Assembly (NCBI GenBank): GCA_017854535.1
Contig: JAFMHL010000016.1
Location: 1 to 64,000, forward strand
Source of the DNA: Nitratireductor sp.
GTDB taxonomy: Bacteria > Pseudomonadota > Alphaproteobacteria > Rhizobiales > Rhizobiaceae
DNA length: 64,000 bases
Reading direction: 5' to 3'
The notes beneath the pieces are model-generated. The model did not search any database. It saw only the letters and a list, made by a program, of their open reading frames with translations, and was not told the DNA's origin. The first letter of the stretch is position 1, and the number at the start of each line of letters is the position of its first letter. Of this stretch, positions 1-64,000 are shown one piece after another. A program made the position numbers and the translations under genes.

Positions 1-32
1 ATGGTAACAAGGCGAATTGCAAGGCTTTCAAA

Positions 33-725
33 TCATTGAAAGAGTTTCGAGTCGGTCTCTGAGATCTCTCCAAACTCACTTGCACCCGAAATAGTTTTGA
101 TGCCGTGCTTCTTAAATGCTGTACTAACTTCACTGTTAATAAAATCATTTATTGCATCTGAGTTCGAATTACTTGGAAATTTTTCACGAGCTCGGCGCAT
201 GCGTTTTTCAAATTTTGCATTTAATACATCCTTAGAATATCTCAAGCATTCATCGAGTGGTCCAGACTGATCATCAGCACCGACCAAAAATTCTAGGTAG
301 CTCAGATGCTGGGGGGCCATCTTAGAAAGTATGTCAGCATAAATCGAAATATTTGCACCTTCGCCATTGGATGCCGACGCCCAAATATTACTCCATGCTT
401 CAACTAAATCCTCATCATCCAAAGAATTCAATGAGGCTTTTTCTAAGAGTGGGATAAGAACTCGATTTGGAATTGCTTTTGGCGATACGCCTTCAAAAGC
501 CAAACGTTGTTGAGCTTTTTGAGCAATTTCGATCAGCACTTCTTCACGCTGAAGTCTTATTTGGTCGGCCTTCAATCCTCTTTTTTCGGTAAATGGTCTT
601 ATCGCATCAGTTAGAGCATCCAGAAATCGCCCTGAAGATTCTTTTGGAATTTCAGTTTTCACATCAACATTGAGCTTCGCGCCTGCTGATATATCAATAT
701 TTACAGGCAGTTTCTCCTTAGCCAT
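33..725 (-). CDS. Abi-alpha (DUF4393)-like protein
   Basis: A 230-residue soluble protein with no signal peptide or membrane segment. Residues about 40-75 form a charged helical stretch (RGLKADQIRLQREEVLIEIA). Residues about 90-150 carry the pattern I associate with Abi-alpha/DUF4393: proline-led IPNRVLIPLLEKASL, then EDLVEAWSNIWASA, then a YADILSKMAPQHLSYLEFL segment. Family members are linked to abortive phage infection, but the biochemical mechanism is not known to me. I chose the second ATG (725) because GGAA lies nine bases upstream. The ATG at 740 has no recognisable ribosome site. The gene stands alone, 24-38 bases from a small cysteine protein. The family call comes from remembered pattern, so a defence role is inference. 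Confidence 0.6.
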   Translation of the reverse strand: MAKEKLPVNIDISAGAKLNVDVKTEIPKESSGRFLDALTDAIRPFTEKRGLKADQIRLQREEVLIEIAQKAQQRLAFEGVSPKAIPNRVLIPLLEKASLNSLDDEDLVEAWSNIWASASNGEGANISIYADILSKMAPQHLSYLEFLVGADDQSGPLDECLRYSKDVLNAKFEKRMRRAREKFPSNSNSDAINDFINSEVSTAFKKHGIKTISGASEFGEISETDSKLFQ

Positions 726-763
726 ATGACACAGTTCCATTTTTGATTAGTTCGCCGAGTATA

Positions 764-976
764 TTAAGAACAAATCTGACACTTGCTATGCGCCTTGTCA
801 GTAATCAACATTGCTGAATGAGACGCACTGGTTTTATCGAGAAATGGCCCATGCCATTTTCCATTTTCAGGCAAATTCTTTAAATTCATACCTTTTCCAT
901 CATTACAAAATTGACAGTCTGAATCATGCAGCCTCATATATTTCTTTGGATAATTCTCATAGAACCAATAGGCCAT
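764..976 (-). CDS. small four-cysteine protein, putative zinc-binding
   Basis: A 70-residue protein with an aromatic N-terminus (MAYWFYENYPKKY), a CQFCNDGKG knuckle near residue 21, the phrase ENGKWHGPF in the middle and a CQIC pair at the C-terminus. The CxxC...CxxC layout suggests one structural zinc. I recall similar short proteins of unknown function in Proteobacteria with the same 'FCNDGKG...NGKWHGPF' core. The start at 976 has GGAG five bases upstream; reading frames that begin further upstream would run into pccB. It follows pccB by 16 bases and may be the last cistron of the valine operon. No function can be assigned. Confidence 0.65.
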   Translation of the reverse strand: MAYWFYENYPKKYMRLHDSDCQFCNDGKGMNLKNLPENGKWHGPFLDKTSASHSAMLITDKAHSKCQICS

Positions 977-992
977 TCTATCTCCCACCCCC

Positions 993-2525
993 TCACAACG
1001 GAATATTATCGTGTTTCTTCCAAGGATTTTGCAAATCCTTGTTCCGCAAACTTGCAAACGCCCTCGACAGTCTTTTCCGTGTTTTGGACGGCGTGATCAC
1101 ATCATCGATGAAGCCCTTTTCTGCTGCCACAAACGGATTAGCGAAACGGTCTTCATAATCCTTGGTGCGCTGGGCGATCTTGTCTTTGTCGTCCAATTCC
1201 GAACGGTACAAAATTTCGACAGCGCCTTTGGCGCCCATCACGGCAATTTCCGCTGTCGGCCATGCATAATTCACATCGCCGCGCAAATGTTTTGAGGCCA
1301 TCACATCATAAGCGCCGCCATAGGCCTTGCGAGTGATCAGCGTCACTTTCGGCACGGTTGCTTCTCCATAGGCAAAGAGCAATTTTGCGCCGTGCTTGAT
1401 CACACCGCCATATTCCTGGCTCGTTCCCGGCAAAAAGCCCGGCACATCCACCAGCGTTAAAATCGGAATATTGAAGCAATCACAGAAACGCACGAACCGC
1501 GCCGCCTTGCGCGATGAATTAATATCAAGAACACCCGCCAGATGCAGCGGCTGGTTCGCCACCACGCCCACGGTCGACCCTTCAAGACGTATAAAGCCCG
1601 TCACGATATTCTTGGCAAAATCTTCTTGTATCTCGTAAAAATCACCTTCATCAGCAATCTTTATAATCAGTTCTTTGATGTCATAAGGCTTGTTCGGATT
1701 ATCCGGGATCAATGTATCAAGGCTCTTATCTTCGCGATCAACGCTGTCAAAAAACGGTCTATGCGGCGGCTTCTCTTTATTGTTCAAAGGCAGGAAATCA
1801 AAGAAACGACGCAGGGCCGAAAGCGCCTCCACATCGTTTTCAAATGCCCCATCGGCGACGGAGCTTTTTGACGTGTGCGTTTTCGCCCCGCCAAGCTCTT
1901 CCGCAGTCACTATCTCGTTCGTTACGGTCTTCACGACGTCCGGTCCGGTAACAAACATATAGCTTGTGTCTTTCACCATGAAGATGAAATCCGTCATGGC
2001 TGGCGAATACACAGCGCCGCCAGCACATGGCCCCATGATCATGGAGATTTGCGGCACAACGCCTGACGCCAGTGTGTTCATCTGGAATACATCCGCATAA
2101 CCGCCGAGGGAAGCCACACCTTCTTGAATGCGCGCGCCGCCTGAATCATTAATGCCAATCACTGGCGCGCCATTGCGCATCGCCATATCCATGATCTTGC
2201 AGATTTTCTTCGCATGGGTTTCTGAAAGTGAGCCGCCGAAAACCGTAAAGTCCTGGGAGTAGACATAAGTCATACGGCCATTGATGGTGCCCCATCCTGT
2301 GACAACACCATCCCCCGCCAGCTTCGTATCGCCCATGCCGAAATCGACACATCTATGCGTGACGAACATATCATATTCTTCAAACGACCCTTCATCGAGC
2401 AACAGCTCTATCCGCTCGCGCGCCGTCAGCTTGCCTTTGGCATGCTGGGCATCTATGCGATTCTGCCCGCCCCCAAGGCGCGCCTCTTCGCGGCGGCGTT
2501 CCAGCTCGTTGTGAATATGTTCCAT
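993..2525 (-). CDS. pccB: propionyl-CoA carboxylase beta subunit
   Basis: Carboxyltransferase subunit that moves the carboxyl group from biotin to propionyl-CoA, giving methylmalonyl-CoA. The 510 residues match the usual family length. The N-terminal helix [12 protein letters not shown], the [19 protein letters not shown] segment, the acyl-CoA oxyanion region ([34 protein letters not shown]) and the C-terminal [16 protein letters not shown] block are all present. I set the start at 2525, with GGAG nine bases upstream; an N-terminal extension of 16 codons is possible. Valine and isoleucine breakdown gives propionyl-CoA, which fits its position at the end of this operon. The biotin subunit pccA and the mutase are not in the window. 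Confidence 0.95.
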
Positions 2526-2626
2526 GTCGTTTCTCTCCCAGTCCCCAAATGCCTCAGTCGAAGTTTGAAGCAACTCTATCCGTTATACCAGCACCTAATC
2601 CATTCGACCTTGGTCGTTGAAGATAT

Positions 2627-3817
2627 TTAACCCACCAGCTCAAGCGCCAGTGCCGTACCCTCACCGCCGCCAATGCAAATGCCGGTCATGCCGCGTTTTA
2701 ACCCATGGGTTTCAAGCGCATTCAAAAGCGTGACGATAATACGCGCACCTGATGCGCCTATCGGATGGCCAAGCGCACAGGCCCCGCCATGAATATTCAG
2801 CTTTTCACGGGGAATGCCCATTTCGCGCTCTGCAGCCATTGGCACAACTGCGAAGGCCTCATTGATTTCCCACAAATCCACATCACCCATTTGCCAGCCG
2901 ATCTTTGCCATCAGCTTTTGCATGGCCGGAACGGGCGCGGTGGAAAACCATGCAGGTTCTTGTGCATGGGATGCATGGCTTAGAATGCGCGCACGAATGG
3001 TTAGTCCCTGCTTTTCCGCCTCGCTCTGGCGCATCAACACCAACGCTGCCGCTCCATCAGAAATGGAAGAAGAATTGGCTGCCGTTACCGTGCCATCTTT
3101 TCTAAAGGCAGGTTTGAGATTTGGAATTTTATCTGGCATCGCTTTGCGCGGCTGCTCATCTGAAGAGACAATCACTTCACCTCTGCGGCTCTCCATGGAA
3201 ACCGCAGCAATTTCGTTTTTAAACCAGCCCTCTTTTTCTGCCTTCAATGCATTCTCTAAAGAACGGATGGCATAAGCATCCTGTTGATCGCGGGTAAACT
3301 GATATTTCTCGGCACAGTCTTCCGCAAAGCTACCCATCAGCTTCCCCGGTTCATAGGCATCTTCCAGACCATCGAGAAACATATGATCTTTCGCCGCCCC
3401 ATGTCCAAGGCGGGCACCTGAGCGCATGGCGGGTAATAGGTAAGGTGCATTGGTCATCGATTCCATGCCACCGGAAATCACCACATTGCCATTACCAGCC
3501 ATCAACTGATCAACGGCCACCATGGTGGTTTTCATCCCCGAACCGCACATCTTGTTCAACGTTGAAGCGGGCACTTCCTTGGGCAATCCTGCGGCAAAGG
3601 CCGCCTGCCTTGCCGGCGCCTGACCTTGACCAGCACCCAGCACATTACCCAGAATAATCTCATCAACCTGATCGGGCTTCAGACCAGAGGCAGTTAGGGC
3701 AGCCTTCACCGCGACACCGCCCAGTTGTGAAGCGGTTTGTGCCCCAAGCTCACCCTGAAAACCACCCATGGGCGTTCTCGCAGCACCAACAATTACAATT
3801 GGATCAATCTGGGTCAT
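2627..3817 (-). CDS. acetyl-CoA C-acyltransferase (thiolase)
   Basis: A 396-residue thiolase that cleaves 3-ketoacyl-CoA or condenses two acyl-CoAs. The nucleophilic cysteine sits in LNKMCGSGMKT near residue 90. The catalytic His is in NIHGGACALGHPIGASGAR, and the second Cys is in GICIGGGEGTALA near the C-terminus. The start has AAGGA six bases upstream, and the preceding enoyl-CoA hydratase ends only nine bases before it. In this operon it may release propionyl-CoA/acetyl-CoA from branched-chain intermediates. A second, more PhaA-like thiolase lies at 24534. Substrate preference cannot be read from sequence. Confidence 0.92.
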   Translation of the reverse strand: MTQIDPIVIVGAARTPMGGFQGELGAQTASQLGGVAVKAALTASGLKPDQVDEIILGNVLGAGQGQAPARQAAFAAGLPKEVPASTLNKMCGSGMKTTMVAVDQLMAGNGNVVISGGMESMTNAPYLLPAMRSGARLGHGAAKDHMFLDGLEDAYEPGKLMGSFAEDCAEKYQFTRDQQDAYAIRSLENALKAEKEGWFKNEIAAVSMESRRGEVIVSSDEQPRKAMPDKIPNLKPAFRKDGTVTAANSSSISDGAAALVLMRQSEAEKQGLTIRARILSHASHAQEPAWFSTAPVPAMQKLMAKIGWQMGDVDLWEINEAFAVVPMAAEREMGIPREKLNIHGGACALGHPIGASGARIIVTLLNALETHGLKRGMTGICIGGGEGTALALELVG

Positions 3818-3826
3818 TTAGTTTCC

Positions 3827-4594
3827 TTACTTGTTCTTGAATTGCGGCGCACGTTTTTCGCTAAAGGCACGCATACCCTCTTTCTGGTCTTCGGTGGCAA
3901 AAAGCGAATAGAACACGCGGCGCTCAAAACGCAGGCCTTCTTCCAAGGTTGTCTCAAAGGCGCGGTTCACCGCCTCTTTAGCAATCATCACCGATGGCGC
4001 ACCGAAACCGGCAATCGCCTTTGCCGCTTCCATGGCTTCCTTCATGAGATCATCTGCAGGCACCACACGGGCAACCAGACCAGCGCGTTCAGCTTCTTCC
4101 GCGCCCATCATCCGTCCTGTCAAAATCAGATCCATCGCCTTGGCTTTGCCAACTGCCTTTGCCAATCTTTGCGACCCGCCCCAACCCGGGATCACCCCCA
4201 GCTTGATTTCCGGTTGACCGAATTTCGCTTTGTCGGAGGCAATGATAATATCGCACATCATGGCAATCTCGCAGCCGCCGCCCAAGGCAAAACCGTTAAC
4301 CACTGCAATCATCGGCGTGCGGGTAGCGGCAAAGCCTTCCCATTCAGATTGTTTGTCCGCCATGAACATATCCATATAGGATTTTTCCTGCATCTCCTTG
4401 ATGTCAGCACCTGCGATGAAGGCCTTGCCTTCGCCAGTGATAAGGATGCATCCAATGGCAGGATCCGCATCGAATTTTGCAGCAGCTGTAATCAATCCAT
4501 CCATGATTTCCGAGTTGACCGCATTCAGTGCTTCAGGTCGGTTAATAGTGATAATACCCACACCGTCTTCAGTTTTCGTTTTAACCAGTCCCAT
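3827..4594 (-). CDS. enoyl-CoA hydratase
   Basis: Crotonase-fold protein of 255 residues that hydrates a 2-enoyl-CoA. It opens with the typical [15 protein letters not shown] strand. An oxyanion-hole [12 protein letters not shown] segment lies near residue 65 and a [19 protein letters not shown] segment near residue 105. The two catalytic glutamates expected in this family fall in the GGGCE and FGQPEIKLG segments. Its ATG overlaps the mmsB stop as TAATG, and GAGGGAG precedes it, so the two are probably translationally coupled. Context suggests methacrylyl-CoA hydration in valine breakdown, with a general short-chain enoyl-CoA hydratase as the alternative. Confidence 0.9.
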
Positions 4595-5487
4595 TACGCG
4601 CTCCCTCTTTCAGCTGATATCAAATATTCAATAATGCCGGAAAAATCTTTGCCCTTGCCGCCATTGGCAACATAGTGCTGATACAACATCGCTGCATACA
4701 TGCCCATTGGCGTTGCTTGTCCAACTTCTTGTGCAGCCTGTTGCGCAAGGGATGAATCTTTCACCATCAGTTCTGCAGCAAAGCCAGGTTTATAGTTATT
4801 GTCTGCCGGTGTTTTGGGTCCAACGCCGGGAACAGGACAATAGGTGTTGACCGACCAGCAGGAGCCGGAGGAAGTGCTCATCACCTCATAGGCTGCTTCT
4901 TTGGAAAGACCCAGTTTTTCTGCCAGCGCAAAAGCCTCACAAGTTCCGATCATGGAGATTGAAAGCAGCATATTGTTGCAAATCTTGGCCGCTTGCCCTG
5001 CGCCACCATCGCCGCAATGAACGATCTTCCCACCCATAATATCCAGATAAGGTTTTGCGGCATCAAAAGCGTCTTTTGTTCCACCGCACATGAACGTCAA
5101 TGTTCCTGCTGCTGCGCCGCCAACCCCGCCGGAAACAGGAGCATCAACGGGATGCAAACCAGCAGATATGGCAACACCATGGGCGCTTTTGGCGCTGGTT
5201 ACGTCAATTGTGGACGAATCAATCAGTATCGCACCTTTTTTCGCTACCGGAACAATCTGTGCATAGACTGCCGAAACGATCTTACCGTTAGGAAGCATGG
5301 TGACAATCACATCCGCGCCCTTGGCAGCATCAGCGGCGGAAGCGCATATCTCCATGCCTTCCGCTTTTACTTTTTCAAGAGCATCTGGAACTGTATCGAA
5401 AGCCTGAACCGCATGGCCGGCATTTTTCAAATTCATGGCCATGGGCAAGCCCATATTTCCCAAACCAATAAAACCAATGATACTCAT
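4594..5487 (-). CDS. mmsB: 3-hydroxyisobutyrate dehydrogenase
   Basis: NAD-dependent beta-hydroxyacid dehydrogenase of 297 residues that oxidises 3-hydroxyisobutyrate to methylmalonate semialdehyde. The N-terminal Rossmann motif is [17 protein letters not shown]. The family substrate motif appears as [16 protein letters not shown] near residue 120, and the catalytic lysine lies in [14 protein letters not shown] near residue 170. I chose the ATG at 5487 because GAGGAG lies five bases upstream and the Rossmann strand follows at once. It sits between the hydrolase that makes its substrate and the hydratase, with mmsA (which uses its product) at the operon head. Confidence 0.94.
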
Positions 5488-5521
5488 AACCGCTCCTCTT
5501 TGATCCATTTCATTTAGGCCA

Positions 5522-6565
5522 TTAAGACCATAATTCTTCTGACCCCAAAGGGCTCAGCATTTCATGAATATGCACTTGCGTCACTTGTTCCAAGTTTGGA
5601 ATTTTCCAATTCGGTCTGCGATCCTTGTCGATGATCTGCGCACGAATACCCTCAATGAAGTCACCGTGCTCAATGGCGCGACAGACAAACCGATATTCCA
5701 TTTGCAAGGCCTCACGAACGGAAGCCATGTTTCTTACAATGCGAATAATTTCAAAGGCACAGGCTACCGAAAGGGGACAAGACCTTCGAACCAGCTTAGC
5801 TGTCTCTAGCGCCCAATCGCTTGAATCAGCATCAAGAGACTGAAGGCAGGCAAGGGCGCTATCTTTTGAAAAATGTTCATTAATTTGATCAAGATGGGCA
5901 CCAAGAGAAGGAATAGAAGGCGGACTGGCAAATTCACTCAGCACGGATAAATCGCCATTCTCTTCAATATTTTTTTTCAATACGGCTAGCTCAACACTGG
6001 AAACTTGCACATCTGCAAAACCAGCAAGAACCGCATCCCCCGGTTCCATGCGATAGCTAGTCATCGCCAGATATTCACCCAGATGTCCGGGAGCCCTCGA
6101 TAGCAAGAAACTGCCACCAACATCCGGCACCAGACCGATGCCGCATTCTGGCATCGCAATCATCGAGCGTTCAGTAACTATTCTGTCTGACCCATGAACC
6201 GATATGCCCACGCCGCCGCCCATGGTGATCCCGTCCATGATGGCAATATAGGGCATCGGCAGGTCAGCGATCTTTGCGTTTAGACGATATTCGTCCGCCC
6301 AGAATTTCCGACCATATTCATAATCACCCGCTTTTCCAGAGGCGTATAAATCTGCAATATCACCACCTGCGCAAAAGGCACGGTCACCCTCAGCATCAAT
6401 CATCACCAGATCAATGTCATCGCCCTCAATCCATTCATCCAGTGTCTTTTCAATGGCAACCGCCATATCATAGGTCAGCGCGTTGAGGGCTTTGGGACGG
6501 TTAAGCGTGATGCGGCCAACCTTGTTGATAATACGGATATGGATGTCTCTTGTGACAGCCATCAT
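5522..6565 (-). CDS. 3-hydroxyisobutyryl-CoA hydrolase
   Basis: Crotonase-superfamily hydrolase of 347 residues, longer than the 255-residue hydratase and matching the HIBCH/CHY1 branch. It has the RITLNRPKALNALTYDM start, a DRAFCAGGDIADLY segment, ITMGGGVGISVHG and MPECGIGLVPDVGGSFLLSR. The C-terminal extension contains a CRAIEHGDFIEGIRAQIIDKDRRPNW segment typical of HIBCH. It releases free 3-hydroxyisobutyrate, the substrate of mmsB next door. Two tandem ATGs lie at 6565 and 6562. The first directly abuts the stop codon of the upstream acyl-CoA dehydrogenase, so coupling is likely. Confidence 0.92.
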   Translation of the reverse strand: MMAVTRDIHIRIINKVGRITLNRPKALNALTYDMAVAIEKTLDEWIEGDDIDLVMIDAEGDRAFCAGGDIADLYASGKAGDYEYGRKFWADEYRLNAKIADLPMPYIAIMDGITMGGGVGISVHGSDRIVTERSMIAMPECGIGLVPDVGGSFLLSRAPGHLGEYLAMTSYRMEPGDAVLAGFADVQVSSVELAVLKKNIEENGDLSVLSEFASPPSIPSLGAHLDQINEHFSKDSALACLQSLDADSSDWALETAKLVRRSCPLSVACAFEIIRIVRNMASVREALQMEYRFVCRAIEHGDFIEGIRAQIIDKDRRPNWKIPNLEQVTQVHIHEMLSPLGSEELWS

Positions 6566-7705
6566 CTACTCCGCCAACAGGTGCCGCGAGATAATCACCC
6601 GCATGATCTCATTGGTACCTTCAAGAATTTGATGCACCCGTAAATCGCGAACAATTTTCTCAATGCCGTAGTCAGCCAGATATCCATAACCACCATGAAT
6701 TTGCAGCGCATCATTGGCAACTTTTGACGCAACATCTGTAACAAATCTTTTCGCCATAGCGCAGTGTTTTGAAGCGTCAGGCGCTTTATTGTCCAGTTTC
6801 CACGCAGCCTGATACAATAGCGCTCGTGCCGCTTGTAATTCGGTTTCCATATCCGCCAACTTGAACTGCAATGATTGAAATTCGACGATGGCTTTACCAA
6901 ATGCTTTGCGGTCTTTGGCATATTGTATGGATGTATTGAGCGCAGCTTGAGCTGCACCCAATGCAGAGGCCGCAATGTTCAATCGCCCGCCATCGAGACC
7001 TGCCATGGCATATTTGAAACCCTTACCCTCTTCACCGAGCAGATGATCGGCTGGCACTTTACAATCATCAAACTGCACTTGAGCAGTAGGTTGAGCCCGC
7101 CAACCCATTTTGCGTTCATTGGCACCGAAAGAAAGGCCTTCCGTTCCATCTTCAATGATCATGGCTGATACGCCGCGTGGACTGTCATCGCCCGTGCGCA
7201 CCATGGCCACATACATATCTGAGTGGCCCGCACCGGAGATAAAGGCTTTCGTGCCGTTCAGCTTCCAGCCATTGCCATCTTTGACAGCCTTCGTTTTCAA
7301 AGCTGCGGCATCTGATCCGGAGCCAGGTTCCGTTAAGCAGTAGCTAGCCAGAACCTCCATCGAGCACATTTTGGGAAGCCATTTTTGACGCTGTTCCTGC
7401 GTCCCAAATTTATCAATCATTCCGCCAACCATATTATGGATGGAAAGAAATGAACCGATAGAAGGACAACCATGGGCCAGCGCTTCAAAAATCAAAACAG
7501 CATCAAGTCTGCCAAGACCGGACCCACCAACATCTTCGCTCACATAGATGCCAGCAAGGCCAAGAGGACCAAAGGAACGGACGACATCAATGGGGAAGTG
7601 GCCCGTCTCGTCCCATTCAATAGCTTTGGGCGCGAGATTGTCAGCTGCAAACCCGCGCGCCATTTCCTGAATGGCAATTTGTTCTTCGCTTAGTGAAAAG
7701 TCCAT
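6566..7705 (-). CDS. acyl-CoA dehydrogenase, isobutyryl-CoA type
   Basis: FAD-dependent dehydrogenase of 379 residues that introduces the 2,3 double bond into a short branched acyl-CoA. The N-terminal helical domain is followed by the signature YCLTEPGSGSDAAALKTKA near residue 130. The C-terminal domain has LQIHGGYGYLADYGIEKIVRD and ends in HQILEGTNEIMRVIISRHLL; in the ACAD8-like branch the Glu of LEGTNEI is the usual catalytic base. GGGAGG lies nine bases before the ATG. Placed between mmsA and the hydrolase, isobutyryl-CoA is the likely substrate. Electrons would pass to ETF, which is not in the window. Confidence 0.92.
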   Translation of the reverse strand: MDFSLSEEQIAIQEMARGFAADNLAPKAIEWDETGHFPIDVVRSFGPLGLAGIYVSEDVGGSGLGRLDAVLIFEALAHGCPSIGSFLSIHNMVGGMIDKFGTQEQRQKWLPKMCSMEVLASYCLTEPGSGSDAAALKTKAVKDGNGWKLNGTKAFISGAGHSDMYVAMVRTGDDSPRGVSAMIIEDGTEGLSFGANERKMGWRAQPTAQVQFDDCKVPADHLLGEEGKGFKYAMAGLDGGRLNIAASALGAAQAALNTSIQYAKDRKAFGKAIVEFQSLQFKLADMETELQAARALLYQAAWKLDNKAPDASKHCAMAKRFVTDVASKVANDALQIHGGYGYLADYGIEKIVRDLRVHQILEGTNEIMRVIISRHLLAE

Positions 7706-7732
7706 GTCACTTTGCCTCCCAAGCCTGTGCCT

Positions 7733-9232
7733 TTACCCCATTGTCGGAATGGAAAACTCTGCACCATCCTTGATGCCAGATGGCCAACGCGAAGTGATCG
7801 TTTTCGTGCGCGTGTAAAAGCGGAAGGCATCTGGACCATGTTGGTTCAAATCCCCAAAACCAGAACGCTTCCAGCCACCAAAAGTATAATAAGCCAACGG
7901 CACGGGGATGGGCACGTTGATGCCCACCATGCCGATATTGATACGTGCAGCAAAATCGCGCGCAGCATCGCCGTCACGGGTGAACATCGCAACGCCATTG
8001 CCATATTCATGGCTCATCGCGAGATCGAGCGCTTCTTCATAACCTTTGGCACGAACCACCGAGAGAACTGGTCCAAAGATTTCTTCCTTGTAGATCGACA
8101 TATCTTTGGTGACATTATCAAACAGGCAGCCACCGATGAAATAGCCGTTCTCGTAACCCTGCATGGAGAAGTCGCGGCCATCGACCACAAGCTTTGCGCC
8201 TTCTTTGATGCCAGCGTCCACATAACCTTTTACGCGGGTATGAGCTTCTTTAGTTACCAAAGGACCAAAGTCCGCATCATCGCCAGCCGTATAAGGAGCA
8301 ATCTTCAAATTCTCGACACGTGGCGTCAGCTTTTCCATCAAACGATTGGCTGTATCTTCGCCAACAGGAACTGCAACAGAAATCGCCATGCAGCGTTCAC
8401 CAGCCGCGCCATAGCCAGCGCCGATCAGCGCATCAACCGCCTGGTCAAGATCCGCATCAGGCATGATGATCATATGATTCTTTGCACCACCAAAGCACTG
8501 AACGCGCTTACCATTAGCGCAACCACGTGAATAGACATATTCTGCAATCGCCGTAGAACCAACAAAGCCCACAGCTGAGATATCTTCATGATCAAGAATG
8601 CCATCAACAGCTTCCTTGTCACCATTCACAACGTTCAAAATTCCTGGAGGCACTCCGGCTTCCAGCATCAATTCAGCCAGCATCATTGGCACCGATGGAT
8701 CACGCTCAGATGGCTTCAAGATAAACGCATTACCGCAAACAATTGCAGGGCAGAATTTCCACATGGGGATCATCGCAGGAAAGTTGAACGGTGTGATGCC
8801 CGCTGCTATGCCTAGCGGCTGACGAACAGAATGAATATCAATGCCTGGACCTGCGCCTTCAGTAAATTCACCCTTCAAGAGATGCGGCGCGCCGATGCAA
8901 AATTCAGCCACTTCCAGGCCGCGGATCACATCGCCTTTAGCATCCGGCATTGTCTTGCCATGCTCGGAAGAAAGCGCCTCAGCCAGCTTATCCATGTCAC
9001 GATGGAGCAAATCTACAAATTTCATCATCACGCGAGCACGTTTTTGCGGATTGGTCGCGGCCCAAGCAGGCTGGGCAGCTTTTGCATTGGCTATCGCTGC
9101 ATTCAATTCAGCCGCACTTGCCAAAGCAACCTTTGCCTGAACTTCGCCTGTGGCAGGGTTAAACACATCCGCCTCGCGGCCACTGGTGCCTTCTACATGC
9201 TTGCCACCAATAAAATGACCAATCTTTTTCAT
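7733..9232 (-). CDS. mmsA: methylmalonate-semialdehyde dehydrogenase (CoA-acylating)
   Basis: Aldehyde dehydrogenase-fold enzyme of 499 residues that turns methylmalonate semialdehyde, NAD and CoA into propionyl-CoA. Visible blocks are the GITPFNFPAMIPMWKFCPAI strand, FILKPSERDPS, the cofactor loop VGFVGSTAIAEYVY, and the catalytic Cys in GAAGERCMAIS. The RCMA context with FGGAKNHMII is typical of MmsA rather than general ALDHs. It is the first gene of the minus-strand operon. GGAG lies seven bases before the ATG. Its promoter region is shared with a divergent LysR gene and holds an 18-bp palindrome. Confidence 0.95.
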   Translation of the reverse strand: MKKIGHFIGGKHVEGTSGREADVFNPATGEVQAKVALASAAELNAAIANAKAAQPAWAATNPQKRARVMMKFVDLLHRDMDKLAEALSSEHGKTMPDAKGDVIRGLEVAEFCIGAPHLLKGEFTEGAGPGIDIHSVRQPLGIAAGITPFNFPAMIPMWKFCPAIVCGNAFILKPSERDPSVPMMLAELMLEAGVPPGILNVVNGDKEAVDGILDHEDISAVGFVGSTAIAEYVYSRGCANGKRVQCFGGAKNHMIIMPDADLDQAVDALIGAGYGAAGERCMAISVAVPVGEDTANRLMEKLTPRVENLKIAPYTAGDDADFGPLVTKEAHTRVKGYVDAGIKEGAKLVVDGRDFSMQGYENGYFIGGCLFDNVTKDMSIYKEEIFGPVLSVVRAKGYEEALDLAMSHEYGNGVAMFTRDGDAARDFAARINIGMVGINVPIPVPLAYYTFGGWKRSGFGDLNQHGPDAFRFYTRTKTITSRWPSGIKDGAEFSIPTMG

Positions 9233-9321
9233 GACCCTACTCCCAGTTAATTATACTAAATTACATGACACTCTTTTATCGCTACAAAAATAACGATACA
9301 ATAGCTCAAATATCACCTTTA

Positions 9322-9339
9322 TTGTGCATTACTGCACAA
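9322..9339. promoter_or_regulatory. palindromic operator candidate between mmsA and LysR gene
   Basis: A perfect inverted repeat TTGTGCA-TTAC-TGCACAA lies in the 185-base divergent intergenic region, 79 bases before the LysR ATG and 90 bases before the mmsA ATG. It fits the T-N11-A architecture of LysR-type binding sites. Binding by the adjacent regulator is inference. Confidence 0.6.
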
Positions 9340-9417
9340 CCATAGACCGCTGCTGATCGCAATTCTTTGGTTTAAATCCAACAATCAATCGCTGACACTA
9401 TTCAAGGTTATATCGAA

Positions 9418-10305
9418 ATGGGCAATATGAACTGGGACGATTATCGCTTTTTTCTTTCAGTCGCGCGAACAGGCCGATTGAGCCAGGCAGGACAACAATT
9501 GGGTGTTGACCATGCAACCGTTGGCCGCCGTATCAAGGCCTTGGAAGAAATTCTTGAGATAAATTTATTCGATAGAAGCCCACAGGGCTATCGGCTGACT
9601 GACCATGGTCAGCGTCTTGTTGATATCGCTGAAGCCATCGAAACCAGCGTTATTCATGCACAAGCAGAAATCGGCGGTCATGATCAGGCGCTCTCGGGCG
9701 TGGTCAGGATTGGGGCGCCGGAAGGTGTTGCTTCCTATATTCTGACGGATATCGTGATAGAGCTCTGCCGAAAGCACCCAAAACTTGAATTACAGATCGT
9801 TGCGCTTCCGCGGACTTTTTCTTTGTCAAAGCGCGAAGCTGATATCGCTATTGCCGTTTCAGCTCCTACCTCTGGTCGATTAAAATATCGCAAGATCGCT
9901 GATTACACGCTCCACCTTTATGGCACCAAACAATATCTTGATGCCCATCCGAAGATTAACACCATTGATGATTTGAAAAAGATCCGCGGCATCGCCTATG
10001 TACCCGATCTTATCTATGATAAAGAGCTGGACTATCTGCCGCTGGTGAGCGGCGATATCAAACCGCATTTGACGTCAACCAGTGTTCATGTGCAATTGGA
10101 AGCAACATTACGTCATGGGGGCGTCAGCATCATGCATGATTTCATGGCACGGCAATATCCGGAACTGCAAAGAGTGCTGCCCGATGAAATAAACTTTAAC
10201 CGCACCTTCTATTTTATAGTCCATGAAGACTACGCCAAACTTGAACGCATCCGCATCGTATCTGACGCCATCATCGAGGGGATGAAAGCCAAGATATTGG
10301 GGTGA
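9418..10305 (+). CDS. LysR-family transcriptional regulator
   Basis: A 295-residue regulator. The N-terminal winged helix (DDYRFFLSVARTGRLSQAGQQLGVDHATVGRRIKALE, about residues 6-43) is followed by the usual linker helix and a periplasmic-binding-like effector domain (about 95-290). The HATVGRRI recognition helix belongs to the LysR subgroup often found with dehydrogenase and valine-catabolic genes. Either ATG at 9418 (AAGG ten bases upstream) or ATG at 9427 (MNWDDYRF, the usual N-terminus) could be used. Divergent placement suggests control of the mmsA operon. The ligand is unknown. Confidence 0.9.
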   Translation: MGNMNWDDYRFFLSVARTGRLSQAGQQLGVDHATVGRRIKALEEILEINLFDRSPQGYRLTDHGQRLVDIAEAIETSVIHAQAEIGGHDQALSGVVRIGAPEGVASYILTDIVIELCRKHPKLELQIVALPRTFSLSKREADIAIAVSAPTSGRLKYRKIADYTLHLYGTKQYLDAHPKINTIDDLKKIRGIAYVPDLIYDKELDYLPLVSGDIKPHLTSTSVHVQLEATLRHGGVSIMHDFMARQYPELQRVLPDEINFNRTFYFIVHEDYAKLERIRIVSDAIIEGMKAKILG

Positions 10306-10336
10306 GTATCTCAATTGTACTCATGGGTTCAAATAC

Positions 10337-10377
10337 AAAGAAAGCATGAGCAGTTTTATCGGCCCATGCTTTTTCTT
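10337..10377. terminator. bidirectional terminator
   Basis: An imperfect hairpin pairs AAAGAAAGCATG with CATGCTTTTTCTT. It gives a T-rich tail after the LysR gene and, on the other strand, after the VOC gene, which ends at 10398. Confidence 0.75.
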
Positions 10378-10397
10378 ATGTACTAAGAATAATACCT

Positions 10398-10778
10398 TTA
10401 ACGCATAGAGTTGAAGCCAATCATGTTTCCCTCTGTATCCATGCACAGTGTTATCCAGCCAAATTCCCCGATCGAAAATTTTGGTCTGACGATTGTACCG
10501 CCAGCTTCAGTGACACGCGCTTGTTGTTCCGCGCAATCTGCCACGGAAAAATACAAGATAGTGCCACCAATTCCTGGAGAAGCATGAGCTGACTTTGTTA
10601 GAGCGCCGCCAGCTCCATAAGAACTCATATCCGCAGGAAAGCTCATCATTTGTGTCTCCCCGGTAGGGTCTACAATTTCTTCGAGCTTGTTGCCTAAGAC
10701 AGTTTCATAAAATGCTACTGCACGATCCATTTCATTTACATAGATGTCAAACCATCCAACTGCGTTCATTTTTGTCAT
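10398..10778 (-). CDS. VOC (glyoxalase/bleomycin resistance-like) protein
   Basis: A 126-residue vicinal-oxygen-chelate fold protein. It begins NAVGWFDIYVNEMDRAVAFYETVLG, the standard first beta-alpha-beta-beta-beta module, and ends with GWITLCMDTEGNMIGFNS, the standard closing strand with its conserved acidic residues. It was probably acquired as, or belongs to, a family of small dioxygenase/isomerase-like proteins without a fixed substrate. The start at 10778 has AAGGAG six bases upstream, which decides it over 10811. It lies 69 bases downstream of an AraC-family gene on the same strand and may be co-transcribed with it. Confidence 0.85.
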   Translation of the reverse strand: MTKMNAVGWFDIYVNEMDRAVAFYETVLGNKLEEIVDPTGETQMMSFPADMSSYGAGGALTKSAHASPGIGGTILYFSVADCAEQQARVTEAGGTIVRPKFSIGEFGWITLCMDTEGNMIGFNSMR

Positions 10779-10847
10779 TTTTAACTCCTTCTTGTTTTCG
10801 GTTATGACCATTACCTAACAAGGCGAAGTTGGTGTGTATTGTAGATT

Positions 10848-11612
10848 TCAGACATCAAAATTTTTTGAGTATTTTCCCGGCGTATAACCCGTCGCCTTAC
10901 GAAACGAGTGGATGAAATGCGACTGATCCGCATACGACCAGGTGTCATTGCCATTCAAAGTTTGTTGTAGGCGGATCACTTTCAAAAAATCATGGGGCGT
11001 AAAGCCAGTCGTTTTTTTCAATACCCGTTGTAGCTGACGCGCAGACAATTTGCAGAACGCCGCCATATCAGCAACAGTTTGAATATCATCAAGATTTTGA
11101 AAGATCTGTTCCGTAACAGGATTTGTTGCGACCAGTTTTCTTTCCATCAGATTTTCAACAAGTTCAATCAGTTCGGTTTGCTGTTGTTCGAAACCTTTGT
11201 TGTGAAGGTTCCAATTGAGTTTCAATAAACCCAAGTCACCAGTGTAAAGCGTATCAACCATACCATAAGCAACTTTTTGAAGATCGCCTTGCCAAACCCC
11301 CGGAAGAAATCTGATATTCACGAAGTGAAATTTTTTGCCCAAATTGAATTCTTCAGATTCAGCCCTTAACTTCGATACACCCGCTACAGAACTATCCAGT
11401 TGGTCAAAAACGACATAAGTGCACGCATCGGGCAAAGCGTGGAAACGATAATCATCTTTTAAAACACCATCTGTTTTCAGTTCCAAAAATCGATGAACGA
11501 TGCCTTGCAAGTGACTTGGTGGCTCTGCCTCTAAGAATTGAACCAAGTCAACTGACTTGTCTTTGCCATTGCCTTTCGGATCATACATGCCTTCTTTTAC
11601 TCTCTGCATCAT
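10848..11612 (-). CDS. AraC-family transcriptional regulator
   Basis: A 254-residue regulator. Residues about 1-150 form an effector domain with no recognisable cupin motif, containing RFHALPDACTYVVFDQLD. Residues about 155-254 carry two helix-turn-helix motifs: TVADMAAFCKLSARQLQRVLKKTTGF, then YADQSHFIHSFRKATGYTPGKY, the classic AraC C-terminal signature. Two ATGs start the frame (MM); no strong ribosome site is visible. The VOC gene follows on the same strand and is a reasonable target. Effector unknown. Confidence 0.88.
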   Translation of the reverse strand: MMQRVKEGMYDPKGNGKDKSVDLVQFLEAEPPSHLQGIVHRFLELKTDGVLKDDYRFHALPDACTYVVFDQLDSSVAGVSKLRAESEEFNLGKKFHFVNIRFLPGVWQGDLQKVAYGMVDTLYTGDLGLLKLNWNLHNKGFEQQQTELIELVENLMERKLVATNPVTEQIFQNLDDIQTVADMAAFCKLSARQLQRVLKKTTGFTPHDFLKVIRLQQTLNGNDTWSYADQSHFIHSFRKATGYTPGKYSKNFDV

Positions 11613-11713
11613 TTCTGATTTTCATCAAACTTCAATAAAACATAGATTCTAGTTAATTCTATGCACTCCCAAATGCCCCCAAAGAAACTAAAAAAATCCT
11701 GCTTGACTCATTT

Positions 11714-11749
11714 TTATTAGTAATAATGTAATTACATTATTACTAATAA
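11714..11749. promoter_or_regulatory. 36-bp perfect palindrome, ArsR operator candidate
   Basis: An uninterrupted 18+18 inverted repeat with half-site TTATTAGTAATAATGTAA ends 28 bases before the ArsR GTG codon. A TTGACT hexamer (11703-11708) sits just upstream, so bound repressor would cover the -10 region. ArsR-family dimers typically bind AT-rich palindromes of this kind; autorepression is inferred. Confidence 0.75.
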
Positions 11750-11777
11750 TGAACCCAATAGCGATGAGTTAGACGCA

Positions 11778-12107
11778 GTGTTTCAGGCACTCGCACATAT
11801 AACACGCCGCCAAATACTCGATCTTGTTCGGGCTTCACCCGGCATAAGCGTAGGTGTTTTGGCAGGCGAGTTCGATGTTTCGCGCATTGCTGTGATGAAC
11901 CATTTGGCTGTTTTAGAAAAAGCTGGTCTGATTATTAGCGAAAAAGATGGGCGCTCGCGCATGCTTTATATCAACGCGATGCCCATCCAAGAAATCTATG
12001 ACCGCTGGACTGATACCTATAGCGCCTATTGGTCAAGCCGCATGAACTTAATCAAGTCTGCCGCAGAAGCAGTCGCCGCTCCTATAAAAAGAGGAAACGA
12101 TGAATAA
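11778..12107 (+). CDS. ArsR-family transcriptional regulator
   Basis: A compact 109-residue winged-helix protein: VFQALAHITRRQILDLVRASPG, then VSRIAVMNHLAVLEKAGLIISEKDGRSRMLYIN, the usual ArsR recognition helix and wing. No metal-binding CxC is visible; the group with SRPBCC partners generally lacks it. The only in-frame start after the previous stop is GTG at 11778. Family N-termini usually begin a few residues earlier, and an ATG at 11749 lies one frame off, so the true start is uncertain (see findings). Its stop overlaps the next ATG by eight bases. Confidence 0.85.
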   Translation: MFQALAHITRRQILDLVRASPGISVGVLAGEFDVSRIAVMNHLAVLEKAGLIISEKDGRSRMLYINAMPIQEIYDRWTDTYSAYWSSRMNLIKSAAEAVAAPIKRGNDE

Positions 12108-12651
12108 CACAATTAATCCCGCCGCAGGTGAATTCACCTATGCAAAAGCCAATATCAACAAGACGTTTATCAAGGCTCCGATTGAATCCGTTTGGTCAAC
12201 ACTTGTTGCGACCGATAAATCTCTTCCTTTCTTTTTTGGTTCGATCTGCCAAACCACCAATGGTCTGAAAAAAGGTGCCAACTTCCGGATGGTTCATCCC
12301 AACAAAAAGATCGCCATGGTCGTTGGTGAAGTATTGGAGTTTGATCCGCCGCGTTGTTATGCCCATACATTTCAAATGACTAATATAGACGAACCGCCCT
12401 GTAAGGTGACCTATAGTTTGGTCGAAAAAGACGGTGGAACTGAATTTACACTAACCATCGAAAACGCCATTGAAGGCGGAAAACTCTACAAAGAAATGGT
12501 CGGAGCGCAAAGCTTCATCGCTTCCAATCTCAAAGCAATGGCTGAAACAGGAAAACCTGCCTTCACCGGGAAGATGGTTGGCGTTTTATCGCCCATCTTT
12601 GGAATGCTAGCGAAAAAGCATCAGCGTATTGAGCATTGGCCGCTGGAATAG
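12100..12651 (+). CDS. SRPBCC (AHSA1-like) domain protein
   Basis: A 183-residue helix-grip (START/Bet v 1-like) protein with the AHSA1 pattern: INKTFIKAPIESVWSTLV near the start, then FRMVHPNKKIAMVVGEVLEFDPPRCYAHTF and ESTLTIEN-like strands. ArsR-SRPBCC pairs are common in Proteobacteria; the SRPBCC protein probably binds a hydrophobic ligand. The ATG overlaps the arsR stop and has AGAGGA upstream. The residues after about 140 (GKMVGVLSPIFGMLAKKHQ) extend slightly beyond the usual domain. Ligand unknown. Confidence 0.85.
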   Translation: MNNTINPAAGEFTYAKANINKTFIKAPIESVWSTLVATDKSLPFFFGSICQTTNGLKKGANFRMVHPNKKIAMVVGEVLEFDPPRCYAHTFQMTNIDEPPCKVTYSLVEKDGGTEFTLTIENAIEGGKLYKEMVGAQSFIASNLKAMAETGKPAFTGKMVGVLSPIFGMLAKKHQRIEHWPLE

Positions 12652-12717
12652 GTGCGCAGTCTTTAGGCAAACCAATCACAGAATAACAATCAAAAAACTA
12701 ACTGAAGGGAATTCACC

Positions 12718-13176
12718 ATGTATACCATTGCAAACGCACGCCTGAATGAAACACCATCCAAGCTTATCAAGATCGCCGCAATCATTGGCATTGTCTGGTA
12801 CGCCTTTGGCCTGCTGCAGTTCTGGCTAGCCTATTCCTTGGACACTAGCGCAGCGGTTTCAGCTGGCGAGATAACCACTGCCCATGGCGCAGCATTATCG
12901 GGAACGCCCGCGCTGATATGGCTGTCTTTTGCCGTTGCATCCCTAGCAGGCTTGATCGGATCGATCTTGCTGGCGCTGGGTTTGGCCACCGCAGTGATGA
13001 GCTATGGCATTTCATTGATTGCCGCGGTCATTTACTACGCTTGGGTTTACGGGCTGAGCGGCACGGGCGCAGATCGCCCACAAGAAGAGATCTATATCGC
13101 AATCGTCGTGGTAGCGGTAACTGCAGCATTCTTTTTCATCAGTAAGAGAGCTGCTAAACAACGCCAAAGACCCTGA
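12718..13176 (+). CDS. four-helix membrane protein of unknown function
   Basis: A 152-residue inner-membrane protein with four hydrophobic segments at about residues 18-38, 62-82, 87-112 and 123-141, and a basic C-terminus (SKRAAKQRQRP). The spacing recalls small DoxX-like or mis-named 'sugar transporter' proteins, but I see no diagnostic motif. GAAGGGAATTCACC precedes the ATG. It lies 66 bases after the SRPBCC gene and is probably in the same palindrome-controlled unit. No function can be proposed. Confidence 0.75.
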   Translation: MYTIANARLNETPSKLIKIAAIIGIVWYAFGLLQFWLAYSLDTSAAVSAGEITTAHGAALSGTPALIWLSFAVASLAGLIGSILLALGLATAVMSYGISLIAAVIYYAWVYGLSGTGADRPQEEIYIAIVVVAVTAAFFFISKRAAKQRQRP

Positions 13177-13219
13177 ACGAAGACGGGTGGGTCACTTGCT
13201 TAACCAAGTCTGCTGCCCG

Positions 13220-14134
13220 TCACTTTCCACGGTTCACGATATATCTGGCGCAAGCTTTCAAAACATCGGCCCTTTCGCCAAATGGCAACAACAAGACTTC
13301 AGATTCCACAACCAATTCATCTGCTTTCGCCTTAGCCCGATCAAGCCCCCAAAGCGAAACTAGTGTCCCTTTACCGGCATCAGCATCCTTGCCAACTTTT
13401 TTGCCCATCTGCTCTGCAGTTGAGGTCAGATCGAGAATATCATCAGCAAGCTGAAATGCCTGACCAATCTTGATACCAAAGTCCTTAACCCGTGCTCGAT
13501 CTTCCCGCGATGCTCCACCCAAAATGGCACCCGCCTCACAGGCAAAGCGCAACAGAGCCCCTGTTTTCATCGACTGAAGCATTATAATGCCCTGCTCATC
13601 AGGCGTTTTGCGCTCCGCCTCCAAGTCCAGCATTTGCCCACCAGCTATACCCCCATGACCGGCGGCCCTAGCAAGTTGCAAAACTAATTCTGACCTAACA
13701 GATGGATCTTTATGGGTCGCTTCATCTGCCAACAAATCAAAGGCAAATGTTAAAAGGCTATCCCCGGCCAAAATTGCCGTTGCTTCATCAAATGCAACAT
13801 GAACCGTTGGCTGACCACGCCTCAAATCATCATCATCCATTGCAGGCAAATCATCATGGATCAGCGAATAACAATGAACACATTCAAGGGCCAAAGCCGT
13901 CCGCATAGCAGCATCTGCGGTGACACCAAACAACCCTGCAGTCTCTATGACTAAAAACGGACGAAGGCGCTTACCACCGTTCAAGGCGCCATGGCGCATT
14001 GCTTTTAGGAGGCGCGCCGGACGAGCAATCTCATCGCTCAACAATGCATCACTCAATGAAACGGACAAGGCTTCACTCACAAGCTGAGCAATCTCTTTCA
14101 AACGGTTTTCAAACTGTTCCATCAACCCGCCCAT
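13220..14134 (-). CDS. ispA: polyprenyl diphosphate synthase (farnesyl type)
   Basis: Short-chain trans-prenyltransferase of 304 residues that condenses IPP with DMAPP/GPP. Key blocks are GGKRLRPFLVIETAGLFG, the first Asp-rich motif in YSLIHDDLPAMDDDDLRRG near residue 90, GGQMLDLEAE, KTGALLRF, and the second Asp-rich motif in QLADDILDLTS near residue 230. The two-residue insert in the first motif (DDLPAMD) marks the bacterial FPP type. It makes the precursor for undecaprenyl phosphate and quinones. Starts at 14134 and 14122 are both possible. It is divergent from mtgA. Confidence 0.93.
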   Translation of the reverse strand: MGGLMEQFENRLKEIAQLVSEALSVSLSDALLSDEIARPARLLKAMRHGALNGGKRLRPFLVIETAGLFGVTADAAMRTALALECVHCYSLIHDDLPAMDDDDLRRGQPTVHVAFDEATAILAGDSLLTFAFDLLADEATHKDPSVRSELVLQLARAAGHGGIAGGQMLDLEAERKTPDEQGIIMLQSMKTGALLRFACEAGAILGGASREDRARVKDFGIKIGQAFQLADDILDLTSTAEQMGKKVGKDADAGKGTLVSLWGLDRAKAKADELVVESEVLLLPFGERADVLKACARYIVNRGK

Positions 14135-14299
14135 TTCTCTTTCGAACTTTCCAATCTATCTGCCTTCGCAATACGGAGCTATCTGGTCAAGTCGGGTGGA
14201 ATGCAATTTGTCAAATTTCTTCTCTGTGTTAAAGCACATGGCAAATCCAACAATAAAGACGAGGCATAGGCCTTTGTTGCTCAACCAATTGAACAAAAA

Positions 14300-15058
14300 A
14301 TGGTCAAAGCTAAGCAAATCAAGAAACCCGGCAAGAACGAACCTTCTTGGTCAAGCAAATATAGCCGGCTAAAACGGGTCTTGATCAACCGTTTCACTAA
14401 GTCTTTCTTGGCAATTCTTTTTATTCTGGCTGCCCTGCCTATAGCCTTTACCCTCATCTACACAATTCCCGGAACTACACCTGGTTCAACCTTGATGTTA
14501 GCAAGGGTATTTACTCTTCAATCGATGGACCGACGTTGGATCGCGCTTGATGATATTGCTCAAGTAGTTCCCCAATCGGTAATCATGTCTGAGGACGGCC
14601 AGTTCTGTTCACACCGCGGTGTTGACTGGAATGAATTGACCGCTGTGATAGATGACGCTTTAGACGGCGAAAAAACCCGCGGCGCCAGCACGCTTTCCAT
14701 GCAAACTGTAAAAAACCTATTCTTCTGGCCCCAACGCTCGTTCGTTCGAAAAGTCATTGAAATCCCCTATGCCATGCTGGCAGATTTGATTTGGTCAAAA
14801 AGACGAATGATGGAGATTTATCTCAATATTGCAGAATGGGACGAAGGTATATTTGGAATAGAGGCCGCCAGCCAACATTATTTCAAAAGATCAGCTTCAA
14901 AATTATCGCGGAGACAAGCAGCCTTGTTAACTGTGACATTACCCAATCCAAAGAATAGAAATCCAGCGAAACCCACACGAAACCTGACAAAATTAGCGAG
15001 AGTAATTGAAAAACGGGCAACCCAATCGGGCGCATACATCAAATGTTTGGAAAAATAG
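14300..15058 (+). CDS. mtgA: monofunctional peptidoglycan transglycosylase
   Basis: A 252-residue GT51 enzyme that polymerises lipid II glycan strands. It has a basic cytoplasmic N-terminus, one membrane anchor at about residues 37-57, and then the transglycosylase domain. The catalytic Glu lies in VIMSEDGQFCSHRGVDW near residue 95. The RGASTLSMQTVKNLFFW motif and RRMMEIYLNIAEWDEGIFG follow. There is no transpeptidase domain, and its length is typical of MtgA. In many Rhizobiales mtgA precedes rpmF, as here. ispA upstream supplies prenyl precursors for the same pathway, on the opposite strand. Confidence 0.93.
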   Translation: MVKAKQIKKPGKNEPSWSSKYSRLKRVLINRFTKSFLAILFILAALPIAFTLIYTIPGTTPGSTLMLARVFTLQSMDRRWIALDDIAQVVPQSVIMSEDGQFCSHRGVDWNELTAVIDDALDGEKTRGASTLSMQTVKNLFFWPQRSFVRKVIEIPYAMLADLIWSKRRMMEIYLNIAEWDEGIFGIEAASQHYFKRSASKLSRRQAALLTVTLPNPKNRNPAKPTRNLTKLARVIEKRATQSGAYIKCLEK

Positions 15059-15080
15059 TCACACAAATTTCCTGAAAAGC

Positions 15081-15115
15081 GCCAAATTTATTGAGGTTTA
15101 GATACCAAATTTGGC
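15081..15115. repeat. inverted repeat downstream of mtgA
   Basis: Arms GCCAAATTT and AAATTTGGC (9 bp, perfect) are separated by 17 bases. There is no T-run after it, so it is not a standard terminator. It may be an operator for the rpmF promoter region. Confidence 0.45.
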
Positions 15116-15213
15116 ATCATCTTAATGCTAAGTAAGAAGAATCTAAAAAACTGCGGTCACCCCCTAGTCAAAACCATTCTCTGACTGTATAAGCCGCCGC
15201 ATAAGAACAATTT

Positions 15214-15264
15214 CAGGGCTCCTCTAATCGGAAAAATGCGATTAGATCCGGTGGGCCTTTTTTT
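15214..15264 (+). promoter_or_regulatory. terminator-like hairpin in the rpmF leader
   Basis: The perfect stem TCTAATCG/CGATTAGA (15223-15230 with 15239-15246) is extended by imperfect GGGCTCC/GGTGGGCC pairing and followed by seven T (15258-15264). It ends 19 bases before the rpmF ATG. It could attenuate rpmF, or end a short upstream transcript; a TATAAG -10-like hexamer sits near 15188-15193. Confidence 0.6.
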
Positions 15265-15283
15265 CCGTTAAATGGAGCAGAAA

Positions 15284-15469
15284 ATGGCTGTACCAAAGAG
15301 TAAAATCTCAAATTCTAAACGTGGCATGCGCCGTTCAACACATGCGCTAAAGCAACCATCTTATGTCGAAGACAAAGATTCTGGTGAGTTGCGCCGTCCA
15401 CACCACATCGATCTGAAAACAGGCATGTATCGTGGCAAGCAGATTCTTGAGCCAAAAGAAACCGTTTAA
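15284..15469 (+). CDS. rpmF: 50S ribosomal protein L32
   Basis: A 61-residue ribosomal protein beginning [18 protein letters not shown] and containing the alphaproteobacterial [19 protein letters not shown] block. It has no cysteines, so it is the zinc-free form usual in this class. The start at 15284 is set by the invariant MAVPK N-terminus with GGAG six bases upstream; the frame is open four codons earlier. Its leader holds a terminator-like hairpin, and a strong terminator follows the gene, so it is probably monocistronic. Confidence 0.97.
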
Positions 15470-15491
15470 GTTTTTTTGAACTCGATATTTT

Positions 15492-15520
15492 AAAGGCTGG
15501 TTTTACCGGCCTTTTTTATT
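15492..15520 (+). terminator. rpmF terminator
   Basis: AAAGGCTGG pairs with CCGGCCTTT around a TTTTA loop and is followed by a T-rich run. It lies 22 bases after the rpmF stop and 20 bases before the end of the convergent ABC-like gene. Confidence 0.85.
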
Positions 15521-15539
15521 GTCTGCAGTTTGGATGATT

Positions 15540-18500
15540 TTAATAGAGCCCCAAGCTCGACAAGGTACCATCGTCTTCTTCAACAACCGTACCTCTGGCT
15601 TTCAACTGCTCGATCACCTGCTCACGGTCAGAAATACGCTGTCCGGCATCTTGCAAATATCCAGCAACAGTTCGAAGCAGGCTTGTTGCAACGCCAGCAT
15701 CATTTTCAATGACGTCCGTAAGGTCTTGCGAATCTATTTTCAGACCGACAACATCGCTTTGGGCCAACATAGCCAATGAGCGCCCTTTTTTCATAATTAC
15801 TGCCAGATCACCCACAAGCCTGCCTGGCTCAACAACCCCGATAACCTCACCTTTACCTTCACCGGTAGGCCAGATGAGCTCAGCGGAACCCGATGTGAAT
15901 ATATAGGCCCCGTCAGCAGCATCATCTTTCTTGAAGAAATACTGGCCCTGTTTTTTCTCAATCCACTTTGCTCCGAAAGCCAGAAGTCGCAATTGAGATT
16001 GATCAAGTTTTGACAACAGTTCAACTTGAGCAAGGATACGAACTTTGCGGTCCAATTCGTTTACCAACTCACCACTGCTTGTAGATACATCGTCCACTTC
16101 ACTTAAATGTTCCGCTCCGGTCTCGACCAACCTCCCATCCCTGATTTTATACTGCTTGTCATATGCACGAGCCTCATCAAATTCCGCGTTTAACTCAATA
16201 ATCGTAGTCTCAGGCAAAAGGGCACGAATATTTTCATGATATTTGGCGGCGACCTCGCCAGGCGCACCTGAAAACGGAGTATCAATAATTAAGATACGCG
16301 GCTTTTTGATCAACGCTCTTACAAAAGCGATACCCTCAATCGCCAGCATATCCAGGTTGGAGCCTGAAAATTCAGTCGTTAAATCACCCACAAGCAGCTC
16401 AACATCCCTCGCTATGCCCGCAAGCTGCAGCTCTTCCATTATCTCATGTTGAATACTTTCCGTTTCGGCTCCTTGTTTCATTTTACCAAACAGCAGGTTC
16501 TCCAAAATGGATAAAGAAGGCATATAATAGTCTTCACTGATAGGCGTATAATGGGTTCGAGATTTCTCGATGACCTCTTTTGTATTATTCCTGCGGGTTG
16601 CTAAAATGCGTTCTTTAAGCTTTTCGGGAAACGCATCACCCATCTGCTCTGCTGTCACGTTAAGCGGCAAAGCTAACACCAATGCATTATCATCCTCGCT
16701 TATAGGAAGCTTGCGCTGTTTATTGGTGAATATCCGCTTTAAATGCTCAAAGGAATCTGCTGAAACATTCTCCAGCCTTTGGAACATTGGATGGTCTGTT
16801 CCAATCGCGCTAAAGGTTTGAACAAGTGTCTCAAGCATCGAATAGGACCACCGTTCATGATACTCGCCAATTCCAATATCCTGAATAATTTTCCAAATCT
16901 TTGGATCAATCTTGCCATCAATAGTTTGGGCAAGGGAATTAGGTAATCCAAAAAGCGCGTTTTCCACTGGGGTAAGCGCCATATTGTAAGAGTCAGCAGA
17001 AAACCCATAGTATGCATTCTCCAATTTCCCGGCCCTTAAGCGAGCGGCAATCTTTGGACGTATTTGTACAATCTTTTGTGCAAGATTAGGATGCAAGTCC
17101 AAATCGAGTTTAGACTTCAAGCTTTGAGTTTGAAAAAATTCTTCCAATCCGACACTACGGACAATTTGGACCCACCAGTCTTTAAGTTCATCTTCACTTT
17201 TAAAATCGGTGGTCGAAAGATCAAGCCAGGATCCTTCACTTGGATCGGTGCTATTACCAACAATCTGTGCTTCCTGAAGGATAGCTAATTGCTCATCGCT
17301 TAGTCCATCTTCAGGCGGTTTCCGCCAAAGCGCAATTTGTGTATTTCCGGCAATGTCACCCTCAAACATTCCAGGTGACGGCGAAACCACCCCGATTTTG
17401 TTGGCAATCACATCTTGATGGACTTGTGCCAAATCGTCCCCATCAATGATAACACTGCCCGATGAAAGCAAAATAGAACGCGATAAAGCCCGCGACAACG
17501 CTTGTCTGACTGTATTGCTTTCAGCCTGGATTGCCACATGGCTTCCCGCTGCAATTTTAGCTGTAAGATTTGACAAAATCGGAAGATCAAAATTGTCATT
17601 AACGACAACCGACTTTAATTCAATTCCGCCGCGCCAATCGGGCATTTTCTCTACTTTTCCAAAGAAGAGCTTTTCATCGATCATTCCTGGCGGATCAAAT
17701 TCGTCGATAATAGTTGAATAGCGTAAAGACGTGTCTTGGATCTGACTGTAATATGAAAGCAGCTCTTTCCACGGACCAAGCAAATCTTTGTATGATGCCA
17801 AGGCGGCAGCCAAGGCACCAATGGTTAAATCTCCTTCAATTACCAAGTAACCGCCGATCAAGAGTAGATAAAATGGGGTCAGTTGGTTGAGCGTATTGTT
17901 GACAAATTTCATGAAAAATTTGCGCTTATACACTTCAAGGCGATATTTATATTGAATTGCGAATCTCGACGTAAACTTGGCAAGGGAATACATTATCCCG
18001 CCATTGATTCGAATATCCTCAGCACCTCTAACAGTCTCGCCAATATGCTCTGAAAACTTCCGCACTTCCAAGATACGGCTGCGGTTAAGTAAATTTATCC
18101 GCTTTTGCATTCTGGGCACAATATAGGCTTGCACAGGGATCATCGCCACCGCAGCAAGTCCAAGCCAAAAATTTTGCACAAACAAAAAGGCAAGGATTGT
18201 GATCATCTGTCCACCGGCAAAAACCGGTGTCGCAAATGCTTCACCCATCATGCTGCCGACAGCCTCACTTTCGGCATTGACCATCGATATCAGCGATCCT
18301 TGGGAAGTCTGCTTAAATCGTGGCAAGGGAAATCGTAGAATACGGCTAACAAGCAAATACCTGAAACGCCGTAACAATCTTTCGCCAACAATACCTTTGA
18401 AAGTATTGGTCTTCATTTTCAGTATGCCGGAAGACAAGACCATTAGAAGATAGGCGAAACACAGACCAAGCAAATATTGCAATTGATCAAACTCATACCC

Positions 18501-18668
18501 AAAAATGTTAACCGGGAAGTTTTCGCCACCAATTGCATCATTGATAATCTGCTTGGGCAAATCTAGGGTTAGGTAAAGAAATGGAAAATAAGCGCCGGTC
18601 ATAATCAAAAGAATGATTTGCCATCGAGCACTATTTGACCAAACGTAAGAAAGAAAACTCTTTGCCAT
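15540..18668 (-). CDS. ABC-transporter-like protein with degenerate ATPase motifs and a cyclic nucleotide-binding domain
   Basis: A 1042-residue protein. Residues about 1-320 are an ABC exporter membrane domain with five or six hydrophobic segments and the usual GERLLRRFRYLLVSRIL coupling region. The nucleotide domain then starts, but its P-loop reads AIQAESNTVRQA, lacking GxxGxGK[ST]. The Q-loop-like segment occurs three times (MFEGDIAGN; TPVENALFG; LSILENLLFG). The signature is TEFSGSNLD and Walker B is ILIIDTPFSG, without the catalytic Glu. Residues about 890-1030 form a Crp-type cNMP domain (GQYFFKKDDAADGAYIFTSGSAEL ... GRLVGDLAVIMKKGRS). I know of similar annotated proteins in Rhizobiales but no function. 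ATP hydrolysis looks unlikely; a regulated membrane scaffold or export role is inference. Confidence 0.85.
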   Translation of the reverse strand: MAKSFLSYVWSNSARWQIILLIMTGAYFPFLYLTLDLPKQIINDAIGGENFPVNIFGYEFDQLQYLLGLCFAYLLMVLSSGILKMKTNTFKGIVGERLLRRFRYLLVSRILRFPLPRFKQTSQGSLISMVNAESEAVGSMMGEAFATPVFAGGQMITILAFLFVQNFWLGLAAVAMIPVQAYIVPRMQKRINLLNRSRILEVRKFSEHIGETVRGAEDIRINGGIMYSLAKFTSRFAIQYKYRLEVYKRKFFMKFVNNTLNQLTPFYLLLIGGYLVIEGDLTIGALAAALASYKDLLGPWKELLSYYSQIQDTSLRYSTIIDEFDPPGMIDEKLFFGKVEKMPDWRGGIELKSVVVNDNFDLPILSNLTAKIAAGSHVAIQAESNTVRQALSRALSRSILLSSGSVIIDGDDLAQVHQDVIANKIGVVSPSPGMFEGDIAGNTQIALWRKPPEDGLSDEQLAILQEAQIVGNSTDPSEGSWLDLSTTDFKSEDELKDWWVQIVRSVGLEEFFQTQSLKSKLDLDLHPNLAQKIVQIRPKIAARLRAGKLENAYYGFSADSYNMALTPVENALFGLPNSLAQTIDGKIDPKIWKIIQDIGIGEYHERWSYSMLETLVQTFSAIGTDHPMFQRLENVSADSFEHLKRIFTNKQRKLPISEDDNALVLALPLNVTAEQMGDAFPEKLKERILATRRNNTKEVIEKSRTHYTPISEDYYMPSLSILENLLFGKMKQGAETESIQHEIMEELQLAGIARDVELLVGDLTTEFSGSNLDMLAIEGIAFVRALIKKPRILIIDTPFSGAPGEVAAKYHENIRALLPETTIIELNAEFDEARAYDKQYKIRDGRLVETGAEHLSEVDDVSTSSGELVNELDRKVRILAQVELLSKLDQSQLRLLAFGAKWIEKKQGQYFFKKDDAADGAYIFTSGSAELIWPTGEGKGEVIGVVEPGRLVGDLAVIMKKGRSLAMLAQSDVVGLKIDSQDLTDVIENDAGVATSLLRTVAGYLQDAGQRISDREQVIEQLKARGTVVEEDDGTLSSLGLY

Positions 18669-18996
18669 AATACCAGCCGCTAAAAATTCGGTAATCCGGC
18701 CTTCGTTATCTTGTCAAAAACAGAAGCGCCCCCCGGCGGACCTATTAAGACAGGAAAGTCTTTACATTGCAATTTTCTAAGGCACAATTTTTCAGGTTCG
18801 TATTTCGGTTTACTTGTATTAAATAACCCACCTTCAACCTAAAGCTAGTTCTCAATGGGTTAGCATCAATTATAACTAGAAAAACATATTTGTTTCATTC
18901 TTGCCATGTTCTGCCAATAGATTAAAAGCTGACAACAAAATATCCATAAGCGATGCGAAACATTGCGCTACATTAGGATCATATGAAGGATCAAAC
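18669..18996. other. divergent intergenic region
   Basis: These 328 AT-rich bases separate the divergent ABC-like and small membrane-protein genes and must hold both promoters. I see no open frame of note, no strong hairpin and no repeat. AAGGA precedes the plus-strand start at 18997. Confidence 0.6.
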
Positions 18997-19416
18997 ATGC
19001 TGACCACAGTACCATTAATGATAGTCCCTTTTATCGTTTATAATATTTTTGCGCTGGGTTGGTTTGGCGGAACATCAGCAGATGCCGATGTATGGCAAAA
19101 TGTCGTAATAAGTGTGAATATGATTTCAGGCGTTGAATGGCGCATGACTCTTGGGGACCTAATGATTACCCTTGGTCTTTTTCTACTATTTTTCGAGATC
19201 ATGAAATCGACACGTATTGGTGCATCCTCGATCATCGACCATCTCTTGTCGACTTTCGTTTTCATTGCTTATCTTGTTGAATTTTTACTGGTCGGCGCTG
19301 CTGCACACGCCGTCTTTTTCATCTTGATGGTCATAACATTTGTCGACGTAATTGCAGGATTTACAGTATCCATTCGTTCTGCAACGCAGGATGTTTCAGT
19401 CGGCGGCGGATATTAA
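18997..19416 (+). CDS. small multi-pass membrane protein of unknown function
   Basis: A 139-residue protein with four hydrophobic segments (about residues 3-22, 47-66, 78-100 and 103-122) and a glycine-rich soluble tail (DVSVGGGY). It resembles conserved hypothetical inner-membrane proteins of Rhizobiales, but I recognise no functional motif. I set the start at 18997 (AAGGA six bases upstream, membrane segment immediately after); the longer frame from 18901 adds 32 residues of soluble, poorly coding sequence. It stands alone between two oppositely oriented genes. Confidence 0.7.
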   Translation: MLTTVPLMIVPFIVYNIFALGWFGGTSADADVWQNVVISVNMISGVEWRMTLGDLMITLGLFLLFFEIMKSTRIGASSIIDHLLSTFVFIAYLVEFLLVGAAAHAVFFILMVITFVDVIAGFTVSIRSATQDVSVGGGY

Positions 19417-19471
19417 TTATCCGCCGATAACAATCTTAATTAAGGTCTGAATTCAACAGGAAGATCAGACA

Positions 19472-19918
19472 CTAGCCAATATCAGCCACCAAACCACAAG
19501 CTTCAATGCCAGCAACGGCGCAGGCTTCATCCTTGTCTGACATGTCGCCAGAAATGCCAACTGCAGCCACAATCATTCCTTTTTTGTCACGGGCAATCAC
19601 ACCGCCCGGCACTGGAACAACGCCACCCTCTATCACCGAATTTACACCTGCAAGAAAATGCGGCCGATCTGTCGCCTGATTGTTTAACCAGCGTGACCCC
19701 GTACCCGTTGCCAAAGCGCCGCGAGCTTTTCCGCCAGCAATTGCAAAGCGGCCGATAGAAGCGCCATCTTGTAACTGAAAAGCTTTCAGGTTCCCACCAT
19801 CATCATAAACACACACACCCAACGGCTTAAGGTTAAGTTCAGCGGCTTTCGCAAGTGCTGATTTGATGATCTTGTTAGCTTTGGCAAGTGAAATGCTCGA
19901 CACTGTAATATACTCCAT
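19472..19918 (-). CDS. GlcG/HbpS-like (DUF336) protein
   Basis: A 148-residue protein of the GlcG/HbpS fold, related members of which bind haem or cobalamin-like cofactors. Visible motifs are SISLAKANKIIKSALAKAAEL, GVCVYDDGGNLKAFQLQDGAS, the glycine-rich GGVVPVPGGVIARDKKG and AAVGISGDMSDKDEACAVAG. The ATG at 19918 has no clear ribosome site. A GTG five codons inside has GGAG ten bases upstream and may be the true start. The frame is open further upstream, but that part is low-complexity (a GCGATA triple repeat encodes SLSLS-like residues). Role unknown. Confidence 0.8.
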   Translation of the reverse strand: MEYITVSSISLAKANKIIKSALAKAAELNLKPLGVCVYDDGGNLKAFQLQDGASIGRFAIAGGKARGALATGTGSRWLNNQATDRPHFLAGVNSVIEGGVVPVPGGVIARDKKGMIVAAVGISGDMSDKDEACAVAGIEACGLVADIG

Positions 19919-20090
19919 AAATTGAAAAACTGCGCTGTTTAAGGAAACAGACCTGATGCCAAGCGATAGCGATAGCGATATTGGATTGATTTGCAACGTG
20001 AATCGGTAAAGAAGAACCGGGAAATATGGTAAATATTCTTAAAACATTAAGCATTCGATCTTATAAATCTTGTATTCAAGAGGTTTAAGA

Positions 20091-21848
20091 ATGAATGAAA
20101 ACTCCGCTCCACACGACTTAGAAGATAGCCCATCGCTTGACGATGAAGCTAGAATGCATGCTCAAGTGCAAAAATTATCAAACGCTACCGATGAAATTGT
20201 TGCGGCCACAGGCCAAGCTTTTTACATTTGGGAAATTGCCAGTGATGATATTGAGTGGAGTCGGAACTTCGCAAATCTGGTTGGCTTGAAACCAGATGAA
20301 ACACGCCATCTCAAGGGTCGACAATTCGAATCCATGCTTGGCTCTCAAAGCAAAGAGACGCGGTTTGGTGTGATCATTTCAGCCGACAAGCCAGAAACGT
20401 CAACCGCCCCTGTACCTTATCAATGCGTTTATCTGTTTCAACCCGATACTGAAAGCAACACGTCGCCTTTGTGGATTGAAGATACCGGCTGCTGGTTTCC
20501 AGATAAGCATGGGAAGCCACTTCGGGCAGAGGGTAGTATTCGAATCATAAATGATCGTCGCCAACGTGAGGAAGACCTGCGCCGTCAATCCGATTTCGAT
20601 GATTTAACCGGTTTGCCCAATCGAAGATCCCTTGAAAAGCAATTGAAAAAGACCATTGAATTTGCGGCAAGAGAGGGCCTGGTTTCAACCTTCATGATGC
20701 TGTCGATAGGCCGGATGGATCTCATCAATGACATCCATGGTTTCGAAGCAGGAGATAAGGTTCTTAAAACAGTCGGCGAAATCATCTGCTCCAAACTTCG
20801 GGCTGACGATATCATTTGCAGATTTTCAGGTGCCAAATTCGGAATCATTTTGAAAGAATGTCCACCGGCAGAAATTTATGATGCAGGCAACAGACTGCTC
20901 AATGCTATTTCAGAAAAAATAATCGAGACAGATAATGGAATGATACCTGTCAATGGGGTCATTGGCTCGTGTTTTCTGCCTCGCCATGGCGAAACGCCTC
21001 GCCAAGCAATCCATGCAGCCTTCAAAGCAACGAGAAATGCCCGTCGTGAAGCAGCTAGACGCATATCTGTCTACAGTCACAGCCAGGAAGCACAAGACGC
21101 TTTTCAGACAAAAGCCAAACTGACAACGACGGTTATAAAAGCAATTGAAGAAAATCGTATTCAACTGGCTTATCAGCCTGTTTGCAAAGCCGATGGCACC
21201 ATAGCTTTCTATGAAGCGCTTTTGCGAATGACTGATGAGGCAGGCATAACGATTAGCGCTGGAAGTTTTGTATCCGTTGCTGAGGAACTGGGATTAATAC
21301 GCATTGTTGATAAGCACACGCTTTCGCTAACATTGGCAACACTTGCAAAATACCCGAATGCCGTTTTATCAGTGAATGTCAGCCAGGACACTGTCCTTGA
21401 CCCCGATTGGTTGTCTGCACTTGCTACTGGCCTTGCACGTATTGACGGCGCTGCAAAACGGCTCATCGTCGAAATCACCGAATCAATGGCGGTCACGGAG
21501 CTTGAAGAAACAAAACGTTTCTTGGAGAACATCAAGGCCATTGGTTGCCGGGTGGCAATCGACGATTTTGGCGCTGGGTTCACTTCTTTTTCTAACCTAA
21601 AGCAATTGCCGGTTGATATCATCAAGCTTGATGGTTCCTTCGCAATCAATTTAGTCGGCAATGAAGAAAATCAGGCGTTTGTTAAAGCTCTGTTGGCACT
21701 GGCAAAAGTGTTCGACATTGAGACTGTCGTTGAATGGGTTGAAGATATTGAAACCTCGCACTTGCTGAAAGACTGGAAAGTAGACTATCAGCAGGGGCAT
21801 CAATTTGGCCGACCACAACTGACGCCACCTTGGCCTGAAATAGACTGA
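20091..21848 (+). CDS. PAS-GGDEF-EAL protein, likely c-di-GMP phosphodiesterase
   Basis: A 585-residue cytoplasmic protein. A PAS-like domain (about residues 40-160: FYIWEIASDDIEWSRNFANLVGL) is followed by GGDEF (about 175-335) and EAL (about 345-580). The GGDEF site is degenerate: RFSGAKFGI has SGAKF in place of GGDEF, so cyclase activity is unlikely. The EAL domain is well kept: FYEALLRM, SVNVSQ, IVEITES, AIDDFGAGFTSFSNL and DIIKLDGSF, covering the metal-binding Glu/Asn/Asp residues and the Lys. It should hydrolyse c-di-GMP, perhaps with GTP binding to the dead GGDEF as a control. AGAGG lies seven bases before the ATG at 20091. Confidence 0.92.
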   Translation: MNENSAPHDLEDSPSLDDEARMHAQVQKLSNATDEIVAATGQAFYIWEIASDDIEWSRNFANLVGLKPDETRHLKGRQFESMLGSQSKETRFGVIISADKPETSTAPVPYQCVYLFQPDTESNTSPLWIEDTGCWFPDKHGKPLRAEGSIRIINDRRQREEDLRRQSDFDDLTGLPNRRSLEKQLKKTIEFAAREGLVSTFMMLSIGRMDLINDIHGFEAGDKVLKTVGEIICSKLRADDIICRFSGAKFGIILKECPPAEIYDAGNRLLNAISEKIIETDNGMIPVNGVIGSCFLPRHGETPRQAIHAAFKATRNARREAARRISVYSHSQEAQDAFQTKAKLTTTVIKAIEENRIQLAYQPVCKADGTIAFYEALLRMTDEAGITISAGSFVSVAEELGLIRIVDKHTLSLTLATLAKYPNAVLSVNVSQDTVLDPDWLSALATGLARIDGAAKRLIVEITESMAVTELEETKRFLENIKAIGCRVAIDDFGAGFTSFSNLKQLPVDIIKLDGSFAINLVGNEENQAFVKALLALAKVFDIETVVEWVEDIETSHLLKDWKVDYQQGHQFGRPQLTPPWPEID

Positions 21849-21952
21849 AGTTACACAAAAATTTAGTCCAACAAACTTATAAGACATTCGGGAAGGAAGT
21901 TTTTCAACCGCTCCAATGTCTGTTCAACCACGCGAAATGAACGATAAAAAAT

Positions 21953-23122
21953 ATGGCTCAACCCATCCAAAATGCACTTCGATCAAGAATATCCGTATCG
22001 GCTGTGTTCTTTGCCAATGGTTTATTTGTGGGCTGTTGGGCTGTTCTAATCCCCGTTGTTATAAAGAACTTGAGAATTACCGAGTCTGAGATGGGTCTGG
22101 TAATCTTGTCAGGCGGTATAGCGGCAATAATAGCTTTAGCTCTGAGTTCAAAAATCATCAGTCTTTTTGGTGCACGTGCGGTTATGATTTTAGCAGCCAT
22201 TGGCCTAACCCCCGGTCTTTACATCATCTTGCAAGTCCAGTCTTTTTCATCAGCCGTTATAATCTTGGGTTTCATTATGGCTTTTCTAGCCGCCCAAGAT
22301 GTGGCTATGAATGCAAATGCAGCTGATCTTGAGCAGCGCGCGAAACAGCCCATCATGTCTGCATTTCATGGATTCTGGAGTGCGGGCGCAATGGTAGGCG
22401 CATTGACCGGCGGCTCAGCCATCGTCCTTTTGGGAAGTGATTATTTCGGCTTAATTGCAGGCTTCATAATCTTGGCGGCAGCTTTGGTAGGATATCCCTA
22501 TCTTGAACAAAAAAGCCCACCGACCGATGGCATCAACATCAAAACAGGCTTGCTTCCAAAACAGTTACTACCATGGCTATTTGGCGCAATCGCTTTTGCG
22601 GGCTTCGTATCTGAAGGAGCAGTGATCGATTGGTCAGCGCAATTTTTTCGCACAGAACTATCCAGCGGCATCTCGTTGTCCGGCTTTGCCTTTGGCGGGT
22701 TTTCATTTTCAATGATGATTGCCAGATTCTTTGGCGATCATCTGCGTGAAAAAATCGGCGATATGAAATTATTCATCTACTCAGTCCTGCTGGCGGGCTT
22801 TGGATTAAGTTTGGTTATCTTCGCACCCAACGCTCTCTTTGCTGCATTTGGGTTTTTCTTGGCAGGATTTGGAAATGCGAATATTGTTCCCATTGCATTT
22901 TCAGCATCAGCCACCATCAAGGGCTTGCCGAAAGGAATGGGGATTGCAACAGCAAGCTTCTGCGGTTATGCGGGACTTCTTGTGGCGCCCGCAAGCCTTG
23001 GATATCTTGGCGAACATTTTGGTTTCCGCAGCGTCTATGCAGCAATGGGCTTTATGCTCTTCGCTCTGCTGGTCCTTGCTCCCATGGTTGGAAGGCAAAC
23101 CAAGCCTACAATAACCAGCTAA
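21953..23122 (+). CDS. MFS transporter
   Basis: A 389-residue carrier with about 12 hydrophobic segments in two halves. Its sequence recalls the YbjJ/FucP-like MFS branch (FFANGLFVGCWAVLIPVVIKNLRI at the N-terminus; MNANAADLEQRAKQPIMSAFHGFWSAGAMVG in the first half). The conserved Asn/Ala-rich 'NANAADLE' and 'FHGFWSAG' segments are typical of that branch. Substrate unknown; sugars or drugs are both possible. The ribosome site is weak. It follows the EAL gene by about 100 bases on the same strand. Confidence 0.85.
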   Translation: MAQPIQNALRSRISVSAVFFANGLFVGCWAVLIPVVIKNLRITESEMGLVILSGGIAAIIALALSSKIISLFGARAVMILAAIGLTPGLYIILQVQSFSSAVIILGFIMAFLAAQDVAMNANAADLEQRAKQPIMSAFHGFWSAGAMVGALTGGSAIVLLGSDYFGLIAGFIILAAALVGYPYLEQKSPPTDGINIKTGLLPKQLLPWLFGAIAFAGFVSEGAVIDWSAQFFRTELSSGISLSGFAFGGFSFSMMIARFFGDHLREKIGDMKLFIYSVLLAGFGLSLVIFAPNALFAAFGFFLAGFGNANIVPIAFSASATIKGLPKGMGIATASFCGYAGLLVAPASLGYLGEHFGFRSVYAAMGFMLFALLVLAPMVGRQTKPTITS

Positions 23123-23138
23123 AAATTTTAGCCATCAA

Positions 23139-24380
23139 TTAAGACGCAGGGCTGTAATTAGCTTCAATATATTCTTGCACCATTATCTCAAACTCTGCGG
23201 CGATATTTGCCCCGCGCAATGTCTTCGCTTTTTTCCCATCGACAAATACAGGTGCCGCAGGCGTTTCCCCTGTTCCAGGAAGCGAAATACCAATATTGGC
23301 ATGTTTCGATTCCCCTGGACCATTTACGATACAACCCATCACGGCAACCGTAAGCCCTTCAACGCCTGGATATTTATCACGCCATACAGGCATGTTTTTG
23401 CGAAGATCGCCTTCAATTTTTTGAGCCAGCTCTTGAAAAGTCGTCGAAGTGGTGCGCCCACAACCAGGGCAGGCAGCAACAACAGGCACAAACGACCGGA
23501 AACCCATGGTCTGCAATAACTCTTGTGCAACCTGCACCTCTTTGGTGCGATCACCACCTGGTTCCGGCGTCAAAGAAATCCGGATCGTGTCGCCAATACC
23601 TTGCTGTAACAAAATACCGAGTGCAGCAGACGAAGCAACAATTCCTTTTGATCCCATACCAGCTTCTGTGAGACCCAAATGCAAAGCATGGTCGGAACGG
23701 GCGGCAAGGCCCGTATAAACAGCAATCAAATCTTGAACCTGGCTGACTTTGGCAGAAAGAATAATTTTCGAGCGAGCAAGACCAATATCCTCCGCCAACG
23801 CTGCAGACAACAAAGCAGACTGAATAATAGCCTCACGCATCACCTGTCGCGCAGACATTGGTGAACCATTGGCTTTGTTATCATCCATCAGTTTGGTAAG
23901 TAATGACTGATCGAGCGACCCCCAATTCACACCAATGCGTACAGGCTTGTCATTGCGGATGGCTGTTTCAATAATGGCAGCAAACTGCCTATCCTTCTTT
24001 TCACCAAACCCAACATTGCCGGGATTGATACGATATTTCGAAAGCGCTTCAGCGCAGGCTGGATGATCTGCCAGTAACGTATGACCAATATAGTGAAAAT
24101 CGCCAATCAATGGGACATCAACGTCCATTGCCAGCAATTTTTCCTTGATAATAGGAACAGCTGCTGCTGCCTCATTTCGATCTACCGTAATTCTAACCAG
24201 TTCAGATCCGCTTTTAGCCAATGCTGCCACTTGCTTAACGGTAGCATCAATATCTGCCGTATCCGTGTTCGTCATAGATTGAACAACGACGGGCGCTGAT
24301 CCTCCACATAGAACATTGCCGATGGGCACTTGAACAGTCTGTTTACGGGCAAGAGGTGAAGCAAGATAGGGATTGGTCAT
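23139..24380 (-). CDS. ispG: 4-hydroxy-3-methylbut-2-enyl diphosphate synthase
   Basis: Iron-sulfur enzyme of the MEP isoprenoid pathway, 413 residues, using flavodoxin. It begins with an N-terminal TIM-barrel strand [21 protein letters not shown], followed by [24 protein letters not shown] and RINPGNVGF. The C-terminal [4Fe-4S] cysteines lie in [10 protein letters not shown] and [22 protein letters not shown] chose the ATG at 24380 over the TTG seven codons earlier. Together with ispA in this window it marks the MEP route. It is divergent from a thiolase gene. Confidence 0.95.
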
Positions 24381-24533
24381 ATTGTTCTCATCAATAAGCA
24401 AAATTATGCTGGATTCCAGGTTTAAGACCTATAGCCTAGTTGGCTAAACTTATGTTCCGTGTCAATAATAAGCGGAATGATCTATCATAATATTCTGCGA
24501 TCAATATATGACGATACCAAGAAGGAACCTGAA

Positions 24534-25718
24534 ATGAGCAACAAAGACCCAATCGTAATTGCAAGCGCAACAAGAACCGGAGTGGGTTCATTTGGAGGAA
24601 CTATCTCTGTCATGCCAGCCCATGAACTGGGTGCAATTGTTATTGCAGAAGCAGCCAAGAGAGCAAAGATTGAATTGGCTGAAGTCGATGAGGTTATTTT
24701 AGGCCAAGTTTTAACGGCAGGCCAAGGACAAAACCCAGCACGCCAGGCTGCTATCAAGGCTGGTGTTCCTGAAAGCGCATCAGCTTGGGGCTTGAATCAG
24801 GTTTGCGGATCAGGACTTCGTGCAGTTGCCATCGGAATGCAACAAATTCTTTCAGGTGATGCGAATATAATCATCGCAGGCGGACAGGAAAGTATGTCGC
24901 TGTCAGCCCATTGTGCTCACCTTCGCAATGGTCAGAAAATGGGTGATATGTCTATGATCGACACTATGATCAAAGATGGTCTTTGGGATGCGTTTCACGG
25001 CTACCACATGGGAACAACGGCCGAAAATGTGGCGCAAAAATTTCAACTTTCTCGTGAAGTGCAAGACACGTTTGCAGTAGCATCGCAAAACAAAGCAGAG
25101 GCTGCACAAAAAGCTGGCAAATTTAAAGATGAAATCGTTCCAGTAGTCATCAAAACCCGCAAGGGCGATGTAGTCTTCGATAGCGATGAATATATCCGTC
25201 ACGGTGCAACCATGGAAGCCATGGGCAAACTGCGCCCTGCCTTCTCAAAAGATGGGACAGTGACTGCGGCAAATGCCTCTGGCCTGAACGATGGCGCAGC
25301 TGCTGTTGTGTTGATGCGCGAATCTGAAGCGGTAAAACGCGGCCTAACACCGCTTGCAAGAATTGCCTCTTGGTCCACAGCCGGTGTAGCCCCTGAAATT
25401 ATGGGAACCGGACCAATACCTGCTTCACGCAAAGCTTTGGAAAAAGCTGGATGGAAAGTTGATGACCTTGATCTTGTTGAGGCCAATGAGGCCTTCGCAT
25501 CACAAGCATGTGCGGTAAACCAGGACATGGGCTGGAACCCGGACATCGTAAACGTAAACGGTGGCGCAATCGCCATCGGCCATCCAATTGGCGCATCAGG
25601 TTGTCGTGTCTTCGTTACACTTCTCCACGAAATGCAGCGCCGCAAAGCCAAGAAAGGCCTTGCAACGCTTTGTATCGGTGGCGGTATGGGCGTGGCATTG
25701 ACAGTCGAAAGCTACTAA
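24534..25718 (+). CDS. acetyl-CoA acetyltransferase (biosynthetic-type thiolase)
   Basis: A 394-residue thiolase that condenses two acetyl-CoA to acetoacetyl-CoA, or the reverse. The nucleophilic Cys is in LNQVCGSGLRAV near residue 88. NVNGGAIAIGHPIGASGCR carries the catalytic His, and LCIGGGMGVAL carries the second Cys (near residue 380). The CGSGLRAVA and CIGGGMG wording matches PhaA-type enzymes more closely than the operonic thiolase at 2627. The start at 24534 has AAGGAA and follows a non-coding upstream extension of the frame. No phaB or phaC gene is adjacent. A strong hairpin follows the gene. Confidence 0.93.
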   Translation: MSNKDPIVIASATRTGVGSFGGTISVMPAHELGAIVIAEAAKRAKIELAEVDEVILGQVLTAGQGQNPARQAAIKAGVPESASAWGLNQVCGSGLRAVAIGMQQILSGDANIIIAGGQESMSLSAHCAHLRNGQKMGDMSMIDTMIKDGLWDAFHGYHMGTTAENVAQKFQLSREVQDTFAVASQNKAEAAQKAGKFKDEIVPVVIKTRKGDVVFDSDEYIRHGATMEAMGKLRPAFSKDGTVTAANASGLNDGAAAVVLMRESEAVKRGLTPLARIASWSTAGVAPEIMGTGPIPASRKALEKAGWKVDDLDLVEANEAFASQACAVNQDMGWNPDIVNVNGGAIAIGHPIGASGCRVFVTLLHEMQRRKAKKGLATLCIGGGMGVALTVESY

Positions 25719-25752
25719 CCATTTCACAAAATAGTAGATGTTTTCAAAACTT

Positions 25753-25791
25753 CATTTGCAGCGATCAATCATTGGTCGCTGCAAATGCTTT
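25753..25791 (+). terminator. terminator after thiolase gene
   Basis: A perfect 12-bp stem (CATTTGCAGCGA with TCGCTGCAAATG, 11-base loop) is followed by CTTTTAAAAG. The T-run is short, but position and stem strength support termination. Confidence 0.7.
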
Positions 25792-25814
25792 TAAAAGCTG
25801 AACAAAGTTAAACC

Positions 25815-26465
25815 ATGACCCAACCAGCGATCCTATCAATCCTTCTCGCGAATTGTTTGTCGCTTTACTATCTTTTTGTTTGGCTACCAAAACCTGTTAG
25901 TCAAAGCAGAAGCCTGCTCAAAATAGCCCCTATGATATTGCTGATCTTAATTGGGGTATTTTCGGCAATTTCCCCAATTGTAACGATTGGTTTAGCAGCA
26001 TGCCTTGTTGGCGATTATTTCTTGTCTCTGGAGGGTGAAAAGAATTTCATATCAGGATTAAGCGCATTCCTGATTGGGCACTTGTTTTACATCACTTATT
26101 TTTTGAACGGTTTTGAGCTTCAATATTTCTATTTGCAGGAAAGCAAGGAAACACTGGTTTTATTGTCAGCGCTGGCGGCCCTCGTACTATTTCGTTTATG
26201 GCCGCACCTCAAAGAGCTTAAAATTCCGGTTATCCTTTACACAATTGCAATCATGGCAATGGCCTATTTTTCAAGGATGGCCCAGCCCGGCTTACTCGTT
26301 TTATCTGGGGTAGTTCTCTTCGTCATATCAGACGTAATATTGGCGAATGATAAATTCACCCCATTGACGAGTGGCCGTCTTCGTCAGTTAACGCCCTACG
26401 CTGTATGGCTTTTGTATTTTACCAGTCAAAGCCTGATTGTCGCTGGATTGATATTGCCCCACTGA
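25815..26465 (+). CDS. YhhN-family lysoplasmalogenase-like membrane protein
   Basis: A 216-residue integral membrane protein with about seven or eight hydrophobic segments. The YhhN/TMEM86 pattern is visible in ACLVGDYFLSLEGEKNFISGLSAFLIGHLFYITYF and in VLFVISDVILANDKF, which carry the paired acidic residues thought to form the active site. Eukaryotic TMEM86B hydrolyses lysoplasmalogen vinyl ethers; the bacterial substrate is not established to my knowledge. It lies 27 bases behind the thiolase terminator. No clear ribosome site is present. Confidence 0.85.
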   Translation: MTQPAILSILLANCLSLYYLFVWLPKPVSQSRSLLKIAPMILLILIGVFSAISPIVTIGLAACLVGDYFLSLEGEKNFISGLSAFLIGHLFYITYFLNGFELQYFYLQESKETLVLLSALAALVLFRLWPHLKELKIPVILYTIAIMAMAYFSRMAQPGLLVLSGVVLFVISDVILANDKFTPLTSGRLRQLTPYAVWLLYFTSQSLIVAGLILPH

Positions 26466-26508
26466 ATTTTATCTTCACCATCTATACAAAGGCAGTTAGA
26501 CTAAAGAA

Positions 26509-27258
26509 ATGTCAGTGGATGTAATCGACCTTCGTGAATTTTACACAACCCCATTGGGGCAAGTGTCTCAGTCGGCGCTGCTGCGAACGTTTTCAAAACT
26601 GGAACCTTTTAAAAACGATATCGAATTGGTTGGCATTGGTTATCCTGTTCCGCTTTTTGACACCCTTGCCAAAGATATTTCTCAAGTGATCATTTTGATG
26701 CCCGCACGCCAAGGTGCTTTGCAATGGCCTGTGGGCAAGGATTCAAAAGTAGCCCTTGTAGATGAAGACGAATTGCCGATAGAAACAGCCTCAGTCCAGT
26801 GTGTTGTCGTTCTCCACCTCATTGAAAATGTCGCCGATCCCGCTCAAATTCTCAATGAGATTTGGCGAATTTTAGTTCCTGAAGGAAAACTGATCCTTGT
26901 GGCTGCAAACCGCCGAGGCCTTTGGACCCGATTTGAACACACGCCCTTTGGCAATGGCAGGTCATTCTCACGTGGACAATTAAGTGTGCTGCTTAGAAAA
27001 GCCAAGCTTACCCCTTCACACTGGAATCACACCCTCAATTTTCCACCCATACGGTTCAAAAGCCTGATGCGGTTTTATCCGTTGCTAGACAAATTAGGCG
27101 CAAAACTTTGGCCCCTATTCTGTGGGGCCTATGTGGTCACAGCTACTAAGCGATTATATCAAGGCGTTCCAGTTTCTGCCAAAAGAGCAGCCAAAGTAAA
27201 AATGCCCGTTATAGCTGCACAAGGCGCACGCACATCCAGAGAAAAAATGAAAAATTAA
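26509..27258 (+). CDS. class I SAM-dependent methyltransferase
   Basis: A 249-residue Methyltransf_11-type protein. The glycine-rich SAM-binding motif I is weak (ELVGIGYPVPLFDTLA). Motifs IV-VI are clearer: SVQCVVVLHLIENVADPAQILNEIWRILVPEGKLILVA. A basic C-terminal tail (KRAAKVKMPVIAAQGARTSREKMKN) follows. In Rhizobiales a gene of this type commonly precedes hisC and tyrC, as here. Substrate unknown. The weak motif I leaves open that it binds SAM poorly. Ribosome site not evident. Confidence 0.82.
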   Translation: MSVDVIDLREFYTTPLGQVSQSALLRTFSKLEPFKNDIELVGIGYPVPLFDTLAKDISQVIILMPARQGALQWPVGKDSKVALVDEDELPIETASVQCVVVLHLIENVADPAQILNEIWRILVPEGKLILVAANRRGLWTRFEHTPFGNGRSFSRGQLSVLLRKAKLTPSHWNHTLNFPPIRFKSLMRFYPLLDKLGAKLWPLFCGAYVVTATKRLYQGVPVSAKRAAKVKMPVIAAQGARTSREKMKN

Positions 27259-27380
27259 GATTGGTTTTTTGACCTGTAGACAGTTCAGATGTGACGATTC
27301 TTTCTTTGATTTTACCGCTGCGAAAGAATATGACCTAGCCCTACGACAAATGATCATCACACTTCAGCTGGAAAAGTAAA

Positions 27381-28496
27381 ATGACCAACACCCAATCCCA
27401 ATCAGCGAATTCCGCACCACAAGCAAAAAAGGGCATCATGGATATCTCCATTTATATGCCTGGAAAGTCCGCTGCTCCAGCCGGCATCAAACTACATAAA
27501 TTATCATCCAACGAGACACCGTTAGGTCCAAGCCCAAAGGCGCTCAAAGCGATACAAGAGGCCAGCGAACATCTCGAATTATATCCAGACGGCCAATCAG
27601 ACGCGTTGAAAAAAGCCATTGGTGAAGTCTATGGCCTCAATACTGACAATCTGATTTGCGGCAATGGCTCTGATGAATTACTTTCCATGATTGGCGCCGC
27701 CTATCTAGAGACAGATGATGAAGTCATTTTTACCGAGCATGGCTTTCTGATGTACAAGATCGTGGCATTGACCTCTGGTGCAGTGCCTGTCGTCGTCAAA
27801 GAAACGAATGAGCATGCAGATGTGGATGCAATTCTGGCTGCCGTCACGCCCAGAACGCGAATCATATTTCTTGCCAATCCCAACAACCCAACGGGAACCT
27901 ATATCCCAATGGATGAAGTCCGCCGACTACATGCAGGTCTCCCAACAAATGTCGTTTTAGTATTGGACGCAGCCTATGCAGAATATGTGCGCCGAAATGA
28001 CTATGAGGCTGGCGTTGAGCTCGTTGCATCATCGCAAAATGTTATTATGACCAGGACTTTTTCGAAAATCCACGGTCTTGCCGCCTTGCGCATTGGTTGG
28101 GCTTATGCCCCCCGCTCGATGATAGAAATACTGGAGCGCGTCCGTGGACCGTTTAATGTAAACGCCTTAGCCATCGCTGCAGGTGCAGCAGCCATTCGTG
28201 ATCGCAATCACATAGACAAAGCTGTATTGCACAATGAAAAAAGCATTTTGCATGTGACAGCTGAGTTGGAAAAACGGGGGCTTCGCGTAACGCCTTCTGT
28301 GGGTAATTTCCTGTTGGTTCATTTTCCAGAAACAACAGGAAAGAGCGCTGCGGAAGCCGACGCCTATCTAACCTCAAAGGGTATCTTGCTGCGGGCCGTG
28401 ACCGGATACGGGTTTCCCAACGCGCTGCGTATGACTTTGGGAACGGATGAAACCAATGCTTTTGTGATTTCAACGTTAAGCGAATTTTTGGCTTAG
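27381..28496 (+). CDS. hisC: histidinol-phosphate/aromatic aminotransferase
   Basis: PLP-dependent fold-type I aminotransferase of 371 residues. [15 protein letters not shown] lies near the start and [15 protein letters not shown] holds the cofactor-binding Asn. [11 protein letters not shown] supplies Asp and Tyr, and the Schiff-base lysine is in [18 protein letters not shown] near residue 226. It converts imidazole-acetol phosphate to histidinol phosphate. Because the next gene is tyrC, it may also serve aromatic amino acid synthesis, as in other alphaproteobacteria. GGAAAAG precedes the ATG. The downstream gene starts 13 bases after its stop. Confidence 0.93.
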
Positions 28497-28509
28497 AAGG
28501 GTAAATCGG

Positions 28510-29460
28510 ATGGCTCTGGTCGTCGAAAAATTGGCAATACTAGGCCAGGGTCTAATCGGCTCTTCAATCACCCGCGCGGTTTTTGAACGTAACCTAGCCA
28601 AACAAGTCACCATAACCGATGCATCCCCCAAAGTGCGTAAGCGGCTTTTGGAATTGGGCCTTGGCGCTGCCAAAGTTGTCGATAGCAATGAAGAGGCTGT
28701 TGCCGATGCAGATCTAGTTATCGCCTGTGTGCCAGTTGGCATCTACGGGCTGGTGGCTGAACAGATAGGGCCTCATCTTAAACAAGGCGCGATCCTCTCA
28801 GATGTTGGTTCAGTAAAAACCAGTATCATTTCAGATACCGCGCCTTTTTTACCAAACCATATTCATTTCATTCCTGCCCATCCTTTGGCAGGGACAGAAT
28901 TTTCTGGACCTGATGCCGGGCTTCCAAAACTGTTCGTCAATCGATGGTGTATTGTAACGCCGCCCGAGGGTTCGGATAAAAATGCTGTTTCTACTGTTCA
29001 AGCACTTTGGGAAGGGATGGGTTCAAAAGTTGAGGTTATGTCGCCCGAGCGCCATGATCAGGCATTGGCAATTACCAGCCACTTACCGCATCTCGTTGCT
29101 TTTTCAATTTTCCACACAGCGCTAGCCCAAGAAGAAAGAACGCAATCACCGGTCATTCAATTTTCAGCCGGAGCTTTTAAAGATTTTACCCGTATCGCTT
29201 CTTCAAATCCTATCATGTGGCGTGATATTTTCCTGAAAAACAAAGGTCCTATTCTGGACGTATTCCGCAGATTCATTGCTGATATGGAATCATGTGCTGA
29301 TGCGATTGAAAAAGGTGATGGAGAAAAGCTTGAAACTCTAATGACGAAAAGCCGTCTAACAAGGCGCCGCGTTATCGACAAAGAACACATCTCTTTGCTG
29401 CCGGATGAGCAGGATCAACGACTAGAAGAAACGCTCTTTCGTCCTTACTCTTCCGAGTAG
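28510..29460 (+). CDS. tyrC: prephenate/arogenate (cyclohexadienyl) dehydrogenase
   Basis: A 316-residue NAD(P)-dependent enzyme that decarboxylates prephenate or arogenate on the way to tyrosine. The Rossmann motif is LAILGQGLIGSSITRAV near residue 10; VGSVKTSI and FIPAHPLAGTEFSGP (near residue 125) are the conserved TyrA blocks, with the active-site His in AHPLAGTE and a second in ITSHLPHLVAF. There is no chorismate mutase domain or ACT domain. AAGG lies upstream of the ATG, and it is coupled closely to hisC. Confidence 0.92.
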   Translation: MALVVEKLAILGQGLIGSSITRAVFERNLAKQVTITDASPKVRKRLLELGLGAAKVVDSNEEAVADADLVIACVPVGIYGLVAEQIGPHLKQGAILSDVGSVKTSIISDTAPFLPNHIHFIPAHPLAGTEFSGPDAGLPKLFVNRWCIVTPPEGSDKNAVSTVQALWEGMGSKVEVMSPERHDQALAITSHLPHLVAFSIFHTALAQEERTQSPVIQFSAGAFKDFTRIASSNPIMWRDIFLKNKGPILDVFRRFIADMESCADAIEKGDGEKLETLMTKSRLTRRRVIDKEHISLLPDEQDQRLEETLFRPYSSE

Positions 29461-29481
29461 CCTAGTCTCGGATTCTGCCCA

Positions 29482-30519
29482 TCAAAAGAGACGGGGAATT
29501 TCCCCAACCTGCAAAAATCCAACAAATATATTTCCGTCTTTGATTTGAATTTTCAAATCCTTGATCGCTATCTTGTTATCGGATCGGTCTGCAAAGGCTT
29601 CCAGATACTGAGCAACATTTTCAAGATCAGAAGCAATAGGTGGAAAAACTGACGTCGCATAGTTAATTAGTTTTTGGGGGTTTTCGATATCAAGGCTCAG
29701 CGCTCCCGATAGAAAACCTGACCGGCTAATTTCAATCGGGCCTGAAACCTTAAGCATGCCACCACTTTTTGTAGAAAACACAAAACCTTTAAGATCAGCT
29801 CTGCCTCCATTGGCTTTCAACACATCCAAGAGAGTTTGGCCAGATTGGATAATTGCCACGCCATCTTTCAACTGTCCGTCGATGCTGAAAGATACCGGCT
29901 CAATCAAATTGGCTTCATTATCGTCAATTTGCCATTGATCCGCAGACAGGGCGAGATCCATATCTTTGCCATCGTTCTCTTCACTGATGCGCGTGTGAAA
30001 CTGCAGCTCTTGCACAGAACCAAGCAAATCCCTTTGCCCAAAATCATTGGCAGATACCGAGATTTGGTCTGCGACAACCGATAGCCGTTTGAATCCACTT
30101 GTACCTATATTACTGCTGGATTTCAGATTGTTCCAATCAATGGTCAAAGGCGCAAGGCCAGGAACAACCAAATCATAAGGCGAATCCAATTCAGCAACAA
30201 AATGCCCAGGGCGATACAGCTGGGCAGCCGAGCGAAATCCTTTTCCAGAAATATTTACCCCTGCTGAAGCATCAGCAAAAGTTACACCATCACAAAAAAC
30301 ACCGAGCCTGAAGGGATAACCACGCACCTCTTGATTGATGCAATCTAGGTTTTTGCCCTGACTGGCAAGGTTTGCAGCAAGCATTTTTGCTCGCTCATCC
30401 AGTTTACCAGATGCCCAATACCATCCAGCACTTAGCCCGCCAAAAAGTAGCACAATGAATGCAACGAAATAGGTGAGTTTTCTTTTTGATCCGCGTGAAA
30501 ATTTTTGATTTTCTGACAT
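29482..30519 (-). CDS. DUF2125 domain protein
   Basis: A 345-residue protein with a basic N-terminus and one membrane segment at about residues 15-38 (FVAFIVLLFGGLSAGWYW), so most of it should face the periplasm. The DUF2125 pattern appears as CINQEVRGYPFRLGVFCDG and, later, beta-rich repeats such as SFSIDGQLKDGVAIIQSGQTLLDVL. In Rhizobiales it commonly sits next to tyrC and a gamma-glutamylcyclotransferase, as here. Function unknown. I chose the ATG at 30519; a TTG start at 30552 would add 11 residues. Confidence 0.8.
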   Translation of the reverse strand: MSENQKFSRGSKRKLTYFVAFIVLLFGGLSAGWYWASGKLDERAKMLAANLASQGKNLDCINQEVRGYPFRLGVFCDGVTFADASAGVNISGKGFRSAAQLYRPGHFVAELDSPYDLVVPGLAPLTIDWNNLKSSSNIGTSGFKRLSVVADQISVSANDFGQRDLLGSVQELQFHTRISEENDGKDMDLALSADQWQIDDNEANLIEPVSFSIDGQLKDGVAIIQSGQTLLDVLKANGGRADLKGFVFSTKSGGMLKVSGPIEISRSGFLSGALSLDIENPQKLINYATSVFPPIASDLENVAQYLEAFADRSDNKIAIKDLKIQIKDGNIFVGFLQVGEIPRLF

Positions 30520-30607
30520 TGCTTGCAAAACCTTTTGAAACCTGATTTTCAAACACCCAGTTACATGAAATATTGGGCGAATCTAATGGGCAGAGCTTGG
30601 ACGGTTT

Positions 30608-31135
30608 ATGGGTGATTTTTGGGTTTTTGGCTATGGCTCTTTGATCTGGCGGCCAGGTTTTGATTTTATCGAAGAACAAAAGGCCCGTTTGCATGGTTGG
30701 CGCCGCGGTCTATGCGTTCACTCCTGGGTTCATCGAGGAACAAAGGAAGCGCCTGGCCTTGTGCTTGGACTAGACCGGGGCGGTAGTTGCGCCGGATTGG
30801 CTCGAAAAGTCAGCGGTGAAAAACGTGAACCCGTGATTCAATATTTAAGGGAGCGCGAACTGGTTACCAATGTTTATCTGGAAAAATGGGTTCCCATTCG
30901 CCTTGCAAATGGAGAAAAAACCCAAGCATTGACCTATGTAGTCGATCAAGCCCATGACCAATATGCGAAACCTATGGCTGTTGAGCAATTGGTAGAAATA
31001 ATTAGAAAAGCCCAAGGAAAATCAGGCGAAAACCGCGACTATGTTTGTAACACGGTCACATCCTTGAAAGCATTGGGCATTCGCGATCATGTGTTGGAGC
31101 GGATTGTCAAAGATCTTGATACTGGAAAGGCTTAG
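30608..31135 (+). CDS. ChaC-like gamma-glutamylcyclotransferase
   Basis: A 175-residue protein of the ChaC family, which releases 5-oxoproline from glutathione. It starts with the GGCT-fold signature WVFGYGSLIWRPGFDF. LHGWRRGLCVHSWVHRGTKEAPGLVLGLD and YLREREL (with the catalytic glutamate position) follow. Its stop overlaps the plsC stop by four bases on the opposite strand, so the two genes converge without a spacer. The upstream ATG lies 88 bases from the divergent DUF2125 gene. Confidence 0.9.
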   Translation: MGDFWVFGYGSLIWRPGFDFIEEQKARLHGWRRGLCVHSWVHRGTKEAPGLVLGLDRGGSCAGLARKVSGEKREPVIQYLRERELVTNVYLEKWVPIRLANGEKTQALTYVVDQAHDQYAKPMAVEQLVEIIRKAQGKSGENRDYVCNTVTSLKALGIRDHVLERIVKDLDTGKA

Positions 31136-31914
31136 GCTTGTTTCTGCATTGCATCATTCAATTCTATGGCTAACGGCGGCGGCAAAGGTGAGTTCGCCGC
31201 CTCGCTGATCAATCGATCTGATGCATCCTCAATCACTTGGTATAGTTTTTTACTAAAAGCGTCTTTTGATAATCCTGGCTGAATGGGCTCTAAAAACTCC
31301 ATAATAATGGTGCCTGGATAAATCTTCAAAGCCTGTCGCCCCCAATACAAGCCTGAATTAAGCGCAACTGGCTGGATGGGTACCTTAAGATCATCATATA
31401 AATAAGTAATTCCGAATTTGTAGCGAACTTTAACTCCCGGCTTGGTCCGCGTTCCTTCCGGATAAATGATAACCTGACGCGGGCGCTCGGCCATATAAAG
31501 TTTGGTATTTTTTGCCATGGAAGCAAGGGCAATCGCGCCTTTGCCCCGATCAACCGGAACCACTTTCACCTTCATCATGAACCAGCCGAAAAGCGGTGTG
31601 AACATCAATTCGCGCTTCAAGATGTAACTTGGATCCTTGAAAAACAAAATCATCGTATAGGTTTCCCAAGCAGACTGATGTTTTGAAGCAATCAATTGAT
31701 TGGAACTTTGGTCGAGCCGCTCGACGCCTCGAAATTCATATCGCGTTCCGCAGATTTTGTTTTGTAGCCATAAATGGCTATAGCCCCAAAGTTTCGCGAC
31801 CTTCCAGGCATCTTCCAAGGGCATGATGAAAAACGACGGTATCCAGAAAATCATCTGAAAAGCGTTGCTTAGATAAAATAAAACCGTGAAGAGAAGAGAG
31901 CGAAACAGTAGCAC
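31132..31914 (-). CDS. plsC: 1-acyl-sn-glycerol-3-phosphate acyltransferase
   Basis: A 260-residue membrane-bound acyltransferase that makes phosphatidic acid. An N-terminal hydrophobic anchor (about residues 5-33) is followed by the acyltransferase block: ASKHQSAWETY near residue 77 carries the HX4[D/E] motif with Glu rather than Asp, VPVDRG near residue 120, then IIYPEGTRTKPG. The Glu in place of Asp is seen in my recollection of related alphaproteobacterial enzymes, so it may not be disabling. The start is GTG, with GGAAAATTAC upstream. It faces ftsX 65 bases away. Confidence 0.9.
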   Translation of the reverse strand: MLLFRSLLFTVLFYLSNAFQMIFWIPSFFIMPLEDAWKVAKLWGYSHLWLQNKICGTRYEFRGVERLDQSSNQLIASKHQSAWETYTMILFFKDPSYILKRELMFTPLFGWFMMKVKVVPVDRGKGAIALASMAKNTKLYMAERPRQVIIYPEGTRTKPGVKVRYKFGITYLYDDLKVPIQPVALNSGLYWGRQALKIYPGTIIMEFLEPIQPGLSKDAFSKKLYQVIEDASDRLISEAANSPLPPPLAIELNDAMQKQA

Positions 31915-31978
31915 GTAATTTTCCGTCTATTTTGCCAAACCTTAGCCGTCTATAGCATGGCCAAGGACAAGGGTAAGG

Positions 31979-33052
31979 TCAATTCTTCTGTCTACCGCCA
32001 TAAGTTTCAAGCTGGCTTACATGACGCATGACAGTAATTCGGGAAGTCAAACCCGTTAAAACAGCCACTCCGACTGCAACCAAGAATATTCCAAACAAAC
32101 CCCAACCGCCGATGGAAAAACTGCCAAACAGCGCGTTCATTTGATCAGCTTGCGGTGTCGCTTTCATTGTTGATGACCAAACCCCAAGGGCCAAAAACAA
32201 AAAGATAGCTGCAATACCGCCACTCAAAGAGCCAATTAAACCTAGCCGTAAGAAATGATGTTCAAACTCTCTGGCGATAAATACCCTATCAGCGCCAACA
32301 AAATGCAGCACATCAACTATATCCTTATTTCCAGCCATAGCCCCGCGTGTAGCAAAGACCACCGTCAAAACGGTTGCCGTCATAACCAGAATAAAGACAA
32401 TCACACCACCAAGAACCGTAGTTCGAGCCATGGTGTTTAACCGATCAACCCATGAACGATGGTCATCAAGCGATGCGCCGGGCACCTCTTCACTCAAGGT
32501 TTTCGCAATCGCCGCATAATCAAGCGTTTTTGATTGATCAACCGAAACCGTCAACAATGCTGGAATAGGCAATTCATCCAATTGCAAACCCGAGCCCAAG
32601 AAGGGCTCTAATAAACGAGCTGACGCCTCATCATCAAGGACCGTCACTTTTTCAACGCCGTCAAAGGTAAGCAAAAGCGAAGAAGCTGCCCTAATGGATT
32701 GCTCCATATCCACATTTTCATAAGGGCGAATCTGCACAGTTACTTCTCTAGAAATATCCGTTTGCCAACCTTGGGCTGTATCACGAACCAAAAATACAGC
32801 TCCCAATGTCAAACAGGCCAAAAATGCCATTATGGCAATGACCGTTAAAAGGGCCTGCCCCGCAACCCCTTCACGGGGAACTATATTTCGTCCGCTAGTT
32901 AAAGAGGGCGTGCGGATATTGCGCTTGCTCGCCGGCTGCGCGTCATCAGAGTGGCTCTTGAACAACGGCTTTTCATGGCGCGCTGCATCAGCCTGACCAC
33001 CATCATCGTCAATCATCGGTTCAAGCCTCTCAGGGTGGTTTGGATCAGTCAT
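31979..33052 (-). CDS. ftsX: cell division ABC permease
   Basis: A 357-residue membrane protein that links FtsE to periplasmic murein hydrolase activation during division. A long cytoplasmic N-terminus (about 70 residues) precedes a membrane segment (LLTVIAIMAFLACLTLGAVFLV). A periplasmic loop of about 130 residues follows (VTVQIRPYENVDMEQSI), then three C-terminal membrane segments around ILVMTATVLTVVF and GLIGSLSGGIAAIFLFLALGVW. Its ATG overlaps the ftsE stop by eight bases. In related genomes I recall a YdcF-type gene between plsC and ftsX; none is present in this 65-base gap. Confidence 0.92.
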   Translation of the reverse strand: MTDPNHPERLEPMIDDDGGQADAARHEKPLFKSHSDDAQPASKRNIRTPSLTSGRNIVPREGVAGQALLTVIAIMAFLACLTLGAVFLVRDTAQGWQTDISREVTVQIRPYENVDMEQSIRAASSLLLTFDGVEKVTVLDDEASARLLEPFLGSGLQLDELPIPALLTVSVDQSKTLDYAAIAKTLSEEVPGASLDDHRSWVDRLNTMARTTVLGGVIVFILVMTATVLTVVFATRGAMAGNKDIVDVLHFVGADRVFIAREFEHHFLRLGLIGSLSGGIAAIFLFLALGVWSSTMKATPQADQMNALFGSFSIGGWGLFGIFLVAVGVAVLTGLTSRITVMRHVSQLETYGGRQKN

Positions 33053-33704
33053 AGATCTGCAACCTTCCTTCGTTCAGCACCAGACGGCGTGCCTGATATT
33101 GATCCATCAACCCCATATCATGGGTAGCAATAATGACGGAGGTTCCCGATCGGTGCAGTTCAATGAAAAGTCGTAATAAACGCCTTGCCATTGGAGGGTC
33201 AACATTACCGGTCGGCTCATCGGCCAACAGAACCTTGGGTTGGTCTATCAAAGCGCGCGCGATCGCAGCACGTTGTTTTTCACCACCAGATAAAACAGGC
33301 GGTAAGGCATGCATTCGCTCCCCAAGGCCAACCCATTTCAGCAACTCGGTCACATCGGTGCGATAGCTCGCTTCATCTTTACCCAAAACCTTCAAAGGCA
33401 GCGCCACATTTTCATAAGTTGTGAGATGGCTTAACAGGCGGAAATCCTGAAACACTACGCCTACTTTACGCCGAATGTCCGGCATCGCATCACGGGGAAT
33501 ACGAGAAGCCTCTTTGCCGAAAACCCGCACAACTCCGCGTGTTGGCTTCAAAGACATCAGCATCAACCGCAAAAGGCTGGTTTTTCCAGCGCCTGATGGG
33601 CCTGTTAAAAATTGAAACGAATTTGCAGGCACGTCGAAGCTGAGGTCACTTAAAACCTCCGGCCCCAAACCGTAACGCAAACCAACATTTTCAAATTGAA
33701 TCAC
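33045..33704 (-). CDS. ftsE: cell division ABC ATP-binding protein
   Basis: A 219-residue ATPase subunit. Walker A is GPSGAGKTS near residue 36, the Q-loop VVFQDFRLL, the ABC signature LSGGEKQRAAIARAL, and Walker B VLLADEPTGNVD followed by a His in IATHDMGLM. It forms FtsEX with the next gene. A near-palindrome containing a TTAACCAT-type CtrA octamer lies about 34 bases upstream of the start. The plus-strand neighbour is divergent. Confidence 0.94.
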   Translation of the reverse strand: MIQFENVGLRYGLGPEVLSDLSFDVPANSFQFLTGPSGAGKTSLLRLMLMSLKPTRGVVRVFGKEASRIPRDAMPDIRRKVGVVFQDFRLLSHLTTYENVALPLKVLGKDEASYRTDVTELLKWVGLGERMHALPPVLSGGEKQRAAIARALIDQPKVLLADEPTGNVDPPMARRLLRLFIELHRSGTSVIIATHDMGLMDQYQARRLVLNEGRLQIYD

Positions 33705-33737
33705 AAATTCATCCTCAAAAATTATCCCTCAACTTGC

Positions 33738-33753
33738 GTTAATCATGGTTAAC
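33738..33753 (-). promoter_or_regulatory. CtrA-type site candidate upstream of ftsE
   Basis: On the minus strand the site reads GTTAACCATGATTAAC, which contains TTAACCAT and two TTAA half-sites spaced by six bases (the classic CtrA spacing is seven). It sits 34 bases before the ftsE start. CtrA control is inference. Confidence 0.35.
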
Positions 33754-33785
33754 AATGCATTAAGGAATCAACGCTATACCGGAAA

Positions 33786-34499
33786 ATGAATCAGAATAAT
33801 AATTTTCCTATCCCAAAGTGGAATTGTGATATGCGGGCCCATAGAAGAACAAATAATGCCGTTACTGTGATTGATCACGAGCCGCTAAACACCACGTCGA
33901 ACGACCAAAATTCTGACTTTGATCAAAAACCAGTTTTCGGCAAACGAAATTCGAATCAGGCAAGACCTGCAGTAACGAAAGACTTTTTTTCCACACCGCC
34001 TAACTCATCATTCAAAGCCAACAGGCTAAATGAAGATGATCTTGATGTAAGAAGTCATGAATTCAGCTTCGCGAATGTTCTATCAACATTACCTGTCAAA
34101 ACGCTTGCAGCAGTTTTAACCATTGCAATCGGACTACCAATGGCCTTCATAGCCATTTCAGAAAGAACTTCCGGAGATAATATTGATCCAATCACCACTG
34201 CATCCGTTTCTATGATTAACGGATTGGAGATAAGTGATGTTTCGTTAACACGGGTGCTACATCAAGATTCATCCGTGGCCACCGTTTTCGGAAAAGTAAG
34301 CAGTCCTGATGGATCGGATAAACCCTTACGGCCGCTGGTGATAACCCTTTATGACAAAGACGGAAAACCGGTTCAAAGCTGGCAACATCGTATTGGTAAA
34401 ACTGGAATTCAGCCAAACCAAAATTATCGTTTCATGACATCTGCAATTGACTATAGTGGGAATGGCCGCACTGTGCGCGTGACCATTTCCGATAAATAG
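33786..34499 (+). CDS. DUF3426-like membrane protein without an N-terminal zinc ribbon
   Basis: A 237-residue protein. About 100 polar, low-complexity residues (Asn/Ser/Asp rich) are followed by one membrane segment (LAAVLTIAIGLPMAFIAI). An extracytoplasmic beta-rich domain then follows (LEISDVSLTRVLHQDSSVATVFGKV, then RPLVITLYDKDGKPVQSWQHRI), reminiscent of DUF3426/FxLYD domains. In relatives this locus usually encodes an MJ0042 zinc-ribbon protein with CPxC pairs at the N-terminus; none is visible here (only one Cys). It lies between divergent ftsE and hpt, with 15 bases to hpt. Function unknown. Confidence 0.75.
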   Translation: MNQNNNFPIPKWNCDMRAHRRTNNAVTVIDHEPLNTTSNDQNSDFDQKPVFGKRNSNQARPAVTKDFFSTPPNSSFKANRLNEDDLDVRSHEFSFANVLSTLPVKTLAAVLTIAIGLPMAFIAISERTSGDNIDPITTASVSMINGLEISDVSLTRVLHQDSSVATVFGKVSSPDGSDKPLRPLVITLYDKDGKPVQSWQHRIGKTGIQPNQNYRFMTSAIDYSGNGRTVRVTISDK

Positions 34500-34513
34500 C
34501 AAGTCGAGTTCCC

Positions 34514-35056
34514 ATGCCAATTGTAAGAAACAAGAAAATTGAAGTTCTGTTCAGCGCAGAGCAAATCGCTCAACGTACCCATGAGCTTGCGGAAGAAATT
34601 GCCCTGAGCGATCTGAAGGATATTCTTGTAATATCCGTTCTTAAGGGATCATTTGTTTTCGCTGCTGATTTGATCAGAGCTTTTCATAAAGCTGGCCTTG
34701 CCCCGGAAGTCGAGTTTATCTCCATTTCAAGCTATGGATCAGGTACCGAGGCTGGTGAAATACAATTGCTGCAAGATATCAAAACCGAAGTTTCAGGGCG
34801 CGACGTCATTCTAATCGATGATATTCTCGAATCAGGAAACACAATGCAATTCACCCGAAACTTGATGCTCGAACGCGGCGCTAGCAAAGTTGCCATCATC
34901 ACTTTATTGGACAAATCGATACGCAGAAAAGCAAAAATTGAAGCAGACTATGTTGGCTTTGAATGTCCAGATAAATTTGTAGTTGGTTATGGAATGGATG
35001 TTGGCCATGCCTTTAGAGAATTGCCATTTGTGGGCATTGTCACAGGAGACGCGTAA
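34514..35056 (+). CDS. hpt: hypoxanthine phosphoribosyltransferase
   Basis: A 180-residue purine-salvage enzyme. The PRPP-binding loop is DVILIDDILESGNTM near residue 100; the flexible loop SISSYGSG lies near residue 75. C-terminal DKFVVGYGMD and AFRELPFVG complete the active site. It turns hypoxanthine or guanine plus PRPP into IMP or GMP. A GAG lies five bases before the ATG. Its stop overlaps the cpdR ATG as TAATG. purH, the IMP-forming enzyme, is about 4 kb downstream on the same strand. Confidence 0.95.
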   Translation: MPIVRNKKIEVLFSAEQIAQRTHELAEEIALSDLKDILVISVLKGSFVFAADLIRAFHKAGLAPEVEFISISSYGSGTEAGEIQLLQDIKTEVSGRDVILIDDILESGNTMQFTRNLMLERGASKVAIITLLDKSIRRKAKIEADYVGFECPDKFVVGYGMDVGHAFRELPFVGIVTGDA

Positions 35057-35421
35057 TGGCCAGAATTCTGCTTGTGGAAGATGACGAATCTGTCCGTGCA
35101 TTTGTGGCACGAGCCCTTGAAATTGACCGTCATGGTGTCGTCACCGCCGAAGACGGAGAGATCGGACTTGAAACATTTTTAGCTGACCAGGAAGGGTTTG
35201 ACTTGGTTCTAACCGATATTCAAATGCCTCATCTTGATGGCATTGAAATGAGCAAAGCAGTTTCAATCAAATCTCCAGGGCAGAAAATCTTGATGATGAC
35301 GGGCTACGCAAACCAGCGTGAACGGGCAGCAAGTCTCGACGCAATTGTAATAGATGTTGTCCAAAAACCATTCACACTGCCCGAGATCAGAAAACAAGTT
35401 GCGGCAGCTTTAGTCCAGTAG
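35056..35421 (+). CDS. cpdR: CpdR-type single-domain response regulator
   Basis: A 121-residue receiver domain with no output domain. The phosphoacceptor Asp54 is in VLTDIQMPHLDG; acidic pair E8/D9/D10 precedes it, and the switch lysine lies in VVQKPFTLPEI. The sequence MARILLVEDDESVRAFVARALE closely matches the CpdR class. In Caulobacter CpdR controls ClpXP-driven proteolysis of CtrA through the CckA-ChpT relay, which I take as the likely role. Translational coupling with hpt (TAATG) is a conserved arrangement in Rhizobiales as I recall. Confidence 0.9.
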   Translation: MARILLVEDDESVRAFVARALEIDRHGVVTAEDGEIGLETFLADQEGFDLVLTDIQMPHLDGIEMSKAVSIKSPGQKILMMTGYANQRERAASLDAIVIDVVQKPFTLPEIRKQVAAALVQ

Positions 35422-35443
35422 CAACTGGTTGAAACCAATTGTC

Positions 35444-35671
35444 CTAAAAGTCGACGGCAATTCCTTTTTTTTCCCAATCACCATAGCGCGCCGGATCAAG
35501 GCCACCGCGGCCGTTAATTTCAGGTTTTTGCGCATCTTTGATTTTAGCCGCAGCAGATTTTCTTTCTGCAGCTTCTTGCAAAGCCCGTTGCGCTGCTGGC
35601 GGCACCTGTTTATCATTGGCACGATCAGTATCAGTCATTTTCGGCACAGTGATTTTTTGATTGTCATCCAT
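35444..35671 (-). CDS. DUF1674 protein, SDHAF4-like succinate dehydrogenase assembly factor
   Basis: A 75-residue protein ending in NGRGGLDPARYGDWEKKGIAVDF, the DUF1674 signature. The mitochondrial homologue SDHAF4 assists insertion of flavinated SdhA. The N-terminal half (QVPPAAQRALQEAAERK) is helical and charged. The ATG at 35671 has AGG eight bases upstream, better than the ATG at 35677. It is divergent from rsmB and converges with cpdR. The name is from family knowledge; function in this organism is inference. Confidence 0.85.
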   Translation of the reverse strand: MDDNQKITVPKMTDTDRANDKQVPPAAQRALQEAAERKSAAAKIKDAQKPEINGRGGLDPARYGDWEKKGIAVDF

Positions 35672-35797
35672 AGGCATAACCTGTCTTTTTTATTTAAGCG
35701 ACTTACGGCTTCCTTTTCGTCTCTATTGCTTGCATATAGGGCTAATCTCCCAATTTGGCAAAGTGCCAAGCAATCTTCCAGTAGCGACTACTATCCC

Positions 35798-37150
35798 ATG
35801 CAAGATCGAAACCAGCGTAATTCACACCAAGCCAATGGCAATGTCGGCGGCACCAAAGGACTGAATGCGCGTTTAACCGCTGCAAATATCCTAACCCAAA
35901 TCATTGATCAAAAAGCTTCATTTGATGATGTTGCCGATATTCGAAAGGGCTCGGCGGAATTTAAAAAGCTGGATAATAGGGATCAATCTTTAGCCAAAGC
36001 CATCGTTCTAACATCGCTTAGAAACAAAACACGTATTGATGCGATCTTGAAACATAGCTGGAACCGTAAACCTCCGCAAAAGGCCAGGTTTTTAATTCAT
36101 ATTCTTGAGACAGCCGCTGCACAAATACTGTTTATGGATATTCCCGAGAGTGCTGCAGTGAATTTAGCTGTGACTGCCATACGCAATGACAAAAGAACGA
36201 CCCGATTTGCCAGCTTTACCAATGCTGTCTTGCGAAATCTTGTTCGCGAAAGGGCGCAGTCCTTGGAAAAATCCGAGTCCTTAACGCTCTTTCCTGATTG
36301 GATGCAAAAAACGCTAACGCGCGATTTTGGTCGTGAAAAAACAGCGCAAATGAGTGTGGCGATTGCCATGGAGCCAACTCTTGATCTCAATGGAAAACGC
36401 GAACTGAATTTTGAAAACTTGGAAATGATTGATCTTCCAGGCGGCGGAAAGCGCCTTATTTCCTCTCTTCCTGTCCATGAATTGCCGGGCTTTGATGCTG
36501 GTGATTGGTGGATTCAAGATATTGCGGCAGCCCAGCCCGTCAGGCTTTTGAAAGACATAAAGGGTAAAAAGGTCGCTGACCTTTGTGCTGCACCGGGCGG
36601 AAAGACCATGCAATTAGCGGCATTAGGAGCCGATGTCACCGCGGTCGATATTTCAAAAAGGCGTTTGGAAAGATTGCAAGAAAACCTTGATCGCACTGGA
36701 TTGAAAGCAAAATTGGTACAGGCCGACATCACTGTTTTTGAGCCTGAAGAATTGTTTGATGCTATTTTACTCGACGCACCTTGTACCGCATCAGGAACGA
36801 TGCGTCGTCACCCGGATATCTTATGGAACACCGCCCAGCAAGATATTTTGGAATTGGCGGAGTTACAAAAAACACTGATAAAAAAAGCTGCTAGCTGGCT
36901 AAAGCCCGGCGGTATATTGGTTTACGCAAATTGCTCTGTATTCAAAGATGAAGGCGAGAACCTGATTGCCAATCTTCAAATTGAAGACGTCGTCAGAGAC
37001 CCCATTGATCCCGCGGAGTTGCCCGGTTTAGAATTTTGTGTAAATGGACAGGGCGCGTTTCGCTCGCTACCACATTTTCTGGAACTTGATCCAAAAGAAA
37101 AGTCTGGAATGGATGGATTTTTTGCAGCACGCTTCATCAAAAAAAGCTAA
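35798..37150 (+). CDS. rsmB: 16S rRNA (cytosine-967-C5)-methyltransferase
   Basis: A 450-residue RsmB (Fmu/Sun) enzyme. An N-terminal NusB-like helical domain (about residues 25-150, with LDNRDQSLAKAIVLTSLR) precedes the SAM domain. SAM-binding VADLCAAPGGKTMQLAALGA, then the motif IV Cys in DAPCTASGTMRRHPDI and the motif VI Cys in YANCSVFKDEGEN are present. I set the start at 35798 (MQDRNQ); the frame is open back to 35429, but that region runs antisense to the DUF1674 gene. No clear ribosome site. It is followed by the heparinase and purH genes in a conserved order. Confidence 0.93.
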   Translation: MQDRNQRNSHQANGNVGGTKGLNARLTAANILTQIIDQKASFDDVADIRKGSAEFKKLDNRDQSLAKAIVLTSLRNKTRIDAILKHSWNRKPPQKARFLIHILETAAAQILFMDIPESAAVNLAVTAIRNDKRTTRFASFTNAVLRNLVRERAQSLEKSESLTLFPDWMQKTLTRDFGREKTAQMSVAIAMEPTLDLNGKRELNFENLEMIDLPGGGKRLISSLPVHELPGFDAGDWWIQDIAAAQPVRLLKDIKGKKVADLCAAPGGKTMQLAALGADVTAVDISKRRLERLQENLDRTGLKAKLVQADITVFEPEELFDAILLDAPCTASGTMRRHPDILWNTAQQDILELAELQKTLIKKAASWLKPGGILVYANCSVFKDEGENLIANLQIEDVVRDPIDPAELPGLEFCVNGQGAFRSLPHFLELDPKEKSGMDGFFAARFIKKS

Positions 37151-37268
37151 GCTTTTACGGGATAGATGAGGTTTTAGTTTTCAAATGATCTATTAAACGG
37201 GTTGATAATTTTGGCTAGGTTAGTCAAATCCAACCGAAAATCGAAGCTTACCTTGTTGAAAGTCAGTT

Positions 37269-38975
37269 ATGACTATTCGTGACAATTTTTCAGTATTGGC
37301 CCAGGCCAGCAAGGAAGCTATGCGGCGCTATGCCCGTCGATTTAACCGTGCTTCTCCTGCTTGGTTGTCAGCTGCTGGGAAAACACCAGAACGTTTGATC
37401 TTGGCCCCACAGGATTTGCGAACACCCGACACGGCTGCGGCGAAAGATATTTATTCCGGCAGATTTTTTCTTGCTGGAAAGATGGTGGATTGCACTGGCC
37501 TTAACCCGTTCCAGCAGGTCGATGCACCTAAGTCTTGGCAGGTCGATTTACATGGATTTGGCTGGCTACGACATCTTGAAGCAGAAGGCAGCGCGTTGAC
37601 CAAAAGCAATGCTCAAGCCTTGATCAATGATTGGTTGTCCATACAAACGCGCTCGCGAAATACTTTGGCTTGGGAGCCCGAAATTGTTGCCAAGCGCCTG
37701 ATCTCTTGGCTTTGCCATTCTGTTCCAGTTGTTGAAGCAGCAACACCACGATTTTATCAAGCTTGGCTCAAATCAATTGGGCAGCATATAAGTTTCTTAA
37801 AATACAGGTCATCAGAGTTTCCCAAAGGCATGCCTCGCCTTACTGCCAGAATTGCGCTTGCCTATGCAGCCAATTGTGTATCGGGGCAAAGTGCTAACTT
37901 GAAGAATGCCCAGAACATGCTGGATGAAGAACTCTCCATCCAAATATTGGAAGACGGTGGGCATATTTCCCGCAATGCAGCTTTGGCCGTTGATGTTCTT
38001 GCACTTTTACTACCCCTACGCCAATCCTATGCGCGCCTCGACATTGCCCCATCACAAACGCTCATCTCAACTATTGATCGGATGATATCAGCAATAAAAT
38101 TCCACCAAATGGGCGATGGCAACCTTGCCCGCTTCAACGGCGTTTCGGCTGGCAGGCCGGAGCTGATTTCAACAATTTTATTTTACAACGACTCTATGGG
38201 GAAACCTCCAGAGATCGCACGGTTCTCGGGGTTCCAGCGTCTTGCCATGGGTGACACATTGTTGATCGCAGATACAGGTGCCCCGCCCACGCCTGAATAT
38301 TCACAACATGCAAGTGCGGGAACTTTGTCTTTTGAACTATCCAGCGGACCAAACCTGGTGATGATTAACTGCGGAACGGGTGTTTCAAAGGAAAGCAAAC
38401 TGGCTCCTTTCGCCCGCTTAACCGCCGCCCATACAACTGCAACAATCAATGAAAGTTCGTCTTCGCGATATTATCAAGGTGGGCGATTTTTCAATCTTCT
38501 CAAAGATCGGATTATTGCAGGTCCTAAAAAAGTGGAATGCGTCCGCGAAGATGGTACGGACCATAAGCAATTTACGGCCAGCCATGACGGATATCTTCGA
38601 AACCATGGTATCATTCACAACAGAACGATAACCATGAGAAATAGAGGAACCCATATTGAAGGAACCGATAGTTTTGCAGGGCATGGTAACAAGCAACTTA
38701 ATAGCAAAAAACCAGCACGATTTGATATCCGCTTCCATCTACATCCGTCCATTAGTGCAGGCAAAACTGTTGATGGAAAAAGCATTTTAATGATGGGTGG
38801 TAACGAACTGGTCTGGAAGTTGACCTGTATTGATTGCACCCCTGAAATTGACGAAAGCGTATTCTTTGCTTCTTCCAGTGGACCAAAACGCACAAAGCAA
38901 ATTGTATTGACGGGAGATGCCAGGTCAACACCTTCAATCCGGTGGCTCTTAGTCAAAGAAGATAAGTTACACTAA
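37269..38975 (+). CDS. heparinase II/III-family protein
   Basis: A 568-residue protein with the family's two-part layout. The first is an alpha-helical N-terminal domain (SWQVDLHGFGWLRHLEAEG, RTLAWEPEIVAKRLISWLCHS). The second is a beta-rich C-terminal domain (RFSGFQRLAMGDTLLIADTGAPPTPEYSQHASAGTLSFEL, near residue 340). The conserved N-terminal HGFGW and C-terminal STLSFE-like segments are visible. In Rhizobiales a member of this family sits next to rsmB and purH; its polysaccharide substrate is not known to me. There is no signal peptide, so a cytoplasmic or membrane-associated location is likely. Confidence 0.87.
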   Translation: MTIRDNFSVLAQASKEAMRRYARRFNRASPAWLSAAGKTPERLILAPQDLRTPDTAAAKDIYSGRFFLAGKMVDCTGLNPFQQVDAPKSWQVDLHGFGWLRHLEAEGSALTKSNAQALINDWLSIQTRSRNTLAWEPEIVAKRLISWLCHSVPVVEAATPRFYQAWLKSIGQHISFLKYRSSEFPKGMPRLTARIALAYAANCVSGQSANLKNAQNMLDEELSIQILEDGGHISRNAALAVDVLALLLPLRQSYARLDIAPSQTLISTIDRMISAIKFHQMGDGNLARFNGVSAGRPELISTILFYNDSMGKPPEIARFSGFQRLAMGDTLLIADTGAPPTPEYSQHASAGTLSFELSSGPNLVMINCGTGVSKESKLAPFARLTAAHTTATINESSSSRYYQGGRFFNLLKDRIIAGPKKVECVREDGTDHKQFTASHDGYLRNHGIIHNRTITMRNRGTHIEGTDSFAGHGNKQLNSKKPARFDIRFHLHPSISAGKTVDGKSILMMGGNELVWKLTCIDCTPEIDESVFFASSSGPKRTKQIVLTGDARSTPSIRWLLVKEDKLH

Positions 38976-39105
38976 TTGGCAATCCAGGGTCTGAACGCAA
39001 TATATTCGGGAAAACAGCAACACCTGCAATTATGATGTTAACGCCCCGGCGCTCCTGTGCTATCGCGAGGGTAGATCCTGATAAACCCCAGATAAAGAAA
39101 TAGTT

Positions 39106-40722
39106 ATGGCCGTAGAATCAAAAAATATCCCCGCCCCTGATTTGGTAAAACCAAAAAGAGCCTTGTTATCAGTGTCTGACAAAACAGGTATACTGGAACT
39201 TGCGAAAAAATTTATGGAAAACGGCATTGAATTGATTTCCACTGGGGGTACATCAAAAGCCTTGGCCGAAGCCGGACTGCCAGTGAAAGATGTCAGCGCA
39301 GTTACCGGTTTTCCGGAAATTATGGATGGGCGCGTAAAAACCCTGCATCCTTCAATCCATGGCGGATTACTCGCAATTCGTGACGATGAAGAACACAAAC
39401 AGGCTATGGCGGTCCATGACATTTGCCCAATCGATATTGTGGTGGTTAATCTATATCCTTTCAGTCAAACAATGCGTTCTGGAGCGGATTATGCCAATTG
39501 CGTAGAGAATATTGATATTGGCGGACCTGCAATGATCCGTGCCTCTGCAAAAAACCATGCCTATGTTACAATCATGACCGACCCGTCCGACTACGGTTTA
39601 CTCATCGAAAACCTTGAAACTAATAATGGCAATATTAATTTGGACTTTCGGAAACACTCCGCTTCCAAAGCCTTCGCTTTAACCGCCGAATATGACAGCG
39701 CAATTTCCAGCTGGTTTGCGGTACAGTTAAACAATCCGCTTCCTGCGAAATTCTCCCTGGCGGGTCAGCGTTCTGAAGTTTTACGCTACGGCGAAAACCC
39801 GCATCAGCAAGCTGCTTTCTATACAAATGGCGATAATCGGCCGGGTGTGGCAACAGCCAGGCAACTTCAAGGCAAACAACTTTCTTACAACAATATCAAC
39901 GACACAGATGCAGCCTTTGAGTTGGTCAGTGAGTTTGATCCAAATAAAACCGCCGTAATAGCAATCATCAAGCATGCTAACCCATGCGGCGTCGCAACAG
40001 GCCCAACTCTGAAAGCTGCTTACGAAAAAGCTTTTGCCTGCGACACGGTTTCAGCATTTGGCGGCATTGTTGCTATGAACCGAGAACTGGACGGTGAAGC
40101 TGCAACGGAAATCGTCAAGATATTTACTGAGGTCATCATAGCGCCGTCTGCAAGCGCTGATGCAATCAAGATTATCGAGGCCAAACCTAATTTGCGTTTA
40201 TTGGTAACTGGCGGAATGGCAGACCCCAAAACAAAAGGCATGACCGTCAAAACAGTCTCCGGAGGTATGTTGGTTCAGTCGCGAGACAATGGAAATGTGG
40301 ATGATTTGGATCTCAAAGTCGTCTCCAGCAGGCAGCCTACATCCCAGGAATGGGAAGATATGAAGCTGGCTTTCAAAATCGCGAAGCATGTGAAATCAAA
40401 CGCAATCATTTATGTTAAAGATGGAGCAACAGTTGGGATCGGCGCAGGGCAAATGAGCCGTGTGGATTCGTCCCGTATTGCGGCTCGAAAGGCAATGGAT
40501 GCAGCTGAAGCGACTGGCCGGTCACAACCGCAAACCGTCGGCAGTGTTGTTGCTTCTGACGCATTTTTTCCGTTTGCAGATGGTTTATTGTCCGCCGTTG
40601 AAGCAGGTGCCACAGCAGTCATCCAGCCCGGTGGTTCCATGCGCGATGATGATGTCATTAAAGCTGCAAATGAAGCTGGCATCGCAATGGTATTCACTGG
40701 CATGAGGCATTTCAAACACTAA
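39106..40722 (+). CDS. purH: bifunctional AICAR transformylase/IMP cyclohydrolase
   Basis: A 538-residue enzyme for the last two steps of IMP synthesis. The N-terminal IMP cyclohydrolase (MGS-like) domain shows [18 protein letters not shown], the [10 protein letters not shown] loop and [16 protein letters not shown]. The C-terminal AICARFT domain has the [15 protein letters not shown] block near residue 225, [13 protein letters not shown], and a [16 protein letters not shown] segment. Both active sites look intact. The upstream 130 bases hold the promoter; I see no riboswitch. It converges with an MFS gene. Confidence 0.97.
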
Positions 40723-40756
40723 AGGCAAAGATCGCAGAGATCGAAATCCAGCACTT

Positions 40757-42169
40757 CTATTTGTCGCTTTTTTCGCTTGCCGGATAGGGCGTTGTCAAAG
40801 CTATCGCCAATCCTACTAAAAAGAAGATAATCAGTACCGCCATACCAGCCCTTGTAGCCGTTGTATCAGTTGAGCCCGATGATAATAAAACAGCAGTAAT
40901 CGTTCCAACAAGAAAAGGAGCGACGAAACTAGTTGCTCTTCCCGACAAGGCATAAAGGCCAAAATACCGCCCTGCTTCATCAACAGAAACACTTCTTGCA
41001 AGCCAAGAACGCGATGAAGCTTGTACGGGACCAAAGGCCAAGCCCACCAACAGCCCATACATGATATAAGCCTTTTCAGCTGCTGTTCCGAAATACCCAC
41101 CACTGTCCGCCAAAGGCAATTGAATTAGGCCAAACAACGTGAAACCTGGGCCCGTGGACACAATCGCAATAGTCGCAATAGTCAGGCAGATAATAGAAAC
41201 TATCACCACCCATTTGGAGCCAAGACGCGTATCCAGATAGGCTGCAACCATACATCCAAAAATAGCGGCAACATTAAGTATGATCCCGTAGACACCAATC
41301 TCAGCCGTTAGCCAACCAAACATACCTGCAGCAAATGCGCCACCAAGACCAAGCAATGCCACAACCGCATCTTGATAAATCATACGGCCAACCAGAAACT
41401 TGAAAATACCCGGCCGCTGACGTGCCTCTTTGATGGTGGATTTTAATTCTGCCAATCCAGCCGAAACCGCTTTTTTGATAGCAATACCCTTCACCATATC
41501 TGGCGTGAAAAGGAACATCGGTAAAATGAAAACCAGATACCAGATAGCAGCAAGAGGTCCTGTTGCTCTATCACCTTCAGCCTGCGCTGGATCCAAACCA
41601 AAAATTGGATCAAGGCCAAGTAATGTTTTACCTGTCTCAGGGCTGCCAGCCATTAAAGCAACGACGAAAATCAAGGTTATCATCCCACCAAGATAACCAA
41701 GACCCCAAGCGATATTAGAAATTTTCCCTATAGATTCTTTCGAAACAATCCGTGGCAGCATCGCATCATTGAAGACAATCGAGAACTCAGCTGCAATTGT
41801 TGCTAGAACAAAATACATGGCGATCAGATAAATATTGCTCCCGGGCGCAGCGGTCCACAAAAGCGCCATACAGGTAATTTGGATGACAGCAAAAAAAGCA
41901 ATCCATGGCTTTCGCGGACCTGTTTGATCTGAGATAGAACCAAGAATAGGAGAAAGCACAGCGATGGCGATACCACCTATTGCAAGGGCATAAGCCCAAA
42001 CAGCCTGACCTACAGCAGGATTTTCTGCCAACCGTGATACAAAATAGGGTCCAAAAATGAAGGTGGTAACAATCGTGAAAAATGGCTGGGCAGCCCAGTC
42101 AAATGACATCCATCCAAATATACCTAGCCTGCCAACTTTTGGAGCTTCTGAACTCTCACTACGTAACAC
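40757..42169 (-). CDS. UMF1-family MFS transporter
   Basis: A 470-residue carrier with about 12 hydrophobic segments. The UMF1 (Atg22-like) pattern shows in FGWMSFDWAAQPFFTIVTTFIFGPYF near the start, SDQTGPRKPWIAFF in the first loop and EFSIVFNDAMLPRIV. The C-terminal half includes QASSRSWLARSVSVDEAGRYFGLYALSGRATSF. I chose GTG at 42169 because GGGGGAG lies six bases upstream. The ATG at 42199 and a TTG at 42214 lack a ribosome site. Substrate unknown; it sits directly after purH, a placement I recall from other Rhizobiales. Confidence 0.85.
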   Translation of the reverse strand: MLRSESSEAPKVGRLGIFGWMSFDWAAQPFFTIVTTFIFGPYFVSRLAENPAVGQAVWAYALAIGGIAIAVLSPILGSISDQTGPRKPWIAFFAVIQITCMALLWTAAPGSNIYLIAMYFVLATIAAEFSIVFNDAMLPRIVSKESIGKISNIAWGLGYLGGMITLIFVVALMAGSPETGKTLLGLDPIFGLDPAQAEGDRATGPLAAIWYLVFILPMFLFTPDMVKGIAIKKAVSAGLAELKSTIKEARQRPGIFKFLVGRMIYQDAVVALLGLGGAFAAGMFGWLTAEIGVYGIILNVAAIFGCMVAAYLDTRLGSKWVVIVSIICLTIATIAIVSTGPGFTLFGLIQLPLADSGGYFGTAAEKAYIMYGLLVGLAFGPVQASSRSWLARSVSVDEAGRYFGLYALSGRATSFVAPFLVGTITAVLLSSGSTDTTATRAGMAVLIIFFLVGLAIALTTPYPASEKSDK

Positions 42170-42331
42170 AAACCTCTCCCCCGGGTTTACCAAATGCATT
42201 TCCCAATGAGTCAAAAGTAAAACTAAATTTTTAACAAATGTGGGTTTGTCAGTTTCAATAAACTGATTCGCGACTTAGTGTAGTATGTCATTCGCAATTG
42301 GACTGTGCCATATCGCACAAGATGCATCAAA

Positions 42332-43009
42332 TTACATCACAATCAATTTGTCAGCGAGTTCATTCCTGTCATTTTGTGACCTAGGAAAGTCATTTGCCAA
42401 CTTATTTCCAATTTCACCAATGGTGATTTCAAATGCTTTCCCAATATTACCAAGCTCACATTGAGCAAGCATAATTTCAACATTCTCAAGAAAGTAGTCA
42501 CGCCCAATTTTCTCTTCAATCAAACGATCAACTATAATTTCTCCATATTGTTCTTGAAGCGAAATGAAAATCAATACACCTGTTCTTTTATCAGTATGGT
42601 GAATCCCATGGGCGAGGAATTGTTTGACCGCATTAGCATGTGCACGCTCATGAGCGATACGTTCAGGAACAAGCATTTTTACGAGACTTGGGACATATTT
42701 TAACAGAGCAATCCCGCACAAGAAGGCTAGCAACTGCGCCCAGAGAAAATACGATACAGGAACCTTCGCGAGCGCATCAACATCTCCCCAACCAATAACC
42801 GACTGCCATTCCAAATAGACAGCTAGCAAACCACTAACGATAAAAATCCAAAGAGCTAAAATACCATAGGCAATAAATCGATAGTCATCACTGCGTTGAG
42901 CAAGCACCGCAAATATTTCTGCAGACGTGTTCTTCTCAGCCTTCGAAATAGCGGCCTCTACAGTATTTTTTTCCAGTTCCGATATTTGAGTGGCTTTTTT
43001 ATCAATCAT
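42332..43009 (-). CDS. TPM domain membrane protein
   Basis: A 225-residue protein with two hydrophobic segments (about residues 45-65 and 88-106) flanking a short loop. A TPM (TLP18.3/Psb32/MOLO-1-like) domain follows, with LAHGIHHTDKRTGVLIFISLQEQYGEIIVDRLIEEKIG near residues 130-170. It is the last of three genes (lemA, two TPM proteins), with nine bases to the previous stop. TPM proteins are membrane-associated with unclear biochemical roles; some have phosphatase-like folds. Confidence 0.85.
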   Translation of the reverse strand: MIDKKATQISELEKNTVEAAISKAEKNTSAEIFAVLAQRSDDYRFIAYGILALWIFIVSGLLAVYLEWQSVIGWGDVDALAKVPVSYFLWAQLLAFLCGIALLKYVPSLVKMLVPERIAHERAHANAVKQFLAHGIHHTDKRTGVLIFISLQEQYGEIIVDRLIEEKIGRDYFLENVEIMLAQCELGNIGKAFEITIGEIGNKLANDFPRSQNDRNELADKLIVM

Positions 43010-43018
43010 CTTCTTTGC

Positions 43019-43933
43019 CTACCATCCCCCTGAAGCGCCACCGCCTCCTGATGATCCGCCTCCTCCAGAAAATCCACCACCCGATGAACCACCCGACCAG
43101 CCACCGCTAGATGACCCCCCGGACGACCAGCCTCCTCCGGAGCTCGACGAATATACAATATCTATACCCAACCACCGATAGCGCTTTTTACCAGTTTTCT
43201 TTCCAAAAATGGGAGCAAGCAGGGCAAAACCAAAAGGACCGAAAAAACAAACACCCCAAATTGCCAAAAATATCCAGACACCCACGTCGCTATAGTCACT
43301 AACCCGATTATCTTGTCGTTTTTTCCGGGCTTCCAATTCAGAAAGGTCTCCAGATAAAACCTGCAAGATCATGTCTGTACCCTCAATAATTCCTTGTCCA
43401 AAATTGCCAGAACGAAATTCGGGAACCATCACCTGATTGATGATCAAACTGGAAAGTGCATCGGTCAGTGTGCCTTCCAGACCGTAGCCAACTTCAATTC
43501 TGATTTTGCGGTCATCGCGAGCGACAAGCAGCAAGACACCGTTATTTTCTCCACTCTGGCCGAGTTCCCAGGATCGAAACAGCCTATTGGCGAAGTCTTC
43601 AAGATTGTTGCCTTCCAGTGATTTTATAGTAGCAACAACAACTTGATCAGAAGACTTTCCTTCAAATGCTGCAAGCCGTGAGTTTAGTGAAGATTTTTGC
43701 GCCAACGAAAGCATATTGGCACCGTCAACAACACGTCCGGTAAGTTCTGGAAATTTCAATGAGGTTGCAACACTCGCTGATGAGCTTAGTCCGGCGCTCG
43801 AGCGTTTTACCTCACCGGAACTTAGTGAAACAGCCAGACTGTTCAATTCTAAATTCGGTGTCCACAAGCTTGCTTGCCAGGCAAAAAACCCTGCGATCGC
43901 CAGACTGACAACAATAAGCGTTATCCGACCCAT
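43019..43933 (-). CDS. YgcG-like TPM domain protein with Gly/Ser-rich tail
   Basis: A 304-residue protein. A short signal or anchor (LIVVSLAIAGFFAW) precedes an extracytoplasmic TPM domain (about residues 60-190; LTGRVVDGANMLSLAQKSSLNSRL, then GKSSDQVVVATIKSLEG and GVLLLVARDDRKIRIEVGYGLEG). A transmembrane segment lies near residues 220-240, and a Gly/Ser-rich tail (SGGGWSSGG, GGGFSGGGG) makes up the last 45 residues. The layout matches YgcG-type partners of LemA. It follows lemA by 56 bases. Confidence 0.9.
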   Translation of the reverse strand: MGRITLIVVSLAIAGFFAWQASLWTPNLELNSLAVSLSSGEVKRSSAGLSSSASVATSLKFPELTGRVVDGANMLSLAQKSSLNSRLAAFEGKSSDQVVVATIKSLEGNNLEDFANRLFRSWELGQSGENNGVLLLVARDDRKIRIEVGYGLEGTLTDALSSLIINQVMVPEFRSGNFGQGIIEGTDMILQVLSGDLSELEARKKRQDNRVSDYSDVGVWIFLAIWGVCFFGPFGFALLAPIFGKKTGKKRYRWLGIDIVYSSSSGGGWSSGGSSSGGWSGGSSGGGFSGGGGSSGGGGASGGW

Positions 43934-43989
43934 AACTCACCCGCCCTCATAACGGATGGTCTGCTCACACAAAGTGAGACCGAAAAATT

Positions 43990-44637
43990 TCAAAACTTGA
44001 CTTCCGGATTAGCCAATTGCTCATCTTCAATGGTAAAAGTCTGCATCGGATTATTTTCTGGATACATCCAGCTGCGCCACCATCGTCCAGGGATCGTTTT
44101 TAATTCTGTATTATAAAGCCGTACAGCTTCGATATAATCGCGGCGCGCAACCGCAATCCTATTTTCTGTACCTTCTAATTGAGATTGTAAGGCCAGAAAA
44201 TTTTGGTTCGATTTTAAATCTGGATAACGCTCAACTACCACAAGCAAACGCGACAACGCTCCCGACAACCCTGCTTGGCTCTCCTGAAACTTCTTGAACG
44301 CATCGGGATTTGTCAAAACATCTGACGGTAATTGAGTTGACGTGGCTTTTGAACGCGCCTCAACCACCGATGTCAGTACGTCTTTTTCTTGTGCGGCAAA
44401 TCCTTTCACGGTTTCAATCAGATTTGGAATAAGATCTGCACGTCTTTGATATTGGCTCAGGACCTCACTCCATTTAGCCCGGGCATTCTCTTCATAGGTG
44501 GGAATGTTATTAACCCCACATCCAGCCAACATCGCTCCAATCAAAACAATCGATAATACCCGAAAAGCATTGAACAACCGCAATGGCACAGGCAGTTTTG
44601 CGAGTGGAAGGCGATAAGAATTGGATTTAGAAAACAT
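43990..44637 (-). CDS. LemA-family lipoprotein
   Basis: A 215-residue protein. A hydrophobic segment ends in a lipobox (VLIGAMLAGCG), suggesting Cys-acylation near residue 40; an unusually long basic stretch precedes it, so an internal start is possible. The LemA domain follows, with ENARAKWSEVLSQYQRRADLIPNLIETVKGFAAQEKDVLTSVVEARSKAT and the C-terminal EGTENRIAVARRDYIEAVRLYN helix. It heads a lemA-TPM-TPM unit. Function is unknown beyond family linkage to TPM proteins. Confidence 0.88.
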   Translation of the reverse strand: MFSKSNSYRLPLAKLPVPLRLFNAFRVLSIVLIGAMLAGCGVNNIPTYEENARAKWSEVLSQYQRRADLIPNLIETVKGFAAQEKDVLTSVVEARSKATSTQLPSDVLTNPDAFKKFQESQAGLSGALSRLLVVVERYPDLKSNQNFLALQSQLEGTENRIAVARRDYIEAVRLYNTELKTIPGRWWRSWMYPENNPMQTFTIEDEQLANPEVKF

Positions 44638-44769
44638 TTTGATATTCCTGTGCTAGACTAGCTTTATGAAGAGTTTATCGCCAATTATTGCGAAATACAA
44701 AGGCACAGATTTCGTATTTTTGGATTTTGGTAAGATCACAAGACTGAAGATTTGAAAGCGGAGGGTAAA

Positions 44770-45027
44770 ATGGTCAACAAAAACAACAATAATCAAAAGG
44801 AAGCAAAACGCATACTTGACCGGGTCGAGCGTGAATCTGAGACCATTGCTACTTCCACAATGGCACGATCCTCCGATCAATTCGGAAAATTGATCAATGC
44901 CGACAATCCTGACAATCCGGAAAATGATCCAATTGAAATATTAGGCAAACGTGTCGGCCGCGGCTTGGGTTGGATTGCTGTAATATTTTTGGTGATTTAT
45001 CTATTTAACACCTATGTTATGAAATAG
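44770..45027 (+). CDS. small tail-anchored membrane protein of unknown function
   Basis: An 85-residue protein: a polar, charged N-terminus (NKNNNNQKEAKRILDRVERESETI), then a single C-terminal membrane segment (LGWIAVIFLVIYLFNTYVM). GGAGGG lies four bases before the ATG at 44770, which decides it over a TTG at 44752. Similar conserved small proteins occur in Rhizobiales as far as I recall. It lies between the divergent lemA gene and pdxY. No function. Confidence 0.7.
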   Translation: MVNKNNNNQKEAKRILDRVERESETIATSTMARSSDQFGKLINADNPDNPENDPIEILGKRVGRGLGWIAVIFLVIYLFNTYVMK

Positions 45028-45080
45028 GTTCTGCCAAATCTTGCTCCAGCAAATCGGTAGTTTTTACCTGAGAAATATCC

Positions 45081-46001
45081 ATGAAAAAACCAATTATCGT
45101 TTTATCAAGCCACGTCGTTCGCGGGTCTGTGGGGAACAGGGCGGCAGTCTTTGCCCTTGAGGTGCTTGGTCATCCCGTATGGGCGGTGCCGACCATTACC
45201 CTTCCGTTTCATCCTGGACATGGGCCTGGCACAAGAATTATTCCGGAGACAAATCAGTTCGCTAGTTTGCTGGAAGATCTGCTTGCATCTCCTTGGATTG
45301 AGGAGGTTGGTGCTGTTCTATCGGGATATATGGCAAATCCATCCCAGGCTGAATCTGTAGGTAAATTTGTCAAAAAACTAAAGACGAAGAACCCTGAAGT
45401 TCTTTTCGCCTGTGATCCAGTGATGGGCGATTATCCTAAAGAGCCCGAAGGAAATGAGAGTGAAGGTAAGCTCTATATCGCAGAGGCAACCGCAAACGCC
45501 ATTAAAGAACATCTTGTTCCGTTAGCAGACATCATCACGCCAAACAGGTTTGAACTATCATGGCTGACTGGTAAAAAGATTTTGGATCATCAACAAGCCT
45601 TGGATGCCGCTAAACAATATGCCGAAAAGCAGATTCTGGTAACTTCAATGGCCGGCTATATGCGCGGCAATATCGGGAACTTGTGCATCAGTGCAACATC
45701 GGCAATTTTCGCAGAACACAGAGAATTAAAAAATCCGCCTAACGGACCTGGAGATTTAACCGCAGCTCTCTTTTTGTCTCATATTATGTCTGGCCACACA
45801 TCAGAAAAAGCGTTGCAAAAAACAACGTCATCTGTTTTTGAAATTGTCGCCAGCGCAGCCAAGCGAGGTGCAGATGAGTTGATGTTGGAAACAGATTCTT
45901 CCAGCATCTCAACACCCATGAGCATGGTTCAAATGCGCAAACTACAAAAAGGTCCAGTTACCCAAATAAGACCCCTTCGGTTTACGCCAAGCCAATTGTA
46001 A
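45081..46001 (+). CDS. pdxY: pyridoxal kinase
   Basis: A 306-residue ribokinase-fold enzyme that phosphorylates pyridoxal. SSHVVRGSVGNRAAVFALEVLGHPVWAVPTI at the N-terminus binds substrate; FACDPVMGDYPKEPEG holds the ATP-binding acidic residue near residue 120. The catalytic Asp is in NPPNGPGDLTAALF near residue 232. PIVLSSHVVRG near the start is the expected PdxY reading. It follows the small membrane protein and precedes carbonic anhydrase on the same strand. Confidence 0.93.
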   Translation: MKKPIIVLSSHVVRGSVGNRAAVFALEVLGHPVWAVPTITLPFHPGHGPGTRIIPETNQFASLLEDLLASPWIEEVGAVLSGYMANPSQAESVGKFVKKLKTKNPEVLFACDPVMGDYPKEPEGNESEGKLYIAEATANAIKEHLVPLADIITPNRFELSWLTGKKILDHQQALDAAKQYAEKQILVTSMAGYMRGNIGNLCISATSAIFAEHRELKNPPNGPGDLTAALFLSHIMSGHTSEKALQKTTSSVFEIVASAAKRGADELMLETDSSSISTPMSMVQMRKLQKGPVTQIRPLRFTPSQL

Positions 46002-46071
46002 ATGTCAGGTTTTAATTTTACTATTTGTCGAACCATCGCTTGACTTTAACTATTTTGGATAAGATGAGTTT

Positions 46072-46713
46072 ATGAAACGATTTCCCGACAAACTCCTCAA
46101 TGGCTATCGAGATTTTATGGCCGGGCGCTATCGTGATGAGCGTGAGCGTTATGGTGAGCTGGCTGACACGGGCCAAAAACCGGAAATTCTTGTCATTGCC
46201 TGTTGTGATTCAAGAGCCGCCCCAGAGACTGTTTTTAATTGCGGACCCGGAGAATTATTCGTGGTTCGTAATGTGGCAAACCTGGTTCCGCCCTATGCCC
46301 CTGACGGGAGTTTTCATTCAACATCAGCTGCTTTGGAATTTGCGGTTCAGGCTTTGCGCGTAAAACACATCGTAGTAATGGGACATGGGCGCTGCGGTGG
46401 TATTCAAGCCGCACTTGACCCAGCTGAAAAACCACTCTCCCCCGGAGACTTCATTGGTAAATGGATGAGCATGTTAACGCCTCTTGCCAGCCAGATTCAG
46501 GCGTCGACTGCCCTAACGAAATCAGAGCGTCAGACAGCTCTTGAGCGGGTTTCAGTCCGCAATTCTATTGAAAATCTGATGACCTTTCCTTGTGTCAGTA
46601 TTCTTGAAGGTCGCGGCAAAGTTCAGCTCCATGGTGCATGGTTTGATATTTCCACTGGTGAATTATGGGTTATGGATAAGCAGACCGGAGATTTTTCACG
46701 GCCTGCCATTTAA
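46072..46713 (+). CDS. beta-class carbonic anhydrase
   Basis: A 213-residue zinc enzyme that interconverts CO2 and bicarbonate. The zinc ligands lie in IACCDSRAAPE (Cys44 or Cys45, with the Asp46/Arg48 dyad) and MGHGRCGGIQAAL (His and Cys near residues 104-107). SAALEFAVQALRVKHIVVMGH is the usual central strand. There is no signal peptide. It is followed 12 bases later by a secreted NTF2-like protein. It supplies bicarbonate for carboxylases such as PccB. Confidence 0.95.
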   Translation: MKRFPDKLLNGYRDFMAGRYRDERERYGELADTGQKPEILVIACCDSRAAPETVFNCGPGELFVVRNVANLVPPYAPDGSFHSTSAALEFAVQALRVKHIVVMGHGRCGGIQAALDPAEKPLSPGDFIGKWMSMLTPLASQIQASTALTKSERQTALERVSVRNSIENLMTFPCVSILEGRGKVQLHGAWFDISTGELWVMDKQTGDFSRPAI

Positions 46714-46725
46714 GGAGAAATTGCG

Positions 46726-47163
46726 ATGGTTAGATTGAATAAGGCAAAGCATATTTGCGTAATTGCGGCCACGTCCACACTTTTGACCTTATTCGCTCCT
46801 TCAGCCCAAGCGGAAGAGCCCTTACCCACACCCATCTCTGATTGGTACGAAGCATTGCGCCAAAGCGACGAAGGGGCATTTGATACATTGTTGGCTGATA
46901 CAGCTACAATTGAGTTGAAAGATATTGGGATTACCCAAACAAAAAATGAATTCATTCAAGCGTTGGACGAATGGTCCGAACTTAACGGAAATGCAATTTT
47001 TCTTACTCGCCTAAAGGCCGCATCTGAAAATAATATTGTGGTAGATGTTTGCTATCGTTTTGACTTTAATGAGATGCAAATGCAGGAAGCTTTTCTTGTG
47101 GACGGCAATTTGATTACCAAATCCATTCAGGAAAAAGTTTCAGATAGCTGTCCGGACTTCTAA
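46726..47163 (+). CDS. secreted NTF2-like protein of unknown function
   Basis: A 145-residue protein with a signal peptide (ICVIAATSTLLTLFAPSAQA, cut after AQA near residue 29). The mature part (WYEALRQSDEGAFDTLLADTATIELKDI, then EFIQALDEWSELNGNAIFLTRLK) looks like a SnoaL/NTF2 small beta barrel with one disulphide candidate (Cys near residue 106 and near the C-terminus). AAGGAGA precedes the ATG. It is probably co-transcribed with the carbonic anhydrase. Function unknown. Confidence 0.75.
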   Translation: MVRLNKAKHICVIAATSTLLTLFAPSAQAEEPLPTPISDWYEALRQSDEGAFDTLLADTATIELKDIGITQTKNEFIQALDEWSELNGNAIFLTRLKAASENNIVVDVCYRFDFNEMQMQEAFLVDGNLITKSIQEKVSDSCPDF

Positions 47164-47194
47164 TTACTATTCTTAATTTAGTTAGAAAATAAAT

Positions 47195-47263
47195 CAGGCC
47201 GCACAATCTAATCTCTTTGGGGCGCTAAGAGACGTAGAATGGCGGCCTGTTCCCGCGAGGGAA
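47195..47263. ncRNA. candidate structured RNA element
   Basis: Two nested stems are followed by a small hairpin. The outer stem is CAGGCCGC (47195-47202) with GCGGCCTG (47242-47249). The inner one pairs TCTCTT with AAGAGA around a GC-rich loop. TTCCC-GCGA-GGGAA (47250-47263) is a GNRA-capped hairpin. It lies in the 281-base gap between a plus-strand gene and asd. I cannot name it; strand is undetermined. Confidence 0.4.
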
Positions 47264-47390
47264 GTTTAAGATCAAGAGTTAGAAAATTTCTTTCCGCCCG
47301 ACCCTGAAATCAAACTACGACATGAAAGCTGTTCGAGATATGCATTATGTCACACTTCGAGCACCAAATTCGAACTTTTCTCTAGACAAC

Positions 47391-47418
47391 AAAAAAGGCG
47401 GACATTTCTGTCCGCCTT
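47391..47418 (-). terminator. asd terminator
   Basis: A 10-bp perfect stem AAGGCGGACA/TGTCCGCCTT with a four-base loop is followed on the minus strand by a run of T. It lies 27 bases past the asd stop. Confidence 0.9.
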
Positions 47419-47444
47419 CCAAAATTTAAGATCTCATAATGGCT

Positions 47445-48485
47445 TTAAGCTATTGCAGCCGAAGACTTTGCTTTGATTAATCCACGATTGACCAACAATT
47501 CAGCGATTTGAACGGTGTTAAGCGCAGCGCCTTTTCTTAGATTGTCAGATACGACCCAAATGTTAAGGCCATTATCCACTGTCGAATCTTCACGGATACG
47601 CGAAATATAAGTTGCGTCTTCTCCGGCGCAATCATGCGGTGTTATATAACCGCCATCTTCACGCTTATCGACTACGAGACATCCCGGCGCTTCGCGCAAA
47701 ATCGCCCGCGCTTCATCCGCAGAAATTTCGTTTTCAAACTCAATATTCACCGCTTCTGAGTGTCCGATAAACACAGGTACGCGCACAGCTGTGCAAGTCA
47801 CCTTGATGTTCTTATCAAGCATCTTTTTGGTTTCAGCGACAACTTTCCATTCTTCTTTGGTTGAGCCATCATCCATAAACACATCAATATGCGGGATCAC
47901 ATTAAAGGCGATACGCTTGGTGAATTTTTTCGGCGTCACATCGCCGTTTTGATAAACAGCTTTGGTTTGCTCAAAAAGCTCTTCCATCGCTTCCTTACCG
48001 CCACCTGAAACAGACTGGTATGTTGAAACAACAACCCGTTTGATTTTGGCATGGTCATGCAAAGGCTTCAAAGCTACAACCAATTGTGCAGTCGAGCAGT
48101 TTGGATTGGCGATGATGTTCTTCTTTGTATAGCCAACAACCGCATCAGCATTCACTTCAGGCACAATCAACGGCACATCAGGATCATAGCGAAACGCTGA
48201 TGAGTTATCGATAACAACGCAGCCTTGTTTGCCGATTTTTGGAGAATATTCCTTGGAAATTTCACCACCTGCAGACATGAGTGCAATATCTGTATCAGAA
48301 AAATCATAGCCTTCCAGCGTCTTGCACTTTAGCGTCTTGTCACCAAAAGAAACTTCCGTGCCCAAGCTTCGTCTTGATGCAAGCGGCACAACGGTATCAG
48401 CAGGAAATCCGCGTTCAGCAAGAATATCGAGCATTTCACGCCCAACATTGCCAGTGGCTCCAATGACAGCAATTTTATAACCCAT
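47445..48485 (-). CDS. asd: aspartate-semialdehyde dehydrogenase
   Basis: A 346-residue NADPH enzyme that reduces aspartyl phosphate to aspartate semialdehyde, the shared precursor of Lys (and diaminopimelate), Thr, Met and Ile. The Rossmann motif is IAVIGATGNVGREML near residue 5, the nucleophilic Cys is in IIANPNCSTAQLVVAL near residue 134, and VPVFIGHSEAVNIEFE holds the catalytic His. AAGGGG lies nine bases before the ATG. It is followed by a strong terminator. A possible leader peptide rich in Thr and Lys codons lies upstream (48631-48750). Confidence 0.95.
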   Translation of the reverse strand: MGYKIAVIGATGNVGREMLDILAERGFPADTVVPLASRRSLGTEVSFGDKTLKCKTLEGYDFSDTDIALMSAGGEISKEYSPKIGKQGCVVIDNSSAFRYDPDVPLIVPEVNADAVVGYTKKNIIANPNCSTAQLVVALKPLHDHAKIKRVVVSTYQSVSGGGKEAMEELFEQTKAVYQNGDVTPKKFTKRIAFNVIPHIDVFMDDGSTKEEWKVVAETKKMLDKNIKVTCTAVRVPVFIGHSEAVNIEFENEISADEARAILREAPGCLVVDKREDGGYITPHDCAGEDATYISRIREDSTVDNGLNIWVVSDNLRKGAALNTVQIAELLVNRGLIKAKSSAAIA

Positions 48486-48630
48486 GGTTTTTACCCCTTT
48501 TCAGGCTCCTGATATTTCGGCTTTTAATTATGACCGCCTCTTCCACAACTTAACGAAAATGACCTTCAAGGTTCATCTCCGTCTCTCTCTTCCTGTTGGC
48601 GCCAGGAAGAGGATCACGCAAACAGAAAGA
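48486..48630 (-). promoter_or_regulatory. putative asd leader with alternative hairpins
   Basis: On the minus strand segment B (48603-48612, CCTCTTCCTG) can pair with segment C (48587-48595, CAGGAAGAG) as a nine-base stem. It can also pair with segment D (48537-48544, GGAAGAGG) as an eight-base stem. The two are mutually exclusive. No U-run follows either, so control, if any, would be translational or Rho-dependent. Inference only. Confidence 0.4.
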
Positions 48631-48750
48631 TCAGACCGTTTTCTTGGTGGTCTTGGTCTTTGCAAAACGTGTTTTTGTTGCAGTATGTGAAGTTTCCGGA
48701 AGACACATGTCTGCGTTCATTTCGCTGATGCAAAATGCCCGCATTTCCAT
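48631..48750 (-). CDS. candidate 39-codon leader peptide upstream of asd
   Basis: A 39-codon frame ahead of asd, with ATGs at 48750, 48744 and 48720 in the same frame. Its last 20 codons contain 8 Thr and 5 Lys (TATKTRFAKTKTTKKTV at the end), and its first 15 hold four Met. The stop lies about 145 bases before the asd ATG, with two alternative hairpins between. No strong Shine-Dalgarno precedes the first ATG, although a GGAA lies right before the second. This is the shape of an amino-acid attenuation leader, but coding status is unproven. A 12-bp hairpin after leuB lies upstream. Confidence 0.4.
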   Translation of the reverse strand: MEMRAFCISEMNADMCLPETSHTATKTRFAKTKTTKKTV

Positions 48751-48920
48751 TGAAAGAGATACAAATCCCGACACAGTAATTTTCCTAGTTAATCCGCGCT
48801 TCTTAGCGGGTTTTAGGGCAGAGTCAAATAAGACTTTATTCTGTTAGCCAAACAGCGTGATTTTCTCAACTGAGGTTAGCATGGAGATGGATAGGAAAAA
48901 CGCCTATCCATCTCTATTGT
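48751..48920 (-). other. gap between leuB and the asd leader frame
   Basis: These 170 bases hold the leuB 3' hairpin and a TTGACT hexamer on the minus strand (48822-48827). No convincing -10 box is seen at normal spacing. A short CCGC/GCGG stem lies at 48794-48809. I see no further gene here. Confidence 0.5.
48884..48914 (-). terminator. strong hairpin after leuB
   Basis: A perfect 12-bp stem GAGATGGATAGG/CCTATCCATCTC with a seven-base loop starts seven bases past the leuB stop. There is no U-run after it on the minus strand, so it may stabilise the 3' end or act with Rho rather than being a classic terminator. Confidence 0.5.
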
Positions 48921-50033
48921 TTAGGCAGAAAGCGCTTTTAGTTCATCAAGAATGGCACCACCCATAGCTGTGGTGCCAACTTTTGTGCATCCATCACTCA
49001 TAATATCACCCGTGCGCAAACCGCGATCCAACACATTCGCTATCGATTTTTCAATCAGATCAGCCTCTTCAATCATATTGAAGGAATAGCGCAGGCACAT
49101 TGCAAAAGAGGCAATCATGGCGATCGGATTGGCAGCGCCTGTGCCAGCAATATCTGGAGCAGAACCATGAACAGGCTCATAAAGCGCTTTACGCTTTCCG
49201 GTAACGCCATCTGGCGCGCCCAAAGAAGCAGATGGCAGCATGCCTAATGACCCTGTGAGCATAGCCGCTACGTCTGAAAGCATATCCCCAAACAAGTTGT
49301 CAGTTACGATAACGTCAAACTGTTTAGGCCAACGCACCAATTGCATGCCGCCAGCATCGGCCAACATGTGAGACAATTCAACATCTGAGTAATTCGCTTT
49401 TTGAGTTGCCGTCACAACTTCATTCCACAAAACGCCTGACTTCATAACATTGCGCTTTTCCATGGAGCAAACTTTGTTTTGACGCGTGCGAGCCAATTCA
49501 AAAGCAACACCGGAAATACGTTCAATTTCATATGTATCATAGACTTGTGTATCGATGGCGCGTTTTTGGCCATTACCAAGATCGGTAATCGTTTTTGGCT
49601 CACCAAAATAAACACCACCAGTCAACTCACGAACAATCAGAATATCAAGACCCTCGACAACCTCTGCTTTCAGAGATGAAGACTGGGCCAGCGCTGGATA
49701 ACAAATTGCAGGGCGTAGATTTGCAAAGAGCTGCATATCTTTGCGAAGTCGCAAAAGGCCAGCTTCCGGGCGTTGCTCATAGGGAACATCATCCCATTTA
49801 GGTCCGCCAACCGCGCCAAACAAAACAGCATCCGCAGCCATTGCTTTTTCCATATCGCTATCAGATATCGCTTCGCCATGAGCATCATAGGCTGAGCCGC
49901 CAACCAGACCTTCGTCTGTTTCAAAGCAAGTCGACATTGTTTCATTCATCCATGCAATCAGCTTTCGAACTTCACCCATAGCCTCGGGACCAATGCCATC
50001 ACCTGGAAGCAGAAAAAGTTTGCGGATCGTCAT
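48921..50033 (-). CDS. leuB: 3-isopropylmalate dehydrogenase
   Basis: A 370-residue NAD-dependent enzyme that oxidatively decarboxylates 3-isopropylmalate in leucine synthesis. [21 protein letters not shown] is the N-terminal strand, [17 protein letters not shown] and [13 protein letters not shown] bind substrate, and the metal/NAD segment is [33 protein letters not shown], with the C-terminal [24 protein letters not shown] lies upstream of the ATG. leuD lies 1.2 kb away on the same strand, separated by a plus-strand M23 peptidase gene. leuA and leuC are not seen. Confidence 0.96.
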
Positions 50034-50175
50034 TTGGAATTTCCTTCAGTCTTGCCTTTAACTTGGCAATTTTGCGTTTTACGTTGGGCTGTAATTAAGA
50101 AAAGAGATTGTCAGCCAATTCTGAGAGTTCCATAAACTTGGGTGAACCATTTTACAATAGCCACAGGAAAACAGG

Positions 50176-51195
50176 ATGTTTTTACCCAGGAAGAAATTCT
50201 TCGCTACAAGCCAGGCCTTCAAGATATGCATACTCGCAATTAGCACTTTTGTCGGCTTTTCAGCTACAGCAATCGCGGCACCTTTATCACTGGAAATTCC
50301 TGTGAAGTGTGAGATCGGCGTTGAGTGCTTTTTACAGCAAATGCCGGATATGGATTTGAGCCAAGCTGTCGTAGATTCAAGATGTGGCAGCGCCAGTTAT
50401 GACGGACACAAAGGCACAGATATCCGGCTTTTATCCATGGAGGATGTAAAGCGTAATGTTTTGGTTATCGCAGCCGCTGACGGAACCGTTAAAGGTTTGC
50501 GCGATGGCGAGAAGGATCAGTTGGTTCTTACTGCCACTGATCGACGCACCATTGAGAACCGGGAATGCGGCAATGGCGTTGTCATTGATCATGGCAATGG
50601 CATTGAAACCCAATATTGCCACATGAAAATGGGAAGTATAGCTGTCAAATATGGCCAGCCAGTCAAAGCTGGTGACCCTTTAGGCTTTGTTGGTGCTTCT
50701 GGCTGGGCGCAATTTCCCCATCTTCACATGTCGGTTCGCCAAGACGGAAATACAATCGACCCTTTCACTGGCAGGTCTCTGGGGGAAGAATGTTCTACCA
50801 ACAGTGCTGGATCTTGGTGGAAGGATAAGGATTTTGCTGAAAGCACAGGAGACGCAGAAATTCTCAAAACAGGACTTGCCGGAGCCCCATTAAATCATGC
50901 CGAATTGGTATTGTCTGGTGGACCTGCCAACGCCTCTGTTTCTGACAATGCAATTGTGGGGTGGGTCTGGTTTGCAAATCTAAGAAAAGATGATCAGATC
51001 TATATGAGCCTGACCGGTCCAAATGGCTTGGCCGTTAAAGATACGACTAAACCTCTAGACCGAAACAAGGCCAGCTGGTCAGGATTCATTGGCAAAAAAC
51101 GCACTCCCGAAAAAGGTGATTATGCTTTTGAGATAAAGGTCCTCAGAGATCAAAAAATCTTAAAAAGTCAAAACTCAAAATTCACGATTGAATAA
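50176..51195 (+). CDS. secreted M23-family metallopeptidase
   Basis: A 339-residue LytM-type peptidase with a signal peptide (about residues 1-36, ending TAIAAP). The zinc site is intact: DGHKGTDIRLL (HxxxD) near residue 76 and FPHLHMSVRQDGN (HxH) near residue 180. Extra Cys (CEIGVECF, CGSAS, NRECGNG, YCHM, GEECS) suggest disulphides in the periplasm. The C-terminal 120 residues form an added domain (ELVLSGGPANASVSDNAIVGWVWF). It probably cuts peptidoglycan cross-links or acts in protein trimming. AGGAAAACAGG precedes the ATG. Confidence 0.9.
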   Translation: MFLPRKKFFATSQAFKICILAISTFVGFSATAIAAPLSLEIPVKCEIGVECFLQQMPDMDLSQAVVDSRCGSASYDGHKGTDIRLLSMEDVKRNVLVIAAADGTVKGLRDGEKDQLVLTATDRRTIENRECGNGVVIDHGNGIETQYCHMKMGSIAVKYGQPVKAGDPLGFVGASGWAQFPHLHMSVRQDGNTIDPFTGRSLGEECSTNSAGSWWKDKDFAESTGDAEILKTGLAGAPLNHAELVLSGGPANASVSDNAIVGWVWFANLRKDDQIYMSLTGPNGLAVKDTTKPLDRNKASWSGFIGKKRTPEKGDYAFEIKVLRDQKILKSQNSKFTIE

Positions 51196-51246
51196 ATCTG
51201 GATTACCGGATCATTCTTTTGAGCGCGGCTTTTTCAAGTCTTACCT

Positions 51247-51852
51247 TCAAATCCAGGGCCGGCTTTCAGATATCTTGCTTTCATAGCTATCGATATCAGG
51301 TGCTTTGGCAAGCGTCTCACCGATATCATCAATGCCATTAAGCAAACGATGTTTGCGATCAGGATCAATGTTAAACTTGATCACACCACCATCTGGTCCA
51401 GCAATGGTTTGCGCTTCCAGATCAATGCTGAGCGTCGCATTAGAACCACGGCGCGCATCATCCATCAATTTGTCCAACTCGTCTTGAGTGACTTGAATCG
51501 GCAATATCCCGTTTTTGAAGCAATTGTTGTAAAAGATATCAGCAAAGCTGGTCGAAATAACGGATTTGATACCGAAATCAAGCAAAGCCCATGGGGCATG
51601 CTCGCGCGAGGAGCCGCAACCAAAATTGTCCCCGGCAACCAAAATTTCTGCTTTGCGATAAGCTGGCTGGTTCAAAACAAAATCAGCATTTTCTAAGCCA
51701 TCTTCAGCAAACCGCATCTCGGCAAATAGGCCGCTTCCCAGCCCTGTCCGCTTGATGGTTTTAAGATAGTCTTTTGGGATAATCATATCCGTGTCGATAT
51801 TGATAATCGGCAATGGGGCAGCAACGCTGGTAAGTTTGGTAAATTTTTGCAT
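51247..51852 (-). CDS. leuD: 3-isopropylmalate dehydratase small subunit
   Basis: A 201-residue swivelling-domain subunit that pairs with LeuC (not in the window). [30 protein letters not shown] at the N-terminus and [51 protein letters not shown] are the core substrate-binding segments. It isomerises 2- to 3-isopropylmalate. Ribosome site weak. Its neighbour on the plus strand is a CitE-like lyase, divergent by 136 bases. Confidence 0.95.
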
Positions 51853-51988
51853 GGGTTCAAATGTCCCGCTTGTCTTGATAGATTTAGATTGAAGTTGCGC
51901 GTGGTTTACAACATGATTTCATTTTCGTCGAGTGTCTTTGGCTCAAAGTTGAGCTTGGCATAATAATACAAAGTTGAGAGATGCTCCC

Positions 51989-52873
51989 ATGGTTTTCATT
52001 CCAAATGATATGACGAATTTCAGACTGCGTCGTTCCGCTTTATTCATGCCTTCTTCCAATGAGCGGGCTTTGGCAAAAGCACCATCTTTGAATTGTGATA
52101 CGGTTATTTTCGATCTGGAAGATGCCGTGGGTGCCGACGAACGAGAAAACGCAATAAAAAACCTCAGGCAATTGGTAAATAATACAGATTTTGGACCAAG
52201 GGAAACGGTTATTCGAACAGGTCAATTTGATGGTTCTGAGTTTACCGATGACTTGGCAATCGCGATTGAATCCGTCGTAGATGTTGTTCTTTTACCAAAG
52301 GTAGAAAACGCCCAAGCGATCTTGCAGACAGAGAACCGATTGAACGCGGCTGGTTCAAAAGCGTCCCTATGGGCAATGATTGAAACACCATTGGCGCTGA
52401 TGAACCTCACGGAAATTGCGTCAGCCTCAACAAGACTGAAATGTCTCGTGGTTGGCCCCAACGATCTTTCAAAGGCAACGGGCGCTTCCCTTTCAAATCA
52501 CCGTGCAGCCCTTCAACCATGGTTGATGCAGATTGTTGCAGCAGCACGCGCTTATAATTTGAACGTGCTTGATGGGGTTTATAACAATTTCAAAGATCAG
52601 GAAGGCTTCGCACAAGAGTGCAAACAAGGTGCGGCTATGGGCTTTGATGGAAAAACCCTGATTCATCCATCCCAAATCAAAACCGCTAATAAATCCTTTG
52701 GCCCTGATGAAAAACAAATCGCCCGCGCCATACAAATAGTAAAAGCCTTTGGGGAAAAGGCCAATGCTCATAAAGGCGTAATCCAGATCGATGGAGAAAT
52801 GATAGAACGCCTGCATTTGGAACAGGCGGAGCTGCTTTTAGCAGTAGATATCAAGACTGGTTCTTCAACATAA
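51989..52873 (+). CDS. CitE/HpcH-like CoA ester lyase
   Basis: A 294-residue TIM-barrel lyase of the HpcH/HpaI (CitE) family. RRSALFMPSSNERALAKAPSLNCDTVIFDLEDAVGADERENA holds the metal-binding Glu/Asp region. LWAMIETPLALMNLTEIA carries the metal-binding Glu, and LVVGPNDLSKATGAS and FDGKTLIHPSQIKTANKSFGP complete the fold. Related enzymes cleave malyl-CoA, citramalyl-CoA or citryl-CoA; the substrate is not fixed by the sequence. Candidate starts are 51989 (GAGAG upstream) and 52010; I favour the first. No CitF or CitD genes are adjacent. Confidence 0.88.
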   Translation: MVFIPNDMTNFRLRRSALFMPSSNERALAKAPSLNCDTVIFDLEDAVGADERENAIKNLRQLVNNTDFGPRETVIRTGQFDGSEFTDDLAIAIESVVDVVLLPKVENAQAILQTENRLNAAGSKASLWAMIETPLALMNLTEIASASTRLKCLVVGPNDLSKATGASLSNHRAALQPWLMQIVAAARAYNLNVLDGVYNNFKDQEGFAQECKQGAAMGFDGKTLIHPSQIKTANKSFGPDEKQIARAIQIVKAFGEKANAHKGVIQIDGEMIERLHLEQAELLLAVDIKTGSST

Positions 52874-52892
52874 AATATAATCTGGAGATATT

Positions 52893-53102
52893 ATGGCTAC
52901 ACGCATCTATCGTTTTTTAACTGGACCGGATGACTCATCGTTTTGTCACAAGGTCACAAAAGCTTTGTCGGAGGGTTGGCATCTATATGGCGATCCACAA
53001 TACGCCGCCGATCCTGTTTCAAACGCAATGCGTTGCGGGCAAGCGGTATTCAAAGATGTTGAAGAGCAATATAACCCTGAAAGGAAACTTGGGGAATATT
53101 GA
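52893..53102 (+). CDS. DUF1737 domain protein
   Basis: A 69-residue protein. RIYRFLTGPDDSSFCHKVTKALSEGWHLYGDPQYAAD is the DUF1737 pattern, with a short tail (EQYNPERKLGEY). GGAG precedes the ATG. Its TGA overlaps the next ATG by one base. I know no function for the family. It is 19 bases downstream of the CitE-like gene and may be in the same transcript. Confidence 0.8.
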   Translation: MATRIYRFLTGPDDSSFCHKVTKALSEGWHLYGDPQYAADPVSNAMRCGQAVFKDVEEQYNPERKLGEY

Positions 53103-53500
53103 TGCGCTGGATTTTTGCGCCTTTAAGTTATGGCTTGATCGGATTTGGTTTTGGCTTTCTTTTTGGCGTTTTGCGCGAAATATTTTTAATTCCTCTTTTT
53201 GGTCATAACCACGGCCATTTGCTGGAATTCATTCCTTTGATAATTGCAATTTCTGTTTTGGGCTTTTGGGTCACAGCACACTGGAAAATCAGGAATAGCC
53301 TTAAGGCATTGCAAACCGGTATTCTCGGCGTTGCTTTTTTATTACTACTGGAAAGCACCTTGGCTCTTTTTATAATGGATGTGCCTGTGAAGCAGTATCT
53401 TGCGGCTTTTAATATCTTTGAAGGCAAACTTTTCCCTTACGGACTCCTGATAATGGCTGCGGTTCCATTGATCAGTCAAAACCTCATCGAGAAAAAATAG
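53102..53500 (+). CDS. four-helix membrane protein of unknown function
   Basis: A 132-residue protein with four hydrophobic segments (about residues 5-27, 42-58, 72-92 and 110-127). The ATG at 53102 overlaps the TGA of the DUF1737 gene by one base, implying coupling. I recognise no motif. The SOS-regulated imuA region begins about 57 bases after its stop. Confidence 0.75.
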   Translation: MRWIFAPLSYGLIGFGFGFLFGVLREIFLIPLFGHNHGHLLEFIPLIIAISVLGFWVTAHWKIRNSLKALQTGILGVAFLLLLESTLALFIMDVPVKQYLAAFNIFEGKLFPYGLLIMAAVPLISQNLIEKK

Positions 53501-53797
53501 GAACAAATTCTTTTAAGATCGCTTGACTCTTTTTTAACTTTACGGAATCTATAAGAGAACAAAACAAGAACTTAATAATTCAAATTCATCTGCTCGGCGG
53601 AAGACGATAGGAAAGAGCGCCCAAAAGGCCGTTCCTGCCGATCGCCATGTGCTGCCTACTGACTAACCGGATCGCCAATGCCATACCCTGTTCCGTCTTT
53701 TAGCATAAGCAAGCCCCTATGGACGCCGAGTGGATGAAACCAAATCCTGAAACCAGATTAAAGGGTTTTTGGATACCCATATAAATGGAAGATTAAA
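53501..53797 (+). other. imuA promoter and long leader
   Basis: About 300 bases with an SOS box near the start. A leader of roughly 225 bases then lies between the box and the imuA ATG (53798). The leader contains a direct repeat GATCGCC-A-ATG (two copies, near 53639 and 53670) and GGCC-rich stem potential, with only a short, weak frame (ATG at 53647, about 18 codons). No RNA family is recognised. Confidence 0.55.
53557..53571 (+). promoter_or_regulatory. alphaproteobacterial SOS (LexA) box
   Basis: GAAC-AAAACAA-GAAC is an exact match to the class consensus GAAC-N7-GAAC. It sits 226 bases before imuA, with a TTGACT hexamer (53523-53528) upstream and TATAAG nearby. LexA repression of the imuA operon fits known regulation in this class. 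Confidence 0.9.
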
Positions 53798-54748
53798 ATG
53801 TACGGAACAACATCAATTTCTGCCTCAAATACTGTTTTAAAATCGATGAGCCAGACGTCTGACTTACATAGACAAGAACTCCGTCAAAGCCTTTCAAGCA
53901 CTATTTCAAAAATTGAAAACCGTACACCGCAATTATCTGAGCCTATCAAAGCATCCCGGGCCTCCTTGGGAATTCATGCAATTGATAAAGCGTTGGACCC
54001 TGTTGCAGCCAAAGGTATTTTGACCAACGCTCTGCATGAAATTCGTGTCACAAATGGTCTTGATGCTGCCAGTGGCGCAGGTTTCGCCTTTTGCCTTGGT
54101 CTGATGATGACCAAAGAAAGCGCCGATCCGGACAATGTGAAGCAATCTGAATTACCACCGATATTTTGGATTTCTGATCATTTCACACGTCAGGAGTATG
54201 GAAGCTATTATGGTCCTGGATTATGCGCATTTGGTATTGCTCCACAAAACCTTATCCGTATTTCTCCCTCAAGCCTTGAAGAAAGCCTTTGGGCAGCTGG
54301 AGAAATTACCGCTACCCATGGCGCTGTACGGTTTTGTCTTATGGAAATCCGAGGGCATCCCAAGGCGCTGGATCTGACGGTGACACGCCGTTTGATGTTA
54401 AGAGCACAAAGCTCGGGAACGACCATCCTCATTTTGCGCCAAAGCAGCGAAGAAGAAGCAAGCTCTGCAGCAACCCGTTGGCATGTCATGCCCGCCAGCT
54501 CACGAAAAAGCTCGTCTGAAGCTAGCCCTTTAATGCATCAATTCATCGGCCCGCCAAGCTTTTCAGTCAGTCTTGAAAAATGTCGCGGGGGCAACCCCAT
54601 CTTCAACCCGTTCATAATGGAGTGGAATTCAAATGACCAATGCTTTACCCTTTCTAAAGCCGATACAAACCATAGAATCCACCCTCAATCTGGTTTTAGA
54701 GGGGGCGGCTCTAACCGGGTTCGAAGAACCGTTTCAAAAATCGCCTGA
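53798..54748 (+). CDS. imuA: ImuA-type SOS mutagenesis protein
   Basis: A 316-residue RecA-like protein of the ImuA class, which works with ImuB and DnaE2 in damage-induced mutagenesis. GIHAIDKALDPVAAKGILTNALHEI is near residue 58, and ASGAGFAFCLGLMMTKES replaces the ATP-binding loop of RecA; a canonical P-loop is not present. FWISDHFTRQEYGSYYGPGLCAFGI and LEESLWAAGEITATHGAVRFCLMEIRGHPKALDLTVTRRLMLRAQSSGTTILIL are the main family segments. The C-terminus (GGGSNRVRRTVSKIA) resembles related proteins. GGAAGA precedes the ATG. Confidence 0.85.
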   Translation: MYGTTSISASNTVLKSMSQTSDLHRQELRQSLSSTISKIENRTPQLSEPIKASRASLGIHAIDKALDPVAAKGILTNALHEIRVTNGLDAASGAGFAFCLGLMMTKESADPDNVKQSELPPIFWISDHFTRQEYGSYYGPGLCAFGIAPQNLIRISPSSLEESLWAAGEITATHGAVRFCLMEIRGHPKALDLTVTRRLMLRAQSSGTTILILRQSSEEEASSAATRWHVMPASSRKSSSEASPLMHQFIGPPSFSVSLEKCRGGNPIFNPFIMEWNSNDQCFTLSKADTNHRIHPQSGFRGGGSNRVRRTVSKIA

Positions 54749-56411
54749 TTTGATCGATGAAAGGCAGATTGAGGCGCGTCGCTATCTGGTTATCCATCTG
54801 CCAAAATTACCAACGGACCGGATCATGCGCCAACGCCATGGTGCTGCATGGCGAATAAAGTCAACTATCAAAAACCAAGAAGGAGAACTTAGTTCATCTC
54901 CCTTAGCGATTGTCGATAAGATTAAAAATGCAATCCGGCTGGTTCATCTCGATGAGCATGCCGAACATCTTGGTATTGAACCAGGAACCAGTCTTGCTGA
55001 TGCGCGCGCTGCCTTTCCAGATATTGAAATACTGGAAAAAGACGAAAAAGCAGATCGCCTGTTATTTGACGCTATCGCTGACTGGTGTGACCGTTACACG
55101 CCTCTCATTGCCTTGGATAAACCAGCTCATGAGCTTTACGGACAATATGGCTTGTTGCTTGATATAACCGGCTGCGCCCATTTATTCGGGGGCGAACGCG
55201 AGCTTATGAAAGATGTGCTGGCGCGTCTTTTCCATCAAGGCATTATGGCCACTGGAGCCATCGCACCTACGCCCGGCGCAGCCTGGGCATTGTCTCGGTT
55301 TCAAAAACCTAAAGAAGATTGTTTCGATAGCGAATCGATAAAAAACCTTAGCCAGATAGAACAAAGCTTAACCCCACTACCCCTTGGAGCATTACGGCTG
55401 ACCATAGACACAATCAATGCTATGGCGCGTCTTGGTCTGCGCACCATAGGCCAATTGCGCTCCCAACCCAGAGCGCCCATTGCCCGGCGTTTCGGACGGG
55501 AAGTTCTCTTCAGATTAGATCAGGCCATGGGTTCTATTGAAGAGGCTATTTCGCCGCGCAGGCCAGTGGCAGAACTCATGGCCGAATGCAGGCTTCCTGA
55601 GCCCATTGCTCTTGAGACTGATATTGAGAAAACAACCCTAAGGTTAGCCAACCATCTTTGTGAGCAAATGGAGAAGAAGGGTCTTGGTGCACGAAAATTA
55701 GTGTTGTGTCTTTTTAGAGTAGACGGGAAAACATTCCATCTTGAAGCTGGCACTTCCCATCCGGAACGCGACCCAACAACCATCATACGATTGTTTCGCG
55801 AGCGTTTTGCAGCCCTGCAAGATGAGTATGATGCAGGTTATGGCTTTGAAACTCTACGCCTTTGCGTTTTAGCCAGTGAACCCATACGCCAAGAAGATAT
55901 CTCCTTTATGCAATCAGACGTTCAGGACGGTTCGTATCGCTTGATGGATCGCCTTGCCGCTCGGCTGGGTTCGCACAATATAAACAGAGGCCTTTTGCAG
56001 AATTCTCATTTACCTGAAAGCGCAGAATATGAGATCCCAAGTGATGAGTTTGAGGCACTCAGTAAGGCTCTAAACACTGAACCGATTTTACAAAAATATA
56101 CTCTGGATAACCAGTCACCCATTCGTCCTTTACGCATCTTTGCTTTTCCTGAAACCATTGAGGCCATTGCTGAAGTGCCTGACGGACCACCTATCCGGTT
56201 TCGATGGCGAAAAATCCTCCATCAGGTAACAAGATCAGAGGGCCCGGAACGTATCGTCGATCAGTGGTGGGGGAAATCTGTTTCACGTCAAACCCGTGAT
56301 TATTTCAGGATCGAAGATGATAAAGGCAATCGATACTGGCTCTTTCGCGAAGGGCTGTACGAACGTGAAACCGATAAACCAAAATGGTATCTACATGGCC
56401 AATTTGCGTGA
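54633..56411 (+). CDS. imuB: ImuB, Y-family polymerase-like SOS protein
   Basis: A 592-residue protein of the DinB-like Y family that has lost polymerase activity. RRYLVIHLPKLPTDRIMRQ begins the fold where an active polymerase has its metal-binding acidic residues. YGLLLDITGCAHLFGGERELMKDVLARLF near residue 172, and GALRLTIDTINAMARLGLRTIGQLRSQPRAPIARRFGREVLFRLDQAMGS, follow. It recruits DnaE2 and the beta clamp in known systems. It starts at 54633 (GGAA five bases upstream), overlapping imuA by 116 bases, a strong coupling. I see no later ATG before the core fold, so the overlap seems real. Confidence 0.9.
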   Translation: MTNALPFLKPIQTIESTLNLVLEGAALTGFEEPFQKSPDLIDERQIEARRYLVIHLPKLPTDRIMRQRHGAAWRIKSTIKNQEGELSSSPLAIVDKIKNAIRLVHLDEHAEHLGIEPGTSLADARAAFPDIEILEKDEKADRLLFDAIADWCDRYTPLIALDKPAHELYGQYGLLLDITGCAHLFGGERELMKDVLARLFHQGIMATGAIAPTPGAAWALSRFQKPKEDCFDSESIKNLSQIEQSLTPLPLGALRLTIDTINAMARLGLRTIGQLRSQPRAPIARRFGREVLFRLDQAMGSIEEAISPRRPVAELMAECRLPEPIALETDIEKTTLRLANHLCEQMEKKGLGARKLVLCLFRVDGKTFHLEAGTSHPERDPTTIIRLFRERFAALQDEYDAGYGFETLRLCVLASEPIRQEDISFMQSDVQDGSYRLMDRLAARLGSHNINRGLLQNSHLPESAEYEIPSDEFEALSKALNTEPILQKYTLDNQSPIRPLRIFAFPETIEAIAEVPDGPPIRFRWRKILHQVTRSEGPERIVDQWWGKSVSRQTRDYFRIEDDKGNRYWLFREGLYERETDKPKWYLHGQFA

Positions 56412-56431
56412 AATTCTGGGTAAGTGTTCCT

Positions 56432-59400
56432 ATGTTTTTTGAAAGCATTATTACCAGTAATTTTTCGTTCCTGCGCGGCGCATCACATCCTGAAGAACTG
56501 GTTGTAACAGCAAAGAAGCTGGGTCTGGCAGGAATTGCTCTTTGTGATCGAAACACATTGGCGGGAGTGGTTCGCGGCCATATGGCTGCAAAAGAAGCTA
56601 ACCTGCGATATCAACCAGGATGCCGACTGGTTTTTATGGATGGCACACCGCAAATCATCGCATGGCCTAAAAATCTGAAAGGCTGGAACAATGTATGCAG
56701 ATTGTTAAGTGCTGGAAACAGGCGCGCGCCAAAGGGTGAATGTTGGCTAACACTTTCTGATCTGTTGCAATGGGGCAATGATCTGGCGATGGCTGCCTGT
56801 ATTGAAGATGCATCATCATTGATCGGTTCGTCACAGAGAAAAACCCTTTTCACCTGTCTTGAAACCCTTAGATCAAATTTTCCAAATGCAGTGCGCTTGG
56901 CCTTTGTTTGTGATTATTCAACCAGCCATCAACGCAATATGAACGCCATGGTTCATATCAGCAAGCAGGCTGGCCTTCCTTTGCTTGCAACCAATAATAT
57001 TCTTTACCATCGTCCGGCCCGTCATCGCCTGCAAGATGTTCTAACCTGTATCCGTGAGCATGTAACATTGAACGAAGCTGGACTACTTCTTGAAAGCAAT
57101 GCCGAGCGTCATTTGAAGACACCAGAAGAAATGGCGCACCTCTTTAGGCAATTTCCCTTGGCGCTCGAAGAAACAGAGAGGCTTTTTTCTGAATTACAAT
57201 TCTCTCTGGATGAGCTGAAATATCAATATCCTGATGAAATACCTGTCAGCGGACTGAGCCAAAAACAGGAGTTACGCCGACTTGCACTTGAAGGAGCTAA
57301 TGAACGTTATAAAAACAGCCCTCCTCAAAAAGTACTTCAACAAATCGACCATGAGCTGAAACTGATTGAAGAACTGAAGTACGAACCGTATTTTTTGACT
57401 GTTTATGACATTGTTCGGTTTGCACGCTCTGAAGGTATTTTATGTCAGGGTCGCGGCTCTGCGGCTAATTCAACGGTCTGTTACTGTATCGGAATCACCG
57501 ATGTGGATCCGGTATTGACCGATCTCTTGTTTGAACGGTTCATTTCACCCGAGCGGCGTGAACCACCCGATATCGATGTGGACTTCGAGCATGAACGGCG
57601 CGAAGAGGTAATCCAGTATATTTACGAAAAATACGGCCGCGAACATTCAGCTTTAGCCGCAACTGTAATCACCTATCGCTCACGATCTGCAGCAAGAGAG
57701 GTCGGAAAAGTCTTTGGCTTATCCCAAGATGCCATCGGCGCTCTTTCTTCTTCTGTATGGGGTCATCAGGGAAGCGGTGAGTTGGGCCAACGCGAAGCTG
57801 ACCAAGGAGGACTTGATACAAAGGACATCATCGTTTCCCAAGTCTTGGAACTGGCTAATGAAATTAATGGATTTCCACGACATCTGTCACAGCATGTGGG
57901 TGGCTTTGTTATTACTCGAGACCGTCTGGATACAATCGTTCCGCTTATGAACACTGCCATGGAGGGCCGTATTCAGGTGGAGTGGGACAAGGATGATCTT
58001 GAATCGCTGGGCATTTTGAAAATTGATATACTTGCTCTTGGTATGCTCACTTGCTTGCGTAAGGCCTTCAAACTTTTAGAGACCCATTATGGAAAGCAAA
58101 CCACCCTCGCCACAATGGAGAAAGAAGACAAGCGTACCTATGCCATGATCCAGCGTGCAGATACTGTTGGTGTATTCCAAATCGAAAGCCGGGCGCAAAT
58201 GTCGATGTTACCGCGATTGAAGCCACGTGAGTTTTACGATTTGGTTATTGAAGTCGCTATTGTGCGACCCGGTCCCATTCAAGGCGATATGGTCCATCCT
58301 TATCTACGCCGCCGCCAAGGCAAGGAAAAGATCAGCTTTCCTTCAAAAGAGTTGGAAGATGTTCTGGGTAGAACTTTGGGCGTTCCGCTTTTTCAGGAAC
58401 AAGCCATGAAGATCGCGATCGTTGCTGCAGGCTTTTCACCGGGTGAAGCAGACAAATTACGCAGAGCTATGGCAACCTTTCGCCGGGTTGGAACCATTCA
58501 TACCTTTCAGGAAAAGATGATTAAAGGCATGGCCGCAAAAGGGTATGATCCAGCGTTTGCCGAGCGATGCTTCAAACAGATTGAAGGTTTTGGCGAATAT
58601 GGTTTTCCTGAAAGCCATGCGGCCAGTTTTGCTCTATTGGTATACGCGTCCTGTTGGTTAAAGTGCCACTATCCAGATGTCTTTGCGGCAGCAATTATCA
58701 ACTCCCAGCCTATGGGTTTCTATTCCCCTTCCCAACTGGTGCGCGATGCTAAAGAGCATGGCGTAAAGATATTACCGCCGGATATTAATCTTGCCACATA
58801 TGATTGTACGCTAGAACCTGAAACATTTGATCAAAGAAAACTTCATCAAAAAAACAGTGAGATGGCCGATGATATCAAAAGTTCCCACAGCGTCAGATTA
58901 GGCTTTCGGCAGATTAAAGGCATAGGCGAAAAGGAAGCCATATTGATCGATGAAAACCGCCCCTCATGTGGCATCTATAGCACTGTAAGATCACTTTGGT
59001 TAAAGACTGGCCTGTCGAAAGGCGCGATGGAAAAACTGGCCGATGCAGATGCATTCCGCTCAATTGGACTTGATCGACGTGCAGCCCTTTGGCAGGTCCG
59101 CGCTCTGGATAGACTTGCAAAAAAAGACCGTATGCCTCTGTTTGATCACGGTATTAACGCTGCAACTGATTTACAAAACGAACCAACAGCTAATCTGCCA
59201 CTTATGCCCCAAAGCGAACATGTCATTCAAGATTATCGCTCGCTCTCACTTTCGTTAAAAGCGCATCCCGTTTCATTTTTGCGCGGCGCTTTCTCGATGC
59301 AAAAAATACTTCCATGTAGAGCCCTAGAAGACATCCGTAATAATAGCTTGATTGAAATCGTAGGACTGGTGGTGGTTCGCCAAAGACCCGGGTCAGCAAA

Positions 59401-59860
59401 GGGCGTAGTTTTCATGACGCTTGAAGATGAAACTGGTATTGGCAATGTTATCGTCTGGCCAAAAATATTCGATCAATATCGTAGTATTGTCATGTCTGCC
59501 CGTTTGGTGCGCGTGAAAGGAAAATTGCAAAAATCTGATGGCATTACCCATCTCATTGCTCACAGTTTGGATGATGCAACACCAATGCTTGCAGCCATCA
59601 CAGAACAAGGGCTTTTTGCTGCCAATCAACAGGGCAGCCAATCAACATCAGATTTTGATATTGGCGGGTTGGCAAATGCGGATGAAGTAAAAAGGCCTAT
59701 TGAAGATACTCGCCAAGTCGTCAATTCAAAAACAAAGGTTTTGCAGCTTCTTAAAGATAAATCACGCGAGGCAAATATTATGAAAATGCCTACATCAAAA
59801 TCTATCAGTCCTACTCAAGAAGCAGCAAAAGTTATGCCCAAAGGGCGAAATTTTCACTAG
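56432..59860 (+). CDS. dnaE2: error-prone DNA polymerase III alpha-like subunit
   Basis: A 1142-residue translesion polymerase. A PHP domain at the N-terminus (about residues 1-250; ITSNFSFLRGASHPEELV) has lost some metal ligands. The polymerase core has GRGSAANSTVCYCIGITDVDPV, the catalytic PDIDVDFEHERREEVIQYIYEKYG, VGVFQIESRAQMSMLPRLKPREFYDLVIE and IEGFGEYGFPESHAASFALLVYAS. A C-terminal OB-fold (IVGLVVVRQRPGSAKGVVFMTLEDETGIGNVIVWPKIF) binds DNA or a partner. The start at 56432 (MFFESIITSN) matches family N-termini. It lies 20 bases after imuB, under the same SOS box. Confidence 0.95.
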   Translation: MFFESIITSNFSFLRGASHPEELVVTAKKLGLAGIALCDRNTLAGVVRGHMAAKEANLRYQPGCRLVFMDGTPQIIAWPKNLKGWNNVCRLLSAGNRRAPKGECWLTLSDLLQWGNDLAMAACIEDASSLIGSSQRKTLFTCLETLRSNFPNAVRLAFVCDYSTSHQRNMNAMVHISKQAGLPLLATNNILYHRPARHRLQDVLTCIREHVTLNEAGLLLESNAERHLKTPEEMAHLFRQFPLALEETERLFSELQFSLDELKYQYPDEIPVSGLSQKQELRRLALEGANERYKNSPPQKVLQQIDHELKLIEELKYEPYFLTVYDIVRFARSEGILCQGRGSAANSTVCYCIGITDVDPVLTDLLFERFISPERREPPDIDVDFEHERREEVIQYIYEKYGREHSALAATVITYRSRSAAREVGKVFGLSQDAIGALSSSVWGHQGSGELGQREADQGGLDTKDIIVSQVLELANEINGFPRHLSQHVGGFVITRDRLDTIVPLMNTAMEGRIQVEWDKDDLESLGILKIDILALGMLTCLRKAFKLLETHYGKQTTLATMEKEDKRTYAMIQRADTVGVFQIESRAQMSMLPRLKPREFYDLVIEVAIVRPGPIQGDMVHPYLRRRQGKEKISFPSKELEDVLGRTLGVPLFQEQAMKIAIVAAGFSPGEADKLRRAMATFRRVGTIHTFQEKMIKGMAAKGYDPAFAERCFKQIEGFGEYGFPESHAASFALLVYASCWLKCHYPDVFAAAIINSQPMGFYSPSQLVRDAKEHGVKILPPDINLATYDCTLEPETFDQRKLHQKNSEMADDIKSSHSVRLGFRQIKGIGEKEAILIDENRPSCGIYSTVRSLWLKTGLSKGAMEKLADADAFRSIGLDRRAALWQVRALDRLAKKDRMPLFDHGINAATDLQNEPTANLPLMPQSEHVIQDYRSLSLSLKAHPVSFLRGAFSMQKILPCRALEDIRNNSLIEIVGLVVVRQRPGSAKGVVFMTLEDETGIGNVIVWPKIFDQYRSIVMSARLVRVKGKLQKSDGITHLIAHSLDDATPMLAAITEQGLFAANQQGSQSTSDFDIGGLANADEVKRPIEDTRQVVNSKTKVLQLLKDKSREANIMKMPTSKSISPTQEAAKVMPKGRNFH

Positions 59861-59868
59861 CCCCGTCT

Positions 59869-60780
59869 CTATGCAGATTTCTTAATAAAGGTTCCATTGT
59901 TCAATTCGCGGATGGCCGTCCGCAATTCGTCTTGTGTGTTCATAACAATCGGTCCATGCCATGCGACGGGCTCCTGAATGGGCGCGCCAGAAACCAGAAG
60001 GAAACGGATACCCTTTTCTCCAGCTTGAACAACAATTTCATCTCCAGTGCCAAACATTACCAAATGACGGTCGCCTGCCACATCACGAATATGGATTTCT
60101 TCTCCATCAACTTCTTTTTCCAACAACACGCCCATTGGCTTGGAAGCATCAGCAAATATTCCTGACCCTTCGAAAACATAGGCGAATGTTTTTTGCCAGG
60201 TATCGGCAGGCAAAACTTTTCTAACGCCCGCTGGGATAAAAACATCTAGATAACGGGGTTGCGCTGCAATACCGTCTACTGGCCCTGACTTCCCCCAAAA
60301 ATTTCCACAAATCACTTTAACCCGCGAACCATCATCCTCTGTAATAACAGGGATATCCTTTGATTTCACATCTTGGTATCGGGGATCGGTCATCTTCATA
60401 TCAGAAGGTAAATTTGCCCATAGCTGAAATCCGTGCATCCGCCCAAAGGCATCTCCCTTCGGCATTTCCTGATGAAGAATTCCAGAACCCGCGGTCATCC
60501 ATTGGATATCGCCAGCCTCCAACTCACCCTGATTGCCCAGAGAATCACCATGATAAATGGTTCCACTCAACACATAGGTAATGGTTTCAATGCCCCGATG
60601 GGGATGCCACGGAAAGCCTTTCAAAAAGTCTTCGGGACGATCGTTCCTGAAATCGTCAAACAACAAAAATGGATCAGCCATAGAAGGATCACCAAAACCA
60701 AAGGCGCGATGAAGTTTAACACCGGCGCCTTCCAAGGCAGGTTGAGCTTTAGATATATGAGTAACTGGACGGATAGACAT
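59869..60780 (-). CDS. pirin-family protein
   Basis: A 303-residue bicupin. The metal-binding His residues of the pirin N-terminal cupin lie in GFPWHPHRGIETITYVLSG and in TAGSGILHQEMPKG, and the GFQLWANLP segment follows. The second cupin (GSGIFADASKPMGVLLEK) is weaker. Pirins vary from quercetinase-like dioxygenases to regulators; no assignment is possible. GGAG precedes the ATG. It converges with dnaE2 with eight bases between. Confidence 0.92.
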   Translation of the reverse strand: MSIRPVTHISKAQPALEGAGVKLHRAFGFGDPSMADPFLLFDDFRNDRPEDFLKGFPWHPHRGIETITYVLSGTIYHGDSLGNQGELEAGDIQWMTAGSGILHQEMPKGDAFGRMHGFQLWANLPSDMKMTDPRYQDVKSKDIPVITEDDGSRVKVICGNFWGKSGPVDGIAAQPRYLDVFIPAGVRKVLPADTWQKTFAYVFEGSGIFADASKPMGVLLEKEVDGEEIHIRDVAGDRHLVMFGTGDEIVVQAGEKGIRFLLVSGAPIQEPVAWHGPIVMNTQDELRTAIRELNNGTFIKKSA

Positions 60781-60865
60781 TAATAGCTCCGAGCTAGTGA
60801 ATATGCTTTATACAATCTAATGAGACAAGAACACTGTATCAAGCAACAGATAATCTACGGATCGT

Positions 60866-62299
60866 TCACTTTTTCACCCGGTCATAAACATCATCTATCC
60901 TGATGATATCATCTTCACCTAAGTAATTACCCGTTTGAACTTCTATCAAGATCAGCGGTTCACTAAACGTATTGGCAAGACGATGGACAGAACCCTTTGG
61001 GATATAGACGCTTTCATCTCTTTCACAAAACCTTGTCACATCGCCAATTGTAACCTCAGCTTTGCCGGAAACCACAATCCAGTGCTCTGCCCGATGACAA
61101 TGTGATTGTAGTGACAAAGATTGACCCGGTTCAACCCGGAGACGTTTAACCTGATACCCCTCGCCCAAATCAATTCTGTGAAACTCTCCCCAAGGACGGT
61201 AATCCACTTCTGGATACATGTTTATTTGAATATCAGGTTCCTCAGCGCGGTTGGCCATAAGCCCTGTCATTTCACACTTTGCCCGATGGGACACCAAAAC
61301 CGCATCACGTGTAACCACGACCGCAAGATTATCTACGCCTACCAAGCAGGTTCTATGAAAGGGCGAGTGAACGAAATTATCGGAGCTCTCACAAAATTCA
61401 ACATTGCCCTCAACTTTATTGTTGAAGTTGTCTGAGGGAAACATGGAGGCTGCCCTATCCCAATTACCGATATCGCGCCAGATAATTTGCACTGGGCATA
61501 CAGCTACTTTGTCAGATCGTTCTAAAACAGCAATATCGATAGAAATGGATGGTATTGATTTGATTAAAATCGGATCAATTTCAAGGGCCCCATCATTCAA
61601 TCGACCCATATCAAAAGCTTGTGTTGCCAACTTCAAAAGTTCAGGTTGGAGACGCTTCAATTCTGCGAGAAACAACTTCGCATTCAAAAGAAACATACCG
61701 GCATTCCAAAGATAACCGTTGTCACAAAATTTTTGCGCATCACATGCATTTGGCTTTTCGATAAATCGTCCAACCGTTGAAATGGAAATCTCAGCTTCAC
61801 GAAATATGGCATTACCAGCTTGGATATATCCATATCCGGTTTGTGGGCTATCGGGTGGAATACCGAACGTCAACAAATGGCTGCCGCAAACACCTGCAGC
61901 ACAGCTCACAATGCGATTAAATTGTTCCACCGGCTCAATTTGATGATCTGAAGGCAGAATTAATAGGTTAGGATTATCATTTCGTTGCAACGCAAGAAGA
62001 CAGGCGAAGATAATGGCTGGGCAGGAATTTTTACCTTCTGGCTCGAGACAAAGGTCCGCCTGAACATCAATTTCTTCCAGTTGATTGAAAACAACTTCTC
62101 GATGAGACGAGTTGGTAACAACTATTGGACGATGATCATAGATATCATCCGCACATCTTTGAACTGTTTGTTGGAACAGTGTTTTGGTACTATCAAAATG
62201 TAAAAAATGCTTCGGTGTCCGAGGGCTGGAAAGCGGCCATAAACGGCTACCCCGTCCACCGCACAAAACAACCGGTATTATTTGGCCAGTTCCACCCAT
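60866..62299 (-). CDS. mannose-1-phosphate guanylyltransferase/mannose-6-phosphate isomerase
   Basis: A 477-residue bifunctional enzyme for GDP-mannose supply. The nucleotidyltransferase domain begins VVLCGGRGSRLWPLSSPRTPKHF near residue 10, with ILPSDHQIEPVEQFN and GRFIEKPNACDAQKF. The C-terminal cupin (YRPWGEFHRIDLGEGYQVKRLRVEPGQSLSLQSHCHRAEHWIVVSGKAEV) is the type II PMI domain with its metal-binding His and Glu. Lengths and order match AlgA/ManC/RfbA-type proteins. GGTGGAG precedes the ATG at 62299; the earlier TTG is less likely. It suggests polysaccharide synthesis. Confidence 0.93.
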   Translation of the reverse strand: MGGTGQIIPVVLCGGRGSRLWPLSSPRTPKHFLHFDSTKTLFQQTVQRCADDIYDHRPIVVTNSSHREVVFNQLEEIDVQADLCLEPEGKNSCPAIIFACLLALQRNDNPNLLILPSDHQIEPVEQFNRIVSCAAGVCGSHLLTFGIPPDSPQTGYGYIQAGNAIFREAEISISTVGRFIEKPNACDAQKFCDNGYLWNAGMFLLNAKLFLAELKRLQPELLKLATQAFDMGRLNDGALEIDPILIKSIPSISIDIAVLERSDKVAVCPVQIIWRDIGNWDRAASMFPSDNFNNKVEGNVEFCESSDNFVHSPFHRTCLVGVDNLAVVVTRDAVLVSHRAKCEMTGLMANRAEEPDIQINMYPEVDYRPWGEFHRIDLGEGYQVKRLRVEPGQSLSLQSHCHRAEHWIVVSGKAEVTIGDVTRFCERDESVYIPKGSVHRLANTFSEPLILIEVQTGNYLGEDDIIRIDDVYDRVKK

Positions 62300-62400
62300 G
62301 ACTCCACCCTGCAAAACGCAACAAACAAGTGTGGTTCGAAAATAGTTTAAAGCGAATTTACAACCATGTACAGCTTAAAAGTGAATATCTAGATTTTGCG

Positions 62401-63453
62401 CTATCTAGGTATTGTTGACTGGCTCCAAAGGGGCAGTCTATACCCATTTAAGATCGCATGGATAATTCGTAGAGACTGCAGCCCTTCATAACCGCTTACC
62501 AGTGGTTCACATTTGCCCAAGATTACATCGCAGAAATGTCTAATCTGAAGTGTCAACGGATTTTCATTTTCGACAGACATTACAGTCTTAGAAATAGGCT
62601 CCCACCAACTTTTCTTGCCACCATAATGCCAAAGGCCTAGATCGGGTAAAGATAAAGAACCATTGGTTCCGGAGATTTGATAGCAAGACTGATCTGTCTT
62701 TGGATAAGCAGGATTTTCACCCGATGTTAACTCCCAACTCCAGGGTGCAACAATCGTGTCGGAAACGCTCATGGTTCCCAAAGCGCCAGATTGAAATCTG
62801 AGTGCTATTGCAGCGCTATCTTCAACATCATGCCCGCGTGTCTTACTGGATAAAACCGAATGAACCTCTGTTATCTCACCGCATAGATAGCGCAATAGAT
62901 CGACATCATGAATGAGGTTTGTAAGAACTGGCCCAGCGCCTTTTTGCCGACGCCAAGCAACGTCATAATAATCATCAGGCTTGTATAGCCAACATATTGC
63001 ATTCACGGAAACAATTTTGCCAATAGCACCTTCATCAATTAATTGCTTGGCCTGCTGCATAATTGGATTATGGCGACGGTGATGACCAACAAGGACAGGT
63101 ATGTTTTTCTTTGCGGCTAAAGAAACCAGCTTCTCACCTTCATCAAGATTATTCGCGATTGGCTTTTCTATTAGAATTGGAATACCAGCAGAAACACATA
63201 CCAAGCCATTTTCCACATGCATCCCGGTGGGTGTAGCAATGACAATACCATCGGGTTTATCAGCGCTCAGCAATGATTCGAGCGATGCAAACCAAGGACA
63301 GCCATATTGCTCAGATAGTTCCCTTGCCGCATCTGTAGGATCAACGATGGAATGCAAATTTGCCTCACGAACAATCTGCTCGATGTGGCGGCGGCCAATA
63401 AGTCCGGCGCCCATAACGGCAATTTTTAAACCTGTCTTATTAACTACAGTCAT
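62401..63453 (-). CDS. Gfo/Idh/MocA-family oxidoreductase
   Basis: A 350-residue NAD(P)-dependent dehydrogenase. The Rossmann motif IAVMGAGLIGRRHIEQI is near residue 10. GIVIATPTGMHVENGLVCVSAGIPILIEKPIANN contains the conserved EKP lysine near residue 95. VGHHRRHNPIMQQAKQLI and VLTNLIHDVDLLRYLCGEI (with the catalytic HDxDL-type His/Asp) follow. The family includes inositol and sugar dehydrogenases; the substrate is not fixed. Its neighbours (mannose enzyme, mannitol dehydrogenase-like gene) suggest sugar metabolism. Confidence 0.9.
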   Translation of the reverse strand: MTVVNKTGLKIAVMGAGLIGRRHIEQIVREANLHSIVDPTDAARELSEQYGCPWFASLESLLSADKPDGIVIATPTGMHVENGLVCVSAGIPILIEKPIANNLDEGEKLVSLAAKKNIPVLVGHHRRHNPIMQQAKQLIDEGAIGKIVSVNAICWLYKPDDYYDVAWRRQKGAGPVLTNLIHDVDLLRYLCGEITEVHSVLSSKTRGHDVEDSAAIALRFQSGALGTMSVSDTIVAPWSWELTSGENPAYPKTDQSCYQISGTNGSLSLPDLGLWHYGGKKSWWEPISKTVMSVENENPLTLQIRHFCDVILGKCEPLVSGYEGLQSLRIIHAILNGYRLPLWSQSTIPR

Positions 63454-63556
63454 GAATTTGATAAACCTTTAGTAGTGAAACAGAATGACTAGCTTATCGT
63501 TAATTAGTCAGAAGAAAAGTGCACAGCGCTCAAACCTATCAAATGAAAAGATTAAA

Positions 63557-64000
63557 TCACGATCCCTTGATATAGGATTCGAGCGTAGCTTTGGTGCCAT
63601 TTTGCCACAGAGAATTAAGAGCATCTGAGAAGGCCTCAGCAAAAATATTGTTTGACGACAAGGATCCGTAAATATCGTCCATCTCAAGCCATTTGATTGG
63701 ATCATCTTTCGCCAGCTTGGATTGAACTGTAAGTCTTTCCCAATTGGGATCATTTGGTTCAATCACTGTTCCTGCGTCACTTGTCCCAAAACAATAGCGA
63801 CACCAAAGAGCAGATTCGAGGGCAAGTCCATCCACGGATAATCCAGCTTTTAATCTGTCTTCCACCATTGGTAATATGAATTTGGGCTGACGGTTTGATC
63901 CATCAAAGCACAAGCGGGGGATCGTATCTCCAACTGCTTCATTCGAAAAGCGTTCAACAATCTTGTCAAAATACGCTTCTCTGCTGACATTGGATATCTC
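63557..64000 (-). CDS. mannitol dehydrogenase/fructuronate reductase-family protein, 5' end missing
   Basis: Only the last 147 residues are seen; the frame stays open to the window edge. REAYFDKIVERFSNEAVGDTIPRLCFDG matches the family region before the C-terminal helical domain. SNRQPKFILPMVEDRLKAG, LALESALWCRYCFG and DDIYGSLSSNNIFAEAF follow, resembling the long-chain mannitol dehydrogenase (MtlK) and fructuronate reductase (UxuB) C-terminus. The N-terminal Rossmann part lies beyond position 64000. The substrate cannot be decided from this fragment. Confidence 0.85.
   Translation of the reverse strand, partial: EISNVSREAYFDKIVERFSNEAVGDTIPRLCFDGSNRQPKFILPMVEDRLKAGLSVDGLALESALWCRYCFGTSDAGTVIEPNDPNWERLTVQSKLAKDDPIKWLEMDDIYGSLSSNNIFAEAFSDALNSLWQNGTKATLESYIKGS

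Follow-up and report, generated by a model that had tools for sequence, protein, structure and literature searches.

A threonine- and lysine-rich leader reading frame upstream of asd in Nitratireductor and related alphaproteobacteria: a probable ribosome-dependent attenuator with alternative RNA helices

The stretch of DNA analyzed here (hereinafter the window) comprises 64,000 nucleotides of Nitratireductor sp. contig JAFMHL010000016.1 and contains, immediately upstream of the asd gene, a short reading frame that ends in a run of threonine and lysine codons. This frame is a representative of a widespread Thr/Lys leader of asd, which was foreshadowed in print for Sinorhizobium (PMC10117765, in the excerpted text) but the conservation of which is far wider than published. 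Judging from the nucleotide sequences of this locus and its relatives, the leader is probably a ribosome-dependent attenuator that adjusts asd to the availability of threonyl- and lysyl-tRNA, and the architecture of its RNA seems to differ from that of the textbook attenuator. The initial annotation of the region had proposed that asd is preceded by an amino-acid leader with alternative hairpins, and this core reading is supported by the conservation of the frame and its codons, by covariation in swap tests, and by the presence of a TTGAC box upstream.

The product of aspartate-semialdehyde dehydrogenase (Asd) is a shared precursor from which Thr, Lys, Met and the diaminopimelate of the cell wall are all derived. 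If the interpretation is correct, sensing of two end products by a single leader would account for the way in which one shared enzyme answers to two branches, and what had been suggested in print for a small protein of Sinorhizobium would become a broad system amenable to testing in laboratory strains.

The leader reading frame at the asd locus

The gene at 47445-48485 (minus strand, 346 aa), which has orthologues in the relatives and is the presumed controlled gene, is taken to be asd from knowledge of the family and from the initial annotation. Its Shine-Dalgarno site, AAGGGG (48494-48499, minus strand), is located 8 bases before ATG 48485. Between asd and leuB (48921-50033) lies a minus-strand frame with the stop codon TGA at 48633-48631. 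When initiated at ATG 48750, this frame (48631-48750) translates as the 39-codon peptide MEMRAFCISEMNADMCLPETSHTATKTRFAKTKTTKKTV, with 8 Thr and 5 Lys among the last 20 codons and 4 Met among the first 15; a recheck agrees with the initial annotation on these coordinates and counts, and on the pairings described below. The candidate regulatory Thr/Lys codons are the last 12 (48634-48669, minus strand, RFAKTKTTKKTV). A tail of this kind (Thr+Lys at 13 or more of the last 20 codons, Thr at no fewer than 6 and Lys at no fewer than 3) is found in only one of the 1,895 stop-to-stop frames of at least 20 codons on both strands of the whole window and is therefore beyond chance.

An alternative start of this frame is located farther 5', at GTG 48774 (48631-48774, minus strand, 47 aa), and is preceded, at a distance of 8 bases, by AGGA (48786-48783, minus strand), so that a Shine-Dalgarno site of the leader is possible; the initial annotation had seen no clear one before the frame and has to be amended on this point. 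Farther upstream is a promoter-like box, TTGACT-16 bases-TAAGAA (48800-48827, minus strand), with a weak second hexamer, from which the leader RNA would be expected to start near 48793. The pattern TTGAC[AT]-N15-19-TA, which was picked after examples had been seen, is present 5' of the leader in 19 of 46 loci, one of which is the window, with 0.71 expected from base shuffles. A stricter sigma-70 scan detects no promoter at the leader locus, the TTGACT-16-TAAGAA box being too weak for that scan.

Conservation of the leader and its precedent in Sinorhizobium

A strict rule was applied to the sequences upstream of asd, namely 6 or more Thr+Lys among the last 12 residues of the frame, with at least 3 Thr and at least 1 Lys. 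By this rule, 78 of the 80 named loci that are closest in terms of Asd similarity have a leader in front of asd (the best 80 of 574; one of these, L010, is a contig of the genus relative G006), so the conserved short frame with Thr/Lys codons that the initial annotation had proposed to look for in relatives is indeed there. The two remaining loci still end in KTKTTI and STKTPLI, and typical tails among the best 80 of 574 are KTKAKTTTKTV, ITAKTTIKTV and TTKTTKTTA. The leader is found in Rhizobium, Sinorhizobium, Agrobacterium, Mesorhizobium, Ochrobactrum, Roseibium and others. Among 100 further genomes of the order, sampled evenly from the 118 that have asd besides the window's own, 51, belonging to 22 of 45 families, carry a leader by the rule, and about half do not. 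Outside the order, a leader is found in 4 of 40 genomes from other orders of the class, one of the four (L196) being doubtful; these 40 were sampled from 102 genomes with a match, two of which (G000 and G045) belong to the order. Doubtful leader calls include L105, L126 and L133 along with L196, and locus L091 consists of 168 bases only. In the controls, the rule selects none of the 140 reverse complements and 3 of the 2,800 Markov shuffles. A chance frame in an ordinary 5' untranslated region would be in keeping with the short length of the frame and its unconserved first half, but is refuted by the conservation (78 of the best 80 loci and 51 of 100 order genomes, with 0 of 140 controls), which leaves it next to no probability.

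A profile built from 17 leader peptides, the window's own peptide being one of the 17 rows, has a sole match in the window's genome, namely the asd leader, with an E-value of 1.1e-9. Over 41 genomes, it yields a single match in each of 8; seven of these matches are directly 5' of asd, and next to the eighth (L237, E-value of 0.012) no asd start is recognized by text pattern. These counts do not amount to a full census because four genus relatives with very short leaders escaped detection by this profile.

A precedent for this leader exists in Sinorhizobium meliloti. According to the excerpted text of PMC10117765, the small protein SEP5 contains, toward its end, six Thr codons and three Lys codons and is encoded in the 5' UTR of a gene named aspartate dehydrogenase; its translation was seen by Ribo-seq and by Western blot, and a leader-peptide function was suggested for it, with conservation stated to be limited to Sinorhizobium. 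The leader at the Sinorhizobium locus L017 ends in KTTAKTTTKTV, i.e., six Thr and three Lys, and from the match of this tail to the excerpted description, we infer that SEP5 is the Sinorhizobium asd leader. So far as that text describes it, SEP5 resembles the window leader in its Thr/Lys-rich end and in its position directly upstream of asd; the difference is that SEP5 is called Sinorhizobium-only and is given no RNA structure (PMC10117765, same excerpts), whereas the leader described here occurs in 22 of the 45 sampled families and also outside the order, together with alternative helices. The initial annotation's statement that no asd leader of this kind was known in Hyphomicrobiales thus has to give way, since SEP5 had already been suggested to be one in the available portion of PMC10117765. 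In the open-licence literature, this is the only paper found, as far as the available portions of text go, to speak of such an asd leader; in the accessible part of the main text of a 2025 paper on attenuation in S. meliloti (PMC12218461), the word asd is absent.

The finding that SEP5 is translated, and that its tagged form is found in the soluble fraction (PMC10117765, excerpts), could also be taken to mean that the frame encodes a trans-acting small protein rather than a sensor. This is very improbable given that mainly the Thr/Lys tail is kept among the relatives, whereas the remainder varies in sequence and in length, down to 11 codons (MSIATKTKTGT). Leaders of this minimal size (MSIATKTKTGT, MSIALKTKTGI and MSIAPKTKTGT) occur in the window's own genus, which indicates that the conserved part of the leader is the tail.

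Codon composition

The codon composition was analyzed in 138 leaders, a set that may include near-duplicates. Thr and Lys together account for 80-93% at each codon from -2 to -7 (Thr for 78% at -2 and 80% at -5; Lys for 55% at -3), for less at codons -8 to -12, and for little farther upstream; given that these leaders were chosen by Thr/Lys in the last 12 codons, the enrichment there arises partly by construction, so that only the pattern within this segment and the fall beyond it are informative. The initial annotation had matched the codons of the frame to all three amino acid products of Asd. For Thr and Lys, the match is conserved in the relatives, whereas Met shows no enrichment, never exceeding 7% at a position within the last 24 codons in the 138 leaders, and is rejected as a leader signal. 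In a set of 49 leaders, all four Thr codons are used (ACC 142, ACG 86, ACA 18, ACT 15), and the mismatch at the first, second and third codon positions is 0.31, 0.54 and 0.66, respectively, the second value being raised by Thr-Lys exchanges. The alignment of the leader peptides contains no invariant column except for the start, and the first half is not conserved. The start codon with AGGA in the window and this codon-level variation would be compatible with translation of the leader.

Alternative helices downstream of the leader

Downstream of the leader stop codon, the order of elements is segment 2, segment B, segment C, a variable hairpin E, segment D and the asd start. Segment 2 (UCUUUCUGUU, 48630-48621, minus strand), which is absent from the initial annotation, is located directly 3' of the stop and can pair over 10 bases, including one G-U, with AACAGGAAGA (48597-48588), which overlaps segment C (AACAGGAAGAG, 48587-48597, minus strand). 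Segment B (UCCUCUUCCUG, 48603-48613, minus strand) can pair with C or with D (GGAAGAGG, 48537-48544, minus strand). In the window, the B:C helix consists of 9 pairs between CUCUUCCUG (48611-48603) and CAGGAAGAG (48595-48587), and the B:D helix of 8 pairs between CCUCUUCC (48612-48605) and GGAAGAGG (48544-48537), so the mutually exclusive pairings of B described in the initial annotation can both be read. B:C excludes both 2:C and B:D; since C can be taken by 2 or B, and B by C or D, the helices 2:C and B:D could coexist as crossing helices.

The helices were assessed with a swap test, in which a segment is paired with its own partner and with the partners from other species in diverse leaders. 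The set was defined by at least 5 Thr+Lys, with at least 2 Thr and at least 1 Lys, and a stop 65-130 bases before asd, which gives 136 leaders, thinned by similarity to 49, or to 45 in the tests that omit L105, L196, L133 and L140; the window, with its stop at -145, lies outside this set. With swap windows that were set after viewing the sequences, own partners fare better than swapped ones, the p-value for 2:C being 0.0002 in 45 leaders and 0.0002 in 49, and that for B:C 0.0002 and 0.0014, respectively. Own partners are also favored for B:D, with D sought 18-44 bases 5' of the asd ATG (the window's D is at 52-59); the p-value is 0.0004, 0.041, 0.0136 or 0.0002 depending on the choice of windows, and the own partner beats the mean swap in 30 of 49 leaders, in a comparison with a wide B window that extends into C. 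Of the three helices, B:D has the weakest and the least even support. In a looser swap test, 51 of 79 beat the median swap (p 0.0005). The covarying stems that had been proposed as a check are thus detected as lineage-to-lineage covariation of 2:C, B:C and B:D in the swap tests. In particular, two exclusive helices, 2:C and B:C, share segment C 3' of the Thr/Lys codons, both have a swap signal, and both can form in the window.

Among other combinations, hairpin E with the D region likewise favors own partners (p 0.0006), 1:C gives p 0.011, and 1:B gives p 0.083. The classical 1:2 pairing is flat in the swap test (p 0.77), and 2:D, B:SD, C:D, C:SD, and B or 2 with an unrelated stretch all have swap p-values of at least 0.14. 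For 2:SD, the permutation p-values are 0.014 and 0.018 with the same windows, 0.014 with one other choice, and 0.15, 0.24 and 0.46 with three more; the Wilcoxon p-value is 0.11.

RNAalifold runs on five lineage alignments predict 2:C-type hairpins in two groups and, in Rhizobiaceae, B:C plus B paired with the asd start region; B:D appears in none of these consensus structures. The Rhizobiaceae core is too uniform to read covariation, and its loci were picked for carrying the B motif. The sequence CGCTCTCTCCCCGG is carried by 48 of the best 80 named loci (L016-L089, Rhizobiaceae leaders); in 28 of these 48, the non-coding stretch GGAGAG in front of asd shows no variation at all, and AGAGAGC, which is complementary to GCTCTCT, is nearly invariant. 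An Rfam search of the window and of 10 of the 80 named loci yields no matches above the gathering threshold.

Possible mechanisms and access to the asd start

In the mechanism that we favor, when Thr and Lys are sufficient, the ribosome would reach the stop codon and cover segment 2, so that C would pair with B; the footprint of a ribosome positioned at a stop codon is expected to extend about 10 bases downstream. When Thr or Lys is short, the ribosome would stall on the Thr/Lys codons, and segment 2, being mostly free, would take C; B, thereby released, would pair with D, and the crossing 2:C and B:D helices would form a pseudoknot-like arrangement. The 2:C/B:D state is taken as the induced one, which would raise Asd, since expression of a biosynthetic gene would be expected to increase under shortage of its products. 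The effect is most likely exerted on initiation of asd translation, given the absence of a T-run terminator from the window and from nearly all of the relatives examined.

A hairpin with a T-run is found in 4 of 138 leaders (L079, L124, L132 and L228, of which L124 and L132 read alike), and a scan of the window detects no intrinsic terminator with a T-run on the leader strand, in agreement with the initial annotation, in which no U-run was seen after either hairpin. This rarity disfavors ordinary intrinsic termination and favors translational control or an unseen Rho-dependent step. The same counts bear on classical transcription attenuation, in which B:C would end transcription when Thr and Lys suffice and 2:C would prevent this. 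The order of the parts and the location of segment 2 under the terminating ribosome fit this scheme, as does L228 from another order (genome G154), with its Thr/Lys leader followed by a textbook T-run terminator, but with T-run hairpins in only 4 of 138 leaders and none on the leader strand in the window, such a mechanism appears unlikely, albeit worth serious consideration.

Predicted access to the asd start was compared in 49 leaders. The start opens more easily, by a mean of 0.67-0.97 kcal/mol (median 0.42-0.55), when 2 or B is masked, and less easily, by a mean of 0.71-0.97 kcal/mol (median 0.08-0.18), when C is masked, which indicates that 2 and B tend to oppose the asd start and C tends to free it; masking D has little and no clear effect. 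The asd start is more closed in 14 of 45 leaders when 2:C is forbidden and in 11 of 45 when B:C is forbidden (p 0.75), in a comparison where the segments were placed by an automatic rule and some are misplaced; with the crossing helices approximated, the corresponding numbers are 19 and 13 of 45 (p 0.22). The folding energies do not tell which of the two C helices is the ON state.

Access to the start is also central to an Erm/cat-like scheme, whereby a ribosome stalled on the last Thr/Lys codon would mask segment 2, allowing B:C to form and the asd start to open. Such stalling is in line with Thr at codon -2 in 78% of the 138 leaders, and moving the mask past the stop lowers the opening cost from 5.9 to 3.5 kcal/mol (61 leaders); however, this fall is partly trivial, as more sequence is removed, a ribosome stalled at -2 would cover no more than about 3-5 bases past the stop if the generally known footprint is assumed, and footprints at -12 to -5 shift the mean opening cost by at most 0.21 kcal/mol, with a shift of -0.51 at -2. 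We consider this scheme quite improbable. It shares the Thr/Lys sensor with transcription attenuation and with the favored mechanism; the three differ in output, and their odds overlap.

Several observations weigh against the crossing-helix mechanism itself: apart from the silence of the folding energies on the ON state, the p-value for B:D is as high as 0.041 and the helix is absent from the RNAalifold structures, 1:2 has no signal and the scheme does not account for the 1:C signal (p 0.011), masking of D has no clear effect, 2:SD depends on the windows chosen, and the leader is absent by the rule from about half of the order genomes. An order-wide RNA switch that senses two amino acids and sets translation of asd, a gene at the branch point of the Thr, Lys and Met pathway, via the crossing 2:C and B:D helices instead of a terminator, and that has a counterpart of the terminator type in one or more other orders of the alphaproteobacteria, is a tentative proposal, to which we would assign somewhat less than an even chance.

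Comparison with known leaders

In thrL and the other transcription-attenuation leaders of enteric bacteria, as in the asd leader, codons for the products of the pathway are located near the end of a short frame and are followed by exclusive helices. The asd leader is unlike these in that Thr and Lys are combined, the target is asd, T-run terminators are rare, and the freed segment B can pair with D, which is near the asd start in most relatives. With the Erm/cat attenuators, the asd leader probably shares the control of access to a downstream start by translation of the leader; it differs from them in that the signal would be amino acid supply, not an antibiotic, and in that anti-Shine-Dalgarno pairing is only weakly supported.

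Variant leaders and flanking elements

In the families f2, f16, f27, f28, f31, f32 and f46, none of the 2 to 4 genomes sampled from each has a leader by the rule, and asd may be controlled otherwise in these families. In the families f5, f13 and f18 (loci L144, L145, L171, L179, L184 and L187), there is an extra stretch between the Thr/Lys run and the stop, e.g., TTTAKRAVTTTGA. The 11-codon leaders of the window's genus (L002, L003 and L007) are located about 110 bases 5' of asd, with the ATG 12 bases after the TATCAA of a TTGACA/T-14-TATCAA box, so that the respective mRNAs are perhaps leaderless; the DNA farther upstream looks by eye like the end of another protein, not LeuB. In L228, the Thr/Lys leader (ATTKTATKTAGKTTGV) stops 140 bases before asd and is followed by a strong T-run terminator, which looks like the textbook transcription-attenuation version of the same control. 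Finally, just after leuB in the window (48884-48914), there is a perfect 12-base inverted repeat, GAGATGGATAGG/CCTATCCATCTC, with the loop CGTTTTT, which is possibly the end of the leuB transcript.
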